From Marinomonas primoryensis (GTDB taxonomy: Bacteria > Pseudomonadota > Gammaproteobacteria > Pseudomonadales > Marinomonadaceae): a stretch of DNA of 64,000 bases. The position numbers and the translations under genes are program-made. Below the pieces are notes generated by a model. It was not told the origin of the DNA. It ran no database searches and was given only the letters and a program-made list of their open reading frames with translations. Where the stretch lies: positions 1,846,001 through 1,910,000 of the forward strand of contig NZ_CP054301.1 in the NCBI RefSeq assembly GCF_013372285.1. The letters are read 5' to 3'. How positions within the stretch are numbered: position 1 is the first letter of the stretch; each line of letters starts with the position of its first letter. Positions 1-64,000 of this stretch are shown here, piece by piece.

Positions 1-555
1 TAAGCGAATAATGCTGCCAGCGTGATTGGTCAGTTCTTGCGCGTTTTCTCTGACGCCTCGATCACCGACCGAGAAAAACACATGGTCTTGATCGTCAAAG
101 GCTATGCGTCCGCCATAGTGTTTTGTTTCCGTCGTGGCAGAGTCTGAGACGAGTAAGTCGTGCCATTCGGTAAGGGTGTTATTAACCAACTTAGCCCGTG
201 CGAGCGTGGTGCGTGATCCTTCATTCGACGGCTTTGAATAGGTGAAATACAACCATCCTTGTTCGGTGAATACGGGCGACTTAGCCACATCCAGTAAACC
301 GCCTTGGCCGGCGTTATCGACAGTAGGGAGTCCGGTCAGCGCTTGTTTTTCACCTGTGACTAAATTGACTCGGTAGGCATCACCTTGTTTTATAGTGATG
401 ATGGCTTCTTGATCATTAAGCACGGCGATACCCCATGGAGTACCATTAAACTGTGTAATTTGATCGATGTTTAAGGAATCATTGCCAATGTCGACATCTG
501 AGGCGTTTGCACCAAGCGCCACAAGACTAGCTAAAAATAGAATCCAATTTTTCAT
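1..555 (-). CDS. PQQ-dependent aldose sugar dehydrogenase (Asd/YliI-like), 3' end outside window
   Basis: The minus strand is open from an ATG at 555 to the window edge (185 codons seen), with a GAGAGAGG ribosome site upstream. Residues 1-18 look like a signal peptide ending GANA, so the protein should be periplasmic. Family marks are NGTPWGIAVL, GGLLDVAKSP and HYGGRIAFDD followed by VGDRG, all typical of the glucose/sorbosone dehydrogenase beta-propeller, which oxidises aldoses with PQQ. The family is usually about 370 residues, so roughly half is visible. The substrate cannot be read from sequence. Confidence 0.82.
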   Translation of the reverse strand, partial: MKNWILFLASLVALGANASDVDIGNDSLNIDQITQFNGTPWGIAVLNDQEAIITIKQGDAYRVNLVTGEKQALTGLPTVDNAGQGGLLDVAKSPVFTEQGWLYFTYSKPSNEGSRTTLARAKLVNNTLTEWHDLLVSDSATTETKHYGGRIAFDDQDHVFFSVGDRGVRENAQELTNHAGSIIRL

Positions 556-741
556 AAAGCGACCTCTCTCGCGTGTTTCAGTGCAGTATATAGAAAATTG
601 TCGAGACAAGAGGGGCGAAGAGGGTATTTCCTTAACAATTGCCGATTACTTACCCAGTTGTAGAAAGAGTTCAGCGAACGTTCGTTAAAGCATGAAAGTG
701 TGGTTTTTTAGCGTAATTATGCAAAAAAAACATTGAGCCGA

Positions 742-1254
742 TTATCCGAAATAGCGCTCATTTTCTTCTACGTGGCGAGTAACGACGGCATTTGCGGCAA
801 TAATGGCGTTATTGCCAATGTTGATGCCGGGTAAGATTTTGGCGCCGCCACCAATCCACACATTATTGCCAATCGTGATAGGTCGTGTGAAGCATTCACC
901 CGAAGCACGTAATTTCGCGTCTCTTGGGTGATCGACCGTATAAAGATGCACGCCTGGGCCAATCAAGACATCATCGCCAATATGAATAGGTGCACTGTCT
1001 AGAAAGACGCAATGGAAGTTAATAAACACGTTTTTACCAAGGTGAATTTGAGAGCCGTAATCACACTGAAAACCGGGTTCGATGACAACGCTGCCAAACT
1101 CAGCAAACAAACGAGTAATATGGCGCAAATTGCCTTTACTTGGGTGCGCATTGAATTTGGCGCACGCTAGACGAGCGGTTTCTCTGCGCAGGCGAAGGTC
1201 TGTATCAATCCCATTAAAAGTATCACCACGGATCATTTTTTCAAATTCAGTCAT
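742..1254 (-). CDS. maltose/galactoside O-acetyltransferase family, short C-terminus
   Basis: This left-handed beta-helix acetyltransferase of the LacA/Maa type transfers acetyl from acetyl-CoA to a sugar hydroxyl. An N-terminal cap (TEFEKMIRGDTFN) is followed by hexapeptide repeats from about residue 60. His109 in TVDHPRD is the expected catalytic base. The repeat IGNNVWIGGGAKILPG is intact. At 170 aa it stops just where relatives continue with a conserved GNPAR segment; here the frame reads RYFG then stop. The loss is about 13-15 residues, so activity may be altered. It is monocistronic, downstream of the tal terminator. Confidence 0.85.
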   Translation of the reverse strand: MTEFEKMIRGDTFNGIDTDLRLRRETARLACAKFNAHPSKGNLRHITRLFAEFGSVVIEPGFQCDYGSQIHLGKNVFINFHCVFLDSAPIHIGDDVLIGPGVHLYTVDHPRDAKLRASGECFTRPITIGNNVWIGGGAKILPGINIGNNAIIAANAVVTRHVEENERYFG

Positions 1255-1323
1255 TATCAGTTGCTCGTTACATGGTGGCTTTTATGTAGGATAGAAGCAT
1301 GCAAGCATAAAATAAAGGGGCAT

Positions 1324-1351
1324 AAAAAACGCGACCTAGGTCGCGTTTTTA
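1324..1351 (-). terminator. Rho-independent terminator of dusA-tal
   Basis: A perfect palindrome, AAAAACGCGACC followed by TAGGTCGCGTTTTT, lies directly after the tal stop. It has T-runs on both strands and could work in both directions. Confidence 0.85.
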
Positions 1352-1373
1352 ACTTTTTCCGCAGTCGCCATGA

Positions 1374-2324
1374 TTACAGCATAGAGGCCAAAGTGACTTC
1401 TAACTTACGCTGATCGGCAGCAAAGTTACGAATACCTTCAGACAATTTCTCTGTCGCCATTGCGTCTTCGTTCATAGCCCAACGGAAAGTTGCTTCTGTA
1501 ACCGCAGCAGGCGCTGGTTTCACATTAGTGGTTGGAATCAACTTACGCTCAAGCTTGCCTTCGTCTTTTTTCAATTCTTCAAGCAGGTTCGGGCTAATAG
1601 TCAAACGATCACAGCCAGCAAGTTGTTCGATTTCACCGATATTACGGAAGCTTGCGCCCATCACAACGGTTTTGTAACCATGTTCTTTATAGTAGTTGTA
1701 GATCTCAGTAACAGACACCACACCTGGATCGGTTTCTGCGGTGTAATCTTGGCCAGTCGACTTTTTGTACCAATCAAGAATACGACCAACAAAAGGTGAA
1801 ATCAGGTAAACACCGGCTTCAGCGCAAGCTTTGGCTTGAGCAAAAGAGAAAAGCAAGGTCAGGTTACAGTTGATGCCTTCTTTTTCTAGTTCTTCAGCGG
1901 CCTTGATGCCTTCCCAAGTAGACGCGGCTTTGATTAGAACGCGTTCACGAGAAACACCAGCGTCTTCATACAGAGCGATCAATTTACGTGCTTTTGCTAA
2001 CGTCGCTTCTTTATTAAAAGACAAACGGGCATCTACTTCAGTAGATATCCGACCTGGAACATATTTCAGGATTTCAGTACCAACGATCACCGCAAGCATG
2101 TCGCCAGCGTCTAAAATTTGCTGATCTTTATCGTTGCTTTGAGTTTTTGCCCAAGCAACCGCTTGGTCAAGGAAAGGAGCGTATTCTGGAATTTGCGCGG
2201 CTTTAAGCATCAAAGATGGGTTAGTGGTTGCATCTTCAGGTAAAAAGTCTTTGATTGCCGTGATATCGCCGGTGTCAGCCACAATGGTCGTGAACTCTTT
2301 TAGTTGAGATAACTTATTGCTCAT
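1374..2324 (-). CDS. tal: transaldolase
   Basis: Transaldolase moves a dihydroxyacetone unit between sedoheptulose 7-phosphate and glyceraldehyde 3-phosphate in the non-oxidative pentose phosphate pathway (cytosol). The protein is 316 aa, matching E. coli TalB at 317. Schiff-base Lys132 is in [12 protein letters not shown] and the substrate motif DATTNPSL is at 31-38. I chose ATG 2324 because GGATAA precedes it; the frame stays open upstream to 2363 but that part lies inside dusA. It starts 4 nt after the dusA stop, so the two are co-transcribed. Confidence 0.96.
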
Positions 2325-2328
2325 TGCT

Positions 2329-3366
2329 TTATCCTTTTTGTTGATGATGTTTGACCAATTCAATGGCCTCTAATAATACATTTATCTTTGCGTCGGCTTT
2401 ATGACCATTTTCAGAAAGATAACGACGGAACTGTTTGCCGCCTGCTTCTCCTTGAAAAATACCCAAAATATGTCGGGTGAGGTGCAATAATCGCTCGCCT
2501 TCTTCTAGCTTACGCTCCACGTACGGAACAAAAGCGTCTAACGCTTCATAGCGATCATGAACAAGCGCTTGACCGCCAAACAACTGCTCATCAACTTGGC
2601 TTAGTATCCAAGGATTATGATAAGCCTCACGTCCAACCATAACGCCATCGACGTGTGCTAATTGTTCTTGGCATTCTTCTAAGGTTTTTATGCCACCGTT
2701 TAAGATGATTTCAAGGTCTGGGAAATCTTTCTTCAACTGATGCACATAATGATATTTCAATGGTGGTACTTCACGGTTCTCTTTCGGGCTCAAGCCTTGC
2801 AGAATGGCATTACGCGCGTGAACAATAAAGGTCGTGATGCCAGTAGTGGCTATGTCACCAACAAAATCGCGCACCACGCTGTATTCTTCTTGCTCATCCA
2901 AACCAATACGGTGTTTGATTGTCACCGGAATACTGCACGCATCTTGCATCGCACGCATAGCGTCTTTCACTTTGTCAGGGTGAGCCATCAAACAGGCGCC
3001 GATCAAACTGTTTTGAACTCGATCGCTTGGGCAACCAACGTTTAGATTTACTTCATCGAAGCCTGCCTGTTCAGCCATTTTCGCGCATTTTCCTAACGCA
3101 ACGGCGTCTGATCCACCAAGCTGTAACGCAATAGGGTGCTCGCACTCATCGTATCGTAAGAATCTTTCAGGATGATTACCTTGCAACAAAGCGCCTGTGG
3201 TCACCATCTCGGTATAAAGCAGCGTGTTTTTGCTAAGCGTTCTAGCAAAGACTCGGTAATCTGAAGTCGTCCAATCCATCATGGGTGCAATGCTAAAGCG
3301 CCTATCTACTGTATCCCTTGAATTTAAAGGCTTTGGCTCTATTTTTGATGTTTTTTCTATTAGCAT
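2329..3366 (-). CDS. dusA: tRNA-dihydrouridine(20/20a) synthase
   Basis: This flavoenzyme reduces U20/U20a in the tRNA D-loop. Motifs seen: SIAPMMDWT (27-33), the FMN-barrel strand [10 protein letters not shown], and [19 protein letters not shown] with catalytic Cys112; IKHRIGLD and GGIKTLEE follow. The length of 345 aa is normal. The N-terminal 22 residues before RRFSIAP are not conserved in the family. dusA 5' ends are a documented integration site for phages and islands, and a prophage remnant begins about 250 bp upstream of this start. First gene of the dusA-tal operon. Confidence 0.96.
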
Positions 3367-3616
3367 TTAATCGTCTTTTTGGGGTCGTTTTAAGGGTGTT
3401 TTGGTATTACAGTGCTAAAGAAATGCTAAAATTAGTTTTGTAGCATTTTTTATAACACCCTCTAAAAAAGGCATTTTCATGCGTTCTCGGTTGTTACGTT
3501 TGATTATGTCATAAAATTACAAGATTTCTAAGGGACAAGTGAGTCTAGTTTCAGATTAACGGGAAAAACAACCTTAAAGTGTACAGATAAGAGTAAATAG
3601 GGCGTCATCAGTTTGT
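3367..3616. other. intergenic junction between dusA and the prophage remnant
   Basis: No gene is visible in these 250 bp. The part next to dusA is AT-rich and must hold the minus-strand dusA promoter. Somewhere before about 3640 the sequence changes to C-rich phage codon style. I could not find a convincing att-type direct repeat between here and the far end of the island near 12.54 kb. Confidence 0.5.
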
Positions 3617-5356
3617 TTGATTGAAACAATGTGTTGTCTTATTAGGAGTGCCATAGCTAAGAAGCAAGACGGCATTGCCGACATCGTCACCGCCGCAGGG
3701 CAATCCGGCATCGAAAAAAGTCAACTGCTCCAGTTTGCTGAATCCGCCACCAAAATGAGCGTCGCGTGGGACGTATCGGCAGAAGAGGCCGGTTCCACCC
3801 TCGCCACATGGCGCGCGGCCATGGGACTCACCCAAAAGAACGCCCTAGACCTCGCCGACGCCACCAACTACCTAAGCAACAACATGAACGCCAAGGCAAA
3901 GGACATTGCCGCCGTCATGGTGCGCCAAGGCTCCACCGCCATGGGGCGCATCGGCTTCAACGCCGAAGAACTGGCCGACATGATGCAACAAGACGCCCAA
4001 GGCACTCTTGTAGAAGTCATGCGCGGCCTAAAAGACGTCAACGCCACAGACCAAGGCGCGGTGATTTCGCAACTCTTTGGGGAAGAAGTAAAAGGCGCCG
4101 TCGCCAAACTCGTCACCACACTGGACGACGACAAAAACGGCCTCGTAGCCGCCTTTGCCAAAGTCGCCAACCAAGCTGATCGTACCAACAGCGTCAACGA
4201 CGAATACGCCAACCGCGCCGCCACCCGTGGCCACAAACTCGCCATGCTCGGCGCCAAATTCGACCGCATGACCATCGTACTGGGCGACCGACTCTTACCC
4301 GTGCTCGACGCCGTGTTACCGCCGCTCATGTCCGTGGTGGACAGCGTGGCCGACTTTGCCGAAGCCAACCCACAACTTGCTTTCGGATTACTTGGCGTGG
4401 CCGCCGCCATCGCCGTGGTCAAAGCCGGTGCCATCGCCTTTAAACTCGCCAAACTCACCTTGGGTAACGGGCGCGATCGCTTCAACCTCGGCAAAACCAA
4501 ACTCACCAGCACCACCGACCAAACCACCCAAAGCGCCAACCGAGCATCACGCTCCCTCGATAGACTCAACCGCAAACTAAACGGACTCGGCGCAGGCGCG
4601 GGTTATGGAGGAATAGGAGGAAAAAGACGTGGTCGAGCAGGAGCAGGAAGAAAGGGAGGAACAAGGGGAAAGACACTAGGAAACAGTGAGCGACACAGTC
4701 GAATTGGTAACCGACTCGCAGGTCTAAGAGGTTATGAAGATCAGATTTCAGACCGCAACAACCCAACCAGACGCACCAGCGCAAGCGGCCGATTTGGCAA
4801 ATTTGGAAAACTCGGTGCCTTAAAAGGCGCAGGGCGATTCTTTCGGCCACTGGACATGGCCATGCAAGGTGTAAGCCTTGCCTCTGCCATGTCAGGCGGC
4901 AGCGGAACCGAAATAGGCGCAACCGCAGGCGACATGGTAGGGGGAATGGGTGGTGCCGCCGCTGGCGGATTAGCCGGAGCCGCCATAGGTTCCGTCGTGC
5001 CCATTATTGGCACCGCCATTGGGGGCATTGTCGGCTCCATCGCAGGCGGCATGGGTGGTGGCGCATTAGGAGAATGGATCGGCAGTAACATAGGCGGTTG
5101 GTTTGAAGACGACAAAACCGACCAACCCGCACCAGACGCCATCGCAAAGCAAAGCCAACAGCTACAAAACAACAACAAAAGCATCACCTTCGCGCCCGTA
5201 ATCCACCTAACACCGACAGGCAACCCAAGTTACGACCAACAAGTCAGTGACCAAGTAATAGAAAGACTCAAAGCCGAATTCACACAGGGAATGATGGGCA
5301 ACATGGACGTGGCGACAATGGCCGATGGGAGATTGACGGATACGCGGGGGAGTTAA
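3617..5356 (+). pseudogene. phage tail tape-measure protein, 5'-truncated
   Basis: The open frame encodes 579 aa. From about residue 10 it matches the tape-measure proteins of contractile-tail (P2/TP901-like) phages: DIVTAAGQSGIEKSQLLQFA, EAGSTLATWRAAMGL, LADATNYLSNNMNAKAKDIA and a C-terminal half with long Gly/Ala stretches (GGMGGAAAGGLAGAAIGS). Full proteins normally have several hundred residues before this point. The first residues, MIETMCCLIR, are not phage-like and probably arise from the deletion junction. C-ending codons differ strongly from dusA. I call it a remnant; the start has no clear ribosome site. Confidence 0.85.
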
Positions 5357-5606
5357 GAGTTAGACCGTTTATTGTTTGATTGCCCAAAATTAGGCTCAGT
5401 TTGTCTAAATAATAATTAATTCAATGCTTAATCTTTTGAGTTAAATATAAAAAAACGACTACAATCAATCGGTAAGAGTTCATGGTGTCGCTCTTTTTTA
5501 GGAATTAACGCCCTGTTTTTTCTAATAAAGAGATGTGATATTGTGCATAATCACTATTAAAATATTAAGCCTTGCTAGCCTCGGTATTTAATTTAAGGAT
5601 GAATAT
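5357..5606. promoter_or_regulatory. leader of the PHP-ATPase gene
   Basis: AT-rich spacer without a gene. It holds the 18-mer CACTATTAAAATATTAAG at 5552-5569, which recurs with one difference at 10555-10572, in front of another cargo gene of the island. The TATTAAAAT part could be a promoter -10 region. This suggests shared expression signals for island cargo. Confidence 0.45.
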
Positions 5607-8258
5607 ATGAATGTAGATTTTGAACACACTATGGCAAAATTCTGGAAGTGCGCATTACAAGTAAACCCTGCAAGTTATATAAAGTACCGTGGTGAAAATC
5701 AGAATGTTTCAGAAGATGATTATAATCAGAAACTATTAGAAGTCTGCCTTGAGGAATCTATAAAAGTTGTAGGGATAGCCGATCATGGTAATGTTGATTC
5801 TATTGAGAAAATCAAAGAAACGTTTAATTCTCAAGGAGTCATTGTATTTCCGGGATTTGAAATTGCATCTAGTGAAAAAATACATTTGGTTTGCTTATAT
5901 CCAGAAGACACAAGTCTTCAAACTTTAAATAATTACTTATACGAGTTTGATATTGATACTTCTAATGGTACAAATCCATCAACTAAAAGTGCAGACTTTA
6001 TTTTGTCAACTGTTATAGGTAAAGGTGGCTTTGTGTATGCTGCGCATTGCACAGATGATAGCGGAGTTTTAAAACAAAAATTAAACAATATTTGGAAAAA
6101 CCCGAATTTATATGCTGCACAAATCCCTACTTCATTAGATGCACTTAAAGAGCAAGGTGATCAAGCAAATTACCAGATTATTCTAAATAAAAATCCTGAT
6201 TATAAACGAGATAAAAAAATTGCTATTATAAATGCTAAAGATATAGAAGATCCTGAAACATTAAGGAGAGAAAATGCGACTTGTTTGGTGAAAATGTCAA
6301 AACCTTGTTTTTCGTCATTTAAATTAGCGTTTTCAGATTCTGAATCCCGTGTTCGCCTCAACTCTGATATTAAAGAAAAATATTACTCTAGAATAGAGTC
6401 TGTAAGGTTTGTTGGTGGATTTCTCAATGGAATTCATATCAACTATTCCGAGCATTTAAATGCTTTAATAGGCGGTAGAGGAACAGGTAAATCGACTTTA
6501 ATAGAGTCAATTCGTTATGTGTTAAATATTGAACCTATTAGTAATGAAACAAAAGCACAACACCTTAAAGTTATAAAGCAGAATCTTAGTTCAGGGTTTG
6601 CTGAGTTGACTGTTAAATCAGCAGTAAAACATGGAAAATTATATAAAATATCAAGACGCTATGGTGAATCCCCGATAGTAAAAGATGAAAGTGGATCTGT
6701 TTCTACTTTTTCTCCTAAAGACTTATTGCCTGATATTGAAATCTTTGGTCAAAATGAAATTCACGAAATTGCTAAAGAATCAAGTGAACAATTAAAAGTA
6801 GTAGAGCGATTTCTAAATACAGATAAAATTGAGAAAGAGTCAGGTATTTCAAAAGTTAAAGAATTGTTAGTAACAACAAGAAATAATATATTTGATTTAA
6901 CATCTAATGTTTCTAGTTTGGAATCTGATGTAGAAGACTTGAAGGCTCACGAGGAAGATGAAAATAGATATAAAGAGCTTGGAATAGATCAAAAATTGAA
7001 ACTACTACCAATCGTTGAGTCAGAAAGAAGTACTTTTAAAATCGTTTTAAACAAAATGGACGCGTTAAAGGAAGCACTAAAAGAGCTCTCTGAATCTATC
7101 CCATGCGGTGACTTTATAACTGAGGAATTGATTAAGGAATTTCCCGATAAAAAAATATTTGAAAATTCTAAATTGGCGTTATTTGAATTAAAAAACAATA
7201 TCAATCTATCTATTGATAAAATGGAGATAGATTCAGAAAATTCTCAGAAGAAGATAGATCTACTTGATAAAGAGCTTCAAGAAAGCATAGAGAAACAAGA
7301 AGACTCCATCAGTAAAGAGTTTAAAAAGTTGGCCCCTGTTGAAGGTTTAACTGGAAAACAAATTGGTGAGCAATATCGGGATCTAATTAAAAATATCGAG
7401 AGATTAAAACCCAAGCGTGCGGAACTTTTAATTCAACAAGGTAAACTGAAAAAAGAAATAGTTACAAGAAAGGATCTACTGGCTGAGTTGTCCGAGAAAA
7501 AAACAAACAGAGCTACTGCCTTTGAACAGGGCGTAAAAAGGCTGAATAGAAAATTAAAGGGTAATATAAAGGTAAATTACTCAGCAGAAAGAAATAGACT
7601 TGGATTAATAAAGCTTATTGTAAGCTATCGTTTACCTGATGTTGCTGAGGGAAGACTTTCTTGGATGAAAGGAGTAGAGGAGTTCTCGGCCCCTCTACTA
7701 GCAGAAACTATTAAGAAAGGACCGGCTGCTTTATTAGAAAAAAATTGGGGAATGACTTCTACTACCGCTGATAGATTATCAAAAATCAGCAATAAACAAA
7801 TAATGGAAATTGAAGAGTTTAAGATCGATGATCTGGTTAGCATTGAGTTGAATGTTTCGAGTAGTGAAGAGCCTTTATATAAAAAACTTGATTCATTATC
7901 AACAGGTCAACAGTGCACAGCATTATTGCACATGCTCTTACTTGATAACCAAGACCCTCTACTTTTGGATCAACCAGAAGATAATCTAGACAATGCATTT
8001 ATAGCAGAGCGAATTGTTACTCAGGTGCGAGATGCTAAACTAACTAGACAGTTTATTTTTGCTACTCATAACGCAAACATCCCTGTTTTTGGTGACGCGG
8101 AGTGGATTGGAGTTTTGGAGTCAACGAATGAAAATGCAACTTTGCCTATTCAGAATCAAGGCTCAATAGATCAGCCAAATATCCAGAATCTTGCTGCCAA
8201 AATTCTTGAAGGTGGCGAGGATGCATTTAATAGAAGAAAAGAAAAATATGGATTTTAA
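5607..8258 (+). CDS. PHP-domain/SMC-like ATPase (TrlF-type), candidate defence effector
   Basis: The product is 883 aa. Residues 10-150 resemble a PHP phosphoesterase fold: GIADHGNVDS (57-65), VFPGFEI (80-86), EKIHLVCL, and AAHC (145-148). The usual HxH metal motif at the start is replaced by KCALQVNPASY, so metal-dependent catalysis is doubtful; as I recall, relatives have a similar CDLQV form. Walker A GGRGTGKST is at 289-297, a long charged coiled-coil region runs about 435-690, the ABC signature LSTGQQ is at 764-769, Walker B LLLDQPED at 785-792, and an ATHN H-loop at 819-822. This is the architecture of SMC/Rad50-like ATPases coupled to a nuclease-type domain, often seen in phage-defence islands. 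Very AT-rich, unlike its neighbours, so horizontally acquired. The defence role is inference. Confidence 0.8.
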   Translation: MNVDFEHTMAKFWKCALQVNPASYIKYRGENQNVSEDDYNQKLLEVCLEESIKVVGIADHGNVDSIEKIKETFNSQGVIVFPGFEIASSEKIHLVCLYPEDTSLQTLNNYLYEFDIDTSNGTNPSTKSADFILSTVIGKGGFVYAAHCTDDSGVLKQKLNNIWKNPNLYAAQIPTSLDALKEQGDQANYQIILNKNPDYKRDKKIAIINAKDIEDPETLRRENATCLVKMSKPCFSSFKLAFSDSESRVRLNSDIKEKYYSRIESVRFVGGFLNGIHINYSEHLNALIGGRGTGKSTLIESIRYVLNIEPISNETKAQHLKVIKQNLSSGFAELTVKSAVKHGKLYKISRRYGESPIVKDESGSVSTFSPKDLLPDIEIFGQNEIHEIAKESSEQLKVVERFLNTDKIEKESGISKVKELLVTTRNNIFDLTSNVSSLESDVEDLKAHEEDENRYKELGIDQKLKLLPIVESERSTFKIVLNKMDALKEALKELSESIPCGDFITEELIKEFPDKKIFENSKLALFELKNNINLSIDKMEIDSENSQKKIDLLDKELQESIEKQEDSISKEFKKLAPVEGLTGKQIGEQYRDLIKNIERLKPKRAELLIQQGKLKKEIVTRKDLLAELSEKKTNRATAFEQGVKRLNRKLKGNIKVNYSAERNRLGLIKLIVSYRLPDVAEGRLSWMKGVEEFSAPLLAETIKKGPAALLEKNWGMTSTTADRLSKISNKQIMEIEEFKIDDLVSIELNVSSSEEPLYKKLDSLSTGQQCTALLHMLLLDNQDPLLLDQPEDNLDNAFIAERIVTQVRDAKLTRQFIFATHNANIPVFGDAEWIGVLESTNENATLPIQNQGSIDQPNIQNLAAKILEGGEDAFNRRKEKYGF

Positions 8259-8677
8259 TAGGGGCGAAAAAAATTTTAAAATGAAAAAACAGCTGTCTTT
8301 AATGAGGAATAGAAATTGAATAAAAATATTTTGGCCTTACATATAGGGTATCTCATGATTTCTATAAATTAAATTGATTTGCTTACCCATATAATCCGAA
8401 TTGATATTCTAAAATATTCTAAAATATTCAAGGGGTCATAGATTCAAGGGGTCAGAGTCGTTGAATTGCTGACCCCTTGAATTGAATGGGGTACACACCT
8501 AAAAAATCAGTGTTTCAAGGTTCTTAGCATGTGTGTCCTGATAAGGCTGTCCATAAAACATTTACCATCGATTTTGAACAGGTAGAATCCGTTAGAACAA
8601 TAAAATTTGAATCGTAGGTATAAACATAGCCAACCATTAGTTTCCACTTAATGAGGCGTCAGAGTTCAAGGAGAGAT
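8259..8677. other. AT-rich intergenic region with REP-like palindrome
   Basis: No gene is visible. It contains a tandem TTCTAAAATA repeat (about 8407-8428) and the palindrome annotated separately. Further right, a lone GTTAGAA at about 8588 resembles an integron R-box, but on its own it is weak. The promoter of the following gene must lie here. Confidence 0.4.
8427..8482. repeat. REP-like inverted repeat, 14-bp perfect arms
   Basis: ATTCAAGGGGTCAG (8442-8455) pairs perfectly with CTGACCCCTTGAAT (8469-8482) around a 13-nt loop. A third copy of the left arm, ending CATAG, sits just before it at about 8427. Such GGGGTC palindromes are typical of REP/MITE-type elements. No REP-associated transposase is in the window. 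Confidence 0.6.
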
Positions 8678-9136
8678 ATGAGAATTCCAACGGATCTAGA
8701 AATATTAAATACGATTTATCGTATATATCATTCTGACTTTGTTGCTTTCGAAAGAGGTGATGGGTCTCGGGATTCGAAAATCTATGTCCCGATCGATTGC
8801 AAGAAGGTTGCAGGCGAGCTGAAAGTTGATTCTGATATTGTATTTGGCCGCTTGTATTACCATCTAGAGAAGCAGTACGGTTACAAACAGGATAATGGAA
8901 GTAATGTTCATTTCTTTGCTTTCAAAGTTGGAAATGATTCAAAGTGTGTAAATTTCCCTCTTATGACTTCCATTTTGGCTGGCTTACGCCAAGAGAAAAA
9001 GAAGTTTTGGATAGGGACAGCGGTTGCTGTTCTTGCTTTGATTGTTTCAACAGTCTCATTAACTGTTTCAGTTACACAATTGGGAAGCTCTAACAAGTCA
9101 ATGCAGCCGACCGCTGAAGCGTCGCTGATTGAATAG
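8678..9136 (+). CDS. unknown protein with C-terminal membrane anchor, possible integron-type cassette gene
   Basis: 152 aa from an ATG with AAGGAGAG at good spacing; an upstream ATG at 8651 is less likely. Residues 1-105 are soluble and unrecognised. The segment PIDCKKVAGELKVDSDIVFG looks like a small helical, possibly winged-helix, unit. One hydrophobic helix (about 110-132) follows a KKK stretch, predicting a tail anchor with the bulk in the cytosol. The last residues, SMQPTAEASLIE, are encoded by an attC-like palindrome, so the stop lies inside that site, as is common for integron cassettes. Function unknown. Confidence 0.6.
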   Translation: MRIPTDLEILNTIYRIYHSDFVAFERGDGSRDSKIYVPIDCKKVAGELKVDSDIVFGRLYYHLEKQYGYKQDNGSNVHFFAFKVGNDSKCVNFPLMTSILAGLRQEKKKFWIGTAVAVLALIVSTVSLTVSVTQLGSSNKSMQPTAEASLIE

Positions 9137-9147
9137 TTAACTCTTCC
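9082..9147. other. attC-like recombination site (degenerate)
   Basis: An imperfect palindrome covers the 3' end of the preceding gene. The outer boxes are TCTAAC and GTTAAC, close to the integron R'' and R' boxes. The inner arms AATGCAGCCGACC and GCGTCGCTGATT pair if single G, C and C bases bulge on one side, the extrahelical-base pattern of real attC sites. The R' box GTTAACT has one mismatch to GTTRRRY. No integrase gene is visible in the window. Confidence 0.45.
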
Positions 9148-9327
9148 CATCCACTCAAACAAGTCATGGTTTGCTTTTCACCATTGACCCCACCCGAATC
9201 TTGATCTAGTATTTCTCTTGCACTGGCAAATTCCAGTGCTCGGGATTGGCGTTCCGATTAACAGCGGATATGAATGCCGCGTAATGCGGTTTTTTTATGT
9301 CTGGCGTATAGCTTTCTTGTTATCGAA
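9148..9327. other. spacer with terminator hairpin
   Basis: No gene. A hairpin GCCGC-GTAAT-GCGGT followed by seven T (about 9276-9296) is a plausible terminator for the preceding gene. Confidence 0.5.
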
Positions 9328-9694
9328 TTTGGGGTCAGATGAAAAATAGTACCTAACCTTCATCTACTCCAAACAGCTCCACGAGCAAAACCAACCACAG
9401 ACAACTTAGCGCTAGCGGAAACCGACAAGTACCAACTTCAACAACATCGTCAAATCCATGCAGATACAAAGCGACCCCGTCGTCGTTCCATCAAAAGAAC
9501 TCATCGACCTAATCCAAGCCGTCCGCACTTTCCTAACAAAAAAAGCAACAGCAAATAGCACGACTGCAAACACCTGACTGGGTAAACGACAATATCACCC
9601 GCGTCAAAGACTACGCCCAACGCAACTTCGTCGACTTCTAAGCCGCAAGCAACTAAAGCCCGATGTGGGCTTTAGTTGTTGTTTAGGCTGGTAG
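9328..9694 (+). repeat. island repeat copy 1 (hairpin, phage gene 3' remnant, terminator)
   Basis: First of three direct repeats (others at 10109 and 10936). It opens with an imperfect hairpin (arms 9328-9343 and 9359-9373). It continues with a degraded coding piece that reads, in one frame, LALAET, later VVVPSKELIDLIQAVRTFL and finally DWVNDNITRVKDYAQRNF before a stop. It ends with the terminator AACTAAAGCCC/GGGCTTTAGTT (9651-9677). This copy lost the SYSLQGKQLL segment and about 25 bases near 9570. Codon style matches the tape-measure remnant, so the source is probably a phage gene 3' end; the protein family is not recognised. Confidence 0.8.
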
Positions 9695-9747
9695 TGATTT
9701 AATATCAATAAATCTTCAAATGAGCATGTGGACTATTAGGCTGTTAT

Positions 9748-10107
9748 ATGTACTTGAATATGAATCGAAACTTAGTTAGATCGACAGCAATCGGTATTTT
9801 TATGGGATTATCCATTGCCTTAATTAATATGCAAAATTTAGAGTATGGGATTTTAATAGCAATTTTAATTTGCTTAGTTTCAGGTGTTCTTTCTGCTCAG
9901 ATTGAGGAGTATGCTCGGCTCTATGCATTATTTAGTAGCTTAGTAAGCTTCCCCTTTTTTGTATTTGCTAACGGTTTTAATGACGGTTTCACTTACTTTA
10001 TCGGCGCTTTATTCGTATATGGCACTTTAAGCTTTTCAATAACTTATGGTCTTCAAAATGCTTTTTATAATGGTAAAGCTATCTTTCGTTATTTTTTTAA
10101 AAAGTAG
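9748..10107 (+). CDS. small polytopic membrane protein, island cargo
   Basis: 119 aa with about four hydrophobic helices (roughly 13-29, 33-50, 58-77, 81-102) and a basic tail YFFKK. The family is not recognised. It sits between repeat copies 1 and 2 and is isolated from neighbours by their terminators. Its leader (TATCAATAAAT, then ACTATTAGG just before the start) resembles that of the gene at 10580, implying a shared promoter module. The ribosome site is weak; ATG 9760 is an alternative start. Possible roles include membrane-acting immunity or superinfection exclusion, but nothing in the sequence proves this. Confidence 0.6.
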   Translation: MYLNMNRNLVRSTAIGIFMGLSIALINMQNLEYGILIAILICLVSGVLSAQIEEYARLYALFSSLVSFPFFVFANGFNDGFTYFIGALFVYGTLSFSITYGLQNAFYNGKAIFRYFFKK

Positions 10108-10108
10108 G

Positions 10109-10506
10109 TTTGGAGCAGATGAAAAATAGTACTTAGTTTTTATCTACTCCAAACAGCTCCACGAGCAAAACCAACCACAGACAACCTAGCACTAGCGGAA
10201 ACAGACAGCTATTCCCTCCAAGGAAAGCAACTGCTCAACAACATCGTCAAATCCATGCAGATACAAAGCGACCCCGTCGTCGTTCCATCAAAATAACTCA
10301 TCGACCTAATCCAAGCCGTCCGCACTTTCCTAACAAAAAAAGCAACAGCAAATAGCACGACTAGCTTTTTAATTCAGGTACGCAGACTGGGTAAACGACA
10401 ACATCACCCGCGTCAAAGACTACGCCCAACGCAACTTTGTAGACTTCTAAGCAGCAAACAACTAAAGCCTGCTTAAGTGGGCTTTAGTTGTTGTTTGGAC
10501 TGGTAG
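10109..10506 (+). repeat. island repeat copy 2
   Basis: This is the most complete copy. Hairpin arms TTTGGAGCAGATGAA and ATCTACTCCAAA open it. The phage-type frame reads TDSYSLQGKQLLNNIVKSMQ, then VVVPSK, where a TAA replaces the GAA of the other copies, so it is clearly a pseudogene. DWVNDNITRVKDYAQRNF and a stop follow. The terminator arms are at about 10457-10470 and 10480-10493. An insertion carrying AGCTTTTTAATTCAGG is shared with copy 3 and absent from copy 1. Confidence 0.85.
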
Positions 10507-10579
10507 GAAACGAGAAAGTCTTTTAGTATCAATGAATGTGTAAACGAGAATGCACACTATTAAAATATTAGGTTCAAAT

Positions 10580-10957
10580 ATGGAATACTCAATACCACCA
10601 CTAGGTAAACTGTTCATCAGCTTATTATTGTTTTTGTGCTTTCTTAGCCTTGCTCTAAGCATCATGGCTTTGTTGCAAGGAGATTTAGTAGCGATACTTT
10701 CAGTAGCAGTAAATAGTGCTGTTATTTTTGGGTATTTTCGCCGTACTACATGGTTTTCAACAGCTATTAAGTTTTACTCTGCCATGTTAATTTTGAGTGG
10801 TTCCATGATGTGGCTATCATATTTCATTGGCGGCGAACTCCCCGAGCAAAGTATTGATATAATCCGTAGGTCTGTCATAGCCCTACTAGGATTATTTTTT
10901 ATTTCGTATGTAAATACGTTTGTTAAGCACTTGAATTTGGGGTCAAATGAAAAATAG
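10580..10957 (+). CDS. small polytopic membrane protein, island cargo
   Basis: 125 aa from ATG 10580, preceded by AGG; ATG 10550 in the same frame is possible but lies inside the shared leader. About four hydrophobic helices are seen (roughly 10-30, 34-50, 60-82, 91-112). The family is not recognised, and it shows no obvious similarity to the 119-aa protein at 9748 beyond size and topology. Its last residues, NLGSNEK, and the stop codon come from the first bases of repeat copy 3, so the coding end was created by the junction with the repeat. The leader contains CACTATTAAAATATTAGG, shared with the PHP-ATPase gene. Confidence 0.6.
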   Translation: MEYSIPPLGKLFISLLLFLCFLSLALSIMALLQGDLVAILSVAVNSAVIFGYFRRTTWFSTAIKFYSAMLILSGSMMWLSYFIGGELPEQSIDIIRRSVIALLGLFFISYVNTFVKHLNLGSNEK

Positions 10958-11310
10958 TACCTAGCCTTCATTTACTCCAAACAGCTCCACGAGCAAAACC
11001 AACCACAGACAACTTAGCACTAGCGAAAACAGACAGCTATTCCCTCCAAGGAAGGCAACTGCTCAACAACATCGTTCCATCAAAAGAACTCATCGACCTA
11101 ATCCAAGCCGTCCGCACTTTCCTAACAAAAAAAGCAACAGCAAATAGCACGACTAGCTTTTTAATTCAGCTTTCTAATTCAGGTAAGTCAGACTGGGTAA
11201 ACGACAACATCACCCGCGTCAAAGACTACGCCCAACGTAACTTCACAGACCTCTAAGCAACAAGCCTTTTCAAGTAACAAAAGCAAAGCCCGCCGATGTG
11301 GGCTTTTTAT
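10936..11310 (+). repeat. island repeat copy 3
   Basis: Opens with hairpin arms at 10936-10951 and 10967-10981. It carries the same phage gene remnant, but a deletion removes the part between AACATCGT and TCCATCAAAA. DWVNDNITRVKDYAQRNF is followed by TDL and a stop. A duplicated TTAATTCAG tract is seen near 11160-11185. The terminator is AAAGCCC/GGGCTTTTT at about 11285-11307. It is followed by higBA instead of the leader found after copies 1 and 2. Confidence 0.8.
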
Positions 11311-11344
11311 TGATTGTTGATGCGCACCACGCTACACTTATTTT

Positions 11345-11623
11345 ATGATCAAAACATTCAAACACAAAGGCCTTAAAAAATACTTCGAAACAGGAAGCGT
11401 TTCCGGTATTCAAGCAAAGCATCAGCGTAAAATACGTATGCAACTTGCTGCGATCGATACCGCCCAAGAGATTGAGGATATCAATTTACCCGGTTTTAAC
11501 TTGCATCCGTTAAAGGGAAACCGAGATGGGATTTGGTCTATTACTGTGAACGGGAATTGGCGTATTACTTTCGAATTTGTTGATGGTAATGCTTACATTC
11601 TCAACTATGAGGACTATCACTAA
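11345..11623 (+). CDS. higB: HigB/RelE-superfamily toxin
   Basis: The 92-aa protein matches the HigB (GraT-like) branch of RelE-fold mRNA interferases, which cut mRNA at the ribosome. Signature stretches are FKHKGLKKYFETGS, LPGFNLHPLKGNRDGIWSI and GNWRITFEF. It is toxin-first, with the antitoxin ATG overlapping its stop by one base (TAATG), the usual higBA order. It is placed directly after repeat copy 3, and may stabilise the island. Autoregulation by HigA at the short upstream region is expected from the family. Confidence 0.88.
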   Translation: MIKTFKHKGLKKYFETGSVSGIQAKHQRKIRMQLAAIDTAQEIEDINLPGFNLHPLKGNRDGIWSITVNGNWRITFEFVDGNAYILNYEDYH

Positions 11624-11916
11624 TGAATATGCACAACCCGCCACACCCAGGCGAATTTATTTACGATGTTTATCTTGAGCCAGCGGGTTTTAGTTGCCGC
11701 TTTTTGGCCAAGCAATTGGATGTCGCTTCGTCCACGTTAAGCCGTGTGCTGAAAGGGCAGAGCGCTGTGTCGCCTGAAATGGCATTGCGTTTGTCTAAAG
11801 CGCTTGGCAGAACACCAGAGAGCTGGCTGGCCATGCAGGATGCCTATGATCTTTGGCAGGCTAAGCAACATCTAAATTTAGCGAATGTTCACCCTGTCAA
11901 TTTTGCAGTGGCCTAG
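11623..11916 (+). CDS. higA: HigA antitoxin, XRE-type
   Basis: The 97-aa protein has a central helix-turn-helix (about residues 23-65: FLAKQLDVASSTLSRVLKGQ, then SPEMALRLSKALG) and the HigA N-terminal phrase PPHPGEFIYDVYL. It neutralises HigB and normally represses its own operon. It is co-translated with higB through the overlapping stop/start. Confidence 0.9.
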   Translation: MNMHNPPHPGEFIYDVYLEPAGFSCRFLAKQLDVASSTLSRVLKGQSAVSPEMALRLSKALGRTPESWLAMQDAYDLWQAKQHLNLANVHPVNFAVA

Positions 11917-12016
11917 ACCATTAAGTCAGATCAAGTTTTTTGACTGGCCTAATGGTCTTCCTCCTAACCTAAATATCGCTTTTCTCTGAATTTGGGGCCA
12001 GATACCGTCTTAAACT

Positions 12017-12345
12017 TCAAGCGTTGAAAACTTTATTTTCGTCAAAAGGCTCATCACTTTTAAGTACACCGTAGATGATATGAATGAGCTTACGCATCGC
12101 TGCGCCGATGATCTCCATTTTTGCTTTGCCTTTTTCACTAAGTCGATCTTTCAGCCCTTTAAGAGCTGGATTGTATTTTAGTGCCACCATTGCTGGAAGT
12201 AAAAGCGATTTGCGTAAATGTGCTGAGCCTATCTTTGACATTGCTGCCCGACCATTTATTGAGGTTCCCGATTGGTACTCACGAGGTGCAACCCCACAAA
12301 ATGAGGCTAACTTCTTAGCACTATCAAAATTGTGAATAGCCGAAA
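12017..12345 (-). pseudogene. IS110-family transposase, C-terminal fragment
   Basis: About 110 codons of the IS116/IS110/IS902 C-terminal domain are present: FDSAKKLASFCGVAPREYQSG, GRAAMSKIGSAHLRKSLL and GAAMRKLIHIIYGVLKS. The N-terminal DEDD catalytic domain is missing. The frame stays open upstream to 12493, but that part is only the antisense of the phage D-gene scrap, so the IS sequence ends near 12345. The element is inactive. Confidence 0.85.
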
Positions 12346-12538
12346 AATAAGGCAACAGCCAAGGCACCAACGTCACACTTGATTTACCAGGCAACCCCAA
12401 ACTCGTCGCAGAAGGCATCCTCACCCTAAACGACACCTTCCCACCCGAAATGAAAGACAACTGGTCCATCGACAGTGTCACCGCAGGGGGCAAAGCAGGG
12501 TATCGGTGTTCTGTGGTGGCCGGTGAGTTGGTTTCATT
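12346..12538 (+). pseudogene. phage late-control protein D, C-terminal scrap
   Basis: On the plus strand the frame from about 12346 reads VTLDLPGNPKLVAEGILTL, then DNWSIDSVTAGGKAGYRCS. This fits the C-terminus of gpD-like baseplate proteins of contractile-tail phages (substrate-like barrel, then a his/gly region). C-rich codons match the tape-measure remnant. Together they bracket the island in the order T then D, as in P2-type tail operons. It continues into AT-rich sequence without a proper stop. Confidence 0.6.
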
Positions 12539-12818
12539 ATGGATAAATGTTTGGTTTTTTTTGTGCGTGATACATCTATTAGATTGATAGAAAAGTGGCT
12601 AATAAATTATTTTTTAAGCTCAGCGATTACTAATGTATCAAGTTCAAAAAGGGAGGTAATGGTTCCTCGACCTGAAAGCGCGTATTGGTGTGAAATAAAA
12701 TGCCAGAAGAAGCGCATGAAAAAGCCAGTATGGATTCCATACTGGCTTAACAATAACCGCCAAGGTATTTTAGGGCGGGGCAGTTAACTTAAAGCAGTTA
12801 ACTTAAGACTGTTTAGTA
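12539..12818. other. intergenic end of the island
   Basis: No convincing gene. An 82-codon open frame (12539-12787) has no ribosome site or family marks and runs into the darP terminator. The sequence is AT-rich and presumably contains the eroded right border of the prophage. Confidence 0.5.
12719..12749 (-). terminator. terminator of the lpt-rpoN-mgtE-darP block
   Basis: 12-bp perfect stem (12723-12734 with 12738-12749, AAGCCAGTATGG) with a 3-nt loop. On the minus strand it is followed by a T-run, about 70 nt after the darP stop. Confidence 0.75.
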
Positions 12819-13355
12819 TTAGCCTTTTAAACCGAGACGCTTTTCTTCAACTTCGCGTAAAAGGCGGAAGAGTTTCTTTCGATTAGAGGTGTTGCCTTCT
12901 TGTGACGCTTCTTTTTGAGAAAGACGGATTAGCTGTCTAAGTAACTGAATTTCTTCAAGGTTTGGGTTGTCATCTAAATATTGAGACAAAACTTCTTTAC
13001 TGTTCTCGCCAATGAGCGCGTCTCGTTTTATTTCTAGTTGATGAAATAGTTTGTTGTAGGCTGCTGATGTTGTATCAAGTAAAGCGACACGTTGTGCTAT
13101 CGTTTCGTGATCTTCTGTACGCATTACTCGACCGATATATTGTAAGTGCCTTCTTTTCGCTTCATTTTGTTTTATGCGTCCAGATTCTTCAATGGCATCT
13201 TTTAATGTGTCAGACATTTCAATTTTTTTAAGTTGATTTTTACTCAGGCTTAATAGTTTTTTACCAACTTCCTGCAAGGCATCCATTTCGCGTTTGACTT
13301 GGGATTTGCTTTTAGGGAGTTCGTCGTCATTTTCAAGTTGATCAAAGTCTGTCAT
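12819..13355 (-). CDS. darP: ribosome biogenesis factor DarP (YjgA, DUF615)
   Basis: 178 aa, the usual size of YjgA. Marks are KSKSQVKREMDALQEVGKKL near the N-terminus and RRHLQYIGRVMR in the middle; the protein is highly charged and helical. Family knowledge: it binds the late 50S precursor and helps peptidyl-transferase centre maturation. It lies 6 nt after mgtE on the same strand and is the last gene of the block, followed by a strong terminator. Confidence 0.93.
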   Translation of the reverse strand: MTDFDQLENDDELPKSKSQVKREMDALQEVGKKLLSLSKNQLKKIEMSDTLKDAIEESGRIKQNEAKRRHLQYIGRVMRTEDHETIAQRVALLDTTSAAYNKLFHQLEIKRDALIGENSKEVLSQYLDDNPNLEEIQLLRQLIRLSQKEASQEGNTSNRKKLFRLLREVEEKRLGLKG

Positions 13356-13361
13356 GGGAAC

Positions 13362-14714
13362 CTATATTAGAAAAATAGTAGCGAGGCCGAGGAAGGAAAG
13401 AAAACCAACAACATCGGTCACGGTAGTCAAAATTACGCTGCCAGCAAGCGCTGGGTCTATGCCAATCTTTTTTAGTAGAATGGGCAGGAGTGTACCAGTG
13501 GCGGCCGCAAATAGCAGGTTTATTATGGTAGCGCCTGCAATGATATAGGCAATCTTTATGTTGTCAAACCAAAGTGCGGTGAGAGCGGCAATAACGGTTG
13601 CCCAAAGAAGGCCGTTAATGAGGCCAACAATCAGCTCTCTGTTTAAAAGCCAGCGAGTATTTGTAGAGCCAATTTGATTTAATGCAATACCACGTATGAC
13701 AAGTGTTAGTACTTGAGATCCGGCAATGCCGCCCATACTGGCAACGATCGGCATAAGAATGGCGAGTGCTACCACTTGATCAAGGGTGTTCTGAAACAGT
13801 CCAATTACATAAGAGGCAATGAACGCGGTAATAAGGTTGATTCCAAGCCACACAGCTCGTCTTTTTGTGGTTTTCATGATGGGGGCGAAGGTGTCTTCAT
13901 CATCATCAAGACCTGCCATACTTAGCATTGAGTGTTCGGCTTCATCTCGAATAACATCAACCACATCATCGATGGTAATCCGACCAAGTAGTTTTTTAGT
14001 GGTGCCATCAATGACAGGTGCAGAAACAAGATCCATTTTTTCAAAGAGTTGAGCCACTTCACTCGCCGGTGTCTCGGCTTTAATAACGGTATATTCTGTT
14101 TCCATTACATCGCGAACGGTGGCTCTAACATCTGAAACTAATAATTTAGTGAGAGGGAGTGTCCCTAACAGTCGATTGGAGCGGCTGACAACAAGTAGGT
14201 TATCTGTCATGTCGGGCAGTGAAGAGTGTCTGCGCAAATAGCGAAAGACAATGTCTAGCGTTAGGTTCGGACGTATAGTGATCGTGTCCGTATTCATTAA
14301 GCCGCCGGCAGAGTCTTCCGAGTAGCTTAATAGTGCTTCGACCCGCGCTCTGTCTTGCGAGGTCATTGAAGAAAGGACTTCTGTTACAACTTTTTCTGGT
14401 AAGTGTTGTAATAAATCAGCTAAGTCATCGCTTTCAAAATGTTCGGATACGGCGATAAGTCGCTCTGTATCCATATTCTTCATGAATTGAACACCAATAT
14501 CTTCGCTGAGATATTGTAGAACCTCGCCTTCATTCTTTGCTTCGATTAGCTCCCAGAGAAGCTTACGTTCTTTTGGTGGAGAGGACTCTAATAATCGAGC
14601 AACATCTTGCACTGGCAAGGCGCCGTTAAGTAAATAACGGATTTGCATCGTGGCGCCGGATTCGAGTGATTCGGTAATCGTTTTAAGATGATTAAGAGTG
14701 GTTTTCTCTGACAT
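13362..14714 (-). CDS. mgtE: MgtE magnesium transporter
   Basis: 450 aa. The N-terminal helical domain (about 25-130) is followed by two CBS domains (about 135-255; TDNLLVVSRSNRLLGTLPLT, LVSAPVIDGTTKKLLG) and a C-terminal five-helix channel domain with GGIAGSQVLTLVIRG and PADPALAG-like DPALAGSVILTTVTD. Family members gate Mg2+ uptake by Mg2+ binding to the N and CBS domains. I prefer ATG 14714 to the in-frame TTG at 14738, which lies inside npr. It is translationally close to npr (npr stop at 14722). Confidence 0.95.
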   Translation of the reverse strand: MSEKTTLNHLKTITESLESGATMQIRYLLNGALPVQDVARLLESSPPKERKLLWELIEAKNEGEVLQYLSEDIGVQFMKNMDTERLIAVSEHFESDDLADLLQHLPEKVVTEVLSSMTSQDRARVEALLSYSEDSAGGLMNTDTITIRPNLTLDIVFRYLRRHSSLPDMTDNLLVVSRSNRLLGTLPLTKLLVSDVRATVRDVMETEYTVIKAETPASEVAQLFEKMDLVSAPVIDGTTKKLLGRITIDDVVDVIRDEAEHSMLSMAGLDDDEDTFAPIMKTTKRRAVWLGINLITAFIASYVIGLFQNTLDQVVALAILMPIVASMGGIAGSQVLTLVIRGIALNQIGSTNTRWLLNRELIVGLINGLLWATVIAALTALWFDNIKIAYIIAGATIINLLFAAATGTLLPILLKKIGIDPALAGSVILTTVTDVVGFLSFLGLATIFLI

Positions 14715-14721
14715 GGCCGTA

Positions 14722-14991
14722 TTACTCGTCTTCACCAAAACGATTGTTAATTAATTCAACAACGGCTTTGATTGCCTCTTCTTCATCTTCTCCATTGGTT
14801 TTGATTCGAATGCTCGTTCCTTTTCCAGCGGCAAGCATCATCATTGCCATAATGCTTTTGCCGTCCACATTGCGACTGTCTTTTTCTATAGTGATATCAC
14901 AAGAAAAGCGTGACGTCGTTTCCACTAATTTGCCAGCAGCGCGAGCATGCAAGCCAAGTTTATTTATGATGGTGATGGACTCTTCCTGCAT
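14722..14991 (-). CDS. npr: HPr-like phosphocarrier of the nitrogen PTS (NPr)
   Basis: 89 aa. The phosphorylatable His15 is in GLHARA and Ser46 in GKSIMAMM, both at canonical HPr positions. Its place after ptsN in the rpoN operon identifies it as the nitrogen-PTS carrier that passes phosphate from EI-Ntr to EIIA-Ntr. rapZ, which usually lies between ptsN and npr, is absent. Confidence 0.93.
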   Translation of the reverse strand: MQEESITIINKLGLHARAAGKLVETTSRFSCDITIEKDSRNVDGKSIMAMMMLAAGKGTSIRIKTNGEDEEEAIKAVVELINNRFGEDE

Positions 14992-15001
14992 GCTTTACTT
15001 C

Positions 15002-15451
15002 CTATATTAATGAGTCAAAAATATTAAATAGATCTTCGCTGGTTTGAGCGGTTCGTAGCTTGTCGAGCGCTTCAGGCGATTGAGCTAATTCTGCGATCTG
15101 AGCCAGTGTTGCAAGATGTTGATCGCATTCATTAGGCGGAACGATTAAGGCGAATATAAGATCAACGGCTCTCTTATCAATCGAGTCAAAATCTATTGGA
15201 GTTTGTAATGACATAACGACAATAGCGGTATGGTTTGCAGACTCTAGGCGGCAATGGGGTATAGCTATGCCGTTACCTATGCCTGTACTTCCAAGTTTTT
15301 CTCGCCCTAATAGGGCGTCATAAACGGCCTCGTTATTGCAATGCAACCGATTGGATGCAACGTCGGCGATACTTTCTAAAACTCGTTTCTTACTAACAAT
15401 ATCTTGCTTCGCCAGAACGAGCTCAGCTTTTAATAATGATTTCAAGGACAT
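15002..15451 (-). CDS. ptsN: PTS IIA-like nitrogen regulatory protein (EIIA-Ntr)
   Basis: 149 aa with the phospho-acceptor His66 in GIAIPHCRLE and the family phrase REKLGSTGIGNG. The phosphorylation state of EIIA-Ntr tunes potassium transport and other regulators. It begins 17 nt after the rpoN stop, with no hpf between, and precedes npr by 10 nt. Confidence 0.95.
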   Translation of the reverse strand: MSLKSLLKAELVLAKQDIVSKKRVLESIADVASNRLHCNNEAVYDALLGREKLGSTGIGNGIAIPHCRLESANHTAIVVMSLQTPIDFDSIDKRAVDLIFALIVPPNECDQHLATLAQIAELAQSPEALDKLRTAQTSEDLFNIFDSLI

Positions 15452-15468
15452 GATGAAATGGTTTCCGT

Positions 15469-16947
15469 TTAGATCAGTCGTTTTCGTTCATTGGAAGGAG
15501 GGATATTCATCGCCTCTCGATATTTGGCCACAGTTCGTCTAGCAACCTGTATGCCTTGGTCAGCCAAAACAGCGGCTAACTTATTATCACTTAGTGGTTT
15601 TTTTGCTGGCTCATCAGCCACAAGTTTCTTAATCATAGCTCGTATTGCGGTAGAAGAACATTCTCCACCTGACGCTGTGTTGACATGACTTGAGAAAAAG
15701 TACTTGAGTTCAAAAATACCTTTTGGTGTGTGCATGTATTTTTGTGTTGTTACTCTAGAAATTGTTGATTCATGCATGCCAACTTCTTCGGCGACATCAT
15801 GAAGAACCATAGGTTTCATGGCCTCTTCACCTAATTCGAAGAAATCAATTTGTCGACTTACTATGCAGCTGGCCACTTTTAAGAGTGTTTCGTTGCGGCT
15901 TTGTAAGCTTTTCATAAACCATTTGGCTTCCTGAAGAGAGGTTTTAATGTAGCTTACGTCTGCTGCGGTGGTTGCAGCTGTACTTGCCATGGCGGAATAG
16001 GTTTCGTTTATTTTGATGGGTGGTAGGGCGTCATTATTTAGCTCAACTTGCCATATGCCATTGTGTTTTTTGACGGAAACATCAGGAATGACATAATCCG
16101 TATCATCTGCATCTATAACTGAGCCAGGACGCGGGTTAAGTTGTTGTATTAAATTAACAACTTCCTTTAGTGCTTCGTCTTTTAGTTTTGTTTTTCGGCT
16201 TAATTGTGCAAAATCTCGATTGCCTAGTAGTGGTAGATAATGGTCAATGAGATTGTGTGTGCTTTTATAAAGAGGGTGGCTTTGGAATGCTTCTAGTTGA
16301 ACAAGCAAGCAGTCTCGCAAATCAATAGAGCAGACGCCAACTGGGTCAAAGCGTTGCAGTCTGTGTTGAACTGCGATGACTTCTTCCATGTCTAAATCTT
16401 CTAATTCGACACAAAGTGATTCCCAAATGTCTTGAGTTGAAATACTTAGATAGCCATCGGTTTGAACGCACTCGATAATAGCGTAAGCAATTTCAATGTC
16501 TCTGTCAGATATATGAGTTAGATTTAATTGCCAGATCAGATGGTCTTGTATGCTTTCTGCTGGAGCGTTGCGGCTTTCGAAGTCGCTTTCACCTTCATAG
16601 CTATTATGATCGCTGACGGCCGCAGCAGAGCTTTGGTATGTGTCATCCCAGCTGCTGTCAATAGACAGTTCTTCAGGAATGCTTTCAGTCCACTCTGATT
16701 CAACGCGCGCTTCTTCACTATTACTATCAAGTGTCGCCTCAGGAGCGCTTTTTGATTCAATGCTTGCAGGTTGATCGTTGTGAATTTGTTCGTCGTCATC
16801 TAGCTCAAGAAGAGGGTTAGATTCGAGAAATTCATGAATTTCTTGCTTCAGGTCCAACGTGGAAAGCTGCAGCAAGCGAATGGCTTGTTGTAGCTGTGGT
16901 GTCATGGTCAGCTGTTGGCCGAGTTTTAGTTGCAAAGACTGCTTCAT
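15469..16947 (-). CDS. rpoN: RNA polymerase sigma-54 factor
   Basis: 492 aa. Region I LGQQLTMTPQLQQAIRLLQL (activator interaction) is at the N-terminus, an acidic region II at about 50-115, the core-binding and HTH regions in the middle, and the RpoN box ARRTVAKYRE at 469-478 (binds the -24 element). It directs transcription of enhancer-dependent genes. It lies 75 bp after lptB. Region II is long and strongly acidic, within normal variation. Confidence 0.97.
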   Translation of the reverse strand: MKQSLQLKLGQQLTMTPQLQQAIRLLQLSTLDLKQEIHEFLESNPLLELDDDEQIHNDQPASIESKSAPEATLDSNSEEARVESEWTESIPEELSIDSSWDDTYQSSAAAVSDHNSYEGESDFESRNAPAESIQDHLIWQLNLTHISDRDIEIAYAIIECVQTDGYLSISTQDIWESLCVELEDLDMEEVIAVQHRLQRFDPVGVCSIDLRDCLLVQLEAFQSHPLYKSTHNLIDHYLPLLGNRDFAQLSRKTKLKDEALKEVVNLIQQLNPRPGSVIDADDTDYVIPDVSVKKHNGIWQVELNNDALPPIKINETYSAMASTAATTAADVSYIKTSLQEAKWFMKSLQSRNETLLKVASCIVSRQIDFFELGEEAMKPMVLHDVAEEVGMHESTISRVTTQKYMHTPKGIFELKYFFSSHVNTASGGECSSTAIRAMIKKLVADEPAKKPLSDNKLAAVLADQGIQVARRTVAKYREAMNIPPSNERKRLI

Positions 16948-17022
16948 AGAGCAACTCTTTTTATTTGAATGAATTGGAACGAGTTATGCATACTACTCCC
17001 TTTCTACAGCAATGATAAGGGG

Positions 17023-17748
17023 TTACAGACGGAAGTCGTCGCCTAGATAGACCTTTTTTACTTGTTCATTGTTGATGACGGTGCTGGCATCGCCAGAAGC
17101 AATAATATAACCGTTGCCAACAATGTAAGCCTTATCACAGATGTCTAATGTTTCTCTAACATTGTGATCGGTAATTAGGACGCCGATTCCACTTTCTTGA
17201 AGGTGCTTGATGATGAGCTTGATGTCGCCGACAGAAATAGGGTCCACGCCGGCGAAAGGTTCATCCAGTAGGATGAACTTAGGGTTCATAGCAACGGCTC
17301 TTGCTATTTCAACACGTCGTCTTTCTCCACCCGATAGTGCCATTCCTAAGTTCTCACGAATGTGGGTGATGTGGAACTCTTCTAATAAATCTTCGAGTCT
17401 GTCTTTTCGTTGGCTTTTTGTTAGTGCTTTACGCGTTTCTAAAATGGCCGTGATATTGTCTTCGACAGACATTTTACGAAAAATGGAGGCTTCCTGAGGA
17501 AGATAGCCAATGCCTTTTTGAGCGCGAGTGTGCATGGCGTCTTTAGTGATGTCTACACCATCGATAAATATGCCGCCAGCGTCATTTGATACCATGCCAA
17601 CTATCATATAAAAGCAGGTGGTTTTGCCTGCACCGTTTGGGCCAAGTAGGCCAACGGCTTGACCAGATTCGACAGAGATAGAGACGTCCTTCACTACTTG
17701 GCGTTTTTTGTAACTCTTTGCTAAGTGTTTTGCTTCAAGTAAGGCCAT
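17023..17748 (-). CDS. lptB: LPS export ABC ATPase LptB
   Basis: 241 aa. Walker [10 protein letters not shown] is at 36-44, the signature [14 protein letters not shown] and Walker [16 protein letters not shown] are intact. It is the cytosolic motor of the LptB2FG complex that pulls LPS from the inner membrane onto LptC and LptA. It starts directly at the lptA stop (17748/17749), so translation is coupled. Confidence 0.97.
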
Positions 17749-18270
17749 TTATTTTTTTGCCTCAGGTGCTGGTGGTTGTGCTTGCGGTTGTAATGTCATT
17801 GATACGCGTCCTGAATCTTTTTTCTCTGCGCTAAATGTTCCATCGTTAATCATATAAAGAATGTAATCGGCAGTAATAGAGTTTTTCATTCGGCTTAGGT
17901 AACCGTTACCGGTAATTTCTAGCTTGGACTCAATGGTTGAATAATGAATTTCATTGCCTTTACTGATGACAATGTTGCCGCTCCAGTCAATTTGTTGGCT
18001 AAATTTGGCTGGCTGCCCAGTGGCTTCTAAGTTGCTAAATTTTCGGGTTTTTGCGTCTGTTGACACTTTAAGGTACTGCGCTTGGATTTCAATAGAACCT
18101 TGTTTGACAAAAACATTGCCTTTGTAGATGGCTTCACCAGAGTTTTGGTCAAACGAGGCTTCGTCGGCTTGAATTTCTAATGGCTGCTTTGTGTCATCAG
18201 GGAGTGCATACGCATATTGGCAAATAATGGCTGAGGTGAGCAATATACTGAAATTAATGAATTGTTTCAT
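17749..18270 (-). CDS. lptA: LPS periplasmic bridge protein LptA
   Basis: 173 aa. A signal peptide (1-22, ending YAYA) is followed by an OstA-type beta-jellyroll (LEIQADEASFDQNSGEAIYK, GNVFVKQGSIEIQA). The C-terminal tail is Pro/Gln-rich. It forms the periplasmic bridge for LPS. Its start overlaps the lptC 3' end by 17 nt. Confidence 0.95.
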   Translation of the reverse strand: MKQFINFSILLTSAIICQYAYALPDDTKQPLEIQADEASFDQNSGEAIYKGNVFVKQGSIEIQAQYLKVSTDAKTRKFSNLEATGQPAKFSQQIDWSGNIVISKGNEIHYSTIESKLEITGNGYLSRMKNSITADYILYMINDGTFSAEKKDSGRVSMTLQPQAQPPAPEAKK

Positions 18271-18832
18271 ATTTTCCTCGTACAGATCCCGTCATAAAGA
18301 CTTCTTCTGAATTTATATAAGTTGTGATCGTGCTGGCAGAAGTTTCTCCTTGTACGGAGATAAGTGTCGCGTTTCCTTGGCTCGTTAAAGATTGATCTTT
18401 ATCTAAGTAATGTACGCTGTCTGCAGTGAGCTTTATGTCATCTGATTGAAGATACTTTTTAGTCGCTCTAGCGTTGTTTGTTAATAGAATATCATTACTT
18501 CCGTCATCAATAACCCCTTTATCTGCTTTTGCACTCCAGCTGCCTGATATTGAATGTCGTTCGACGCTGGGAAACTCTAGTAATGTTTTAGACTTTGTTA
18601 TGTAGTGAAGTGTTTGTTGTGCATTAAGTGTCTCGACCAGCATGCCGTTGATATCAAACTCTTTCACTTTAACCTGAGTGATAAAGTAGTCCGGAGAGCT
18701 GCTTAATGAATTCGCTTCAACAAGATTCTGCTTCGGTGTCGCTCCATACCAGAATAAAGAGGCTACCAGTACTAGCGCAGCCCCAATAAAAAGCAAACTA
18801 TTAAAACGAACCATTTTTTTAAGCATCTGCAT
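18254..18832 (-). CDS. lptC: LPS export protein LptC
   Basis: 192 aa: one N-terminal transmembrane helix (about 13-29) and a periplasmic jellyroll (SADKGVIDDGSNDILLTNNA, LTADSVHYLDKDQSLTSQG). It hands LPS from LptBFG to LptA. Its ATG overlaps the stop of the upstream exchanger gene (TAATG). In E. coli kdsD and kdsC separate these two genes; here they are missing. Confidence 0.93.
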   Translation of the reverse strand: MQMLKKMVRFNSLLFIGAALVLVASLFWYGATPKQNLVEANSLSSSPDYFITQVKVKEFDINGMLVETLNAQQTLHYITKSKTLLEFPSVERHSISGSWSAKADKGVIDDGSNDILLTNNARATKKYLQSDDIKLTADSVHYLDKDQSLTSQGNATLISVQGETSASTITTYINSEEVFMTGSVRGKYETIH

Positions 18833-19794
18833 TACAACGAGCCACTTGTGCTAATCACTAGCAAGTAGATGCCATAAGAAGCAATAAGAGGCAATCCTAA
18901 CCATCTAGGAATTTTGTTGTTTTTTGTCTTTTTGAAAAAATAAATAGCAATAGCAAGTGCGACGGTTAAGCCAAGAACCCAAGGGTAATCCCTACTGATA
19001 ATATTTTCATTGATCATTCCTGGAGCGATAAGGGCAGGCAAAGGCAGTACTGTGGCTAGGTTGAATATGTTTGAACCTAGGATGTTACCTATTGCAATAT
19101 CATGATGACCTTTTCTAACACTACTGACGGATGCTGCAAGCTCTGGCAGGCTGGTGCCGATGGCGACAATGGTTAAGCCAATGACCAACTCGCTAACGCC
19201 AAGAGCGGTTGCAATGCCTACCGCTCCCCAAACGAGCAGCTTAGAACTGCCAATTAATATCGCCAACCCGATTAAAGCAATGATGAGAGATTTACCAACG
19301 GACGCGCCGTCATCCTCTGGTAGGCCTTCTTTTAATTCACTTTGTAAGTCTTTACTGCCGCGAAGCAGAATGGTCAAAACAATGACAAAGGCTGCGATTA
19401 ATATAACGCCGTCCCATACACCAAGATTTTGATCAAGCAGCAAAAGGCCTGTTAGTAGTGTAATGGCGAGTACGAGAGGAACTTCTTTGGATGAGAGTCC
19501 CGGTGCTATTGGGATCGCTGAAAAGAGTAATGTAATGCCAAAGACGAGGGCGATGTTGGCAATATTTGAGCCAAGTACATTCCCAACGGCTATCTCTGGC
19601 GCATTATCAAGAGCAGCAATGGCGGAAACAACCATTTCTGGTGCGGATGTGCCAAAGGCCACCAATGTAATCCCAATGATCATTGGATTTACATTCATTT
19701 TTTCTGCGACTAGAGCAGAGTGTTCGATGAATTTATCGGAACTGATAACCAGTAAGATTAACCCTGCGATTAGGGCAGCGGAAAACAGCAGCAT
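18832..19794 (-). CDS. yrbG: YrbG-type calcium/sodium exchanger
   Basis: About 320 aa with ten hydrophobic helices in two inverted halves. The paired ion-binding motifs are GTSAPEMVVS with GSNIANIALV, and GTSLPELAAS with GSNIFNLATV, the hallmark of the CaCA superfamily (inner-membrane cation:Ca2+ antiport). Start uncertain: ATG 19794, GTG 19812 or TTG 19848; I took the ATG by length. It heads the lpt-rpoN block, as in E. coli. Confidence 0.9.
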   Translation of the reverse strand: MLLFSAALIAGLILLVISSDKFIEHSALVAEKMNVNPMIIGITLVAFGTSAPEMVVSAIAALDNAPEIAVGNVLGSNIANIALVFGITLLFSAIPIAPGLSSKEVPLVLAITLLTGLLLLDQNLGVWDGVILIAAFVIVLTILLRGSKDLQSELKEGLPEDDGASVGKSLIIALIGLAILIGSSKLLVWGAVGIATALGVSELVIGLTIVAIGTSLPELAASVSSVRKGHHDIAIGNILGSNIFNLATVLPLPALIAPGMINENIISRDYPWVLGLTVALAIAIYFFKKTKNNKIPRWLGLPLIASYGIYLLVISTSGSL

Positions 19795-19963
19795 AACGTC
19801 TAAGATACTCACAAATTTTAAGAGGCCCCATTTAATGAGGTTTGGCAATGAAATTCAAGACTTGATATTACAAACAAATTGGATTCTATGGCGTGGTGAT
19901 TTTATTTGTTAGGGGGCAATGCTAGTATCTAGCAATATTTGATATGGATGGAAAGGTGTGTCA

Positions 19964-20770
19964 GTGCTAGATGCGTATATAAAAGTCCAAGATGTTCATT
20001 TTACGCGCGGAGGGAGGGTCATTTATGAAAATGTCTCCTTGACGATTCCTCGCGGTAAGGTGACGGCGGTAATGGGCCCTAGTGGAACAGGGAAAACGAC
20101 CTTGTTGCGGTTGATCGCGGCGCAGCTTGCTCCCGATTCAGGGAGTATTTTAGTCGATGGTCAAGATGTTCATCGATTATCACGTTCTGATTTGTATAAA
20201 GTTCGCAAAAAAATGGGCATGCTTTTTCAAAGTGGCGCACTTTTTAGTGACATGTCTGTTTATGAAAACATTGCATTCCCTTTAGAAGAGCACACCAAGC
20301 TAGATGTTTCCGCTATTAGAGAGGTCGTTGCGCAAAAGCTTCATAGTGTCGGTTTGCGCGGCGCAGCAGGTTTAATGCCTTCTGAATTATCAGGCGGCAT
20401 GGCGCGTCGCGTCGCGTTAGCTCGTGCCATTGCGCTTGACCCAGAATTAGTGATGTATGACGAGCCTTTCACTGGTCAAGACCCAATCTCTAAAGGGGTA
20501 CTGGTATCATTGATTCGCGAATTGAACGACTCGGCTAATATCACCTCTGTCGTGGTTTCTCACGATGTGGAAGAGTCCTTGTCGATAGCGGATCATGTTT
20601 GTATTCTTGCTGGTGGTCGCGTTATCGCTGAAGGAACTGCCGCGGAAATTCGAGCGTCTGATGACCCTCAGGTTAAACAGTTTTTAAATGGCGAGCCTGA
20701 TGGGCCTGTGCCTTTTCATTATCCGGAAGATGCCGACAGTATGCTTAATAAAGACGGAGCAGCGCAATGA
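19964..20770 (+). CDS. mlaF: phospholipid ABC transporter ATPase MlaF
   Basis: About 268 aa. Walker [10 protein letters not shown], signature [14 protein letters not shown] and Walker [15 protein letters not shown] are all present, typical of the MKL/Mla class. I prefer GTG 19964, because GGAAAGG lies 7 nt before it; GTG 19958 is only 1 nt from that site. It is the ATPase of the MlaFEDB complex that keeps outer-membrane lipid asymmetry. Its stop overlaps the mlaE start. Divergent from yrbG. Confidence 0.95.
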
Positions 20771-21549
20771 AAGCAATAATATCGATGGGCGCATGGCTTT
20801 TTGATTGGCTTGAAGCGGTTGGGCGAGCTGGCATTTTTTTAGTACAAAGTATTTTTAGAGTGCCGGTGCGTTTTGGTGAGTCTATTAATCTACTGGTTAA
20901 GCAGCTTTACTCTGTTGGTGTTTTGTCTTTAGTGATTATCATCGTCTCGGGTACGTTTATTGGGATGGTGTTGTCACTGCAAGGCTACAGTATTTTGGCT
21001 AAATTCGGTTCGGAAGAAGCGGTTGGTCAGCTGTTAGCATTGTCATTGCTTCGTGAGCTCTCGCCCGTTGTGACGGCGCTTTTGTTTGCTGGCCGAGCGG
21101 GGTCTTCTTTGACTGCTGAAATAGGTTTGATGAAAGCAACGGAGCAGTTGTCAAGCTATGAAATGATGGGGGTAGATCCGCTAAGGCGTGTGATTGCACC
21201 ACGATTTATAGCAGGCGTTATTTGTTTGCCGTTGTTGAGTTTGATTTTTTCAGCGTCTGGCATTCTTGGTGGACAGCTGGTATCGGTTGGTTGGTTGGGT
21301 GTTTACGATGGTGCTTTTTGGTCATCGATGCAGCAGTCCGTTCACTTTGATACCGATATTATGAATGGTGTGATTAAAGCGGTATGTTTTTCCGTCGTGG
21401 TTACTTGGATTGCAGTTTATCAAGGTTATGAGTGTGTTCCCACTTCAGAGGGGATTGGTAAAGCTACGACTCGTACCGTGGTGTTGGGTTCATTGGCTAT
21501 TTTGGCGTTAGATTTTGTATTGACCGCCGCTATGTTTGGAGATTTTTAG
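20767..21549 (+). CDS. mlaE: phospholipid transporter permease MlaE
   Basis: 260 aa with five or six membrane helices. MlaE marks are [36 protein letters not shown] and a [20 protein letters not shown] tail motif. Inner-membrane permease of the Mla system. ATGA overlap with mlaF. Confidence 0.96.
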
Positions 21550-21550
21550 G

Positions 21551-22015
21551 ATGAGAAGTAAGCGCGCAGAGTTATTGGTCGGATGTTTTATTGTGTTGGG
21601 TGTTGCGGCCCTTGTTTATTTGGCGGTGCAGGTAAGTGGGCTTGCTTTTTCAAGTAAGAAAGACGCATATCAAGTCGTGGCAAGATTTGATGATATTGCA
21701 GGTTTAACGAACCGAGCTAAAGTCTCTATTGCTGGTGTTGAGGTTGGCAGTGTTGAATCCATCGTATTTGATAAAAAATTATTTATGGCGCTGGTTACTA
21801 TGAATATTCACTCTGATGTCAATAACATTCCGACTGACAGTTCTATTGCGGTGTTGACCAGCGGGCTGTTGGGGGAAAAGTATTTAGGTATCTCTATTGG
21901 TGCCGATGAAGAGGTGCTTAAAAATGGCAGTGAAATGTACGACACTCAGTCTGCGCTGGTGTTGGAGACTTTGATAAGTCAGTTTTTGTTTAACAGCGGC
22001 GACTCGGAGAAATAA
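21551..22015 (+). CDS. mlaD: MCE-domain lipid-binding protein MlaD
   Basis: About 154 aa. A single N-terminal helix (about 10-30) is followed by an MCE domain (VVARFDDIAGLTNRAKVSIA, then GVEVGSVESI). It forms the periplasmic hexameric ring on MlaE. I use ATG 21551, 2 nt after the mlaE stop with GGAG upstream; the frame extends to a TTG at 21536. Confidence 0.94.
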   Translation: MRSKRAELLVGCFIVLGVAALVYLAVQVSGLAFSSKKDAYQVVARFDDIAGLTNRAKVSIAGVEVGSVESIVFDKKLFMALVTMNIHSDVNNIPTDSSIAVLTSGLLGEKYLGISIGADEEVLKNGSEMYDTQSALVLETLISQFLFNSGDSEK

Positions 22016-22018
22016 TAG

Positions 22019-22636
22019 ATGTCGAAGATTTTAACGGGTGTTTTGTGTGTGTTTGCTTTGCTTGGCTCTAGTTTGACATGGTCTAACGCTGACGAGGCAA
22101 GAGAGGCTGTCATTAAAGTTGTTGAGGCGTTTCGCACTGATATTGTCGCTGACAAAGAAATATTGGCTAAAGATCCTGCCTTGCTAGAGTCGAGGGTGAA
22201 TAAGATTTTGGCGAATGTGGTGGATTTTGATGATTTTTCCAAAAAAGTGATGGGGAAGTATTATCGAAGAGCATCGTCTGAACAGCGTACTCGTTTTGCA
22301 AATGTTACCAAGGACACCTTGCTAAAAACATACGGAAGGTCGCTGCTTGAGCTTGATGCGGATCGAATTAACGTTTTGCCTTTGGGTCCTCAAGGTAGAG
22401 GGAAAGAAACAAAGGTAGATGTAGATTTTCAAATGGAATCAGGTGGTATGCTAAATATTACTTTTTACATGGAGCAATCTAAATCAGGGAACTGGCTGTT
22501 GAGTAATATTGTGATTAACAATATCAATTTTGGCTTAACATTCCGTAAGCAATTTGCCGTTATGATGGAGCAGAATAGAAATGACATTGAATCGGCCATT
22601 TCTGCTTGGCGAGCGTCGTTGGCTAAAGAGTCTTAA
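22019..22636 (+). CDS. mlaC: periplasmic phospholipid carrier MlaC
   Basis: 205 aa with a signal peptide (1-24, ending SNA) and the Tol/Ttg2 fold: ANVVDFDDFSKKVMGKYYRR, NNINFGLTFRKQFAVMM. It ferries lipids between MlaA and MlaD. The operon ends here with a terminator. The small STAS partner gene mlaB expected next is not found. Confidence 0.95.
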   Translation: MSKILTGVLCVFALLGSSLTWSNADEAREAVIKVVEAFRTDIVADKEILAKDPALLESRVNKILANVVDFDDFSKKVMGKYYRRASSEQRTRFANVTKDTLLKTYGRSLLELDADRINVLPLGPQGRGKETKVDVDFQMESGGMLNITFYMEQSKSGNWLLSNIVINNINFGLTFRKQFAVMMEQNRNDIESAISAWRASLAKES

Positions 22637-22666
22637 TCTAATAGTCGAGCGCAAATATTGCACAAT

Positions 22667-22702
22667 AAAATCCAAATTCAGTCAATGAGTTTGGATTTTT
22701 TG
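22667..22702 (+). terminator. terminator after mlaC
   Basis: AAAATCCAAA pairs with TTTGGATTTT around a short loop, ending in six T. It separates mla from ibaG-murA. Confidence 0.8.
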
Positions 22703-22850
22703 CCTTTTAAGCTTCGTGTATTGTTGTCCCTGAATAAAATCTTAGAAAACAAGTGGTTTTTATTCAGAGAAAGACTTAGAAGTATTAAGTAGTTGGCTCT
22801 ACTAAGGTAGAATAAAGGTAACTGAATAAATTATATCTATTGGAGCGACT

Positions 22851-23087
22851 GTGAACGCAAGTGAAGTTAAAGCACTTTTAGAATCCTCTATCCCTCATTG
22901 CGAAGTCATTGCGCAGGGTGAAGGCTGCAATTTTCAAGTGGTTGTGGTTACAAGCGAATTTGAAGGCCTCTCTACAGTTAAGAGGCAGCAACTTGTGTAT
23001 TCACATCTTCAAGAGGCTATTGCAAGCGGTGCAATTCACGCCGTTACAATGAAAACCTACACGCCAGAACAAAAAAATACGCTATAA
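22851..23087 (+). CDS. ibaG: BolA-family protein IbaG
   Basis: 78 aa, GTG start with TGGAGCG upstream. The BolA-like fold is marked by LVYSHLQEAIASGAIHAVTM and an invariant His in that stretch; Cys21 and Cys28 may help ligate Fe-S with a monothiol glutaredoxin. IbaG is linked to acid stress and envelope upkeep. It is 24 nt before murA. Confidence 0.93.
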   Translation: MNASEVKALLESSIPHCEVIAQGEGCNFQVVVVTSEFEGLSTVKRQQLVYSHLQEAIASGAIHAVTMKTYTPEQKNTL

Positions 23088-23099
23088 AAGCGATTATAA

Positions 23100-24374
<1,275 letters not shown>

Positions 24375-24375
24375 T

Positions 24376-25020
24376 ATGAGTAGAACGTTGACGATTGCGC
24401 TATCGAAAGGGCGCATTCTTGGTGAGACTTTACCGCTTTTAGAAAAAGCCAATATTGTTCCAGTTGAAGACATTAGCAAAAGTCGAAAGCTAATTTTCGA
24501 CACCAATCATGAGCATATCAAGTTGGTAATTTTGCGCGCGACAGATGTCCCTACGTATGTTGATCATGGTGTGGCGGATTTTGGGGTTGCGGGTAAAGAC
24601 GTTTTGATGGAAGCATCGACAAAAAACCTTTACGAACTGCTGGATCTTAAAATTGCAAAATGTCGTTTGATGACGGCCGGTGTTGTCGGTCAACCTTTGC
24701 CCAATAGACGTTTGAAGGTGGCTTCTAAATTTATAAAAACCGCCAAAGCGTATTTTGCTGAGCAGGGTATTCAGGCTGATGTCATCAAGCTATACGGTGC
24801 GATGGAGCTTGCGCCTATTATGGGCTTAGCAGATCTTATTGTTGATATTGTTGATACAGGTAATACTTTAAAAGCGAATGGTCTTGAGGCGCGAGAGTTA
24901 ATCGCACCGATCAGTACACGTTTGGTGGTGAATAAAGCCGCTTATAAAACAAAGTACTCTGAAATTGAGCCGATCTTAGAAATGATAAGACGTGCGGTTG
25001 AAGACAACGAGGGTAAATAA
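24376..25020 (+). CDS. hisG: ATP phosphoribosyltransferase, short form
   Basis: 214 aa, the short HisG form that needs the regulatory subunit HisZ (not in the window). Motifs are [15 protein letters not shown] at the N-terminus and the PRPP loop [18 protein letters not shown]. First step of histidine synthesis. Confidence 0.97.
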
Positions 25021-26331
25021 TTGAACCTTACTATACGAGAATTTTCGTCAAGCTCTGATGATTTTCGTTCAGAGTTAGACTCGCTACTCGCGTGGGACTC
25101 CGTGTCCGATGCACGAGTGCAGAAAACAGTGGCGGACATTGTTGAGCAAGTTCGCTTGAAAGGTGACGATGCGGTTATTGAGTTCACTAATCGCTTTGAT
25201 CGTCGTCACGTGGCTTCCTCATCTGAACTGGAAATATCGCGTGAAGAGCTTGCTCTTGCTAAAGGCCGGGTCAGCCCTGAGCTGGTGGCTAGCCTAGAGG
25301 CGGCGGCAAAACGAGTTTATGATTACCATGAGCGTCAAAAACAGCCTTCTTGGCAGTATCAAGAAGAGAGTGGCACGATACTAGGTCAAAAAGTTACGCC
25401 TTTGGATCGGGTTGGTGTTTATGTGCCCGGTGGTAAAGCGGCTTATCCCTCTTCTGTGTTGATGAATGTCATGCCTGCTAAAGTGGCGGGTGTTGGCGAA
25501 ATCATCATGGTAGTGCCAACGCCGGATGGGGTTGTAAATGACATTGTCTTGGCGGCTGCATATATTGCGGGTGTCGATCGTGTTTTCACGATCGGTGGTG
25601 CTCAGGCGGTTGCTGCTTTGGCGTATGGTACCGAGACCGTTCCTAAGGTGGATAAAATTGTCGGTCCGGGCAACATTTATGTGGCAACGGCTAAGAAAAT
25701 GGTATTTGGTGTTGTTGGCATCGATATGATTGCTGGCCCTTCTGAAATCTTAGTTGTGTGTGACGGAAAGACAGATCCTGACTGGATTGCGATGGATTTA
25801 TTCTCTCAGGCTGAACATGACGAAGATGCTCAATCTATTTTAATTTCTCCAGACTTAGTTTTTATAAAAAATGTAAAAACCGCTATGGAGCGTTTGATCG
25901 ATGCTCAGAGCCGTAAGGATATTATCAAGGCTTCTCTAGAGGGGCGGGGTGCGTTTATTCATGTGAAAAACATGGATGAAGCCATGGATATTGCGAACAT
26001 TGTTGCTGCTGAACATCTTGAGTTATCAATTGATGAGCCAGAGAAATGGGTTGAAAAAATTCGTCACGCTGGGGCAATTTTTATGGGCAGACATACGCCT
26101 GAGGCTTTGGGTGACTATTGTGCTGGACCGAACCATGTTTTGCCTACGTCCGGTACAGCAAGATTTTCATCACCACTGGGTGTTTATGATTTCCAAAAAC
26201 GTAGTTCGTTAATTTACTGCTCACCTGAAGGGGCGAGTGAATTGGCAAAAATAGCGTCTCCGTTGGCTCGAGGTGAGTCTTTAGAGGCTCATGCTATGTC
26301 AGCAGAATACCGAATTTTGAAGGATTCTTAA
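25021..26331 (+). CDS. hisD: histidinol dehydrogenase
   Basis: 436 aa. It catalyses the last two oxidations from histidinol to histidine with NAD and Zn. Motifs include [44 protein letters not shown] and the catalytic Glu-His pair in [11 protein letters not shown]. The start is TTG 25021 immediately after the hisG TAA, with GAGG upstream. Confidence 0.97.
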
Positions 26332-26333
26332 TT

Positions 26334-26876
26334 GTGAAAGATACGTCTCACCCCGCCGCTCTTTATAAATTGAGGAAGGTGACGCGTATTTTGGCGCTGA
26401 TTATCTTGCTTATGGTTGTCGGCGGTTTTTTTATGCCGACAGACTATCGCGTAGAACGGAGTGTGCTTATTGACGCGCCTCGTGATGAAATTTACAAAGA
26501 CCTGTTTCACGGCGATAGTTTGCCAAACTGGATGTTCATTCAAAAAGGTAAAGTAGAACCATTTAAAGGTGCTTTAGCGGAAGGGGATTCAGTTGCATTG
26601 TCATACGACGAAGTGCCGGAGCAAGGTGTTTTGTCTGTGATTGAATTATCCGACAATCGTATACGCTTCGATGTTCGTCCCAAGCCTAAAGTTAATATTG
26701 TGCATAATGTAATAACCTTGCAGCCAAGCAATGGGTCGACACTTGTTGCGTGGACCATTGAAGGGAATCTTAGTGCGGGGTTGTTGAGTCCTTATCTTGC
26801 TATGTTTGCAAATAATATTGCGGGTGATAACTTTGAGCGAAGTTTGCAGAATCTTAAAGAGCAGATTGAGCGTTAG
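26334..26876 (+). CDS. membrane-anchored SRPBCC (START/polyketide-cyclase-like) protein
   Basis: 180 aa, GTG start 2 nt after hisD. One transmembrane helix (about 17-36) is followed by an SRPBCC-type fold (YRVERSVLIDAPRDEIYKDL, LVAWTIEGNLS). These folds bind hydrophobic ligands. The specific role is unknown; placement at the end of the his operon need not reflect histidine metabolism. Confidence 0.75.
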   Translation: MKDTSHPAALYKLRKVTRILALIILLMVVGGFFMPTDYRVERSVLIDAPRDEIYKDLFHGDSLPNWMFIQKGKVEPFKGALAEGDSVALSYDEVPEQGVLSVIELSDNRIRFDVRPKPKVNIVHNVITLQPSNGSTLVAWTIEGNLSAGLLSPYLAMFANNIAGDNFERSLQNLKEQIER

Positions 26877-26884
26877 GGTTGATA

Positions 26885-27937
26885 CTAATAATTAATGCGC
26901 TGCATCGTGGGCTGTTTTTCTAGCATGATATCTGTCTGGTAGGATTGCTGCCCTCGAATGCCAACAAGGGAAATATTGGTCCCAGGTTTTAGCGATGCGA
27001 TAAGTCGCCTGACTTGAAACGGGTCTTTACTCGGGTTGTTGTTGATTTCAAGTATTATATCTCCCACTTCAATACCGGCTTTTTCTGCTGGACTTTCCTT
27101 TGTAATGTCGTTAACAAGTAACCCGTGGTTTGATGGCAGTGATAAGTTATTTGCCAATGACTGTGTTATTTTTTGAGCGTCCATCCCTAAATATCCTCGG
27201 ACTACTTCTCCGTTATTAATGATGGCTGTCATCACTTCAAGTGCGTCATCGACTGGTGTTGCAAACCCTATTCCTTGTGAGCCCCCCGTACTTGAGTAAA
27301 TTGCAGAGCTTATGCCAATAAGTTCGCCTTTAAGGTTGACTAAAGCGCCGCCAGAATTACCTGGGTTTATGGCAGCGTCGGTTTGTAGGAAGTTTTCGTA
27401 AGTATTAAGACCTATGCTGTTTCGGCCCTTGGCGCTAATGATACCGGCTGTGACGGTTTGACCTATCCCAAATGGATTGCCTATTGCCAGTATGCGATCT
27501 CCAATAGAGACTTTACTGCTGTTTCCCATTTTAATATTGGGTAAATTAGATAGGTTTATTTTTAAAACGGCTAGGTCGGTTGATGGGTCCGAGCCGATAA
27601 GTTTTGCTTCGGTACGTCTTCCATCGTTAAGGGCAATGACAATACTCTGTGCATTTTGAATGACGTGATGGTTGGTGAGTATAAAGCCATCCCTTGTAGC
27701 GATAACGCCGGAACCCAAATTGATACTGTGTTTGGATTCTTTTTGGTTGTTTAGCGTTATTTTCTGGGCGACTTGGGTGTAAATATTAACAACAGAGGGT
27801 GTCGCTACTTTTACTGGTATGGAGTAACTCGAATTGGAAGTATTTTGCTTCTCTTGTATAAGTAATACCGCTAGGCCTATGCAAGTGCCTGCGAGAACAG
27901 AGATAATGATGGGTATACAGTAGTTTTTTCGGATCAT
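26885..27937 (-). CDS. degS: DegS-type periplasmic serine protease
   Basis: 350 aa: an N-terminal anchor helix (8-26), a trypsin-like domain with triad His91 (TNHHVI), Asp121 (STDLAVL) and Ser195 (NPGNSGGAL), then a single PDZ domain (about 250-340). One PDZ and a membrane anchor fit DegS/AlgW, the site-1 protease that cleaves anti-sigma RseA upon envelope stress. Divergent from the Nif3-like gene, with only 18 bp between the starts. Confidence 0.93.
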   Translation of the reverse strand: MIRKNYCIPIIISVLAGTCIGLAVLLIQEKQNTSNSSYSIPVKVATPSVVNIYTQVAQKITLNNQKESKHSINLGSGVIATRDGFILTNHHVIQNAQSIVIALNDGRRTEAKLIGSDPSTDLAVLKINLSNLPNIKMGNSSKVSIGDRILAIGNPFGIGQTVTAGIISAKGRNSIGLNTYENFLQTDAAINPGNSGGALVNLKGELIGISSAIYSSTGGSQGIGFATPVDDALEVMTAIINNGEVVRGYLGMDAQKITQSLANNLSLPSNHGLLVNDITKESPAEKAGIEVGDIILEINNNPSKDPFQVRRLIASLKPGTNISLVGIRGQQSYQTDIMLEKQPTMQRINY

Positions 27938-27955
27938 AAGGCTTAAGGGGTTGTT

Positions 27956-28717
27956 GTGCTACGTAGTGAATTTGAGTTGTTACTTAATCAGACGTTGAGT
28001 CCAAATCGTTTTAAAGATTATGCGCCCAATGGTTTGCAGGTGGAAGGAAAAAAAGAAATCAGCCGTGTTGTTACTGGTGTAACAGCTTGTCAGGCGCTTA
28101 TTGATGCTGCGATTGAGTACAAGGCCGACGCAATTTTTGTCCACCATGGCTATTTTTGGAAAAACGAAATTCCTCAGATTGTTGGAATGAAGTATCGACG
28201 TATTTCAGCGTTGATTAAGCATGACATCAATTTATATGGTTATCATCTACCACTAGACGCGCATCCTGTTTTGGGTAATAACGCAGGGTTGGCGGATGCC
28301 ATTGGACTCTTAAATAGAACTGGATTGCAGCCAGGTGTTGCAATCGAGGAATCTATTGGGGTTGTTGGCGAGTTAAGGGAGCCCGTGTCCGTTAGTGTTT
28401 TTCGCGCTATGGTAGAAAAAGCGGTTGAGCGAGAAGTGCTGTTTGAGTGTGTTGGTGATAGAAAGATCCATCGAGTGGCGCTTTGTACTGGTGGTGCTCA
28501 AGGGTATATAGAGCAGGCGGTCGATGCTGGTGCTGATGTGTATATCACAGGGGAAGTTTCTGAGCAGACTATTCACATTGCGCGTGAGATGGGGATTCAT
28601 TTTATTGCCGCGGGTCATCATGCAACCGAGCGTTTTGGGGTTAAATCTATGGCTGCGTTTCTATCAGAAGAGTGTGGTCTAGATGCGGTATTTATTGATA
28701 TAGACAATCCTGCTTAA
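27956..28717 (+). CDS. Nif3-like dinuclear metal centre protein (YbgI family)
   Basis: 253 aa, GTG start. Metal-ligand motifs are AIFVHHGYFWK and GYHLPLDAHPVLGNN near the N-terminus and AAGHHATERFG near the C-terminus. Family members form hexameric toroids. E. coli YbgI is linked to GTP cyclohydrolase-like activity, but the exact role is unsettled. A bidirectional terminator follows. Confidence 0.92.
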   Translation: MLRSEFELLLNQTLSPNRFKDYAPNGLQVEGKKEISRVVTGVTACQALIDAAIEYKADAIFVHHGYFWKNEIPQIVGMKYRRISALIKHDINLYGYHLPLDAHPVLGNNAGLADAIGLLNRTGLQPGVAIEESIGVVGELREPVSVSVFRAMVEKAVEREVLFECVGDRKIHRVALCTGGAQGYIEQAVDAGADVYITGEVSEQTIHIAREMGIHFIAAGHHATERFGVKSMAAFLSEECGLDAVFIDIDNPA

Positions 28718-28756
28718 TTGAAGGGATTGAAAGAGCTGAAAGGGTTGTAAGAACAT

Positions 28757-28790
28757 AAAAAAACGGGCTTTTTTAAAGCCCGTTTTTTTT
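28757..28790. terminator. bidirectional terminator between nif3-like and zapG
   Basis: AAAAAAACGGGCTTT pairs with AAAGCCCGTTTTTTT, giving T-runs on both strands; it serves the convergent genes. Confidence 0.88.
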
Positions 28791-28792
28791 AA

Positions 28793-29245
28793 TTAAATAG
28801 TGCGTTTAGGCTCTAAATCGGTATGTCTATCATCTAAGCCAAAGTTTTCGCTAAGCATGCCTGGTTGCTTATCATTTTTTAGCGCGTAATCTCTTGGCGG
28901 CTCAGTTACTGGTGAGGTGTCAGGAGTCTGGGCGTTACTGATAATTGAGCTGCTTTCTATTTTGACATTGCTAGATTGGCTCGCATTATCAGCAAGGCAA
29001 TTTCTTAGATCTGCCAAACGTTTCTCAACAGCCATTAGGTGTTCGTTGCTGTCTGAGAAGAAGTTATCAATAATGACTTGCTTGCTGTCTAGCTCTTGTT
29101 GTAATGATTTCATGGTGATGACGCTTGAGCTTGAGTAAGCTTGTTTGTTATTTCTTGCCTTGTAGCTTTTGAGAGCTAATGTGACGACACAGCCAATAAT
29201 AATGCCGGTAATAAAGATGATGATATTGAATTCTTCTAAGTTCAT
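28793..29245 (-). CDS. zapG: cell-division envelope protein ZapG (YhcB, DUF1043)
   Basis: About 150 aa. One N-terminal transmembrane helix (about 6-24, FNIIIFITGIIIGCVVTLAL) is followed by a coiled-coil stretch (about 45-85) and a low-complexity tail, the YhcB/ZapG layout. ATG 29245 has GGAGAAAG in front. Family knowledge links it to coordination of envelope growth and division. Divergent from zapE, as in E. coli. Confidence 0.88.
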   Translation of the reverse strand: MNLEEFNIIIFITGIIIGCVVTLALKSYKARNNKQAYSSSSVITMKSLQQELDSKQVIIDNFFSDSNEHLMAVEKRLADLRNCLADNASQSSNVKIESSSIISNAQTPDTSPVTEPPRDYALKNDKQPGMLSENFGLDDRHTDLEPKRTI

Positions 29246-29373
29246 GACTTTCTCCAAAAAACAGATAATCCATTATAGCGAAACCGCCCCTACGATAACA
29301 GCTTGATAGGTGTTGTTTAAGATGCAATTTGTTAGAATAGTCAGAATCCACTTATTCGAACCAAAGAGCGACG

Positions 29374-30474
29374 ATGACACCCATTACGCGTTACAAGCAA
29401 GATTTAACAAGAGCAGATTTTAACTACGATCCAGCGCAGGAAGAGGCGGTAGAAGCACTTCAGGATTTATTCGATCGTTTGGTTGCAAATCAAGGAGATC
29501 AGCCTTCAAGTGGTTTTTTTGATCGGTTTCGAAAAAAGAAAATACCGACTGTAGAGCAAGGTTTGTATTTTTGGGGTGGTGTGGGTCGGGGTAAGACCTA
29601 TCTAATGGATACATTCTTCGACTGTTTGCCAATGGAAAAGAAAATGCGTCTGCATTTTCATCGGTTTATGCAAATGGTCCATCAAGAAATGCGAAAGCTT
29701 CATGATGTGAAAAACCCGCTTGAAATAGTAGGTAAAGAGATTTCTTCTAAGGCGCAAGTGTTGTGTTTTGACGAGTTTTTCGTCACTGATATTACCGATG
29801 CTATGATTTTAGCTGGCTTGCTAGAGGTACTGTTTGAAAACGGAACAACGTTGGTTGCAACTTCCAATATTGAGCCTGATGGCTTGTATAAAAATGGTTT
29901 GCAGCGTGCTCGTTTTTTGCCCGCGATCGCTTTAGTTAATAAACATACCAAGGTGATGAATGTAGACGGTGGTATAGATTACCGTCTTAGAACGTTAAAA
30001 CAGGCGAAGTTATATCATTATCCATTAAGTGACGCAGCCAATATTGAGTTAAATAATCGATTCTTGAGTCTTATATCAGACGCATCTCATGTTGTTGAAG
30101 GTGGTTCCGTTGAAATAGAGGGGCGTGATATTCCTTTGATTCGCAGTTGTGAGGGCCTTGCTTGGTTTGATGTTAAGGGGTTGTGCGATGGGCCAAGAAG
30201 CCAGGTTGATTACATTGAAATAGCGCGTCTTTATACGACGATTATTATTTCTAATCTGCCGCAAATGGATGCTTCACGGGATGATTTAGCAAGGCGTTTT
30301 ATCAACTTGGTGGATGAGTTTTATGATCGTCATGTGAAGGTTATTATTTCCGCTGAAGTGGCGATTCCAGATATCTATACAGGCACGCGTTTAGCATTCG
30401 AATATGACCGCACAGTGAGTCGATTGTTGGAAATGCAATCTGAAGAATATTTGTCTTTAGAACACCGTCCATAA
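29374..30474 (+). CDS. zapE: cell-division AFG1-like ATPase ZapE
   Basis: 366 aa. Walker A GGVGRGKTY is at 68-76, Walker B in VLCFDEFFV and the AFG1 phrase FHRFMQMVHQEM are present. ZapE is associated with the Z-ring late in division. Conserved order zapG-zapE-rplM-rpsI supports the call. Confidence 0.95.
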   Translation: MTPITRYKQDLTRADFNYDPAQEEAVEALQDLFDRLVANQGDQPSSGFFDRFRKKKIPTVEQGLYFWGGVGRGKTYLMDTFFDCLPMEKKMRLHFHRFMQMVHQEMRKLHDVKNPLEIVGKEISSKAQVLCFDEFFVTDITDAMILAGLLEVLFENGTTLVATSNIEPDGLYKNGLQRARFLPAIALVNKHTKVMNVDGGIDYRLRTLKQAKLYHYPLSDAANIELNNRFLSLISDASHVVEGGSVEIEGRDIPLIRSCEGLAWFDVKGLCDGPRSQVDYIEIARLYTTIIISNLPQMDASRDDLARRFINLVDEFYDRHVKVIISAEVAIPDIYTGTRLAFEYDRTVSRLLEMQSEEYLSLEHRP

Positions 30475-30542
30475 GCATATCTGTCTTTCTTATTTTGTTG
30501 CGTTGGTATATACTTCGCTCGCCTTTTTAAAGGTAAGTGTAC

Positions 30543-30572
30543 GTTAATTAATTATGCAAATAATTAATTAAC
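30543..30572 (+). promoter_or_regulatory. palindromic leader hairpin of rplM-rpsI
   Basis: 13-bp perfect inverted repeat GTTAATTAATTAT/ATAATTAATTAAC with a GCAA loop, 55 nt before rplM. It is AT-only apart from the ends. It could be an L13-binding leader or a protein operator. A possible -10 (TATACT, about 30512) lies upstream. Confidence 0.5.
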
Positions 30573-30626
30573 CAATAATAATAGGTATTGCGTGTCATTG
30601 AACACGCGTATTGAAAGGGTTTTTTG

Positions 30627-31055
30627 ATGAAAACTTTTACAGCTAAACCTGCTGAAGTTCGCCGCGACTGGTTCGTGGTTGATGCTGAAGGCAAAACTCT
30701 AGGCCGCTTGGCTACTGAAATTGCTCGCCGTTTACGTGGTAAGCATAAAGCTGAATACACTCCGCATGTTGATACTGGCGATTACATCGTTGTTGTTAAC
30801 GCTGAGAAAGTTCACGTTACAGGTAATAAAGCAGCTGCAAAACAATACTACCGCCATACTGGTTACCCAGGCGGCTTGCGTTCTATGAATTTCGAGAAGC
30901 TGATTGATCATGCTCCAGAGCGTGTTCTTGAACTTGCCGTTAAAGGTATGTTGCCAAAAGGTCCTTTGGGCCGTGCAATGCACAAGAAAATGAAAGTATA
31001 CGCTGGTACTGAGCATCCACATGCTGCTCAACAGCCTCAAACACTTAACATTTAA
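30627..31055 (+). CDS. rplM: 50S ribosomal protein L13
   Basis: 142 aa. Marks are [39 protein letters not shown] and [14 protein letters not shown] 30627 has GAAAGGG upstream. An early 50S assembly protein; in E. coli L13 represses its own operon. Followed by rpsI after 14 nt. Confidence 0.98.
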
Positions 31056-31069
31056 TACGGAAGATCATT

Positions 31070-31462
31070 ATGTCAGCTACTCAATACTACGGTACAGGTC
31101 GTCGTAAAACGTCTACCGCTCGTGTGTTCCTTAAGGCCGGTTCTGGTAACTTAGTTATCAACAACCGTACACTTTCTCAGTACTTTGGTCGTGAAACAGC
31201 TCAGATGGTTGTTCGTCAACCTCTTGAACTTGTTGGCGCTACTGAAAAATTTGACGTTTACATCACTGTTAAAGGTGGTGGTATCTCTGGTCAAGCTGGT
31301 GCGATCCGTCATGGTATCACACGTGCTTTGATGCAATATGATGAGACTCTACGTCGTACTCTACGTTCTGCAGGTTTCGTTACTCGTGACTCGCGTGAAG
31401 TTGAACGTAAGAAAGTTGGTCTACGCAAAGCACGTCGTCGTCCTCAGTTCTCTAAGCGTTAA
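31070..31462 (+). CDS. rpsI: 30S ribosomal protein S9
   Basis: 130 aa ending in the invariant [13 protein letters not shown] tail (RRRPQFSKR), which touches P-site t[18 protein letters not shown] is at the N-terminus. Co-transcribed with rplM. Confidence 0.98.
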
Positions 31463-31485
31463 TTTTCGCTTTCAGAATACTATTA

Positions 31486-31521
31486 AAGCGCTTGGTGATT
31501 TTTTCATCAGGCGTTTTTTTT
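31486..31521 (+). terminator. terminator of rplM-rpsI
   Basis: Stem AGCGCTTGGTGA / TCATCAGGCGTT with G-T pairs, followed by a run of T. Confidence 0.75.
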
Positions 31522-31842
31522 GCTTTGTACTATTTTCCTGCTTTTTTCTTCAAAAAAAAAGAGAATTGCTCTATTCGTGTATCAAAGTAAGTATTCAGAG
31601 AAAATTTCAAGTCAAATCATGTTAGAATGATTAGCTATTAAGGCTGTAATCAACTGCATGAATAACTAGCATGAATTTGATATTGGTTTGATGTTTCTAT
31701 TGGGTCACTTTTTATTCTTCGTCGACTCAGTTGAAAGCTAAAAGAATTTCGATATCGAAGTGAGTAAGTTATGACTTCGATATCATTTTATAGTTTGTCT
31801 CCGATTAAGGGGACTTGGATGTTTTCAAAATAGGGGTTAGAC
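31522..31842. promoter_or_regulatory. sspA leader with 11-bp inverted repeat
   Basis: No gene in this stretch. GATATCGAAGT (31751-31761) and ACTTCGATATC (31774-31784) form a perfect inverted repeat about 60 nt before sspA. It could be an operator or mRNA hairpin. In pseudomonads the cytochrome bc1 genes occupy this gap; they are absent here. Confidence 0.5.
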
Positions 31843-32475
31843 ATGGGTGTTATTGCTAAGCGCTCCTCAATGACGTTCTTCTCTGATGGAGAGGATCATT
31901 ATAGCCATAGAGTGCGTATTGTATTGGCAGAAAAAGCTGTCACAGTAGACATTATTGATGTGGACTCATTTAACAAGCCAGATGAATTGGCTGACGTTAA
32001 TCCATACAATGAATTGCCGGCCTTGGTTGATCGTGATTTGGTTCTTTATGAGCCAAATGTCATGATGGAATACTTGGATGAGCGTTTTCCGCATCCACCA
32101 TTATTGCCTGTTTACCCTGTTGCTCGAGCAGAAAGCCGTTTGTATATGTATCGCATTCAACGCGATTGGGCGAAATTAGTTGACTTGATTCTTTCTAGTA
32201 AAGATAAAGCGGCGATTGCTCAAGCTCAAAAAGAACTGCGTGAAGGGCTGGTAAGTGTTTCTCCTATTTTTGAGGAAAAACCTTATTTTATGAGCGATGA
32301 CTTTACGATTGTAGATTGTTGCTTGGCTCCTATCTTATGGCGCCTACCTGCATTAGGTGTAGAAATACCTAAAGAGCAAGCAAGAGCGTTGTACAAATAT
32401 ATGGATCTTGTTTTTGCGCGTGAGTCTTTCCAAGAAAGTCTTTCTGAAGCCGAACAAGAAATGCGTTTAGACTAA
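31843..32475 (+). CDS. sspA: stringent starvation protein A
   Basis: 210 aa, GST-like fold: thioredoxin-type N domain ([36 protein letters not shown]) and an all-helical C domain. SspA binds RNA polymerase and affects stationary-phase and acid-stress genes; it lacks a GST catalytic residue in the family. Paired with sspB. Confidence 0.95.
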
Positions 32476-32508
32476 GCTGAGGCTTTTGCTCTCGGTTATG
32501 TTAGATAG

Positions 32509-32538
32509 CAAAAGAGGAGCTTATGGCTCCTTTTTTTT
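32509..32538 (+). terminator. intra-operon hairpin between sspA and sspB
   Basis: AGGAGC-TTAT-GGCTCC followed by eight T. It probably attenuates readthrough into sspB. Confidence 0.65.
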
Positions 32539-32562
32539 GCAGAATATTAAGCAGGAGAGACT

Positions 32563-32940
32563 ATGTTACCCAAACGATCTTATTTATTAAATGCCGCTTA
32601 CACTTGGGTTGCTGATAATGATATGACGCCTTATCTCTTAGTGGATGCAGAGCAAAAAGATGTAGTGATACCAACAGAATTTGTTAAAGATGGCCAGATA
32701 GTGCTGAATATCGGCATGTCTGCGGTGCGTCATTTAATTATGGACAAAGAAGCGGTATCTTTTGAGGCGCGCTTTAGTGGTAAGCCAATGCAAGTTTATG
32801 TGCCGATACGAGCGGCGCTTGCCTTGTACGCTAAAGAGAATGGCGATGGCTTTGTATTCCCTGATGAGGAATTTACTGATGAGCCTACCCCTACACCACC
32901 AGTGCCTAAAAAAGGTTTTAAGTTGAAGGTTGTGAAGTAA
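32563..32940 (+). CDS. sspB: ClpXP specificity adaptor SspB
   Basis: 125 aa. The N-terminal substrate domain (KRSYLLNAAYTWVADNDMTP, LNIGMSAVRHL) binds ssrA tags. An acidic linker with a PTPTPPVPKK stretch leads to the ClpX-binding tail GFKLKVVK. Shorter than E. coli SspB (165 aa), mainly in the linker. Confidence 0.95.
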   Translation: MLPKRSYLLNAAYTWVADNDMTPYLLVDAEQKDVVIPTEFVKDGQIVLNIGMSAVRHLIMDKEAVSFEARFSGKPMQVYVPIRAALALYAKENGDGFVFPDEEFTDEPTPTPPVPKKGFKLKVVK

Positions 32941-32972
32941 AAAAGAGAGTTGATTGTTTAAGTTATTTAAAT

Positions 32973-33006
32973 AAAAAAAGAGCCACTCATAGATGGCTCT
33001 TTTTTT
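32973..33006. terminator. bidirectional terminator between sspB and diaA
   Basis: AAAAAAAGAGCCA and TGGCTCTTTTTTT arms with a loop CTCATAGA serve the two convergent genes. Confidence 0.85.
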
Positions 33007-33029
33007 ATGTATTTTTAAATGCTCTTAAC

Positions 33030-33623
33030 TCAGTCTTCATTGCCAAACAGTTGACGCTCAAGAAGATCAACCAGCGTGTGAATGACGGTGATCTGGCATT
33101 CATGCACTCTGGCGGTACCAAGAAGGTTTATTTTTATCTCTGTGTCATCTTGTGAGGTAAGGGAGGAGACGTTTTTGGCTTCTGGGCTGGTTAGGGCGAC
33201 GATACTCATTTTACGCTCATGAGCCGCTTGGATAGCTTGGATGATAGGCGATGTGTTACCACGATTAGCAACCACAAATAAAATATCCCCCGGATTACCT
33301 AGGGCTGTTATTTGCTTTGAAAAGACATCGTGATAACTGTCATTGTGAGTAATTGCCAGCAAAGCGGCGCCATCACCGCTTAAATTAATGGCAGGTAGTC
33401 CTGGGCGCTCTCTGTCCATTCGATCTAGCATTAGCGTGCTAAAGTATTGAGACAGGTGAGATCCCGTGCTGTTGCCAATGCAGATGATTTTTCCGCCGGA
33501 CGCAACGCTTGAAAAAATCACTTTAGCGGCGTGCTCTATATACGGAGGTAAGCTTTCCAGCGCTTGCTGTTGTGCTTCAAAACTCTGGGCAAATTGTGTG
33601 TAGATTGCTTCTTGAAAATCCAT
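33030..33623 (-). CDS. diaA: DnaA initiator-associating protein DiaA (SIS domain)
   Basis: 197 aa SIS-domain protein of the GmhA group: ASGGKIICIGNSTGSHLSQY and GDILFVVANRGNTSPIIQAI. In E. coli DiaA tetramers bind DnaA and promote timely initiation. GmhA-type isomerase is the alternative, but the position after lpoA-yraN fits DiaA. Confidence 0.9.
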   Translation of the reverse strand: MDFQEAIYTQFAQSFEAQQQALESLPPYIEHAAKVIFSSVASGGKIICIGNSTGSHLSQYFSTLMLDRMDRERPGLPAINLSGDGAALLAITHNDSYHDVFSKQITALGNPGDILFVVANRGNTSPIIQAIQAAHERKMSIVALTSPEAKNVSSLTSQDDTEIKINLLGTARVHECQITVIHTLVDLLERQLFGNED

Positions 33624-33628
33624 AGTGA

Positions 33629-34012
33629 TTAAAATACTGCTTTAAGCCAAGTTAAATGTTGTTGGTCTATTTTTTTATCAAATAGTATCGCATCGAAACG
33701 ACTAGCGTTGTTTACTTTATTGTTCTTCTGTAGCCATAAAGAGGCGCTTTTTCGCACCTTATTTAGTTTAGATTGCCCAAGGCTTTCAGCGGCGCTACCG
33801 TGTGCATTATTTGCGCGATAGCGGACTTCTACAAAAACATAGGTGTCTTGATCTAAAAATATCAAATCAATCTCGCCAATGCGACAGAAGAAATTTCTCT
33901 CAACAAAGCGAAGGCCTTGTGAAAGTAAAAAAATTTCAGCTGCCTGTTCTGCTTTTTCGCCACTATTTTTCGGTATTCTCCTGTTGCTGAAAATACGGGT
34001 GATTATTTGCAT
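33629..34012 (-). CDS. yraN: YraN family protein (UPF0102)
   Basis: 127 aa with the endonuclease-like motifs GEKAEQAAEIFLLSQGL, GEIDLI (Asp/Glu) and YVFVEVRYR, as in restriction-endonuclease-fold YraN proteins. Function unproved. The chosen ATG lies inside the end of lpoA (50-nt overlap), consistent with translational coupling; a later start would lose the conserved N-terminus. Confidence 0.88.
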   Translation of the reverse strand: MQIITRIFSNRRIPKNSGEKAEQAAEIFLLSQGLRFVERNFFCRIGEIDLIFLDQDTYVFVEVRYRANNAHGSAAESLGQSKLNKVRKSASLWLQKNNKVNNASRFDAILFDKKIDQQHLTWLKAVF

Positions 34013-35807
34013 ATACCAAATTTCCTTTTCGGTAAGTCATAATTTCAGGTCTTTTATGAAATATGCCATTTTCATCTATGGTGATAATGCCAGTATTCGC
34101 TGAAATTTTTGTGCTTGGTAGTAGTGTGAACAGTCGATATTTGTTTGCTAACAAATAGGAGTCGGCGCCGAGCGCTTGTAATCTACGCAAAATATTTGAA
34201 CTTTGATTTTTAGGCAATACATCTAAAGTGGTGCTGTTTGGTGTGAGGGCGGGAACCTCGGTAAAAAGTATCCGCTCAATATCGCTAGGGTTAATCGATT
34301 TATCTGGCTCACTATCATTTAATGTACTGGTCGCCAGCATAGGGATTTTGTCGGCGAAGTAAAAATCTATAAGGGGTCTTATTTGTTTGGCATCATTAAG
34401 TTTCCCGACGTAAAACACGTAATCAAGGTCTTCGCGTGATCTAGCTATGCTTTCTACCTTCGTTCCTGTCCATTGTTCTATCCGTCTTTTGCGAGCATAA
34501 CTTTCATCGATCAGGAGTAGCTTTTGAATCGCGTCCTGTCTGCCTTTTGGCGTGTTGGCATATGACTGATTGGAGGTGATGGTGATGTTTTCTTTGGTTG
34601 CGGCCACCCGAAATTCATCGCTTTGTTTTAATGCCCAAGTGTCTTGGATGTTTAATATAGCGGCTTTCGTTGCGCCTTCTTGTTTGGCGAAGGTAATTAA
34701 TTCGTGTATTTCATCTTCGGCACTTAATGAAAAATGATAAAGGTTTTTTGGGTGCAGATTAATATCTAGCTGATTAAGTGCGATGACAGGATAAGGTAAA
34801 TCTAAACGACCGACTTGGGCGACATTATTCTTTTGTAACGGCCCAATAATAACATCTGGTTGCTTTTCGTTCGCCGCTGCGAGTGCGTCAATGATGTTTG
34901 AGTAATCATCTACGTTAATAATGCTGACTTGTGGTCTTGCTTCTTTTTGATTGTAAAAGGTAGCAAAAAAACCGTCGACAATAGCTTGAGATGCGCGCTC
35001 TAGTTTGCCGCTCATCGGCAGCATTAAGACAATTTTTTTCGGTGCCATGTCTTCAATAGACGACATGATTTGGAAATCTTGTGGAGGGGATAGTGCTGCT
35101 GGGTGATTTGGGTTTTCTATCCGCCAATTCTCGAATACCGTAAGCTGCTGCTCAATAGACAGTGATTGATTTCTTAAAATGCCACTGATTGTTAACCAGC
35201 CATTGAGTAGTGGTCTTTGTTGTTGATAGAGCTCATCTATTTCATTTTGAGTCAAATTCTGGACGGCCAACCACAATTTAGTTTGGTTATCTTCACCTTC
35301 ATTAAGTGGTAAGTTGTATGTCAAATCCATGCGCAGACTCACCGCATCTAACCAATTGCCAAAGTGCTCAAGAATGGAGGCTTTGGTGTCTTTTAGTTTA
35401 TTTTGGTTGTCAGGGTGGCGCGCAGCCGTTAAGCGACCGGCTTGCTTTAGAAAGTCAAAGGATTCTGTGGCGTTGTCTAAATTTGATGTGGCTAGAGCGG
35501 CCAGTAAGTACGCTTCAAACTGAATAGAAGAGGTTGTTGATAACACTTCATTTTCTAATGTATCAATGACTTGCTGGAATTCGCCTTGCTCATAAAAGTT
35601 CTTTGCGGAACGATAAGCTTCGCCTAATTCTTTTGATACATCAGTGGTTTTTATTGGATGATAGATGCTTGGCGGCAGTGTTCTTTCTTGTGTCGCACTT
35701 TGAGTCAATTTTTGTTGCTGCTCCATGTTTAAATTCATGGAATTACAAGCACTCAGCAGAAAAGAGCACAGAGTTAATGATATGATGCGGTAATTAAGTA
35801 GGCTCAT
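33963..35807 (-). CDS. lpoA: penicillin-binding protein activator LpoA
   Basis: 614 aa lipoprotein. Lipobox LLSAC ends a short signal peptide. An N-terminal TPR-like helical domain (about 45-240) is followed by a C-terminal periplasmic-binding-protein-like domain (KIVLMLPMSGKLERASQAIV, DVIIGPLQKNNVAQVG). It spans the periplasm and activates PBP1A. The frame extends upstream to 35897, but that part overlaps the divergent rsmI start and has no signal. Confidence 0.93.
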   Translation of the reverse strand: MSLLNYRIISLTLCSFLLSACNSMNLNMEQQQKLTQSATQERTLPPSIYHPIKTTDVSKELGEAYRSAKNFYEQGEFQQVIDTLENEVLSTTSSIQFEAYLLAALATSNLDNATESFDFLKQAGRLTAARHPDNQNKLKDTKASILEHFGNWLDAVSLRMDLTYNLPLNEGEDNQTKLWLAVQNLTQNEIDELYQQQRPLLNGWLTISGILRNQSLSIEQQLTVFENWRIENPNHPAALSPPQDFQIMSSIEDMAPKKIVLMLPMSGKLERASQAIVDGFFATFYNQKEARPQVSIINVDDYSNIIDALAAANEKQPDVIIGPLQKNNVAQVGRLDLPYPVIALNQLDINLHPKNLYHFSLSAEDEIHELITFAKQEGATKAAILNIQDTWALKQSDEFRVAATKENITITSNQSYANTPKGRQDAIQKLLLIDESYARKRRIEQWTGTKVESIARSREDLDYVFYVGKLNDAKQIRPLIDFYFADKIPMLATSTLNDSEPDKSINPSDIERILFTEVPALTPNSTTLDVLPKNQSSNILRRLQALGADSYLLANKYRLFTLLPSTKISANTGIITIDENGIFHKRPEIMTYRKGNLVYANNHPYFQQQENTEK

Positions 35808-35839
35808 AAGCTTATAGAATGACAAATAAAAGAGGCAAC

Positions 35840-36703
35840 ATGGTATCACATAGTTCTGACGATGCGAGAGGGTCGCTGTACATAGTTGCAACCCCAATAG
35901 GCAATCTCGATGATTTTAGTAAAAGAGCCGAGCAAACTTTACGAGACGTAGACTATATAGCGGCGGAAGACACCCGGCATACTCGGCGTTTATTGAATCA
36001 TTTCGCCATCGAAGCGAAGCTTTTCTCCATTCATGATCACAATGAAAAAGACAAAGCGGGTTATGTGGCGAGCTTACTAGACGAAGGTAAAAATGTGGCG
36101 TTGGTATCCGATGCTGGCACCCCGTTAATCTCTGACCCAGGTTATCACGTGGTGCATGCGCTGCGTGGAAAAGGGCATAAAGTGGTGCCTATTCCAGGTG
36201 CGTGTGCTTTGGTGTCTGCGTTGTGCGCGTCAGGTTTGCCGACGGATCAATTCTTCTTTGCAGGCTTTGTTCCAGCGAAATCAAAAGGTCGCTGTGATTT
36301 ATTCGAGTCATGGAAGAAGCAAACCGGCACGGTGGTGTTTTATGAATCGACGCACCGTATTTATGACTCCATTGCCGATGTTCAAAAAGTTTACGGTGAG
36401 GATGCTCAGTTGGTTCTCGCACGAGAAGTGACAAAAACCTTTGAGACATTTTTATCTGGTACGGCGACTGAAATTCTTGCGATGTTTGACGCGGATGCAA
36501 ACCAATTGCGTGGTGAATTTGTCGTTATGTTGAGCTTTACTCAAGAAAGTGGCAATGAAGTGGAGTTAGAGGCAAAACGGATTCTCACTATTTTGCTAGA
36601 AGATTTACCGGTTAAACAAGCCGCCGCCATGGCCGCGAAATTAACCGGCGAAAAGAAAAACTATCTTTATAAAATGGCGTTAGAAATGCAAAACCAAGCA
36701 TAA
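35840..36703 (+). CDS. rsmI: 16S rRNA (cytidine1402-2'-O)-methyltransferase
   Basis: About 287 aa from ATG 35840 (AGAGG upstream); ATG 35819 is an alternative without ribosome site. SAM-dependent tetrapyrrole-methylase fold: LYIVATPIGNLDDFSKRAEQ, AAEDTRHTRRLL, LVSDAGTPLISDPGY. It modifies C1402 in the decoding centre. Divergent from lpoA. Confidence 0.96.
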   Translation: MVSHSSDDARGSLYIVATPIGNLDDFSKRAEQTLRDVDYIAAEDTRHTRRLLNHFAIEAKLFSIHDHNEKDKAGYVASLLDEGKNVALVSDAGTPLISDPGYHVVHALRGKGHKVVPIPGACALVSALCASGLPTDQFFFAGFVPAKSKGRCDLFESWKKQTGTVVFYESTHRIYDSIADVQKVYGEDAQLVLAREVTKTFETFLSGTATEILAMFDADANQLRGEFVVMLSFTQESGNEVELEAKRILTILLEDLPVKQAAAMAAKLTGEKKNYLYKMALEMQNQA

Positions 36704-36791
36704 CCTGTTTAGTGATTGAGATATTTTTCTTCCTTAGTTCTGATGAAAATTAGGTGTTTACAAGGAAGTGAGACTGGGTATACTCGGTCTC

Positions 36792-36881
36792 ACTTGTCGG
36801 AGTGCCATTTGGCTGAGATCGCATAATTAAGTGCGGGATCCGCAGAACCTGATCGGGTTAAAACCCGCGTAGGAAACAAGA
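36792..36881 (+). promoter_or_regulatory. TPP riboswitch (THI element)
   Basis: The conserved core is clear: GTCGGAGTGCC, GGCTGAGATCGC, the helix GTGCGGGATCCGCAG, ACCTGATCGGGTTA and GCGTAGGAAACAAG. P1 pairs CTTGT with ACAAG. Binding of thiamine pyrophosphate should lower thi operon expression. Confidence 0.95.
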
Positions 36882-39173
<2,292 letters not shown>

Positions 39174-39188
39174 GCGCAAGGAGGAATT

Positions 39189-40718
39189 ATGTCTATTAAA
39201 CCTCCTGTTGTTTGGTGTGTGGGCGGGTCGGATTCGTCCGCCCACACTGGGTTGCCATCAGATATTCGCATAGGCCAAAATTTAGGCTGCCATGTTCAAA
39301 GTATTATGACAGCCACCCGGGTGCAAAACTCTGAAGACGGTAATTTGTTAGAGCCGATCTCGTTGTCTAAGTTCAACGAACAATGGCAAGCTTTGCTAGA
39401 TGATCTGCCGCCAGATGCGATTAAAGTTGGTTTGTTGCCATCGGCAGAAATAGTGAAAGCCTGCTCGACTTGGCTAGAACGTTTGAAAGCGGACTACCCT
39501 AATGTGTTAGTAGTGTTTGATCCTGTCATGGTGAGCGGAAGTGATAGGCATAATCTAGAAAAAGCGGGCTTTGGGGCGGATTTACTCGCCCCTTTGTTGC
39601 CTTATGTCGATGTGATTACGTCTAACTTAATGGATATTGAAGCGCTAACGGGGCTATCTGGCAAGCAGCCTATAACCGATTTACAAACGCAACTGGCTGC
39701 GTATTTTTACGCGTCACCATGTCGCTGGTTGATGAAAGGTGATCACTCTGAAACCGGAAAAACGACGGATTGGTTAGTGAGTCAAACTGCCATTGTCGGC
39801 TTTTCAAGTGACACACTAGCCAGGCAGAATGCGGGTGGCAAGGGCGGGACTTTGTCGATGGCGTTGGTGAGCTTCATTGCTCATGGTTACGATGTATTGG
39901 ATGCGATGACCATGGCGAAAGCCTATCTAAATGCGGCATTAAAATCGACAGTGAAGATTGATGAAAAAACCGAACAGTTTGGACTTCCGGGTTGGCCCCT
40001 GCAGATCGAAAATTTACCCATAATAGTGACGCCTCATCAATATTCGAATGTGCCCCATTTGTCATTTGCCAAGATGGATCTTAATAAAATGGGTTTATAT
40101 CCGGTAGTTGATACGATTGCTTGGTTGACCTTAGTGCTTAAGCAAGGCATCAAACTGGCTCAACTTAGGATCAAAAATCCAGACGACCCTGAGTTAGAAG
40201 GAAAAATTCAACAGGCAATCGCCTTAGGTCAAAAGTACAACGCACAGGTCTTTATTAATGACTATTGGCAGCAGGCGATCACCTTTGGTGCTTATGGTGT
40301 GCATCTGGGTCAGGAAGATTTGGATGTGGCAGACCTGTCTGCCATTCAGCACGCTGGCCTTAGGTTAGGTATCAGCACTCACGGGTATTACGAAATTGCA
40401 CGCGCCCAATCGATTAAACCGAGTTACATCGCCTTAGGGCATATTTTCCCAACGCAAACCAAGGATATGCCATCACAGCCACAAGGGGTAAAACGCCTCG
40501 CCCATTATGCTTGTTTACTTAAAGGCCATTATCCGACGGTTGCCATCGGCGGCATTGACGCTGAGAGGTTGCCTTTGGTCGCGAGAACCGGTGTGACTAG
40601 TGTGGCTTTAGTGACGGCGATTACGAAAGCGGATGATCCAGAAGCGGCGACACGGTCACTGATGGCATCATTACTTCAACACGAAGGAGGAAGACTAAAT
40701 GAACATTATGCTGAATGA
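39189..40718 (+). CDS. thiDE: bifunctional HMP(-P) kinase / thiamine-phosphate synthase
   Basis: 509 aa fusion. Residues about 5-260 form a ThiD ribokinase-like domain (VWCVGGSDSSAHTGLPSDIR; VVFDPVMVSGS; AGGKGGTLSMALVS near the anion hole, a changed form of the usual GTGC). About 290-500 form ThiE (LAQLRIKNPDD, VFINDYWQQAI, GVHLGQEDL, VAIGGIDAERL). It makes HMP-PP and joins it to thiazole phosphate. The altered GTGC-like motif in the kinase half is worth noting. Confidence 0.92.
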   Translation: MSIKPPVVWCVGGSDSSAHTGLPSDIRIGQNLGCHVQSIMTATRVQNSEDGNLLEPISLSKFNEQWQALLDDLPPDAIKVGLLPSAEIVKACSTWLERLKADYPNVLVVFDPVMVSGSDRHNLEKAGFGADLLAPLLPYVDVITSNLMDIEALTGLSGKQPITDLQTQLAAYFYASPCRWLMKGDHSETGKTTDWLVSQTAIVGFSSDTLARQNAGGKGGTLSMALVSFIAHGYDVLDAMTMAKAYLNAALKSTVKIDEKTEQFGLPGWPLQIENLPIIVTPHQYSNVPHLSFAKMDLNKMGLYPVVDTIAWLTLVLKQGIKLAQLRIKNPDDPELEGKIQQAIALGQKYNAQVFINDYWQQAITFGAYGVHLGQEDLDVADLSAIQHAGLRLGISTHGYYEIARAQSIKPSYIALGHIFPTQTKDMPSQPQGVKRLAHYACLLKGHYPTVAIGGIDAERLPLVARTGVTSVALVTAITKADDPEAATRSLMASLLQHEGGRLNEHYAE

Positions 40719-40896
40719 CGCTCCTTTTGATTTTTCTGGTGAAACGTTAAAGGATTTACTGGATAGCTTGGGGAAAGAAACGAAAGGCATTGCAGTAGCG
40801 ATTGATCAGCAGGTGGTGCCGAAGAGTTTATGGAGCAACACTGAGTTGAATGAACAGAGTCAGGTTATTATTTTTGAATCCATTGCTGGAGGCTAG
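40699..40896 (+). CDS. thiS: sulfur carrier protein ThiS
   Basis: 65 aa ubiquitin-like protein ending in the required Gly-Gly (FESIAGG). The C-terminal glycine is adenylated and thiocarboxylated to donate sulfur to ThiG. Its start overlaps the thiDE end by 20 nt. The adenylating enzyme ThiF is not in the window. Confidence 0.95.
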
Positions 40897-40897
40897 T

Positions 40898-41674
40898 ATG
40901 TCGTCTTTTTTTATTGCAGGACATGAATTTCATTCTCGACTTTTTACGGGTACTGGAAAATACGCCAGCGCGGACGCCATGATGGCATCTTTGGCCGCAA
41001 GTGAAAGTGAGTTGGTTACCTTGTCTTTACGTCGTATGGATTTGAAACATCAAACCGACAATATTCTACAACCCTTGCAGCAGCATGGTATTAAGTTATT
41101 ACCGAATACGTCTGGCGCGCGCACCGCGAAAGAAGCGGTGTTTGCCGCTGAACTGGCTAGAGAAGCATTGGAGACTAATTGGGTCAAATTAGAAATTCAC
41201 CCTGACCCTCGCTACTTAATGCCGGACGGCGTGGAAACGTTATTGGCAGCTGAGGAACTAATCAAAAAAGGCTTTGTGGTCATGCCTTATGTCCATGCTG
41301 ATCCTGTGCTTTGTAAGCGATTGGAAGAAGTGGGGTGTCAATGTGTGATGCCGCTGGGTTCACCAATTGGTTCTAATATGGGCTTGGCTAGTCGTCCTTT
41401 TTTGGAAATCATTATTGAACAAAGTACAGTACCCGTGATTGTCGATGCTGGCATTGGTGCACCATCGGATGCGGCATTGGCGTTAGAAATTGGTGCGGAT
41501 GCGGTGTTGGTCAATACCGCCATGGCGGTTGCAAAACAACCCGCGCAAATGGGCAAAGCCTTTCGTCTTGCTGTTGAAGCAGGGCGAATCGCCTATGAAT
41601 CAGGTTTAGGAGAAAAACGCGTGCAGGCGCAGGCGACCAGTCCATTAACTGAGTTTCTAGGTGCTTTGTCATGA
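40898..41674 (+). CDS. thiG: thiazole synthase ThiG
   Basis: 258 aa TIM barrel from ATG 40898, one base after thiS. Schiff-base Lys is in [10 protein letters not shown]; the phosphate-binding loop [20 protein letters not shown] and [13 protein letters not shown] are intact. It condenses DXP, dehydroglycine and ThiS-thiocarboxylate. Confidence 0.97.
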
Positions 41675-42858
41675 GCTCAACACCTAGTTCAAGCACAAAT
41701 ACAACCAAGGTTAGATTGCTAGAGCAAACCCCAGCCATTGCCGGTCAATTTAGTGAGTTTGTAGAGAATGCAGATTGGCAGTCTGTCACTCGTTCGCATG
41801 AAGAGAAAACCGAGCAAGATGTGCTGCGTGCGCTTGGAAAAAACAAATTAAATGTGGATGACTTTACGGCGCTAATTTCACCCGCGGCGGAACCTTATTT
41901 ACTTGAAATGGTGGATAAAAGCGAAAAGCTGACCTTACAGCGTTTTGGCAACATACTGAGCCTATTTGCTCCTTTGTATTTGTCTAACACGTGTGCGAAT
42001 GAATGTACTTACTGTGGCTTTTCTATGAGTAATGCTATTAAGCGTCTCACACTGAATGAATCTCAGGTTCAAAAAGAAGTTAGAGCGATTAAAAGCAAAG
42101 GCTTTGATCATCTATTGTTGGTGACAGGTGAAACCAATAAGGTGTCTATGCCGTATTTTGAACGCATGATTCCACACATCAAACCGCATTTCAGTCAGTT
42201 ATCGATGGAAGTACAGCCCTTGGATACAGCTGAATACAAAACACTGCAAACCATTGGCTTGGATGGCGTCTTGGTCTATCAAGAAACCTATCGACGCAAG
42301 ACGTATCTTGAACATCATTTACGCGGTAACAAATCCAATTTCAATTACCGCTTAGACGCACCGGATCGTATTGGGCAAGCGGGCATTCATAAAATAGGTT
42401 TGGGTGTTTTGCTTGGTTTAGAGGATTGGCGTACAGACTCTGTGATGATGGCGCATCATCTACGGCATTTGCAGAAACGCTATTGGCGAAGTCGCTTTAG
42501 TGTGGCGTTTCCGCGTATTCGTCCGTGTGAAGGTGGCATCGTGCCCAAATCGGTGATTTCAGATCGACAGTTGGTTCAATTGATTGCCGCGTGGCGATTA
42601 TTTGATAGAGATTTAGAAATGAGCTTGTCGACACGGGAGTCGGCTGAGTTTCGAAATCACGCTGTGCGAATGGGGTTTACTACTATGAGTGCCGAGTCTA
42701 AAACGCAACCCGGCGGGTATGCAGATGATTCTCAAGAAGCGTTGGAACAATTCGAAATAAGCGATGAGCGCTCTGTAGCAGACATTTCCGCGATGATTCG
42801 ATCGCAAGGGCGTGAAGTGGTGTGGAAGGATTGGGATCCTGCGCTGTCTCATTTCTAA
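41671..42858 (+). CDS. thiH: 2-iminoacetate synthase (radical SAM)
   Basis: 395 aa. The 4Fe-4S motif is CANECTYC (CxxxCxxC). It cleaves tyrosine to give dehydroglycine for ThiG, the anaerobic-type alternative to ThiO. ATGA overlap with thiG. Last gene of the operon. Confidence 0.97.
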
Positions 42859-43068
42859 ATAATGGACAGAGCGTAAAGGCGTTCATCGTCATTCTTAAGA
42901 ATATGTTCATGCTTGCTCGGTTCGTAGGGAAAGCATGTGAATGCGCATTTCCCCTTACACACTCATGACAAGTTATGCATCTGGATTCACTCTCTTTGGC
43001 ACTGTTTGACAATTAAATCGACATAATAGATTTCATTCAAACAGGAAACAGAGCGTAAGGAGCTAACA

Positions 43069-43551
43069 ATGTTTAATCGTAAAAAAGCAGGAATGATAGG
43101 TGTTATCGGTTTGAGTGCCGCGATTATAACCGGCGTGGCCGTCAGCGCTTATGCTGAAACGAAAGCGCCTAATAATGCAGCGGTTCAGGGTCAAACTGTA
43201 CCAGAAGCTCAAATGAATACTGCCCCAAGTCATGAACAGCTCGCAAGCCGTATGGCGCAGCAGCTTGGGTTAGATGAAAAAACACAATCAAAAGTGTCTG
43301 ATCTTTTTGAAAAAGATGGTAAGGCTATTCGTACAATACAAGAGCAGCTTCATAGTACTCAAGTAGAACTAAGCAGTTTGTCACCAAGTTCAAAAAACTA
43401 CATGGACAAAGTGGATGACCTTGCTGAAGAAAGTGGAGAATTGACGGAAGCGCTTACTATTGCTTTCGCAAAAAACCGAGCAGGATTGTATGAATTACTA
43501 ACGCCGCAACAGATTGAAAAGCTCGAAACACCAGTGCAACCACAATCGTAA
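43069..43551 (+). CDS. Spy/CpxP-like periplasmic protein
   Basis: 160 aa with a signal peptide (1-30, ending AYA) and a helical body carrying an LTPQQ motif near the end (YELLTPQQIEKLE), as in the Spy/CpxP LTXXQ family of periplasmic chaperones and stress sensors. AAGGAG lies before the ATG. A role in metal or envelope stress is likely but unproved. Monocistronic with a strong terminator. Confidence 0.78.
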   Translation: MFNRKKAGMIGVIGLSAAIITGVAVSAYAETKAPNNAAVQGQTVPEAQMNTAPSHEQLASRMAQQLGLDEKTQSKVSDLFEKDGKAIRTIQEQLHSTQVELSSLSPSSKNYMDKVDDLAEESGELTEALTIAFAKNRAGLYELLTPQQIEKLETPVQPQS

Positions 43552-43589
43552 TATTTAGCTAACTCACTTCCCTTTATATTGAGAGCCTT

Positions 43590-43618
43590 GCCCCAGCCAG
43601 AATGCTGGGGCTTTTTTT
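43590..43618. terminator. terminator after the Spy-like gene
   Basis: GCCCCAGC/GCTGGGGC stem with loop CAGAAT and seven T. Confidence 0.88.
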
Positions 43619-43643
43619 GTTTGGGAAAGCCAAAGTAAGCTTT

Positions 43644-44921
43644 TTAGCTGGCGATTGTATTGAATAACTCGAAGTACGTTGGGAAGGTTTTTGAGGTGCA
43701 ACCCGGATCGTTGATTGTCACTGGCGTATCAGAGAAGGCAACCAATGAGAAACACATGGCGATTCGGTGATCGTTGTACGTATCGATTTCTGCATGCTTC
43801 AGTTTTGCAACGGGCGTTACGGTAATGAAGTCTTCACCTTCGATGACATCGGCGCCGAGCTTTTTCAATTCGGTTGCCATAGCGTACAAACGGTCTGTTT
43901 CTTTTACGCGCCAGTTATAGATGTTTCGGATAGTGGTTGGACCTTTGGCAAAAAGGGCTGTCGTGGCAATGGTCATGGCCGCATCTGGAATGTGGTTCAT
44001 GTCTAAGTCGACGCCGTTAAGTTCCTTGTGTTCTGCTTCAATCCACGTTGGGCCGTAGGTGATTTTAGCGCCCATTTTTTCTAGCACTTCTGCAAACTTC
44101 ACATCGCCTTGCACACTGTCTGTGCCTACCCCGTGAACTTTAATTTTACCACCGGCAATGGCCGCTGCCGCTAGGAAATAAGAGGCTGAAGATGCGTCGC
44201 CTTCCACCATGATTTCACCTGGGCTTTGGTAAGTCTGTTGACCTTTGACGACAAACGCTTGGTAATTCTGATTTTCTACTTCAACGCCGAATTGCTTCAT
44301 TACATGTAATGTAATGTCGATGTATGGCTTAGACACTAATTCACCATCAACTTTGATGGTTAAGTCGTTCTTCGCCAAAGGTGCGCTCATCAAGATAGCC
44401 GTCAAGAATTGGCTAGAAATATTGCCTTTGATGGAAACTTCACCGCCAGACAATCCATTGGCTTTAATTCGCAACGGAGGGTAGTTTTTTTCGCCTTCAT
44501 AAGCAATGTCTACACCTAGCGCTTGTAGTGCATCTACAAGGTCGCCAATTGGACGTTCGTGCATGCGAGGTTCGCCGTGAAGATAGAATTCGCCTTTGCC
44601 AAGACAAAGTGCGGCAGTAAGAGGGCGCATGGCGGTGCCAGCATTACCAAGGAATAAATCACCAAAATCTGCCTGAATAGGGCCGTCAAGCCCTTCTAGA
44701 ATACAGGTTGTTCCATTGTCTTCTAAGTTGTACTTAACGCCCAATTTAGTCAGGCTTTCTAGCATGTGGTGAATGTCGTCGCTGTCTAGTAAGTTGGTAA
44801 TCTTTGTGGTGCCTTTTGCTAACGTCGCTAAAAGTAGGATGCGGTTAGAAAGGCTTTTGGAACCCGGAATTTGGATCTCTCCATTTGCGTTGGAAAGGGG
44901 GCCTAGCGTAATTGAATTCAT
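43644..44921 (-). CDS. aroA: 3-phosphoshikimate 1-carboxyvinyltransferase (EPSP synthase)
   Basis: 425 aa, class I type. Substrate motifs are [37 protein letters not shown] and [17 protein letters not shown] 44921 fits the family start; the frame extends to 44936. Step six of the shikimate pathway. The two typical class I glyphosate-sensitive motifs GNAGTAMRP and the PGSKS loop are unchanged. Confidence 0.97.
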
Positions 44922-45203
44922 TATTAAGTCCATCACAGTGGTGTTGTGTTTGTTGTGCGATTGTCGCTGCGAGTAAATTATAAGTGTTCGGTATTGCCCA
45001 AAAAGTGTCCGTTTGTATGTGGTCGCGTCGCTCTAATTAAAAGAGGTCTGTCTTGAATGCGAACTAGTATACCTTCGATGATGAGTTGTGTCAGTTGCCT
45101 AAGGCAAGGCGTCGTGAGAATGCTGGTTTTTTTTGGCTTGTGTTGTGTGTGTCATCACTTAGAATACCGAGCATTAAAATAATGGTAGGAAAGGAGATAA
45201 CGC
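44922..45203. other. divergent intergenic region aroA / aldo-keto reductase
   Basis: No gene; it must hold promoters for both divergent genes. The only strong site seen is AAAGGAGATAACG before the reductase ATG. Confidence 0.45.
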
Positions 45204-46103
45204 ATGAGACATCAATATCACCCCTTGGGTTTCGAAGGTTCGCGCCTAGCACAAGGCTTTTGGCGAATGGAAGAGTGGAACATGACTTCTCAAGAGTCGT
45301 TGGGCTTTATCGAGGCCTGTTTAGACCTTGGTGTGACCACGTTCGATCATGCTGATATTTACGGTGATTATCAGTGCGAAACCTTGTTTGGTAATGCGCT
45401 AAAGCACAAACCAGCATTGCGCGATAAAATGGAAATCATCACAAAATGTGGGATTTTGCTGCCTTCTAATAGTCGTCCTGATATTAACGTGCATCGTTAT
45501 AACTATCGTGCAGAGCATATTTTAGCGAGTGTGGATCGATCGTTGGCAAACCTGCAGTGTGAATACATTGATACTTTGTTGCTGCATCGCCCAAGTCCGT
45601 TAATGAATGCTGATGAAGTGGCGCAGGCGTTTGATTTGTTGTTCACCCTTGGCAAGGTGAAGCATTTTGGTGTGTCGAACTTTACGACGAATCAGTTTGA
45701 TTTATTGCAGTCTCGTCTTGATGCGCCACTGATTATTAATCAAGTGGAGTTGTCTCCTTTGGCGTTGCAACATTTTGAAGACGGGACATTGGATCATGTG
45801 CAACAACATGCGGTGACACCAATGGCTTGGTCGCCTTTTGCGGGTGGCGACATTTTTTCAGGCACGGATGAAAAAGCCAAGCGTGTTCAAATAGTATTAA
45901 AAACAGTCGCAGAGGAAATGGATTGTGCTGTTGATCAGGTTGTTGTTGCTTGGTTATTGCGACACCCTTCCGATATTTGCCCTGTGATGGGGTCTGGGAA
46001 AATAGCGCGTTTGGCTGCGGCAGTCGATGCTATGACCATCACATTAAGTGATGACGATTGGTTTCGTATTTGGGTCGCATCTCAAGGGCGCTCAGTGGCG
46101 TAA
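45204..46103 (+). CDS. aldo/keto reductase (YdhF-like)
   Basis: 299 aa NADPH-dependent reductase fold. The tetrad is visible: Asp and Tyr in FDHADIYGDY, Lys in EIITKCG, His in LLLHRPSP. It has the AKR C-terminal SGKIARLAAAVDAM cofactor stretch. Substrate unknown. A clean terminator follows. Confidence 0.9.
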   Translation: MRHQYHPLGFEGSRLAQGFWRMEEWNMTSQESLGFIEACLDLGVTTFDHADIYGDYQCETLFGNALKHKPALRDKMEIITKCGILLPSNSRPDINVHRYNYRAEHILASVDRSLANLQCEYIDTLLLHRPSPLMNADEVAQAFDLLFTLGKVKHFGVSNFTTNQFDLLQSRLDAPLIINQVELSPLALQHFEDGTLDHVQQHAVTPMAWSPFAGGDIFSGTDEKAKRVQIVLKTVAEEMDCAVDQVVVAWLLRHPSDICPVMGSGKIARLAAAVDAMTITLSDDDWFRIWVASQGRSVA

Positions 46104-46135
46104 TTCAAATTATGCTTGTCGTTTTATTATCCAGT

Positions 46136-46160
46136 AAAGCCGCTATATAGCGGCTTTTTT
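46136..46160 (+). terminator. terminator after the aldo/keto reductase
   Basis: AAAGCCGCTATATAGCGGC is an uninterrupted palindrome followed by six T. Confidence 0.88.
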
Positions 46161-46286
46161 GTGTCTATTGTTTTGCCTTTGTTTTCTTTGTGTGTAGAAC
46201 ATGTGTTGTTTCGTAATCAATCGATGAAAATGGTGTGTATATTTCTTCTAATGTCGTAATGTGACGCGCATTTAGAGGTGCATTTG

Positions 46287-46796
46287 ATGAAAACATATTC
46301 TGTTGTAATTTTGATATCTTTTGGGTTAACGGTTTTTTCGAGTTTGCAAGCTAAAGAGCTTTCTGTTCCAACTGGTCGAGTGATTTTGACTGTAACGGGC
46401 GCAATTTCTAATACAAATACCGCAAATAAAACCGCCGAATTTGACCGTCAAATGCTGATGGATCTTGACGTAATTACTCAGCAAACTGAAACACCTTGGA
46501 CTGAGGGGATTGACACCTACAAAGGTCCTTTACTGAGATCATTATTGGCGGTAGTTGGTGCAAAATCTGACACTTTATTCGTGCAAGCACTTAATGATTA
46601 CAATGCATTAGTGCCCGTTCAAGATAGCTATGACTATAACCTCATTCTTGCTATGGAAATGAACGGAAAACCGATGGGTGTAAGAAATAAGGGGCCGCTC
46701 TTTCTACTTTATCCATTCAAGGAGTCTCCAGAATTAAACAATGAAGTGATTCATAATCGATCTGTATGGCAGATAAAAGCGATAAACGTCGAGTAG
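46287..46796 (+). CDS. periplasmic molybdopterin-fold (SUOX-like) protein
   Basis: 169 aa from ATG 46287 (AGAGGTG upstream) with a signal peptide (1-22, ending LQA). The body resembles the oxidoreductase molybdopterin-binding fold (VILTVTGAI; YKGPLLRSLLAVVGAKSDTL; NDYNALVP; GPLFLLYPF), but it lacks the cysteine that ligates Mo in enzymes; the mature part shows no Cys. It lies 7 nt before a hybrid kinase, so I infer a ligand-sensing partner rather than an enzyme. Confidence 0.72.
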   Translation: MKTYSVVILISFGLTVFSSLQAKELSVPTGRVILTVTGAISNTNTANKTAEFDRQMLMDLDVITQQTETPWTEGIDTYKGPLLRSLLAVVGAKSDTLFVQALNDYNALVPVQDSYDYNLILAMEMNGKPMGVRNKGPLFLLYPFKESPELNNEVIHNRSVWQIKAINVE

Positions 46797-46803
46797 TGTT
46801 GTT

Positions 46804-49188
46804 ATGAGTTTCTATTTTTCTTCTAGTTTGAAATGTATAAAAAATAAAAAACTATCACCATTTTTAATTTTAGTGATTGCTGCCGTTATTTTTATGTGTG
46901 CAACGATAATGACTTTCACACAGCTTTTTGAACGTCAAAATCTAATTATGTCAGTTGTTGAAGAGGATGCGTTGTGGGCTTCCTATCAACTGGATAGAGA
47001 GGCGCTGAAGCTGAGGAACGCACTCGAATTATTAGATGCTAGTTTTAGTGAAGGCCGCCTTAAAGAAGCTAAATTGCGTTTTGATATTTTATATAGCCGT
47101 GTCAATATTTTAGAAAAAAGTAAATTGAACGTATTGTTTTATCGAATGCCAAGCTGGAGTGAAAATTTCACATATTTTGATGAGAAATTGAAATATATGG
47201 ATAGTTTGCTTTTTGTTGAAACAGTAAAATTAAATATTGGTATCTTATTCAAAGAAAGCGATCTTTTGCTGGATAAAACTGAACGTTTGGTTCTTGACGT
47301 TTTAGCGTTAAGATCTGCCGAAAAAGTAAAGCACAGAAATGATTCATTAGATTTGTTTATTTACCTTTCTACACTAATCTCACTCTTAGCCATCACTATG
47401 GCAATTATTGTGTTTATGCTTTTTAAACAACTTAAGGTAGTTAATGTATCTTATGGAAAATCTATAAAATTAACGAAAGAGCTTGATATAGCCGTTAATT
47501 TATCAAAACTTTCTCTTAAAGCAAAATCTGATTTTGTGGCGACAATGAGCCATGAGATTCGCACCCCATTGAACGCTATTGTAGGCTTTAGCTATTTACT
47601 AATAGACAGTGATCTTACAGAAAGTGATCGAGATAAGATTAATAAAATTCAAAAAGCAGCGGTTAATTTACTCGGTATTATTAATGGGATTTTGGATTTT
47701 TCGAAAATTGAGTCTGGAAAAATAGACCTTGAAGAAAGCTCTTTCAATTTAGATAACATGCTTGAATATGTTTATCAGATTAACGATAGTTCAGCTAAGA
47801 ATAAAGGTTTAAATTTCACCATATCTCGTGATTTTTCTATGCCCGATTATTTGATTGGTGATCAAGCAAGGCTTCAGCAAATTCTTATTAATTTAGTAAG
47901 TAATGCTATCAAGTTTACGCACTCTGGTTCGGTTGCTGTCAGAGTGTATAAAAATGGTGAAAATGAATTTGTAATTGAGGTTAGAGATACAGGGATTGGC
48001 ATTCGTAATGGTGTTGATATTTTCGATTTTTTCCAGCAGGCGGATAGCAGCACAACAAGGCGTTATGGTGGGACGGGGCTTGGGTTAAGTATTGTCCAAA
48101 AATTAGTCGCATTGCTAAAAGGCCATATTTCTTATGAAAGTGAAGAAAATGAAGGCAGCCAATTTTTGGTCGTGCTTCCGTACTGTCCAGATTTGACAAT
48201 TGCTTCTTATATTTTTGAAAGTGTTGCTTTGATAAGTGAAGATATTTCTGCTTCTAAATTACTGAATGAAATGAATTTTTATAATTACACTGAGTGCAAG
48301 TTAGAAAGTATTGTTGGTTGTAATGTGCCGTTTTTAGTGAGTAGGGGTTTTTCCACACGAATAGATGATTTCACAGAAATACAGAAGCGGGTTTTTAAAG
48401 AGAGTGCTTTGTTCTTAGATGGGGCTAGTGATTGCACATTTTATTCATCTGGCCTTTTTACACCAACGAATATGGGGGAGAAATTAAAAGTTTTTTCCTC
48501 TAATTCGAAAAGCGTTCATATGGTGGATTTTCAAGAATCAAAAAAAATCGATTCTTTTATATTGAAAGGGAAGAAGGTTTTATTGGCCGAAGATAATAGA
48601 ATTAATGCAGATATAGTGATAGCCATTGTTAATAAAATGGGGGTGTCTGTCGATTGGGTTGAAAATGGACGAGAAGCCTACGAAAAGGCAATAACTAATT
48701 CTTATGATCTTATTCTTATGGATATTCATATGCCAGTAATGGATGGGTATAAGGCAAGTGAAAAAATACATTACGCTTTAAATAAGAAGAAGCCACCTAT
48801 CCTTGTACTAACAGCAGATTCTCTGAATTCAAATGTCGATGATTTTACGAGTTTTTATTTTAATGATGCTTTGTTTAAGCCTTTAGATCCATATTTGTTA
48901 ATTAAAAAATTAAAGTATTGGATTGAAAGATATAACAAAGATTTGATTGTTGGGCATCCTAATGAAAAAGAAAGCACTTTTAAATTGTTACTTGATTTGG
49001 AAGCGTTGAAAGAGATGTTGATTGAAGGTGATTCCTCTTCAAATGTTTATATTAAAAATATCATTGAAAATCACTCGGACTACTCTGGTACTCATTTTCT
49101 TATTGAGATACTTAGCGATATTAATAGCTATGACTATAATGATGCACTATTGAAAGTCGAATCATTAAAAAAATATATTTTCATATAA
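46804..49188 (+). CDS. hybrid sensor histidine kinase
   Basis: 794 aa. Transmembrane helices at about 20-41 and 184-208 bracket a helical periplasmic sensor. His250 in MSHEIRTPLNAIVGFS is the phosphorylated residue. ATPase boxes are NLVSNAIKFTHSG, DTGIGI and GGTGLGLSIV. A degenerate receiver-like segment (about 465-560) precedes a true REC domain with Asp640 (LMDIHMPVMDG). The last 80 residues resemble the end of an Hpt domain but no phospho-His motif is evident. Likely signals to the downstream HD-GYP protein. More AT-rich than the aroA region. Confidence 0.9.
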   Translation: MSFYFSSSLKCIKNKKLSPFLILVIAAVIFMCATIMTFTQLFERQNLIMSVVEEDALWASYQLDREALKLRNALELLDASFSEGRLKEAKLRFDILYSRVNILEKSKLNVLFYRMPSWSENFTYFDEKLKYMDSLLFVETVKLNIGILFKESDLLLDKTERLVLDVLALRSAEKVKHRNDSLDLFIYLSTLISLLAITMAIIVFMLFKQLKVVNVSYGKSIKLTKELDIAVNLSKLSLKAKSDFVATMSHEIRTPLNAIVGFSYLLIDSDLTESDRDKINKIQKAAVNLLGIINGILDFSKIESGKIDLEESSFNLDNMLEYVYQINDSSAKNKGLNFTISRDFSMPDYLIGDQARLQQILINLVSNAIKFTHSGSVAVRVYKNGENEFVIEVRDTGIGIRNGVDIFDFFQQADSSTTRRYGGTGLGLSIVQKLVALLKGHISYESEENEGSQFLVVLPYCPDLTIASYIFESVALISEDISASKLLNEMNFYNYTECKLESIVGCNVPFLVSRGFSTRIDDFTEIQKRVFKESALFLDGASDCTFYSSGLFTPTNMGEKLKVFSSNSKSVHMVDFQESKKIDSFILKGKKVLLAEDNRINADIVIAIVNKMGVSVDWVENGREAYEKAITNSYDLILMDIHMPVMDGYKASEKIHYALNKKKPPILVLTADSLNSNVDDFTSFYFNDALFKPLDPYLLIKKLKYWIERYNKDLIVGHPNEKESTFKLLLDLEALKEMLIEGDSSSNVYIKNIIENHSDYSGTHFLIEILSDINSYDYNDALLKVESLKKYIFI

Positions 49189-49207
49189 AATTCAAAGGGT
49201 AAAGGAA

Positions 49208-50263
49208 TTGCTAATATTAAATGATATGCCAGTAGAGTTGGTTTGCCTGCGTAAGAGTGTTCTTATAGTGGATGATATGCCTGAAAACATTGACTTACTT
49301 AAGGATATTTTGTCAGAACATTATCAGGTAAAAATAGCGAAAAGCGGTAAAATAGCGTTGAGTATTATTGATCGTTGTATGCCGGATATTATTTTACTGG
49401 ACATTATGATGCCTGGTATGAATGGTTTTGAGGTTTGTAAAATATTAAAATCAAACCCGAGAACAGAAGACATTCCGATTATTTTTTTGACGGCAGTTAC
49501 CGATGCTCAATACGAGCAAGAAGGTTTTAAGGTTGGCGGTGTCGATTTTATTACCAAGCCGATTACGCCACTGACGACATTATCAAGAGTGGCGACGCAT
49601 TTAAAATTGGCTGAAACTAATCTTCGTAATAAACAACTGGTTGAGCAAAAAACAAAACAGCTCGATAATGCTTTGCAATCTGCAATTGGCATGCTTGGTG
49701 AAGTGGGCCATCTTAATGATACCGATACCGGTGTTCATATGTGGCGTATGGCAGATTATAGTGCTGCTTTGGCTAGGGCGGCGGGTTGTGAAGAATCACA
49801 AGTTGAACTGTTAAGGCTAGCGGCACCAATGCACGATACTGGAAAAGTAGCCATTCCCCATTCGATTTTAAAGTCTCCTAACAAGCTGACAGAAGAGGAA
49901 TGGGTGGTAATGCGTCAACATACCGTTCTAGGGCATCAAATTTTAGAGAAAGGTGAGGCTCCGCTGTTTAAGTTAGCGGCTGAAGTCGCACTTGCTCACC
50001 ATGAAAGGTGGGATGGATCTGGTTATCCGTTTGGGTTATCTGGTAAAGGTATTCCATTATCTGCCCGTATTGTTGCATTAGCAGATGTCTTTGATGCGTT
50101 GACAATGAAGCGGTCTTATAAAAAAAGTTGGACAGTAGAAGAGTCATTGGAGCATATACGGAAAGGCGCCAATGCCCACTTTGACCCAGAATTGGTTGAG
50201 CATTTTTTGCTTATTGAAGAAGAGCTGCGAGTAATCAAAGATAAATGGGGCGCCGTTAGTTAA
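49208..50263 (+). CDS. response regulator with HD-GYP c-di-GMP phosphodiesterase domain
   Basis: 351 aa. REC domain 15-135 with acceptor Asp65 (IILLDIMMPG), then a linker helix and HD-GYP domain (about 160-345): His209-Asp210 (PMHDTGKVAIP), the AHHERWDGSGYP stretch with GYP at 272-274. Metal-dependent hydrolysis of c-di-GMP is expected. TTG 49208 with AAAGGAA is the likely start. The operon pattern kinase then REC-HD-GYP implies a phosphorelay that lowers c-di-GMP. Confidence 0.9.
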   Translation: MLILNDMPVELVCLRKSVLIVDDMPENIDLLKDILSEHYQVKIAKSGKIALSIIDRCMPDIILLDIMMPGMNGFEVCKILKSNPRTEDIPIIFLTAVTDAQYEQEGFKVGGVDFITKPITPLTTLSRVATHLKLAETNLRNKQLVEQKTKQLDNALQSAIGMLGEVGHLNDTDTGVHMWRMADYSAALARAAGCEESQVELLRLAAPMHDTGKVAIPHSILKSPNKLTEEEWVVMRQHTVLGHQILEKGEAPLFKLAAEVALAHHERWDGSGYPFGLSGKGIPLSARIVALADVFDALTMKRSYKKSWTVEESLEHIRKGANAHFDPELVEHFLLIEEELRVIKDKWGAVS

Positions 50264-50769
50264 CTAACCGCGCAACATTTCTTGAATTTTTTACCCGAAC
50301 CACATAAACATGGATCGTTTCGTCCTGTTTTCATCGCTTCAGAGTTTATTAGGGGGGTGTTTTTTTGTACTTCGTGCTCGCCAGAAATATAGAGCCATTG
50401 CCCTTTAACTTTCTTAAAAATAGAGCGTTCACTGAGGCGGCCAATGTGCTTGCCTTCTTTAAAGTGCGCCGAGAATGCCACAACGCCTGCTTTGTCTTTT
50501 TCTAGGCCTTCTTCTGTCTCATTAATTTCCAGTTTAATCCATTGGGTGTTTTCGTTGCTGTCTTTTATATCAGCAGAGGATTGATCTGGTGTTTCTTTTA
50601 TTTTCTGTGTGACAGCGATGTAGTCGAAATCACCGATGGCAAAGGCAGTGTAGCGTGAACGCATTAGTATTTCTGCAGTTGGTGCTGTGCCTGGATTGTT
50701 GTGGTACATGCCACAACACATCTCATAAGGGCTTCCTGTTCCACAAGGACAATTAACTGGGACTGGCAT
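50260..50769 (-). CDS. YchJ family protein (UPF0225) with SEC-C motifs
   Basis: 169 aa. A Cys-rich N-terminal motif CPCGTGSPYEMCCG and the C-terminal SEC-C zinc motif GRNDPCLCGSGKKFKKCC bracket a NTF2-like middle (MRSRYTAFAIGDFDYI). Function unknown in the family. Its 3' end overlaps the convergent HD-GYP gene by 4 nt. Confidence 0.9.
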   Translation of the reverse strand: MPVPVNCPCGTGSPYEMCCGMYHNNPGTAPTAEILMRSRYTAFAIGDFDYIAVTQKIKETPDQSSADIKDSNENTQWIKLEINETEEGLEKDKAGVVAFSAHFKEGKHIGRLSERSIFKKVKGQWLYISGEHEVQKNTPLINSEAMKTGRNDPCLCGSGKKFKKCCAVS

Positions 50770-50849
50770 TGATCAACTCCTCTCATCGCCAAATACACTT
50801 TAAGGTGCGTATAATACCTGTCTTATTTAACGGCTAACAGGAATTATTT

Positions 50850-52304
50850 GTGACTTCATCGGGCCCCACTTCATTTTTTTGGTTTGATTTTGAAACGACC
50901 GGAACGGACCCTGCACGAGATCGTCCAATGCAATTTGCAGGCATTAGGACGGATCTTGATTTTAATCCTATCGGCGAACCAGTTATGTTTTACTGTCGAC
51001 TGGCTGAAGATGTTCTTCCCCAGCCGGAGGCATGTTTGTTAACGGGTATTAGCCCACAAGATGCAAATAGAGAAGGCTTGTGTGAAGCTGGATTTATGCA
51101 AGCCGTAGAAGCTGAACTGTCGTTACCAGGTACTTGTGCGCTTGGTTACAACTCCATTCGTTTCGATGACGAAGTGGTACGACATGGTTTTTATCGTAAC
51201 TTTATTGATCCATATGCGCGTGAATGGCAAAACGGTTGTTCGCGTTGGGACATGATCGACTTAGTTAGAATGACCTATGCCATGCGGCCAGAAGGCATTG
51301 TCTGGCCAAAAGGTGATGATGGTCAGGTTTCTATGAAGCTTGAGCTGTTAACAAAAGCCAATGAAATAGCCCACGAACAAGCTCATGATGCGTTGTCTGA
51401 CGTGTACGGTACAATTGAAATAGCGAAGTTGATTCGCGCAAAGCAACCTAGGTTGTTCGATTATTTTTTAAAAATGCGCCAAAAACACGAGTTGCAGCAA
51501 TTCATTGATGTTGCTCGAATGAAGCCTTTTTTGCATATATCGGGGATGTTTGGTCAAGCAAAGCATTATTCTGCTTTTGTTGTACCTGTCGCGCCACACC
51601 CCACCAATAAAAATGGTGTAATTGTGTATGACTTAATGGCCGATGCTCAACCTTTGATTGATTTAAGCGTTGAAGAAATACGTCATCGAGTATTTACCCG
51701 TAAGGACGAATTGGGAGATCTAGAAAGGTTGCCGTTAAAAGTCATTCATTACAATAAGTCGCCAGCGGTAGCACCAGCGACTTTTCTGAAAGATGCTGAG
51801 GTGGTAAAGCGCTTGGCGTTGGATGGAGAAGTGTGTCGTCATAATCTTGCCATCATTAAAGGGCAAGCTGGTCTAGCTGCAAAATTAAGTGATGTCTTTG
51901 TTCAGGAAGAGCGTCCAATTTTAAAAGATCCTGATTTAATGTTGTACATAGGTGGTTTTTTCTCGCGTGAAGATAAAACCAGAATGGAAGCCATTCGCTC
52001 GACACCGGTGAACAGTTTGGCTGAATTGGCAATGTCGTTTGATGACCGTCGATTGCCTGAAATGTTAATGCGCTATATTGGTCGTAATTACCCAGATCAG
52101 TTAAGTGAGTCACAACGAGTTGAGTGGGAAGAATATCGCCAAATTCGTTTGCTTGAAAAAGACGGTGGTGGATCTATTAACATGGAACAATATTTTGACC
52201 AACTTAATCACATAGCTCAAACACCTGATCTACCTGCAGCCAAAAAGATTATGCTGCAAGATCTGGCCGACTACGCTCAAAGCATTTACCCGATCGCATT
52301 GTAA
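50850..52304 (+). CDS. sbcB: exodeoxyribonuclease I
   Basis: 484 aa, GTG start. DEDDh exonuclease motifs: FFWFDFETTGTDPARDRP (ExoI), GYNSIRFDDEVVRHGFYR (ExoII), and HEQAHDALSDVYGTI (ExoIII with the His). SH3-like and C-terminal helical domains follow. It degrades single-stranded DNA 3' to 5' in repair and mismatch correction. Confidence 0.97.
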   Translation: MTSSGPTSFFWFDFETTGTDPARDRPMQFAGIRTDLDFNPIGEPVMFYCRLAEDVLPQPEACLLTGISPQDANREGLCEAGFMQAVEAELSLPGTCALGYNSIRFDDEVVRHGFYRNFIDPYAREWQNGCSRWDMIDLVRMTYAMRPEGIVWPKGDDGQVSMKLELLTKANEIAHEQAHDALSDVYGTIEIAKLIRAKQPRLFDYFLKMRQKHELQQFIDVARMKPFLHISGMFGQAKHYSAFVVPVAPHPTNKNGVIVYDLMADAQPLIDLSVEEIRHRVFTRKDELGDLERLPLKVIHYNKSPAVAPATFLKDAEVVKRLALDGEVCRHNLAIIKGQAGLAAKLSDVFVQEERPILKDPDLMLYIGGFFSREDKTRMEAIRSTPVNSLAELAMSFDDRRLPEMLMRYIGRNYPDQLSESQRVEWEEYRQIRLLEKDGGGSINMEQYFDQLNHIAQTPDLPAAKKIMLQDLADYAQSIYPIAL

Positions 52305-52313
52305 GGAATTAGA

Positions 52314-53348
52314 ATGAGTGAACAGCATAAAGGAACCCATTGGCTTGTTGGTCTTGCCGCGTTCATTATTATCATCGCCGGATTAAAGGCGGCTTCGCAG
52401 ATTGTCGTTCCTCTAATGTTGTCTGTGTTCATTGCCATTGTGTGTGCGCCTGCTATGTCGAGCTTGCGCCGCCGCGGTTTACCTACTTGGCTATCTATCT
52501 TATTAGTGGTTTTTGTCATATTGATTGGCATTAGTTCATTGGCGTTGCTGGTTGGCGCTTCTTTGGATGAATTTTCCAATCAGCTACCAAATTATAAAAA
52601 ACGCTTTGCTGAAGAAATGTCCAATGTAATCGCCATGATTAATAACCTAGGACTGAATATTTCGTACGATCAGGTGAAAGGTTATATTGACCCCTCGGCA
52701 TTGATGCAGATGGTTGCTAACGCGTTAAGAGGGTTGGGTAGTGCGCTGACCAATTTTATTTTGGTGGTGATGATCGTAATTTTTATTCTTTTTGAAGCGG
52801 TTGAATTGCCTAAGAAATTGTCTCTGGCAGTGACCGACGCGTCCAATTCTATAGAGTGGTTTGAATCCTTTATTAACTCCGTGAATCGTTACTTGGTGAT
52901 CAAAACATTGGTGAGCATTTTAACTGGTGTGCTAATAACTATTTGGTTATGGGTGCTGGGTGTCGACTTTCCAATTTTATGGGGTGTTTGTGCTTTTCTT
53001 TTGAATTTTGTGCCAAACATTGGCTCGATCATTGCTGCTGTACCAGCAATGTTATTAGCGTTTGTTCAGCTTGGTAGCTTGTCGGCTGGGTTAACTGGTG
53101 CTGGCTTCTTAGTGGTTAACTTAATTGTTGGTAACATGATTGAGCCTCGTTATATGGGCAAAGGGTTAGGGCTTTCTACCTTAGTGGTTTTTCTTTCTTT
53201 GCTGTTATGGGGTTGGGTGTTTGGTCCAGTTGGCATGTTGCTATCTATTCCGCTTACTATCATTATGAAGTTGGCGTTTGAAGCAAATCCTAAAATGCAT
53301 TGGTTGGCGATTATGATTGACTCTGCAACAGATGATTCAAAACGCTAA
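52314..53348 (+). CDS. AI-2E family transporter (PerM-like permease)
   Basis: 344 aa, about seven or eight membrane helices with the family phrase FVPNIGSIIAAVPAMLLAFV and the C-terminal GNMIEPRYMGKGLGLSTL, GPVGMLLSIPLT. Family substrates range from autoinducer-2 to Na+/H+; unknown here. It starts 9 nt after sbcB. Confidence 0.92.
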   Translation: MSEQHKGTHWLVGLAAFIIIIAGLKAASQIVVPLMLSVFIAIVCAPAMSSLRRRGLPTWLSILLVVFVILIGISSLALLVGASLDEFSNQLPNYKKRFAEEMSNVIAMINNLGLNISYDQVKGYIDPSALMQMVANALRGLGSALTNFILVVMIVIFILFEAVELPKKLSLAVTDASNSIEWFESFINSVNRYLVIKTLVSILTGVLITIWLWVLGVDFPILWGVCAFLLNFVPNIGSIIAAVPAMLLAFVQLGSLSAGLTGAGFLVVNLIVGNMIEPRYMGKGLGLSTLVVFLSLLLWGWVFGPVGMLLSIPLTIIMKLAFEANPKMHWLAIMIDSATDDSKR

Positions 53349-53368
53349 TTGAATTTAGAATACACGAA

Positions 53369-53408
53369 GTCAGTAGGATCTTATTTTGGAGTCTACTGGC
53401 TTTTTTTT
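53369..53408 (+). terminator. terminator after the AI-2E permease
   Basis: GTCAGTAG pairs with CTACTGGC around a long loop and is followed by eight T. Confidence 0.7.
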
Positions 53409-53523
53409 CTTTTTTCGTATATACTTCGCCATCGGATTTTCGTCCGAAGGATTCTAGGGAATTTTATTAAGGCATGTAAATGATTACAGGCCTTATACTC
53501 ACCAAAAAAAGGTACTAATTTAC
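53409..53523 (+). promoter_or_regulatory. deaD leader
   Basis: Contains hairpin CGGATTTTCGTCCG (about 53432) and AAGGC-A-TGTAA-ATGA-TTACA-G-GCCTT (53469-53494), about 30 nt before the ATG. GTATATACTTCGC here also occurs before rplM (about 30508), perhaps a shared promoter -10. A structured 5' UTR would fit a cold-responsive helicase gene. Confidence 0.45.
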
Positions 53524-55413
53524 ATGTCTGATGCTGAAACTCAGCCTACATTTGCTTCGCTGGGCTTAATTGCCCCTGTTCTTAAGGCAGTTGCCGACTT
53601 AGGTTATGAACAACCATCTGCTATCCAAGCGGAAAGTATTCCATATTTATTAGAAGGTCGTGATCTTCTAGGGCAAGCGCAAACAGGTACTGGTAAGACA
53701 GGAGCGTTCGCGCTTCCTTTGTTATCTCGACTTGATATCGCAGATAAAACGACACAATTACTTGTGTTAGCGCCAACTCGTGAACTTGCTATTCAGGTTG
53801 CTGAAGCATTTCAATCGTATGCTCGTCACCTTCCAGATTTCCATGTTTTGCCAATTTACGGCGGCATGTCATACGACACTCAACTTCGTCAGCTTAAGCG
53901 TGGCGTTCAAGTTGTTGTTGGTACACCTGGTCGTGTTATGGACCATATTCGTCGTAAAACATTAAAACTAGATGGTCTTAAAGCGCTAGTTCTTGATGAA
54001 GCAGATGAAATGTTACGAATGGGATTCATCGATGATGTCGAATGGGTTCTAGAACAAACACCGCCAACTCGCCAAATTGCTTTGTTCTCTGCAACGATGC
54101 CTGCTGTGATTCGTCAGGTGGCTAACCGCCATTTAAACAATCCAAAAGAAGTTAAAATCGTTACAAAAACAGCAACAGCGATGACGATTACTCAAAAATA
54201 CTGGCCAGTAAGTGGTTTGCATAAGCTTGACGCTTTGACTCGTATCCTTGAGATGAACGAACACGATGGCATGATTGTCTTTGTTCGTACAAAAGCGGCA
54301 ACGGTTGAATTGGCTGAGAAGCTATGTGCCCGTGGCCACGCTTGTGAAGCATTGAATGGTGATATTAGCCAGAATTTACGTGAGCGTACGGTTGATCGTA
54401 TTAAGAAAGGTCAAATTGACATTCTTGTTGCGACTGACGTTGTGGCGCGTGGTTTAGATGTAGAGCGTGTAAGTCACGTTGTTAACTACGATATTCCATA
54501 CGATACAGAGTCTTATGTTCACCGTATTGGCCGTACTGGTCGTGCCGGTCGTTCTGGTACAGCAATTTTGTTTGTTGCTCACCGCGAACGCCGTATGTTG
54601 CAAGCCATTGAGCGTGCAACACGTCAGCCAATTGAAAGCATGACGTTGCCAACTGCATCAGACATTAATGAACATCGTGTTGCTCGCTTTAAGCAAAGCA
54701 TCACAGACACAATGGACAACGAAAATCTTGATTTCTTCTTGGACCTTGTACAAAGCTACCAGAAAGAAAACGAAGTTGACCCATTGAAAATGGCGGCGGC
54801 TTTGGCTCATATTGCTCAAGGTAAAACGCCATTATTGTTGTCTGAAATGGAAGTTCGTCATGAACGCAAAGAGCGTCGTGATGATCGCGAAAACTCTCGT
54901 GGAGATCGAGGTGACCGCGGTGACCGTCCAGATCGTGCACCACGTGAGCGTAAAGTTCGCCCAGTAACCGCTGAAGCTATGCCTTTGAAAGATGACCCAA
55001 GCACGTCTATGACACGCTATGTTGTTCAAGTAGGGTACAGTGCAGGTGTTAAACCTGGAAACATTGTTGGCGCGATTGCAAATGAAGCGGAAATTGAAAG
55101 CCGTTACATTGGGCATATCGAAATTTATGAAGATTTTGCAACGGTTGATTTACCGACTAACTTGGACTCCGATGTATTGGGTAAGTTAAGCAAAACTCGT
55201 ATTTGTGGACAGCGTACTGACATTGCTAAGCTAGAAAATGCCGACGAATTGAATAAGCGTGCAGCATCGCCTTCAACTCGCAAGCGTCCTGCTGGTGGCG
55301 GTGGTGATCGTCGTCCATCAAATGCCGGTGAGCGCAAGCGTCCTGCTGGCGGTCGTGATCGTGATAATAATCGCGCTGAACGTCGTCCAAGAGCGCCGCG
55401 TAAAGACAGTTAA
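53524..55413 (+). CDS. deaD: ATP-dependent RNA helicase DeaD/CsdA
   Basis: 629 aa. Q-motif and motif I AQTGTGKTGAFALP, motif II VLDEADEMLRMG, motif III SAT, motif VI HRIGRTGRAGR are intact. The C-terminal part holds a DbpA-type RNA-binding fold (about 490-560) and a basic Arg/Gly-rich tail (about 570-629). It unwinds rRNA during 50S assembly and cold adaptation. Confidence 0.95.
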   Translation: MSDAETQPTFASLGLIAPVLKAVADLGYEQPSAIQAESIPYLLEGRDLLGQAQTGTGKTGAFALPLLSRLDIADKTTQLLVLAPTRELAIQVAEAFQSYARHLPDFHVLPIYGGMSYDTQLRQLKRGVQVVVGTPGRVMDHIRRKTLKLDGLKALVLDEADEMLRMGFIDDVEWVLEQTPPTRQIALFSATMPAVIRQVANRHLNNPKEVKIVTKTATAMTITQKYWPVSGLHKLDALTRILEMNEHDGMIVFVRTKAATVELAEKLCARGHACEALNGDISQNLRERTVDRIKKGQIDILVATDVVARGLDVERVSHVVNYDIPYDTESYVHRIGRTGRAGRSGTAILFVAHRERRMLQAIERATRQPIESMTLPTASDINEHRVARFKQSITDTMDNENLDFFLDLVQSYQKENEVDPLKMAAALAHIAQGKTPLLLSEMEVRHERKERRDDRENSRGDRGDRGDRPDRAPRERKVRPVTAEAMPLKDDPSTSMTRYVVQVGYSAGVKPGNIVGAIANEAEIESRYIGHIEIYEDFATVDLPTNLDSDVLGKLSKTRICGQRTDIAKLENADELNKRAASPSTRKRPAGGGGDRRPSNAGERKRPAGGRDRDNNRAERRPRAPRKDS

Positions 55414-55437
55414 TCTGCTTTGCTAGTTGTTGATTTT

Positions 55438-55473
55438 AAAAAGCCGAATCTTTTATAAAGATTCGGTTTTTTT
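55438..55473 (+). terminator. terminator after deaD
   Basis: AAGCCGAATCTTT TAT AAAGATTCGG followed by seven T. Confidence 0.88.
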
Positions 55474-55577
55474 ATGAGCGGTACTCAGAGCGCTTTGACT
55501 CTGCTACTTCGGAATAGATTCTGTTAACATACTTTTTCCCTCTCTACCTTCTAATAAATTATCTAAAAAGGCCTGTG

Positions 55578-56609
55578 ATGAACGAAATTACTATAATTAA
55601 GCCAGATGATTGGCATTTGCATTTTCGTGATCAAGACATGTTACTTGAGACTGTTCCTGCGACAGCGCGTTGTTTTGAGCGTGCTGTGGTGATGCCAAAT
55701 TTGGTACCGCCAGTCACCACGGCTGAGTTAGCATTAAGCTACAAAGAGCGGATTTTAGCAGCGCGACCTGCAGGTAGCTCTTTTACGCCGATTATGACGA
55801 TTTATCTCACCGATAAAACCACGGTTCAAGATATTAAAGACGCTAAGAAAGCAGGGGTGTTAGCTGCAAAAATGTACCCAGCGGGCGCCACAACAAATTC
55901 AGACTCAGGCGTAAACTCTCTTGAATCGCTTTATCCAGTGTTTGAAGCGCTAGCAGATAACGGTATGTTGTTGTTAATTCATGGCGAAGTGACTCAGAAA
56001 CACATTGATATTTTTGATCGTGAAAAAGAATTTATTGATCAGCATATGGTCAAAATTGTTAGTCGAGTACCCAATCTAAAAGTGGTCTTTGAACACATTA
56101 CAACGAAAGACGCCGCTGACTTTGTTTTGTCTGCGCGTGACGGTGTTGCGGCAACCATTACGCCTCAGCATTTATTGCTAAATCGCAATGATATGTTGGA
56201 TGGCGGTATGCGTCCTCACAATTATTGTTTGCCTGTGCTCAAGCGTAGCACTCATCAAGAAGCGTTACGTGCCGTAGTAAAGTCTGGCTCTCCGAGGTTT
56301 TTCTTGGGAACGGATTCCGCACCACACGCTAAGCATCGTAAAGAGTCTGATTGTGGCTGTGCTGGTTGCTACAGTGCTTGGTCTGCTTTGGAATTGTATA
56401 CACAAGTGTTTGATGAATTGGATGCATTGGATAAATTAGAAGGCTTTGCGAGTATCTATGGTGCGGATTTTTACGGATTGCCTCGCAATACAGAAACCGT
56501 AACCTTGGTTCGTGAATCTTGGGAAGTGCCAGCCAGTATTGTATTGCCAAATGGCGATCCAATCGTACCTTTCTTTGCCGGTAAGCAGGTGGCTTGGAAG
56601 TTGAAATAA
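55578..56609 (+). CDS. pyrC: dihydroorotase (type II, PyrC)
   Basis: 343 aa. Zn ligands in DDWHLHFRD; the carboxylated Lys is in AAKMYPAGATTNSDSG; later His in HGEVT and FEHITTKDA; Asp in LGTDSAPHAK. Third step of pyrimidine synthesis. ATG 55578 with AAAGG upstream is preferred to GTG 55575. Confidence 0.97.
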   Translation: MNEITIIKPDDWHLHFRDQDMLLETVPATARCFERAVVMPNLVPPVTTAELALSYKERILAARPAGSSFTPIMTIYLTDKTTVQDIKDAKKAGVLAAKMYPAGATTNSDSGVNSLESLYPVFEALADNGMLLLIHGEVTQKHIDIFDREKEFIDQHMVKIVSRVPNLKVVFEHITTKDAADFVLSARDGVAATITPQHLLLNRNDMLDGGMRPHNYCLPVLKRSTHQEALRAVVKSGSPRFFLGTDSAPHAKHRKESDCGCAGCYSAWSALELYTQVFDELDALDKLEGFASIYGADFYGLPRNTETVTLVRESWEVPASIVLPNGDPIVPFFAGKQVAWKLK

Positions 56610-56643
56610 TGCTTAAGTGATAAGAATAATAAACCATTATACA

Positions 56644-56675
56644 AACCGAATTCAGCAATGGATTCGGTTTTTTTA
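56644..56675 (+). terminator. terminator after pyrC
   Basis: AACCGAAT/ATTCGGTT arms with a 10-nt loop and a T-run. Confidence 0.8.
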
Positions 56676-56711
56676 TAGAAGTAACTAAGGGAGGTAAATA
56701 AGAAGAGTAAG

Positions 56712-56796
56712 TGGTGCGGATGGAGAGACTCGAACTCTCACGCCGTGAAGCACTGGAACCTAAATCCAGCGTGTCTACCAATTCCACCACATCCGC
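56712..56796 (-). tRNA. tRNA-Leu (anticodon UAG)
   Basis: Minus-strand cloverleaf of 85 nt with encoded CCA. Acceptor GCGGATG pairs with CATCCGC. The anticodon arm CTGGATTTAGGTTCCAG gives anticodon TAG (reads CUA/CUG-type Leu codons). It has a class II long variable arm and TTCGAGTCT T-loop. Confidence 0.95.
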
Positions 56797-56976
56797 ATGT
56801 CGTGTTGACGGGCTGGATAATACCGATATCTGTGATTGATACAAGTTTTTTTAAGCGATATCTAGATTTATTTTCTTGCTGGGTTTGCTGGATTTTATAA
56901 GAGTAAACAGGGACATACGATGTGAAAAATGGTCTAATATCGGCAATATAAACTGTTATTGAAGCAGAGTGTAATT

Positions 56977-57708
56977 ATGGAAAGTCGTTCAGTTTATTTA
57001 CAATTAAATACCCTTGATATTGCTACTCTTTTTGTTTTTTTTGCCTGTTGGTGGGGCTACGCTGCATATGCTCAATACAACTCTCGGCGCCGTGCTTGTC
57101 TAGTGAGTGTATTGCATCAGTTTAGATTGGCATGGATGTCACGCCTATTACGTCGAGATAACCGAATTGCTGATGCGTCTGTGATGGCCAATTTAGAGCG
57201 CAGTAGTTTATTTTTTGCATCAAGCAGTTTGCTTATCATTGCGGGTCTTTTTACCGCTTTTAATTACTCAGAAAAAGCATTAGGTATTCTTTCAGACTTT
57301 TATCTTCTGTCTCCTATGAGTCAGCAAGAATGGGAGTTGAAAATCATCGTGTTGGTAATCATCTTTGCCTACGCTTTTTTTACCTTTACATGGTCGGTTC
57401 GACAATATAATTTTTGCTCTGTGTTGGTTGGAAGTGCGCCTCTGGCGACAGAACGCGGCATTGAAGACAGTGAACGAGAGTTATACGCGATGCACATGGC
57501 GCAAATTTGTAGTTTGGCAGCCAATCAATTTAACTACGGTTTGCGCGCATACTATTTTGCGATGGCATTTTGTGGCTGGTTTCTGGGGCCTTATTTCTGT
57601 ATGGCCGCCAGTGTGATGGTGGTTGCTGTGCTTTATCGTCGAGAGTTTCGTTCTAAAACATTCAAAACATTGAGCCGCGGACTCGTGATGAAATCTCATG
57701 CTTCCTAA
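56977..57708 (+). CDS. DUF599 family membrane protein
   Basis: 243 aa from ATG 56977; the frame extends to a TTG at 56959. About four membrane helices (around 14-30, 78-100, 122-142, 192-222). N-terminal half carries NSRRRACLVSVLHQFRLAWM, typical of DUF599. Function unknown. Its end overlaps the methyltransferase start by 11 nt. Confidence 0.82.
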   Translation: MESRSVYLQLNTLDIATLFVFFACWWGYAAYAQYNSRRRACLVSVLHQFRLAWMSRLLRRDNRIADASVMANLERSSLFFASSSLLIIAGLFTAFNYSEKALGILSDFYLLSPMSQQEWELKIIVLVIIFAYAFFTFTWSVRQYNFCSVLVGSAPLATERGIEDSERELYAMHMAQICSLAANQFNYGLRAYYFAMAFCGWFLGPYFCMAASVMVVAVLYRREFRSKTFKTLSRGLVMKSHAS

Positions 57709-58402
57709 TTTCCCCAAACCTTTGCCAGAAGACGATAAGCCAGTAAATCGAACGGTTAATGTCGATGACCGGCTTTATCAATATTTGGTGGACGTGTCTG
57801 TTCGTGAATCTGATGTATTAAAAGCCTTGCGTCGAGAAACGGCGCAATACCATATGGCGCGCATGCAATTGTCGCCAGAAGTTGGGCAGTTTTTGGCTTT
57901 GCTTGTTAAATTACAAACGCCGATGAAAATTCTTGAAGTGGGTGTTTTTACCGGCTACAGCACGTTGTCGATGGCCATGGCAATGCCAAAGAATGCGACC
58001 TTGGTGGCCATTGAAAAGAAACAGATGTGGTTAGATATCGCGACTCGTTATTTGGAACAAGCTGGTGTAATGGATCGAATAACGACCTATTGTGATCAAG
58101 CGCTTCCGGTTATGACGGAGCTTCTAGAAAGCGAGTCAGAGTCTTTCGACTTTATCTTTATCGATGCGGATAAGAAAAACCTATTGGCGTATTATCAGTT
58201 AGGAAAACAGTTGTTGCGTCCAGGAGGTTGTCTGTTGATCGACAACACACTTTGGTGGGGCAATGTGGCGGATGACGCTTTTACGGATAAAGACACAAAG
58301 ATAGTGCGTGAACTTAATAAAACCATTCATCAAGACATGACGGTGGATTTATCGCTTATTCCGATTGGTGACGGACTAACGCTAGTCCGTAAAAAAGCAT
58401 AA
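57698..58402 (+). CDS. SAM-dependent O-methyltransferase (caffeoyl-CoA OMT-like)
   Basis: 234 aa. SAM motif MKILEVGVFTGYSTLSMA, then FDFIFIDADKKNLLAYYQ and LLRPGGCLLIDNTLWWG, the class of catechol/caffeoyl-CoA O-methyltransferases (divalent-metal dependent). Substrate unknown in bacteria. Confidence 0.93.
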   Translation: MLPNFPKPLPEDDKPVNRTVNVDDRLYQYLVDVSVRESDVLKALRRETAQYHMARMQLSPEVGQFLALLVKLQTPMKILEVGVFTGYSTLSMAMAMPKNATLVAIEKKQMWLDIATRYLEQAGVMDRITTYCDQALPVMTELLESESESFDFIFIDADKKNLLAYYQLGKQLLRPGGCLLIDNTLWWGNVADDAFTDKDTKIVRELNKTIHQDMTVDLSLIPIGDGLTLVRKKA

Positions 58403-58614
58403 TATTTGATCATAAAATAATCCATCGTGTTGCTAGATTCTCTCTGAATACGCCTTACAACCTTTTATCCCTAAAAATATTGTGACTTTTTCCTTCTTTT
58501 GATTCACTCGCCTCTTGAAATCGCCGTAATAGGCTTTATTTATGATGCACAAGTGAAAAGAAATACACTTTTGGTTTTTACCGAAGGTTCATTCAAATAG
58601 GAGCAAGCTACAAC
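58403..58614 (+). promoter_or_regulatory. htpG promoter region
   Basis: CTTGAAA at 58514-58520 matches the -35 of heat-shock sigma-32, but no good CCCCAT -10 is found at the right distance, so the heat-shock promoter is only suggested. AGGAGCAAGC precedes the htpG ATG. Confidence 0.35.
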
Positions 58615-60543
58615 ATGGCAACTGATACTCAAAAAGAAACGTTAGGATTTCAAACGGAAGTAAAACAACTACTTCATTTGATGATCCACTCTTTGTACTC
58701 CAACAAAGAAATCTTTCTACGAGAGCTGATTTCAAACGCATCGGATGCGGTCGATAAGCTTCGCTTTGAGTCTGTCGCTAACGCAGACCTTCTCGCCGAA
58801 GACCCTAATCTACGTGTTCGTATCGAATTCGATAAAGAAACAAATACCGTTGTTATCGATGACAATGGTGTTGGTATGTCTCGTGAAGAAGCCATTACCA
58901 ATCTTGGCACAATCGCCAAGTCAGGTACCTCTTCTTTTCTTGAGAAACTGAGCGGCGATCAGAAAAAAGACAGTCAACTAATTGGTCAGTTTGGTGTGGG
59001 TTTTTATTCATCATTCATCGTAGCGGATAAAGTAACGGTTGAAACTCGTCGAGCTGGTGTTTCCGAAAGTGAAGCGGTACGTTGGGTGTCTGATGGCTCT
59101 GGTGAATTTACGATCGAGAACATCGACAAAGAAACTCGCGGTACGCGTATCACGCTTCATCTTAAGACCGACGAAAAAGATTTTGCTGACAACTTCCGTC
59201 TTCGCCATCTGGTCACTAAGTATTCTGATCATATTTCCATTCCTGTTGAGATGGAGAAGCCTGTTTACCCAGAAATGGATGAAGAGGGCAATCCTAAACC
59301 AGTAGACGAAAGTAAAGCGCCTGAGTTTGAAGCGGTTAACTCTGCAAAAGCCCTTTGGACGCGCCCTCGTAATGAAGTGACAGAAGAAGAGTACCAAGAG
59401 TTCTATAAGCACATCTCTCATGATTACCAAGAGCCTTTGAAGTGGTCACACAACAAAGTGGAAGGTAAGTTGGAATACGCAAGCTTGCTTTATATTCCAT
59501 CCAAAGCGCCTTACGATCTTTGGAATCGCGACATGCAACGCGGCCTGAAGCTGTACGTTCAGCGTGTGTTCATCATGGATGAAGCGGAAGCGTTCCTACC
59601 GCCTTACATGCGTTTCGTGAAAGGTGTGGTGGATTCAAATGATCTGTCTTTGAACATCTCGCGTGAAATTTTGCAAAATGACCATGCGGTTGACTCTATG
59701 CGTGCTGCATTGACGAAACGTGTATTGGACATGCTGACTAAGATGGCGAAAAACGAACCAGAAGATTATCAAAAATTCTGGGACGAGTTTGGTAATGTCA
59801 TCAAAGAAGGTCCAGCCGATGACATGGGCAATAAAGACAAAATTGCAGGTCTTTTGCGCTTTAGTTCAACCAATAACGACGCACCAGAACAGACTGTTTC
59901 TTTGGCTCAATATATCGAGCGCATGAGTGAAGGTCAGGATAAGGTTTATTACATCTATGCGGAAAGTCACAATACGGCGAAAAACAGCCCGCATTTAGAA
60001 ATTCTTCGTAAGAAAGGTTTTGAAGTACTACTGCTAAGCGATCGTATCGACGAATGGATGATGTCTTCTTTGCAAGAATTTGAAGGCAAATCTTTCCAAG
60101 ATGTGACCAAAGGTAAGTTAGATTTAACAGATCAAGATAACGAAGAAGAGAAGAAAGAAAAAGAAGAGAAAGCGGAAAAAATGAAGCCACTTCTTGACCG
60201 TATGAAAGCGGTATTGGCTGAAAAAGTAGCTAGTGTAAACTCAACCGCTCGTTTGACTAACTCGCCAGCGTGTTTGGTGGTTGGTGAGAACGACATGGGC
60301 ATGCAGATGCGTCGTTTGCTTGAGCAAGCGGGTCAGAAGCTTCCTGAATCTAAACCGACCCTTGAGGTGAATCCAGATCACCCGATTGTGGCGAAGATGA
60401 ATGAAGAATCTGATGAAGAACGTTTTGCTGATATGGCTTGGTTGTTGTTTGAACAAGCTACCTTGTCTGAAGGTGGTCAGCTAGAAGATCCAGCGACGTT
60501 TGTGAGCCGTATGAACAAGCTGATCGTTCAGCTGAGTAAATAA
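58615..60543 (+). CDS. htpG: chaperone HtpG (Hsp90)
   Basis: 642 aa. The GHKL ATP site shows [27 protein letters not shown] and [13 protein letters not shown]. Middle and dimerisation domains are complete. An acidic-basic segment (about 503-520) lies before the C-terminal domain. Bacterial Hsp90 chaperone in the cytosol. Confidence 0.98.
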
Positions 60544-60577
60544 GCCACTCACGAAATAGTGTCTTTCTTATAGAATC

Positions 60578-60613
60578 AAAGCCCATATTTGGTGACAAAT
60601 ATGGGCTTTTTTA
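60578..60613 (+). terminator. terminator after htpG
   Basis: AAAGCCCATATTTG/CAAATATGGGCTTT, 14-bp perfect stem with GTGA loop, then T. Confidence 0.9.
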
Positions 60614-60719
60614 TACTGGTTGATGAATCAGGTCGGTTAAAATTTGATTCCTTAAATAAAATCGTTTAGCGTAACTCTGTGCTATGGATAGCATTTTATT
60701 AATGTCAAAGGAGTGAATA

Positions 60720-61559
60720 ATGTTGTTTAAAAAGTGTTTGGCTGTATGCCTATTGGTATTTCCTGTGTTTTTGTTTGCGTTACCTCAAGTGCAATTAGCA
60801 ACACGTTTTTCAGAAAGCACTCGTGCAGAGGATTATCTGGTGAGTGAAAAGTACGATGGCATTCGCGCAATTTGGACAGGAGAGGTGCTGATGACGCGTC
60901 AGGGAAATCCAATCCATGCCCCTGAGTGGTTTACGGATAAATTGCCTACTGTCTGGCTCGATGGTGAGCTTTGGTCTAAACGCAATGATTTCGAATTTGT
61001 CATGTCGACAGTGAGAAAAAATACCCCCGTCGATAGCGAGTGGCGAAACATTCACTATATGATATTCGATGCGCCAGACGCAGAAAAAACCATGACCTTT
61101 GCAGAGAGGTCCCAGCGATACACACAGCTCATTCTTGACCTAAACCTTCCTCATGTTATTCCTATCAAGCAATTTACCGTGTCCAGTAATCAAGAGCTTC
61201 ATCGAGTGTTAGATGACTATGTAAAAAAAGGCGCAGAAGGTTTGATACTGCATCGTAAATTGGCTCGTTTTGAAAGTGGTAGAACTGACAATCTACTTAA
61301 ATTAAAGCCACACATGGAAGCAGAAGCGAAAGTGATAAAAATCTTAAACGGGTCTGGAAAATACGATGGCATGATGGGTTCTATTCTGGTTGAGATGCCG
61401 TCTGGCATTCGTTTCAAAATTGGCAGCGGCTTTTCCGACGATGAGCGACGTACTCCTCCTAAATTAGGCGAATACGTTACTTACAAATATCATGGTTTCA
61501 CCGAGCGAGGCATCCCAAGGTTTGCAAGCTTTCTACGAATCCGTGATATACAATTTTAG
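60720..61559 (+). CDS. periplasmic ATP-dependent DNA ligase
   Basis: 279 aa with signal peptide (1-20, ending FALP). Nucleotidyl Lys44 in motif I EKYDGIRAIW; motif III/IIIa WLDGELWS and IFDA; motif IV EGLILH; motif V LLKLKPHMEAEAKV; OB-fold follows. A minimal ligase (LigE type) of the kind found in Gram-negative bacteria beside the NAD ligase. The periplasmic location, suggested by the leader, implies acting on incoming or extracellular DNA. Confidence 0.92.
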   Translation: MLFKKCLAVCLLVFPVFLFALPQVQLATRFSESTRAEDYLVSEKYDGIRAIWTGEVLMTRQGNPIHAPEWFTDKLPTVWLDGELWSKRNDFEFVMSTVRKNTPVDSEWRNIHYMIFDAPDAEKTMTFAERSQRYTQLILDLNLPHVIPIKQFTVSSNQELHRVLDDYVKKGAEGLILHRKLARFESGRTDNLLKLKPHMEAEAKVIKILNGSGKYDGMMGSILVEMPSGIRFKIGSGFSDDERRTPPKLGEYVTYKYHGFTERGIPRFASFLRIRDIQF

Positions 61560-61577
61560 TTTTTAAGAGAGAAGGTT

Positions 61578-62012
61578 TTGTTAGCAAACGTTTATTGCCT
61601 ACCCGGTACTATGTGTGATGAACGCCTTTGGCACTATACGCAACAGGCTTTGGGTGAGTCGATATTTTTGAAGCATGTCTCTATTCCTATGGAAGAGACA
61701 ATAGAAACCATAGTGGATGCTTTGGCAGTAATATTGCCAGAGCATCCTATTAATTTACTTGGCTTTTCTATGGGAGGGTATTTGGCGTGTGCTTTTGCAG
61801 TGAAATACCCTGAGCGCGTGAATGGTTTAATAGTCGTGTCTAATACAGCAACGAGTTTATTAGACTCTGAACGGCAGCAGCGAGAAATCGCATTGAATTG
61901 GGTTACTAAGCAGGGCTACGGTGGCATTCCAAAGAAAAAAGCCATCATAATGCTAAGTCAGGCCAATAAAGTACGTGAGGAACTTGTTGAGTGTATTCAG
62001 TCGGTTGGCTGA
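61578..62012 (+). pseudogene. alpha/beta hydrolase, C-terminally truncated
   Basis: 144 aa, TTG start with GAGAAGG. It keeps an oxyanion phrase CLPGTMCDERLW and nucleophile Ser64 in LGFSMGGYLACAFA, but stops after the first half; the catalytic Asp and His of a normal 240-260 aa hydrolase are missing. A deletion between it and arsR probably removed them. Likely non-functional. Confidence 0.75.
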
Positions 62013-62051
62013 ATTGATCAAGCATTTTTTTAAAGGTAACTAATATTTATT

Positions 62052-62366
62052 TTACAGTGTTGGGCAGAAAAGGCGGTGCAATGTTTGGATCAGTTCTTTT
62101 ACTCTGCTGTCACCTAAGCTGTAAAAAATGGTTTGAGATACTCGTCGAGTGCTGACGAGTCCATCTTTTCTTAATACGGCAAGGTGTTGCGAAAGAGCGG
62201 ATTGGCTTAAAGGCAGCTTTTCATTCAACGCTGTAACAGACAACTCTTCATCCAGTAAGTGACATAAAATCATCAGACGATTTTCATTGCTTAGGGCCTT
62301 CAAAAACACAGCGGCTTGCGATGATTGGCGCAGCATCTCTTCCATTGTAAGTGTTTCGTTTTCCAT
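62052..62366 (-). CDS. ArsR-family repressor, BigR/SqrR-like
   Basis: 104 aa winged helix (recognition helix about LSQSALSQHLAVLRKDG). Cys35 in LMILCHLL and Cys101 in RLFCPTL are spaced 66 residues apart, exactly as Cys41/Cys107 of SqrR/BigR, whose disulfide or polysulfide bridge releases DNA. No metal-site motif of ArsR/SmtB type. So a reactive-sulfur or redox sensor is likely. Its targets are not in the window; an autoregulated promoter may lie upstream. Confidence 0.82.
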   Translation of the reverse strand: MENETLTMEEMLRQSSQAAVFLKALSNENRLMILCHLLDEELSVTALNEKLPLSQSALSQHLAVLRKDGLVSTRRVSQTIFYSLGDSRVKELIQTLHRLFCPTL

Positions 62367-62548
62367 GATCTTTTCTCGTTTCTAATAGGGTATTGTCGCG
62401 CTAAGCTCTATGACAAAAATAAAACCATCCACATTGTCTGTGGATAAATGTGGTAGTAGTTGTGTTTGGTAGCTGTTCTTATCATACAGGGCGGCCATTA
62501 TATTGTTTTGTACGTTATTTGCACAGCGACCGCCTTAATGACTCTTTG

Positions 62549-63361
62549 TTAACTTAGATTGAAGCTTGTCCAGATCGGGGCGTGGTCGGAGGGTTTCTCA
62601 AGTGCACGCAAATCGTAGTCAACATCCGCTTCATTTAGGTATGGCGTTAAGCCATTCGAAGACAGAATAACGTCGATTCTTAAACCGCGTTTTGGTGTGT
62701 CATCAAACCCTTTCGAGCGATAGTCAAACCAGCTAAAGCGATCATTTTTAGTCGGGTTTAATTGGCGATAGGTATCCGTTAGTCCCCAATTTGTTAGCGT
62801 ACTCAGCCATTCTCTTTCTTCTGGCAGAAAGCTGCATTTTCCCGTTCTTAACCAGCGTTTTGCATTAGGTTCGCCGATACCAATGTCTAAATCCGTTGGC
62901 GAGATATTAATATCGCCCATCACAATGATTTTTTCATCTGGTGAATGAGAAGCAAGGTAATCCATTAAATCCGCGTAGAACTTACGCTTTGCTGGAAACT
63001 TGGTTTCATGGTCGCGGCTTTCGCCTTGCGGGAAATAACCGTTCAATACTTTGATGGGGCCTTGTGGCGTATCAAAAGTAGCAATAATCATACGACGCTG
63101 TGCGTCTTCTTCATCGCCAGGAAAACCGTATTCTACTTTTATGGCTTCTTGCTTACTAAAAATCGCCACACCGTAGTGGGATTTTTGTCCGTAATAATAC
63201 GCATGATAGCCAACCGATGCCGGAATCTCATGGGGAAAGGCGTCATCGTGAACCTTAATTTCTTGCAAGCCAATTACGTCAGGAGCGTGCTTTTCAACTA
63301 ACGCTTCTATTTGATGTGGTCGAGCGCGCAAACCGTTGATATTAAAAGAGACAAATTTCAT
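62549..63361 (-). CDS. xthA: exodeoxyribonuclease III
   Basis: 270 aa from ATG 63361; the frame extends to 63415. EEP fold with [30 protein letters not shown] (catalytic Glu), [14 protein letters not shown] and C-terminal SDHAPIW. AP endonuclease and 3' repair exonuclease. Confidence 0.96.
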
Positions 63362-63669
63362 GAGAATCATTCCATAGCGAATTTTCTTAATGATACCCAG
63401 TTGCGTTAGAGGCATAAAGGGATTTAGGCATAGATAGATCTATCTCTTAATAAATAAGTCCATTTTTCTTTATAGAGCGAAGGCTTCCTTGGTGATATTT
63501 TAGAGACCTAATGCGTAACATTTAATATCTGAATCCAAGTCCTTATTGGTTTCAGATATTTTTATTAAAGAGATAATGGCTTAGCGGTGCTGTTCTGGGC
63601 GCTTCTGCTATTGAGATCAGACTGGTAAACTGTTCCATACTACATTATGAATTATTTTGGAGACTCAGA
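63362..63669. other. intergenic xthA / gor
   Basis: No gene. An imperfect stem AATATCTGAA.CCAA with TTGG.TTCAGATATT (about 63524-63560) is followed by T, a possible terminator or attenuator 105 nt before gor. Divergent promoters must also lie here. Confidence 0.45.
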
Positions 63670-64000
63670 ATGGCTTATCAGTACGATTTATTTGTTATTG
63701 GTGCCGGTTCCGGTGGCGTTCGTGCTAGCCGTGTTGCAGCATCTAAAGGTTATAAAGTTGCTGTGGCAGAAGGCAGCGCATTAGGCGGTACGTGCGTTAA
63801 TATTGGTTGTGTGCCTAAGAAACTCTTTGTTTACGCTTCAGAATACGGTCATGGCTTTGATGAAGCCGCAGGCTTTGGTTGGAAGCATCAAGGCACTCAA
63901 TTTAACTGGTCTGTTCTACGTGACAATAAAACCAAAGAAATTGAACGATTAAATGGTATTTATGGCAACTTACTGAGCAATGCCGGAGTAGAACTGATCT
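63670..64000 (+). CDS. gor: glutathione-disulfide reductase, 5' part
   Basis: About 110 codons are seen before the window ends. FAD loop [14 protein letters not shown] and redox-active Cys42/Cys47 in [13 protein letters not shown] match E. coli Gor numbering. GGAG precedes the ATG. It reduces GSSG with NADPH. Confidence 0.95.

What the first reader, a model, noticed from the sequence alone, without database searches (positions are those of the whole stretch)
9328..11344. Stacked repeat cassettes: terminator-leader-gene modules built from a phage gene end
Three direct repeats (9328-9694, 10109-10506, 10936-11310) carry the same degraded phage gene 3' end, each opening with a hairpin (arms like TTTGGAGTAGATGAA) and closing with a terminator. 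After copies 1 and 2 comes a related leader (TATCAATRAAT, later CTATTA and ATATG) and then an unrelated small membrane-protein gene; after copy 3 comes higBA. This looks like serial insertion of cargo at one phage position, each time duplicating the insulating terminator/leader, or like a homologous-recombination cassette locus that can gain and lose genes. I know of no named system with this layout.
Basis: partly seen in the sequence, partly recalled or inferred. Interest (0 to 1): 0.78.

Follow-up and report, generated by a model that had tools for sequence, protein, structure and literature searches.

The report
Prophage cassette arrays with antirepressor scars
In marine Marinomonas bacteria, copies of the tail end of a viral control gene lie between accessory genes that differ from species to species inside P2-like resident viruses or their remains, and they likely serve as the matching DNA by which these accessory genes, some predicted to be antiviral defences, are swapped.

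Summary
The three repeats are copies of the 3' end plus terminator of a phage antirepressor gene (Rha/AntA/KilA-N type). Each opens with a hairpin whose left arm closely resembles the end of a RAYT transposon of the same genome. The 367-bp copy matches in 16 of 56 genomes, all of one genus (Marinomonas). In 31 of 35 loci scanned there are 62 matches; 45 of the 49 that reach the terminator have an ORF close behind, and these ORFs fall into 41 clusters. Proviral contigs show two hotspots, between tail genes T and U and after gpD; at the second, the 3' end of gpD plays the same repeated part. Cargo is found in other orders, on the other anchor, and once at 92.5% identity where core genes share 79% (a second pair shows no such excess). 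The repeat is mosaic. I conclude that this is a homologous-recombination cassette locus for prophage accessory and defence genes: a new variant of mobile phage cassettes and defence hotspots. The exchange itself and the promoter role of the leader are inferred. An integron-like or site-specific system is less likely but not excluded.

The parts
3617..5356 (+). truncated tape-measure gene T of a P2-like prophage (remnant next to dusA)
   Evidence: matches residues 288-938 of a 938-aa T protein at 70%; PhageMin_Tail
5607..8258 (+). cargo: PHP/SMC-type ATPase, candidate defence protein (Ppl)
   Evidence: AAA_21 above and SMC_N below cut-off; PADLOC Ppl E 6e-36
8651..9136 (+). cargo of unknown function; C-terminal membrane segment by reading of the sequence only
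   Evidence: no family above cut-off
9220..9296 (+). isrK RNA (seqA-like), the 5' control region of an antirepressor gene
   Evidence: RF01394, 55 bits, gathering 50, E 3e-10
9328..9373 (+). hairpin 1 (RAYT-end-like left arm)
9374..9694 (+). repeat copy 1: antirepressor 3' end (stop 9639-9641) and terminator (9650-9678)
9694..9746 (+). leader A, diverged
   Evidence: 22 bits
9748..10107 (+). cargo: small membrane protein (by reading of the sequence)
   Evidence: three proteins found, no Pfam
10109..10153 (+). hairpin 2
10154..10506 (+). repeat copy 2: antirepressor 3' end (stop 10448-10450) and terminator (10457-10492)
10498..10571 (+). leader A
   Evidence: 73 bits
10936..10981 (+). hairpin 3
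10982..11315 (+). repeat copy 3: antirepressor 3' end (stop 11254-11256) and terminator (11285-11306)
11345..11623 (+). cargo: higB toxin gene
   Evidence: PF05015 E 3e-24
11623..11916 (+). cargo: higA antitoxin gene (helix-turn-helix; name by position and sequence)
   Evidence: HTH_3 E 2e-8
12017..12493 (-). ORF holding an IS110-type transposase fragment
   Evidence: Transposase_20 E 4e-16
12360..12533 (+). 3' end of gpD (residues 280-339), the second anchor gene
   Evidence: 85% identity

Best explanation
The repeats are copies of the 3' end and terminator of a phage antirepressor gene, and in Marinomonas P2-like prophages such copies separate accessory genes that differ from genome to genome, so that they likely work as shared homology at which cassettes are gained, lost and swapped by homologous recombination. 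Shown: the unit antirepressor 3' end, terminator, often a leader, cargo, then a hairpin that opens the next 3' end; the same design built on the 3' end of gpD at a second hotspot; cargo in permuted order and on the other anchor; a statistical sign of recombination inside the repeats. Inferred: each leader is predicted to drive its cargo; the cargo transcript would run through hairpin and 3' end to the borrowed terminator, so that a cassette would be expressed wherever it lands; recombination between arrays of co-resident or co-infecting prophages would exchange cassettes, and recombination within an array would delete them. The hairpin-to-3'-end fusions probably arose when a RAYT-derived hairpin element joined an antirepressor gene and, separately, gpD. 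In this window the prophage has decayed (T truncated, only an end of gpD left) and the array has likely outlasted it.
For: Repeat identity: two genes typed are Phage_pRha, one AntA, one KilA-N; in 8 loci scanned, 10 of 11 antirepressor ORFs have isrK and 9 of 11 C4 above gathering in front; isrK lies in front of copy 1. Variable cargo: 41 clusters among 45 ORFs; 28 of 31 ORFs of 100 aa or more between the first repeat and U are co-oriented. Transfer: window 10151-11075 is 92.5% identical to L024 while neighbouring core genes share 78.9% over 3343 nt. Permutation: repeat then higBA in the window, higA then repeat in L028; L021 and L027 in opposite order; one cargo behind the antirepressor end in L030 and behind a gpD end in L023. 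Recombination inside the repeat: PHI-like p 0.001 within 30 nt, 0.019 within 50 nt (36 of 62 copies used); nearest neighbours of left and right halves agree in 7 of 35 copies against 16.9 (13-21) for random column halves. Second anchor: gpD 3' copies fused to hairpins. RAYT origin of the left arm.
Against: No exchange was observed in the act; one genome per species allows no strain comparison. The leader is not supported by the sigma-70 consensus scan (4 promoter-like sites against 4.6 expected), and 22 of 49 right-complete copies have neither leader profile. The hairpin fusion sits at the same place in most left-complete copies, which would also fit a site-specific process. 37 of 41 cargo clusters are single, so direct transfers are few. 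The copies inside the window are not near-identical, so duplication there is not recent.
Confidence: 0.6

Rival explanations
1. A dedicated site-specific system: circular cassettes (gene 3' end, terminator, leader, cargo, hairpin) would integrate at the hairpin/3'-end boundary, rebuilding the gene and leaving a displaced 3' end, as islands do at tRNA genes.
For: 25 of 62 copies are left-complete and 21 of these have a hairpin profile hit, with the fusion at the same place in most; two different target genes show the same product; displaced 3' ends also lie behind 2 of 11 other Marinomonas C4 loci, with other gene ends (L163, L170).
Against: Mosaic repeats; no recombinase common to the arrays was noticed by eye in the ORF maps (part was cut); own genome has no integron-integrase match; fused hairpins differ and some are decayed.
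Confidence: 0.18
2. Plain tandem duplication and decay: one array arose by unequal crossing over and was inherited, with cargo lost or replaced by ordinary drift.
For: Repeats are degraded and diverged; the third-position share of changes is lower in fragments than in intact genes (0.41 against 0.48, chi-square p 0.006); for one pair the shared cargo is no more similar than the core.
Against: Cargo mostly unrelated between genomes, permuted order, one cassette more similar than core genes, two anchor genes.
Confidence: 0.07
3. One ordinary mobile element: the repeats are a RAYT-derived MITE that has captured a gene end and transposes.
For: Left arm closely resembles the end of a RAYT in the own genome; solo hairpins exist in several loci.
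Against: The sequence is rare: 15 exact sites of a 19-nt core in 8 of 56 genomes, 9 of them in these arrays and 3 more in the same fetched loci; the 367-bp repeat has 3 matches in the own genome, all here; gpD and antirepressor fusions carry different gene ends.
Confidence: 0.08
4. Relics of helper-embedded satellites: isrK, C4 and antirepressor belong to the Bro zone of a PICI-like satellite that inserted in the late operon of its helper.
For: Satellites with C4/isrK, Bro-type genes and insertion in late genes are described (PMC10111431, abstract and passages).
Against: None of 10 hotspot-1 proteins of L075, L076 and L079 matched an integrase family; [quoted passage not shown] No search for AlpA or primase was made.
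Confidence: 0.07

Closest known systems
PeSL (promoter early stem-loop) mobile regulatory cassettes of T4-type phages (Arbiol 2010, Comeau 2014; seen only as reference entries and one passage in PMC4503421 and a reference entry in PMC4177764; the papers themselves are not held; details recalled)
   Same: Repeated terminator plus promoter-like motif between small accessory genes, shuffling, variable cargo
   Different: Here the repeat is about 370 bp and derived from a gene end (antirepressor or gpD) with a hairpin, in P2-like prophages; promoter not shown
Defence hotspots of P2-like phages and P4 satellites (PMC9122126, passages)
   Same: P2-like phages, small loci between core genes, high turnover, anti-phage systems
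   Different: The described E. coli P2 locus is cos-proximal between gpA and gpQ and its exchange pathway was left open; here T-U and after gpD, with repeated anchors at the junctions
Bro zone of PICI satellites: C4/isrK RNAs with domain-swapping Bro-network genes (PMC10111431, passages)
   Same: isrK, C4, and Rha/AntA/KilA-N genes sharing parts
   Different: Here the gene's 3' end is duplicated behind cargo; no integrase noticed in the arrays
Insertion with long target duplication (recalled, Nobusato 2000)
   Same: Gene insertion flanked by a long direct copy of target sequence
   Different: Serial, two anchor genes, hairpin at each junction, mosaic anchors
Integron cassette arrays (recalled)
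   Same: Array of small genes each joined to a constant hairpin-bearing sequence
   Different: No integron integrase found in the own genome, no attC-like boundary seen by eye

Membership tests
Integron cassette array | integron integrase (IntI) in the genome, near the array | tested here: not met
   0 matches in G000 (and in G009, which also has repeats); IntI above cut-off in 20 of 38 genomes searched, none of the listed above-cut-off matches at an array locus fetched here; six array-bearing genomes were not among the 38; one below-cut-off match is a cargo gene in L042
Integron cassette array | attC sites with GTTRRRY core at cassette boundaries | tested here: inconclusive
   boundaries read by eye: no constant GTTRRRY seen; no attC model was run
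PeSL-type mobile regulatory cassette | constant terminator stem-loop between accessory genes | tested here: met
   49 of 62 matches reach the terminator part of the profile; stems
PeSL-type mobile regulatory cassette | constant promoter in the same motif | tested here: inconclusive
   leader A or B behind 27 of 49 copies; no sigma-70 consensus excess in the window; no RNA data
PeSL-type mobile regulatory cassette | T4-type phage genome | tested here: not met
   gpU, tail X, gpD of P2 type
Phage defence hotspot | fixed core-gene neighbours with variable content | tested here: met
   L075-L079 between T and U; 14 loci with a copy upstream of U
Phage defence hotspot | cargo rich in anti-phage systems | tested here: met
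   PADLOC matches at 1e-4 in 11 of 28 different proteins scanned singly (30 scans, two proteins twice), among them GajA/GajB (E 1e-230, 9e-241) and bSEFIR (3e-95); chosen, not random, some matches weak, no background rate measured, activity untested
C4/isrK-controlled antirepressor module | C4 and isrK RNA families in front of an antirepressor-type gene | tested here: met
   10 isrK and 9 C4 above gathering in 8 loci holding 11 antirepressor ORFs; L024 has neither, L021 isrK only; genes typed
RAYT/REP element | hairpin equal to the ends of a Y1_Tnp transposon in the genome | tested here: inconclusive
   left arm closely resembles the left end of one of four Y1_Tnp loci, not letter for letter; the right arm of fused hairpins differs and resembles AntA-type coding sequence
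Helper-embedded PICI | integrase with AlpA at one end | tested here: inconclusive
   no such family among 10 proteins of hotspot 1; the 95-protein Pfam scan showed only 25 of 52 families

The most novel reading that the evidence does not exclude
P2-like prophages carry an integron-like cassette platform without an integrase of its own: the 3' ends of a C4-controlled antirepressor gene and of gpD act as landing pads, and a hairpin derived from a RAYT transposon acts as the cassette end, so that any accessory gene joined to it can be inserted, stacked and expressed at either pad, with the hairpin joined by a transposase or recombinase acting in trans.
Probability: 0.15. Interest if true: 0.86.

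Novelty: new variant of a known kind. Interest (0 to 1): 0.62.

Why it matters
Phage defence hotspots turn over fast, and how their genes are exchanged between conserved phage genes is an open question (stated as such in PMC9122126). Here the junctions keep their history: repeated gene ends, terminators and hairpins would mark past exchanges, in two hotspots of one phage group, so that the pathway can be read from breakpoints and tested in culture. It also offers a way to look for new defence genes: whatever lies between two antirepressor or gpD ends is likely cargo.

Tried and rejected
Integron: disfavoured for the window genome and by reading of the boundaries. Dispersed REP-type MITE as the whole answer: disfavoured because the hairpin core is rare. 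A shared target motif at the antirepressor and gpD fusion points looked promising, but the intended position test did not run, because the gpD pattern was not found in L076; what both points share on inspection is an A-run, so I make no site claim. Hairpin arms pair better with their own partner than with swapped ones (mean -15.6 against -14.3 kcal/mol, p 0.008), but relatedness was not controlled, so I use it only as a hint. Promoter scan of the leader: no excess. Rfam inside the repeats: nothing above threshold; an STnc350 match on the opposite strand at the copy-3 terminator has E 0.1 and lies below its gathering score. Extension to other genera: nine stretches around C4 RNAs in five other genera gave no antirepressor-end repeat, two self-matches of other kinds apart, but my choice of gene there was poor, so this is not a clean negative.

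Literature: in the listings (top 8 to 15 titles and abstract starts each) I saw no description of this layout; only open-licence papers are held. PMC10870725, PMC9122126, PMC4825925 and PMC4503421 were seen as passages, PMC4177764 as one reference entry, PMC10111431 as abstract, outline and passages.

Full report
What was checked. Aligned, they differ by short deletions and insertions. Each begins with a 45-46 nt hairpin and ends at a terminator-like stem, and between copies lie small membrane-protein genes, then higBA (membrane character read from the sequence).

What the repeat is. A genome search with copy 1 matched 16 of 56 genomes, all of one genus out of 22 (a limited number of candidates per genome was scored, so the number is a lower bound). 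Two of the 16, G007 and G028, matched only over the first 22 and 68 nt. In relatives the repeat is the 3' end of longer genes of about 170 to 220 codons. The four typed are two Phage_pRha, one AntA and one KilA-N gene; the KilA-N gene shares the 3' part only weakly (49 bits). In eight loci scanned, 10 of 11 antirepressor ORFs have isrK and 9 of 11 a C4 antisense RNA above gathering score in front; L024 has neither. In the window isrK survives at 9220-9296, just upstream of copy 1. The repeats are therefore scars of an antirepressor module: the gene end and terminator without the front half. Fragments differ from the nearest intact gene with a lower third-position share than intact genes do from each other (0.41 against 0.48, p 0.006; 31 of 45 fragments and 16 of 17 intact copies used), as expected if many are no longer translated.

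The hairpin. Its left arm (TTTGGGGTCAGATGAAAAATAG) closely resembles the left end of a RAYT transposon in the own genome (one of four Y1_Tnp loci), whose right end resembles the other arm of solo hairpins. In the repeats the right arm runs into the antirepressor gene and resembles AntA-type coding sequence there. The element is not scattered: 15 exact matches to a 19-nt core in 8 of 56 genomes, 9 of them in these arrays and 3 more in the same fetched loci.

The leader. Behind the terminator come two kinds of leader: A behind 18 and B behind 9 of 49 right-complete copies; 22 have neither. The 25-nt core of leader A, searched in 56 genomes with up to one mismatch, occurs 12 times, each directly behind a repeat. 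Leader-A-like sequence also follows gpD in L075, L077, L078 and L079. That it is a promoter is a prediction; the consensus scan does not support it.

Variable cargo. After four duplicate loci were dropped there are 62 repeat matches in 31 of 35 loci; 49 reach the terminator, 45 of these have an ORF of 50 aa or more starting within 420 nt, and these ORFs form 41 clusters, 37 of them single. This counts the longest ORF behind each copy, and a few may be spurious. There are 17 chains of two or more copies and 6 of three or more, with a median spacing of 994 nt. Proviral contigs with full-length T, U, X and gpD (L076, L078, L079) place the first hotspot between T and U and a second after gpD. In L023 a tape-measure-like ORF and U are adjacent and the array lies after gpD. 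The second hotspot repeats the design with the gpD 3' end: truncated copies mostly start at residues 253-282 of 339 (296 and 302 in L028 and L031), among them copies behind a full or nearly full gpD in L027, L032, L062 and L079. Ten hairpin fusions in six loci carry gpD sequence.

Shuffling. What lies on either side differs, and the neighbouring core genes share only 78.9% over 3343 nt. A second such comparison, L021 with L027, shows cargo at 89.0% and core at 86.3%, so no clear excess. higA lies after a repeat in the window but before one in L028. Another cargo follows a repeat in L021 and precedes the antirepressor gene in L027. A third sits behind the antirepressor end in L030 and behind a gpD end in L023, the similarity beginning in the leader. 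Inside the repeat, neighbouring sites are more compatible than shuffled sites (p 0.001 within 30 nt, 0.019 within 50 nt, 36 copies), the sign of recombination. Left and right halves share a nearest neighbour in 7 of 35 copies against 16.9 on average for random column halves (range 13-21 in 60 splits).

What the cargo does. PADLOC families match 11 of 28 different cargo proteins scanned singly at 1e-4, some weakly; a scan of 95 proteins together touched 143 families (members with a match not tallied by the tool). The clear ones include a Gabija pair (L076), bSEFIR (L075), DUF4238-Pers (L021) and Ppl (window 5607-8258). Others are toxin-antitoxin genes and proteins without a family. The set was chosen and no background was measured, so 11 of 28 is not an unbiased rate, and no activity is known.

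Mechanism and limits. The evidence favours homologous recombination at shared gene ends, with small, likely self-contained transcription units as the exchanged pieces. It does not show which recombination functions act, nor how the first hairpin-to-gene fusions arose. The same boundary in most left-complete copies, the use of two genes, and displaced ends behind two other antirepressor genes (L163, L170, 2 of 11 further Marinomonas C4 loci) keep a site-specific route open.

Noticed in passing
window 2329-12800: The island lies between dusA and a gene that looks like darP/yjgA (names by reading of the sequence); in several relatives arrays lie between dusA and an endA-like gene.
   Followed up: partly
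window 9220-9296: isrK RNA remains although the front half of its antirepressor gene is gone.
   Followed up: yes
L076 3987-7714: A complete-looking Gabija pair (GajA, GajB) sits between tape measure and antirepressor in a provirus.
   Followed up: partly
L163 about 7007-7190; L170 about 5519-5577 (of the C4-oriented strand): 3' ends of two other KilA-N-like antirepressor genes, unlike the window repeat, are duplicated behind cargo.
   Followed up: partly
L042: A tyrosine-recombinase-like gene and a gene that looks like an IS91-type transposase form the cargo of one cassette; recognised from the sequence, with a below-cut-off integron-integrase profile match to the first.
   Followed up: no
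L042 3585-3800, L023 about 11032-11093 onward: Leader A exists in a long and a short form; the long one holds a near-repeat of TAAACGCGCATGC, deletion between which would give the short form.
   Followed up: no
G049 (another genus of the order): Five C4 RNAs above cut-off and one below it in one genome: many antirepressor modules whose surroundings were not analysed properly.
   Followed up: partly
window 8426-8482: Another inverted repeat (CAAGGGGTCAG..CTGACCCCTTG) of RAYT-like look in front of the cargo gene at 8651.
   Followed up: no
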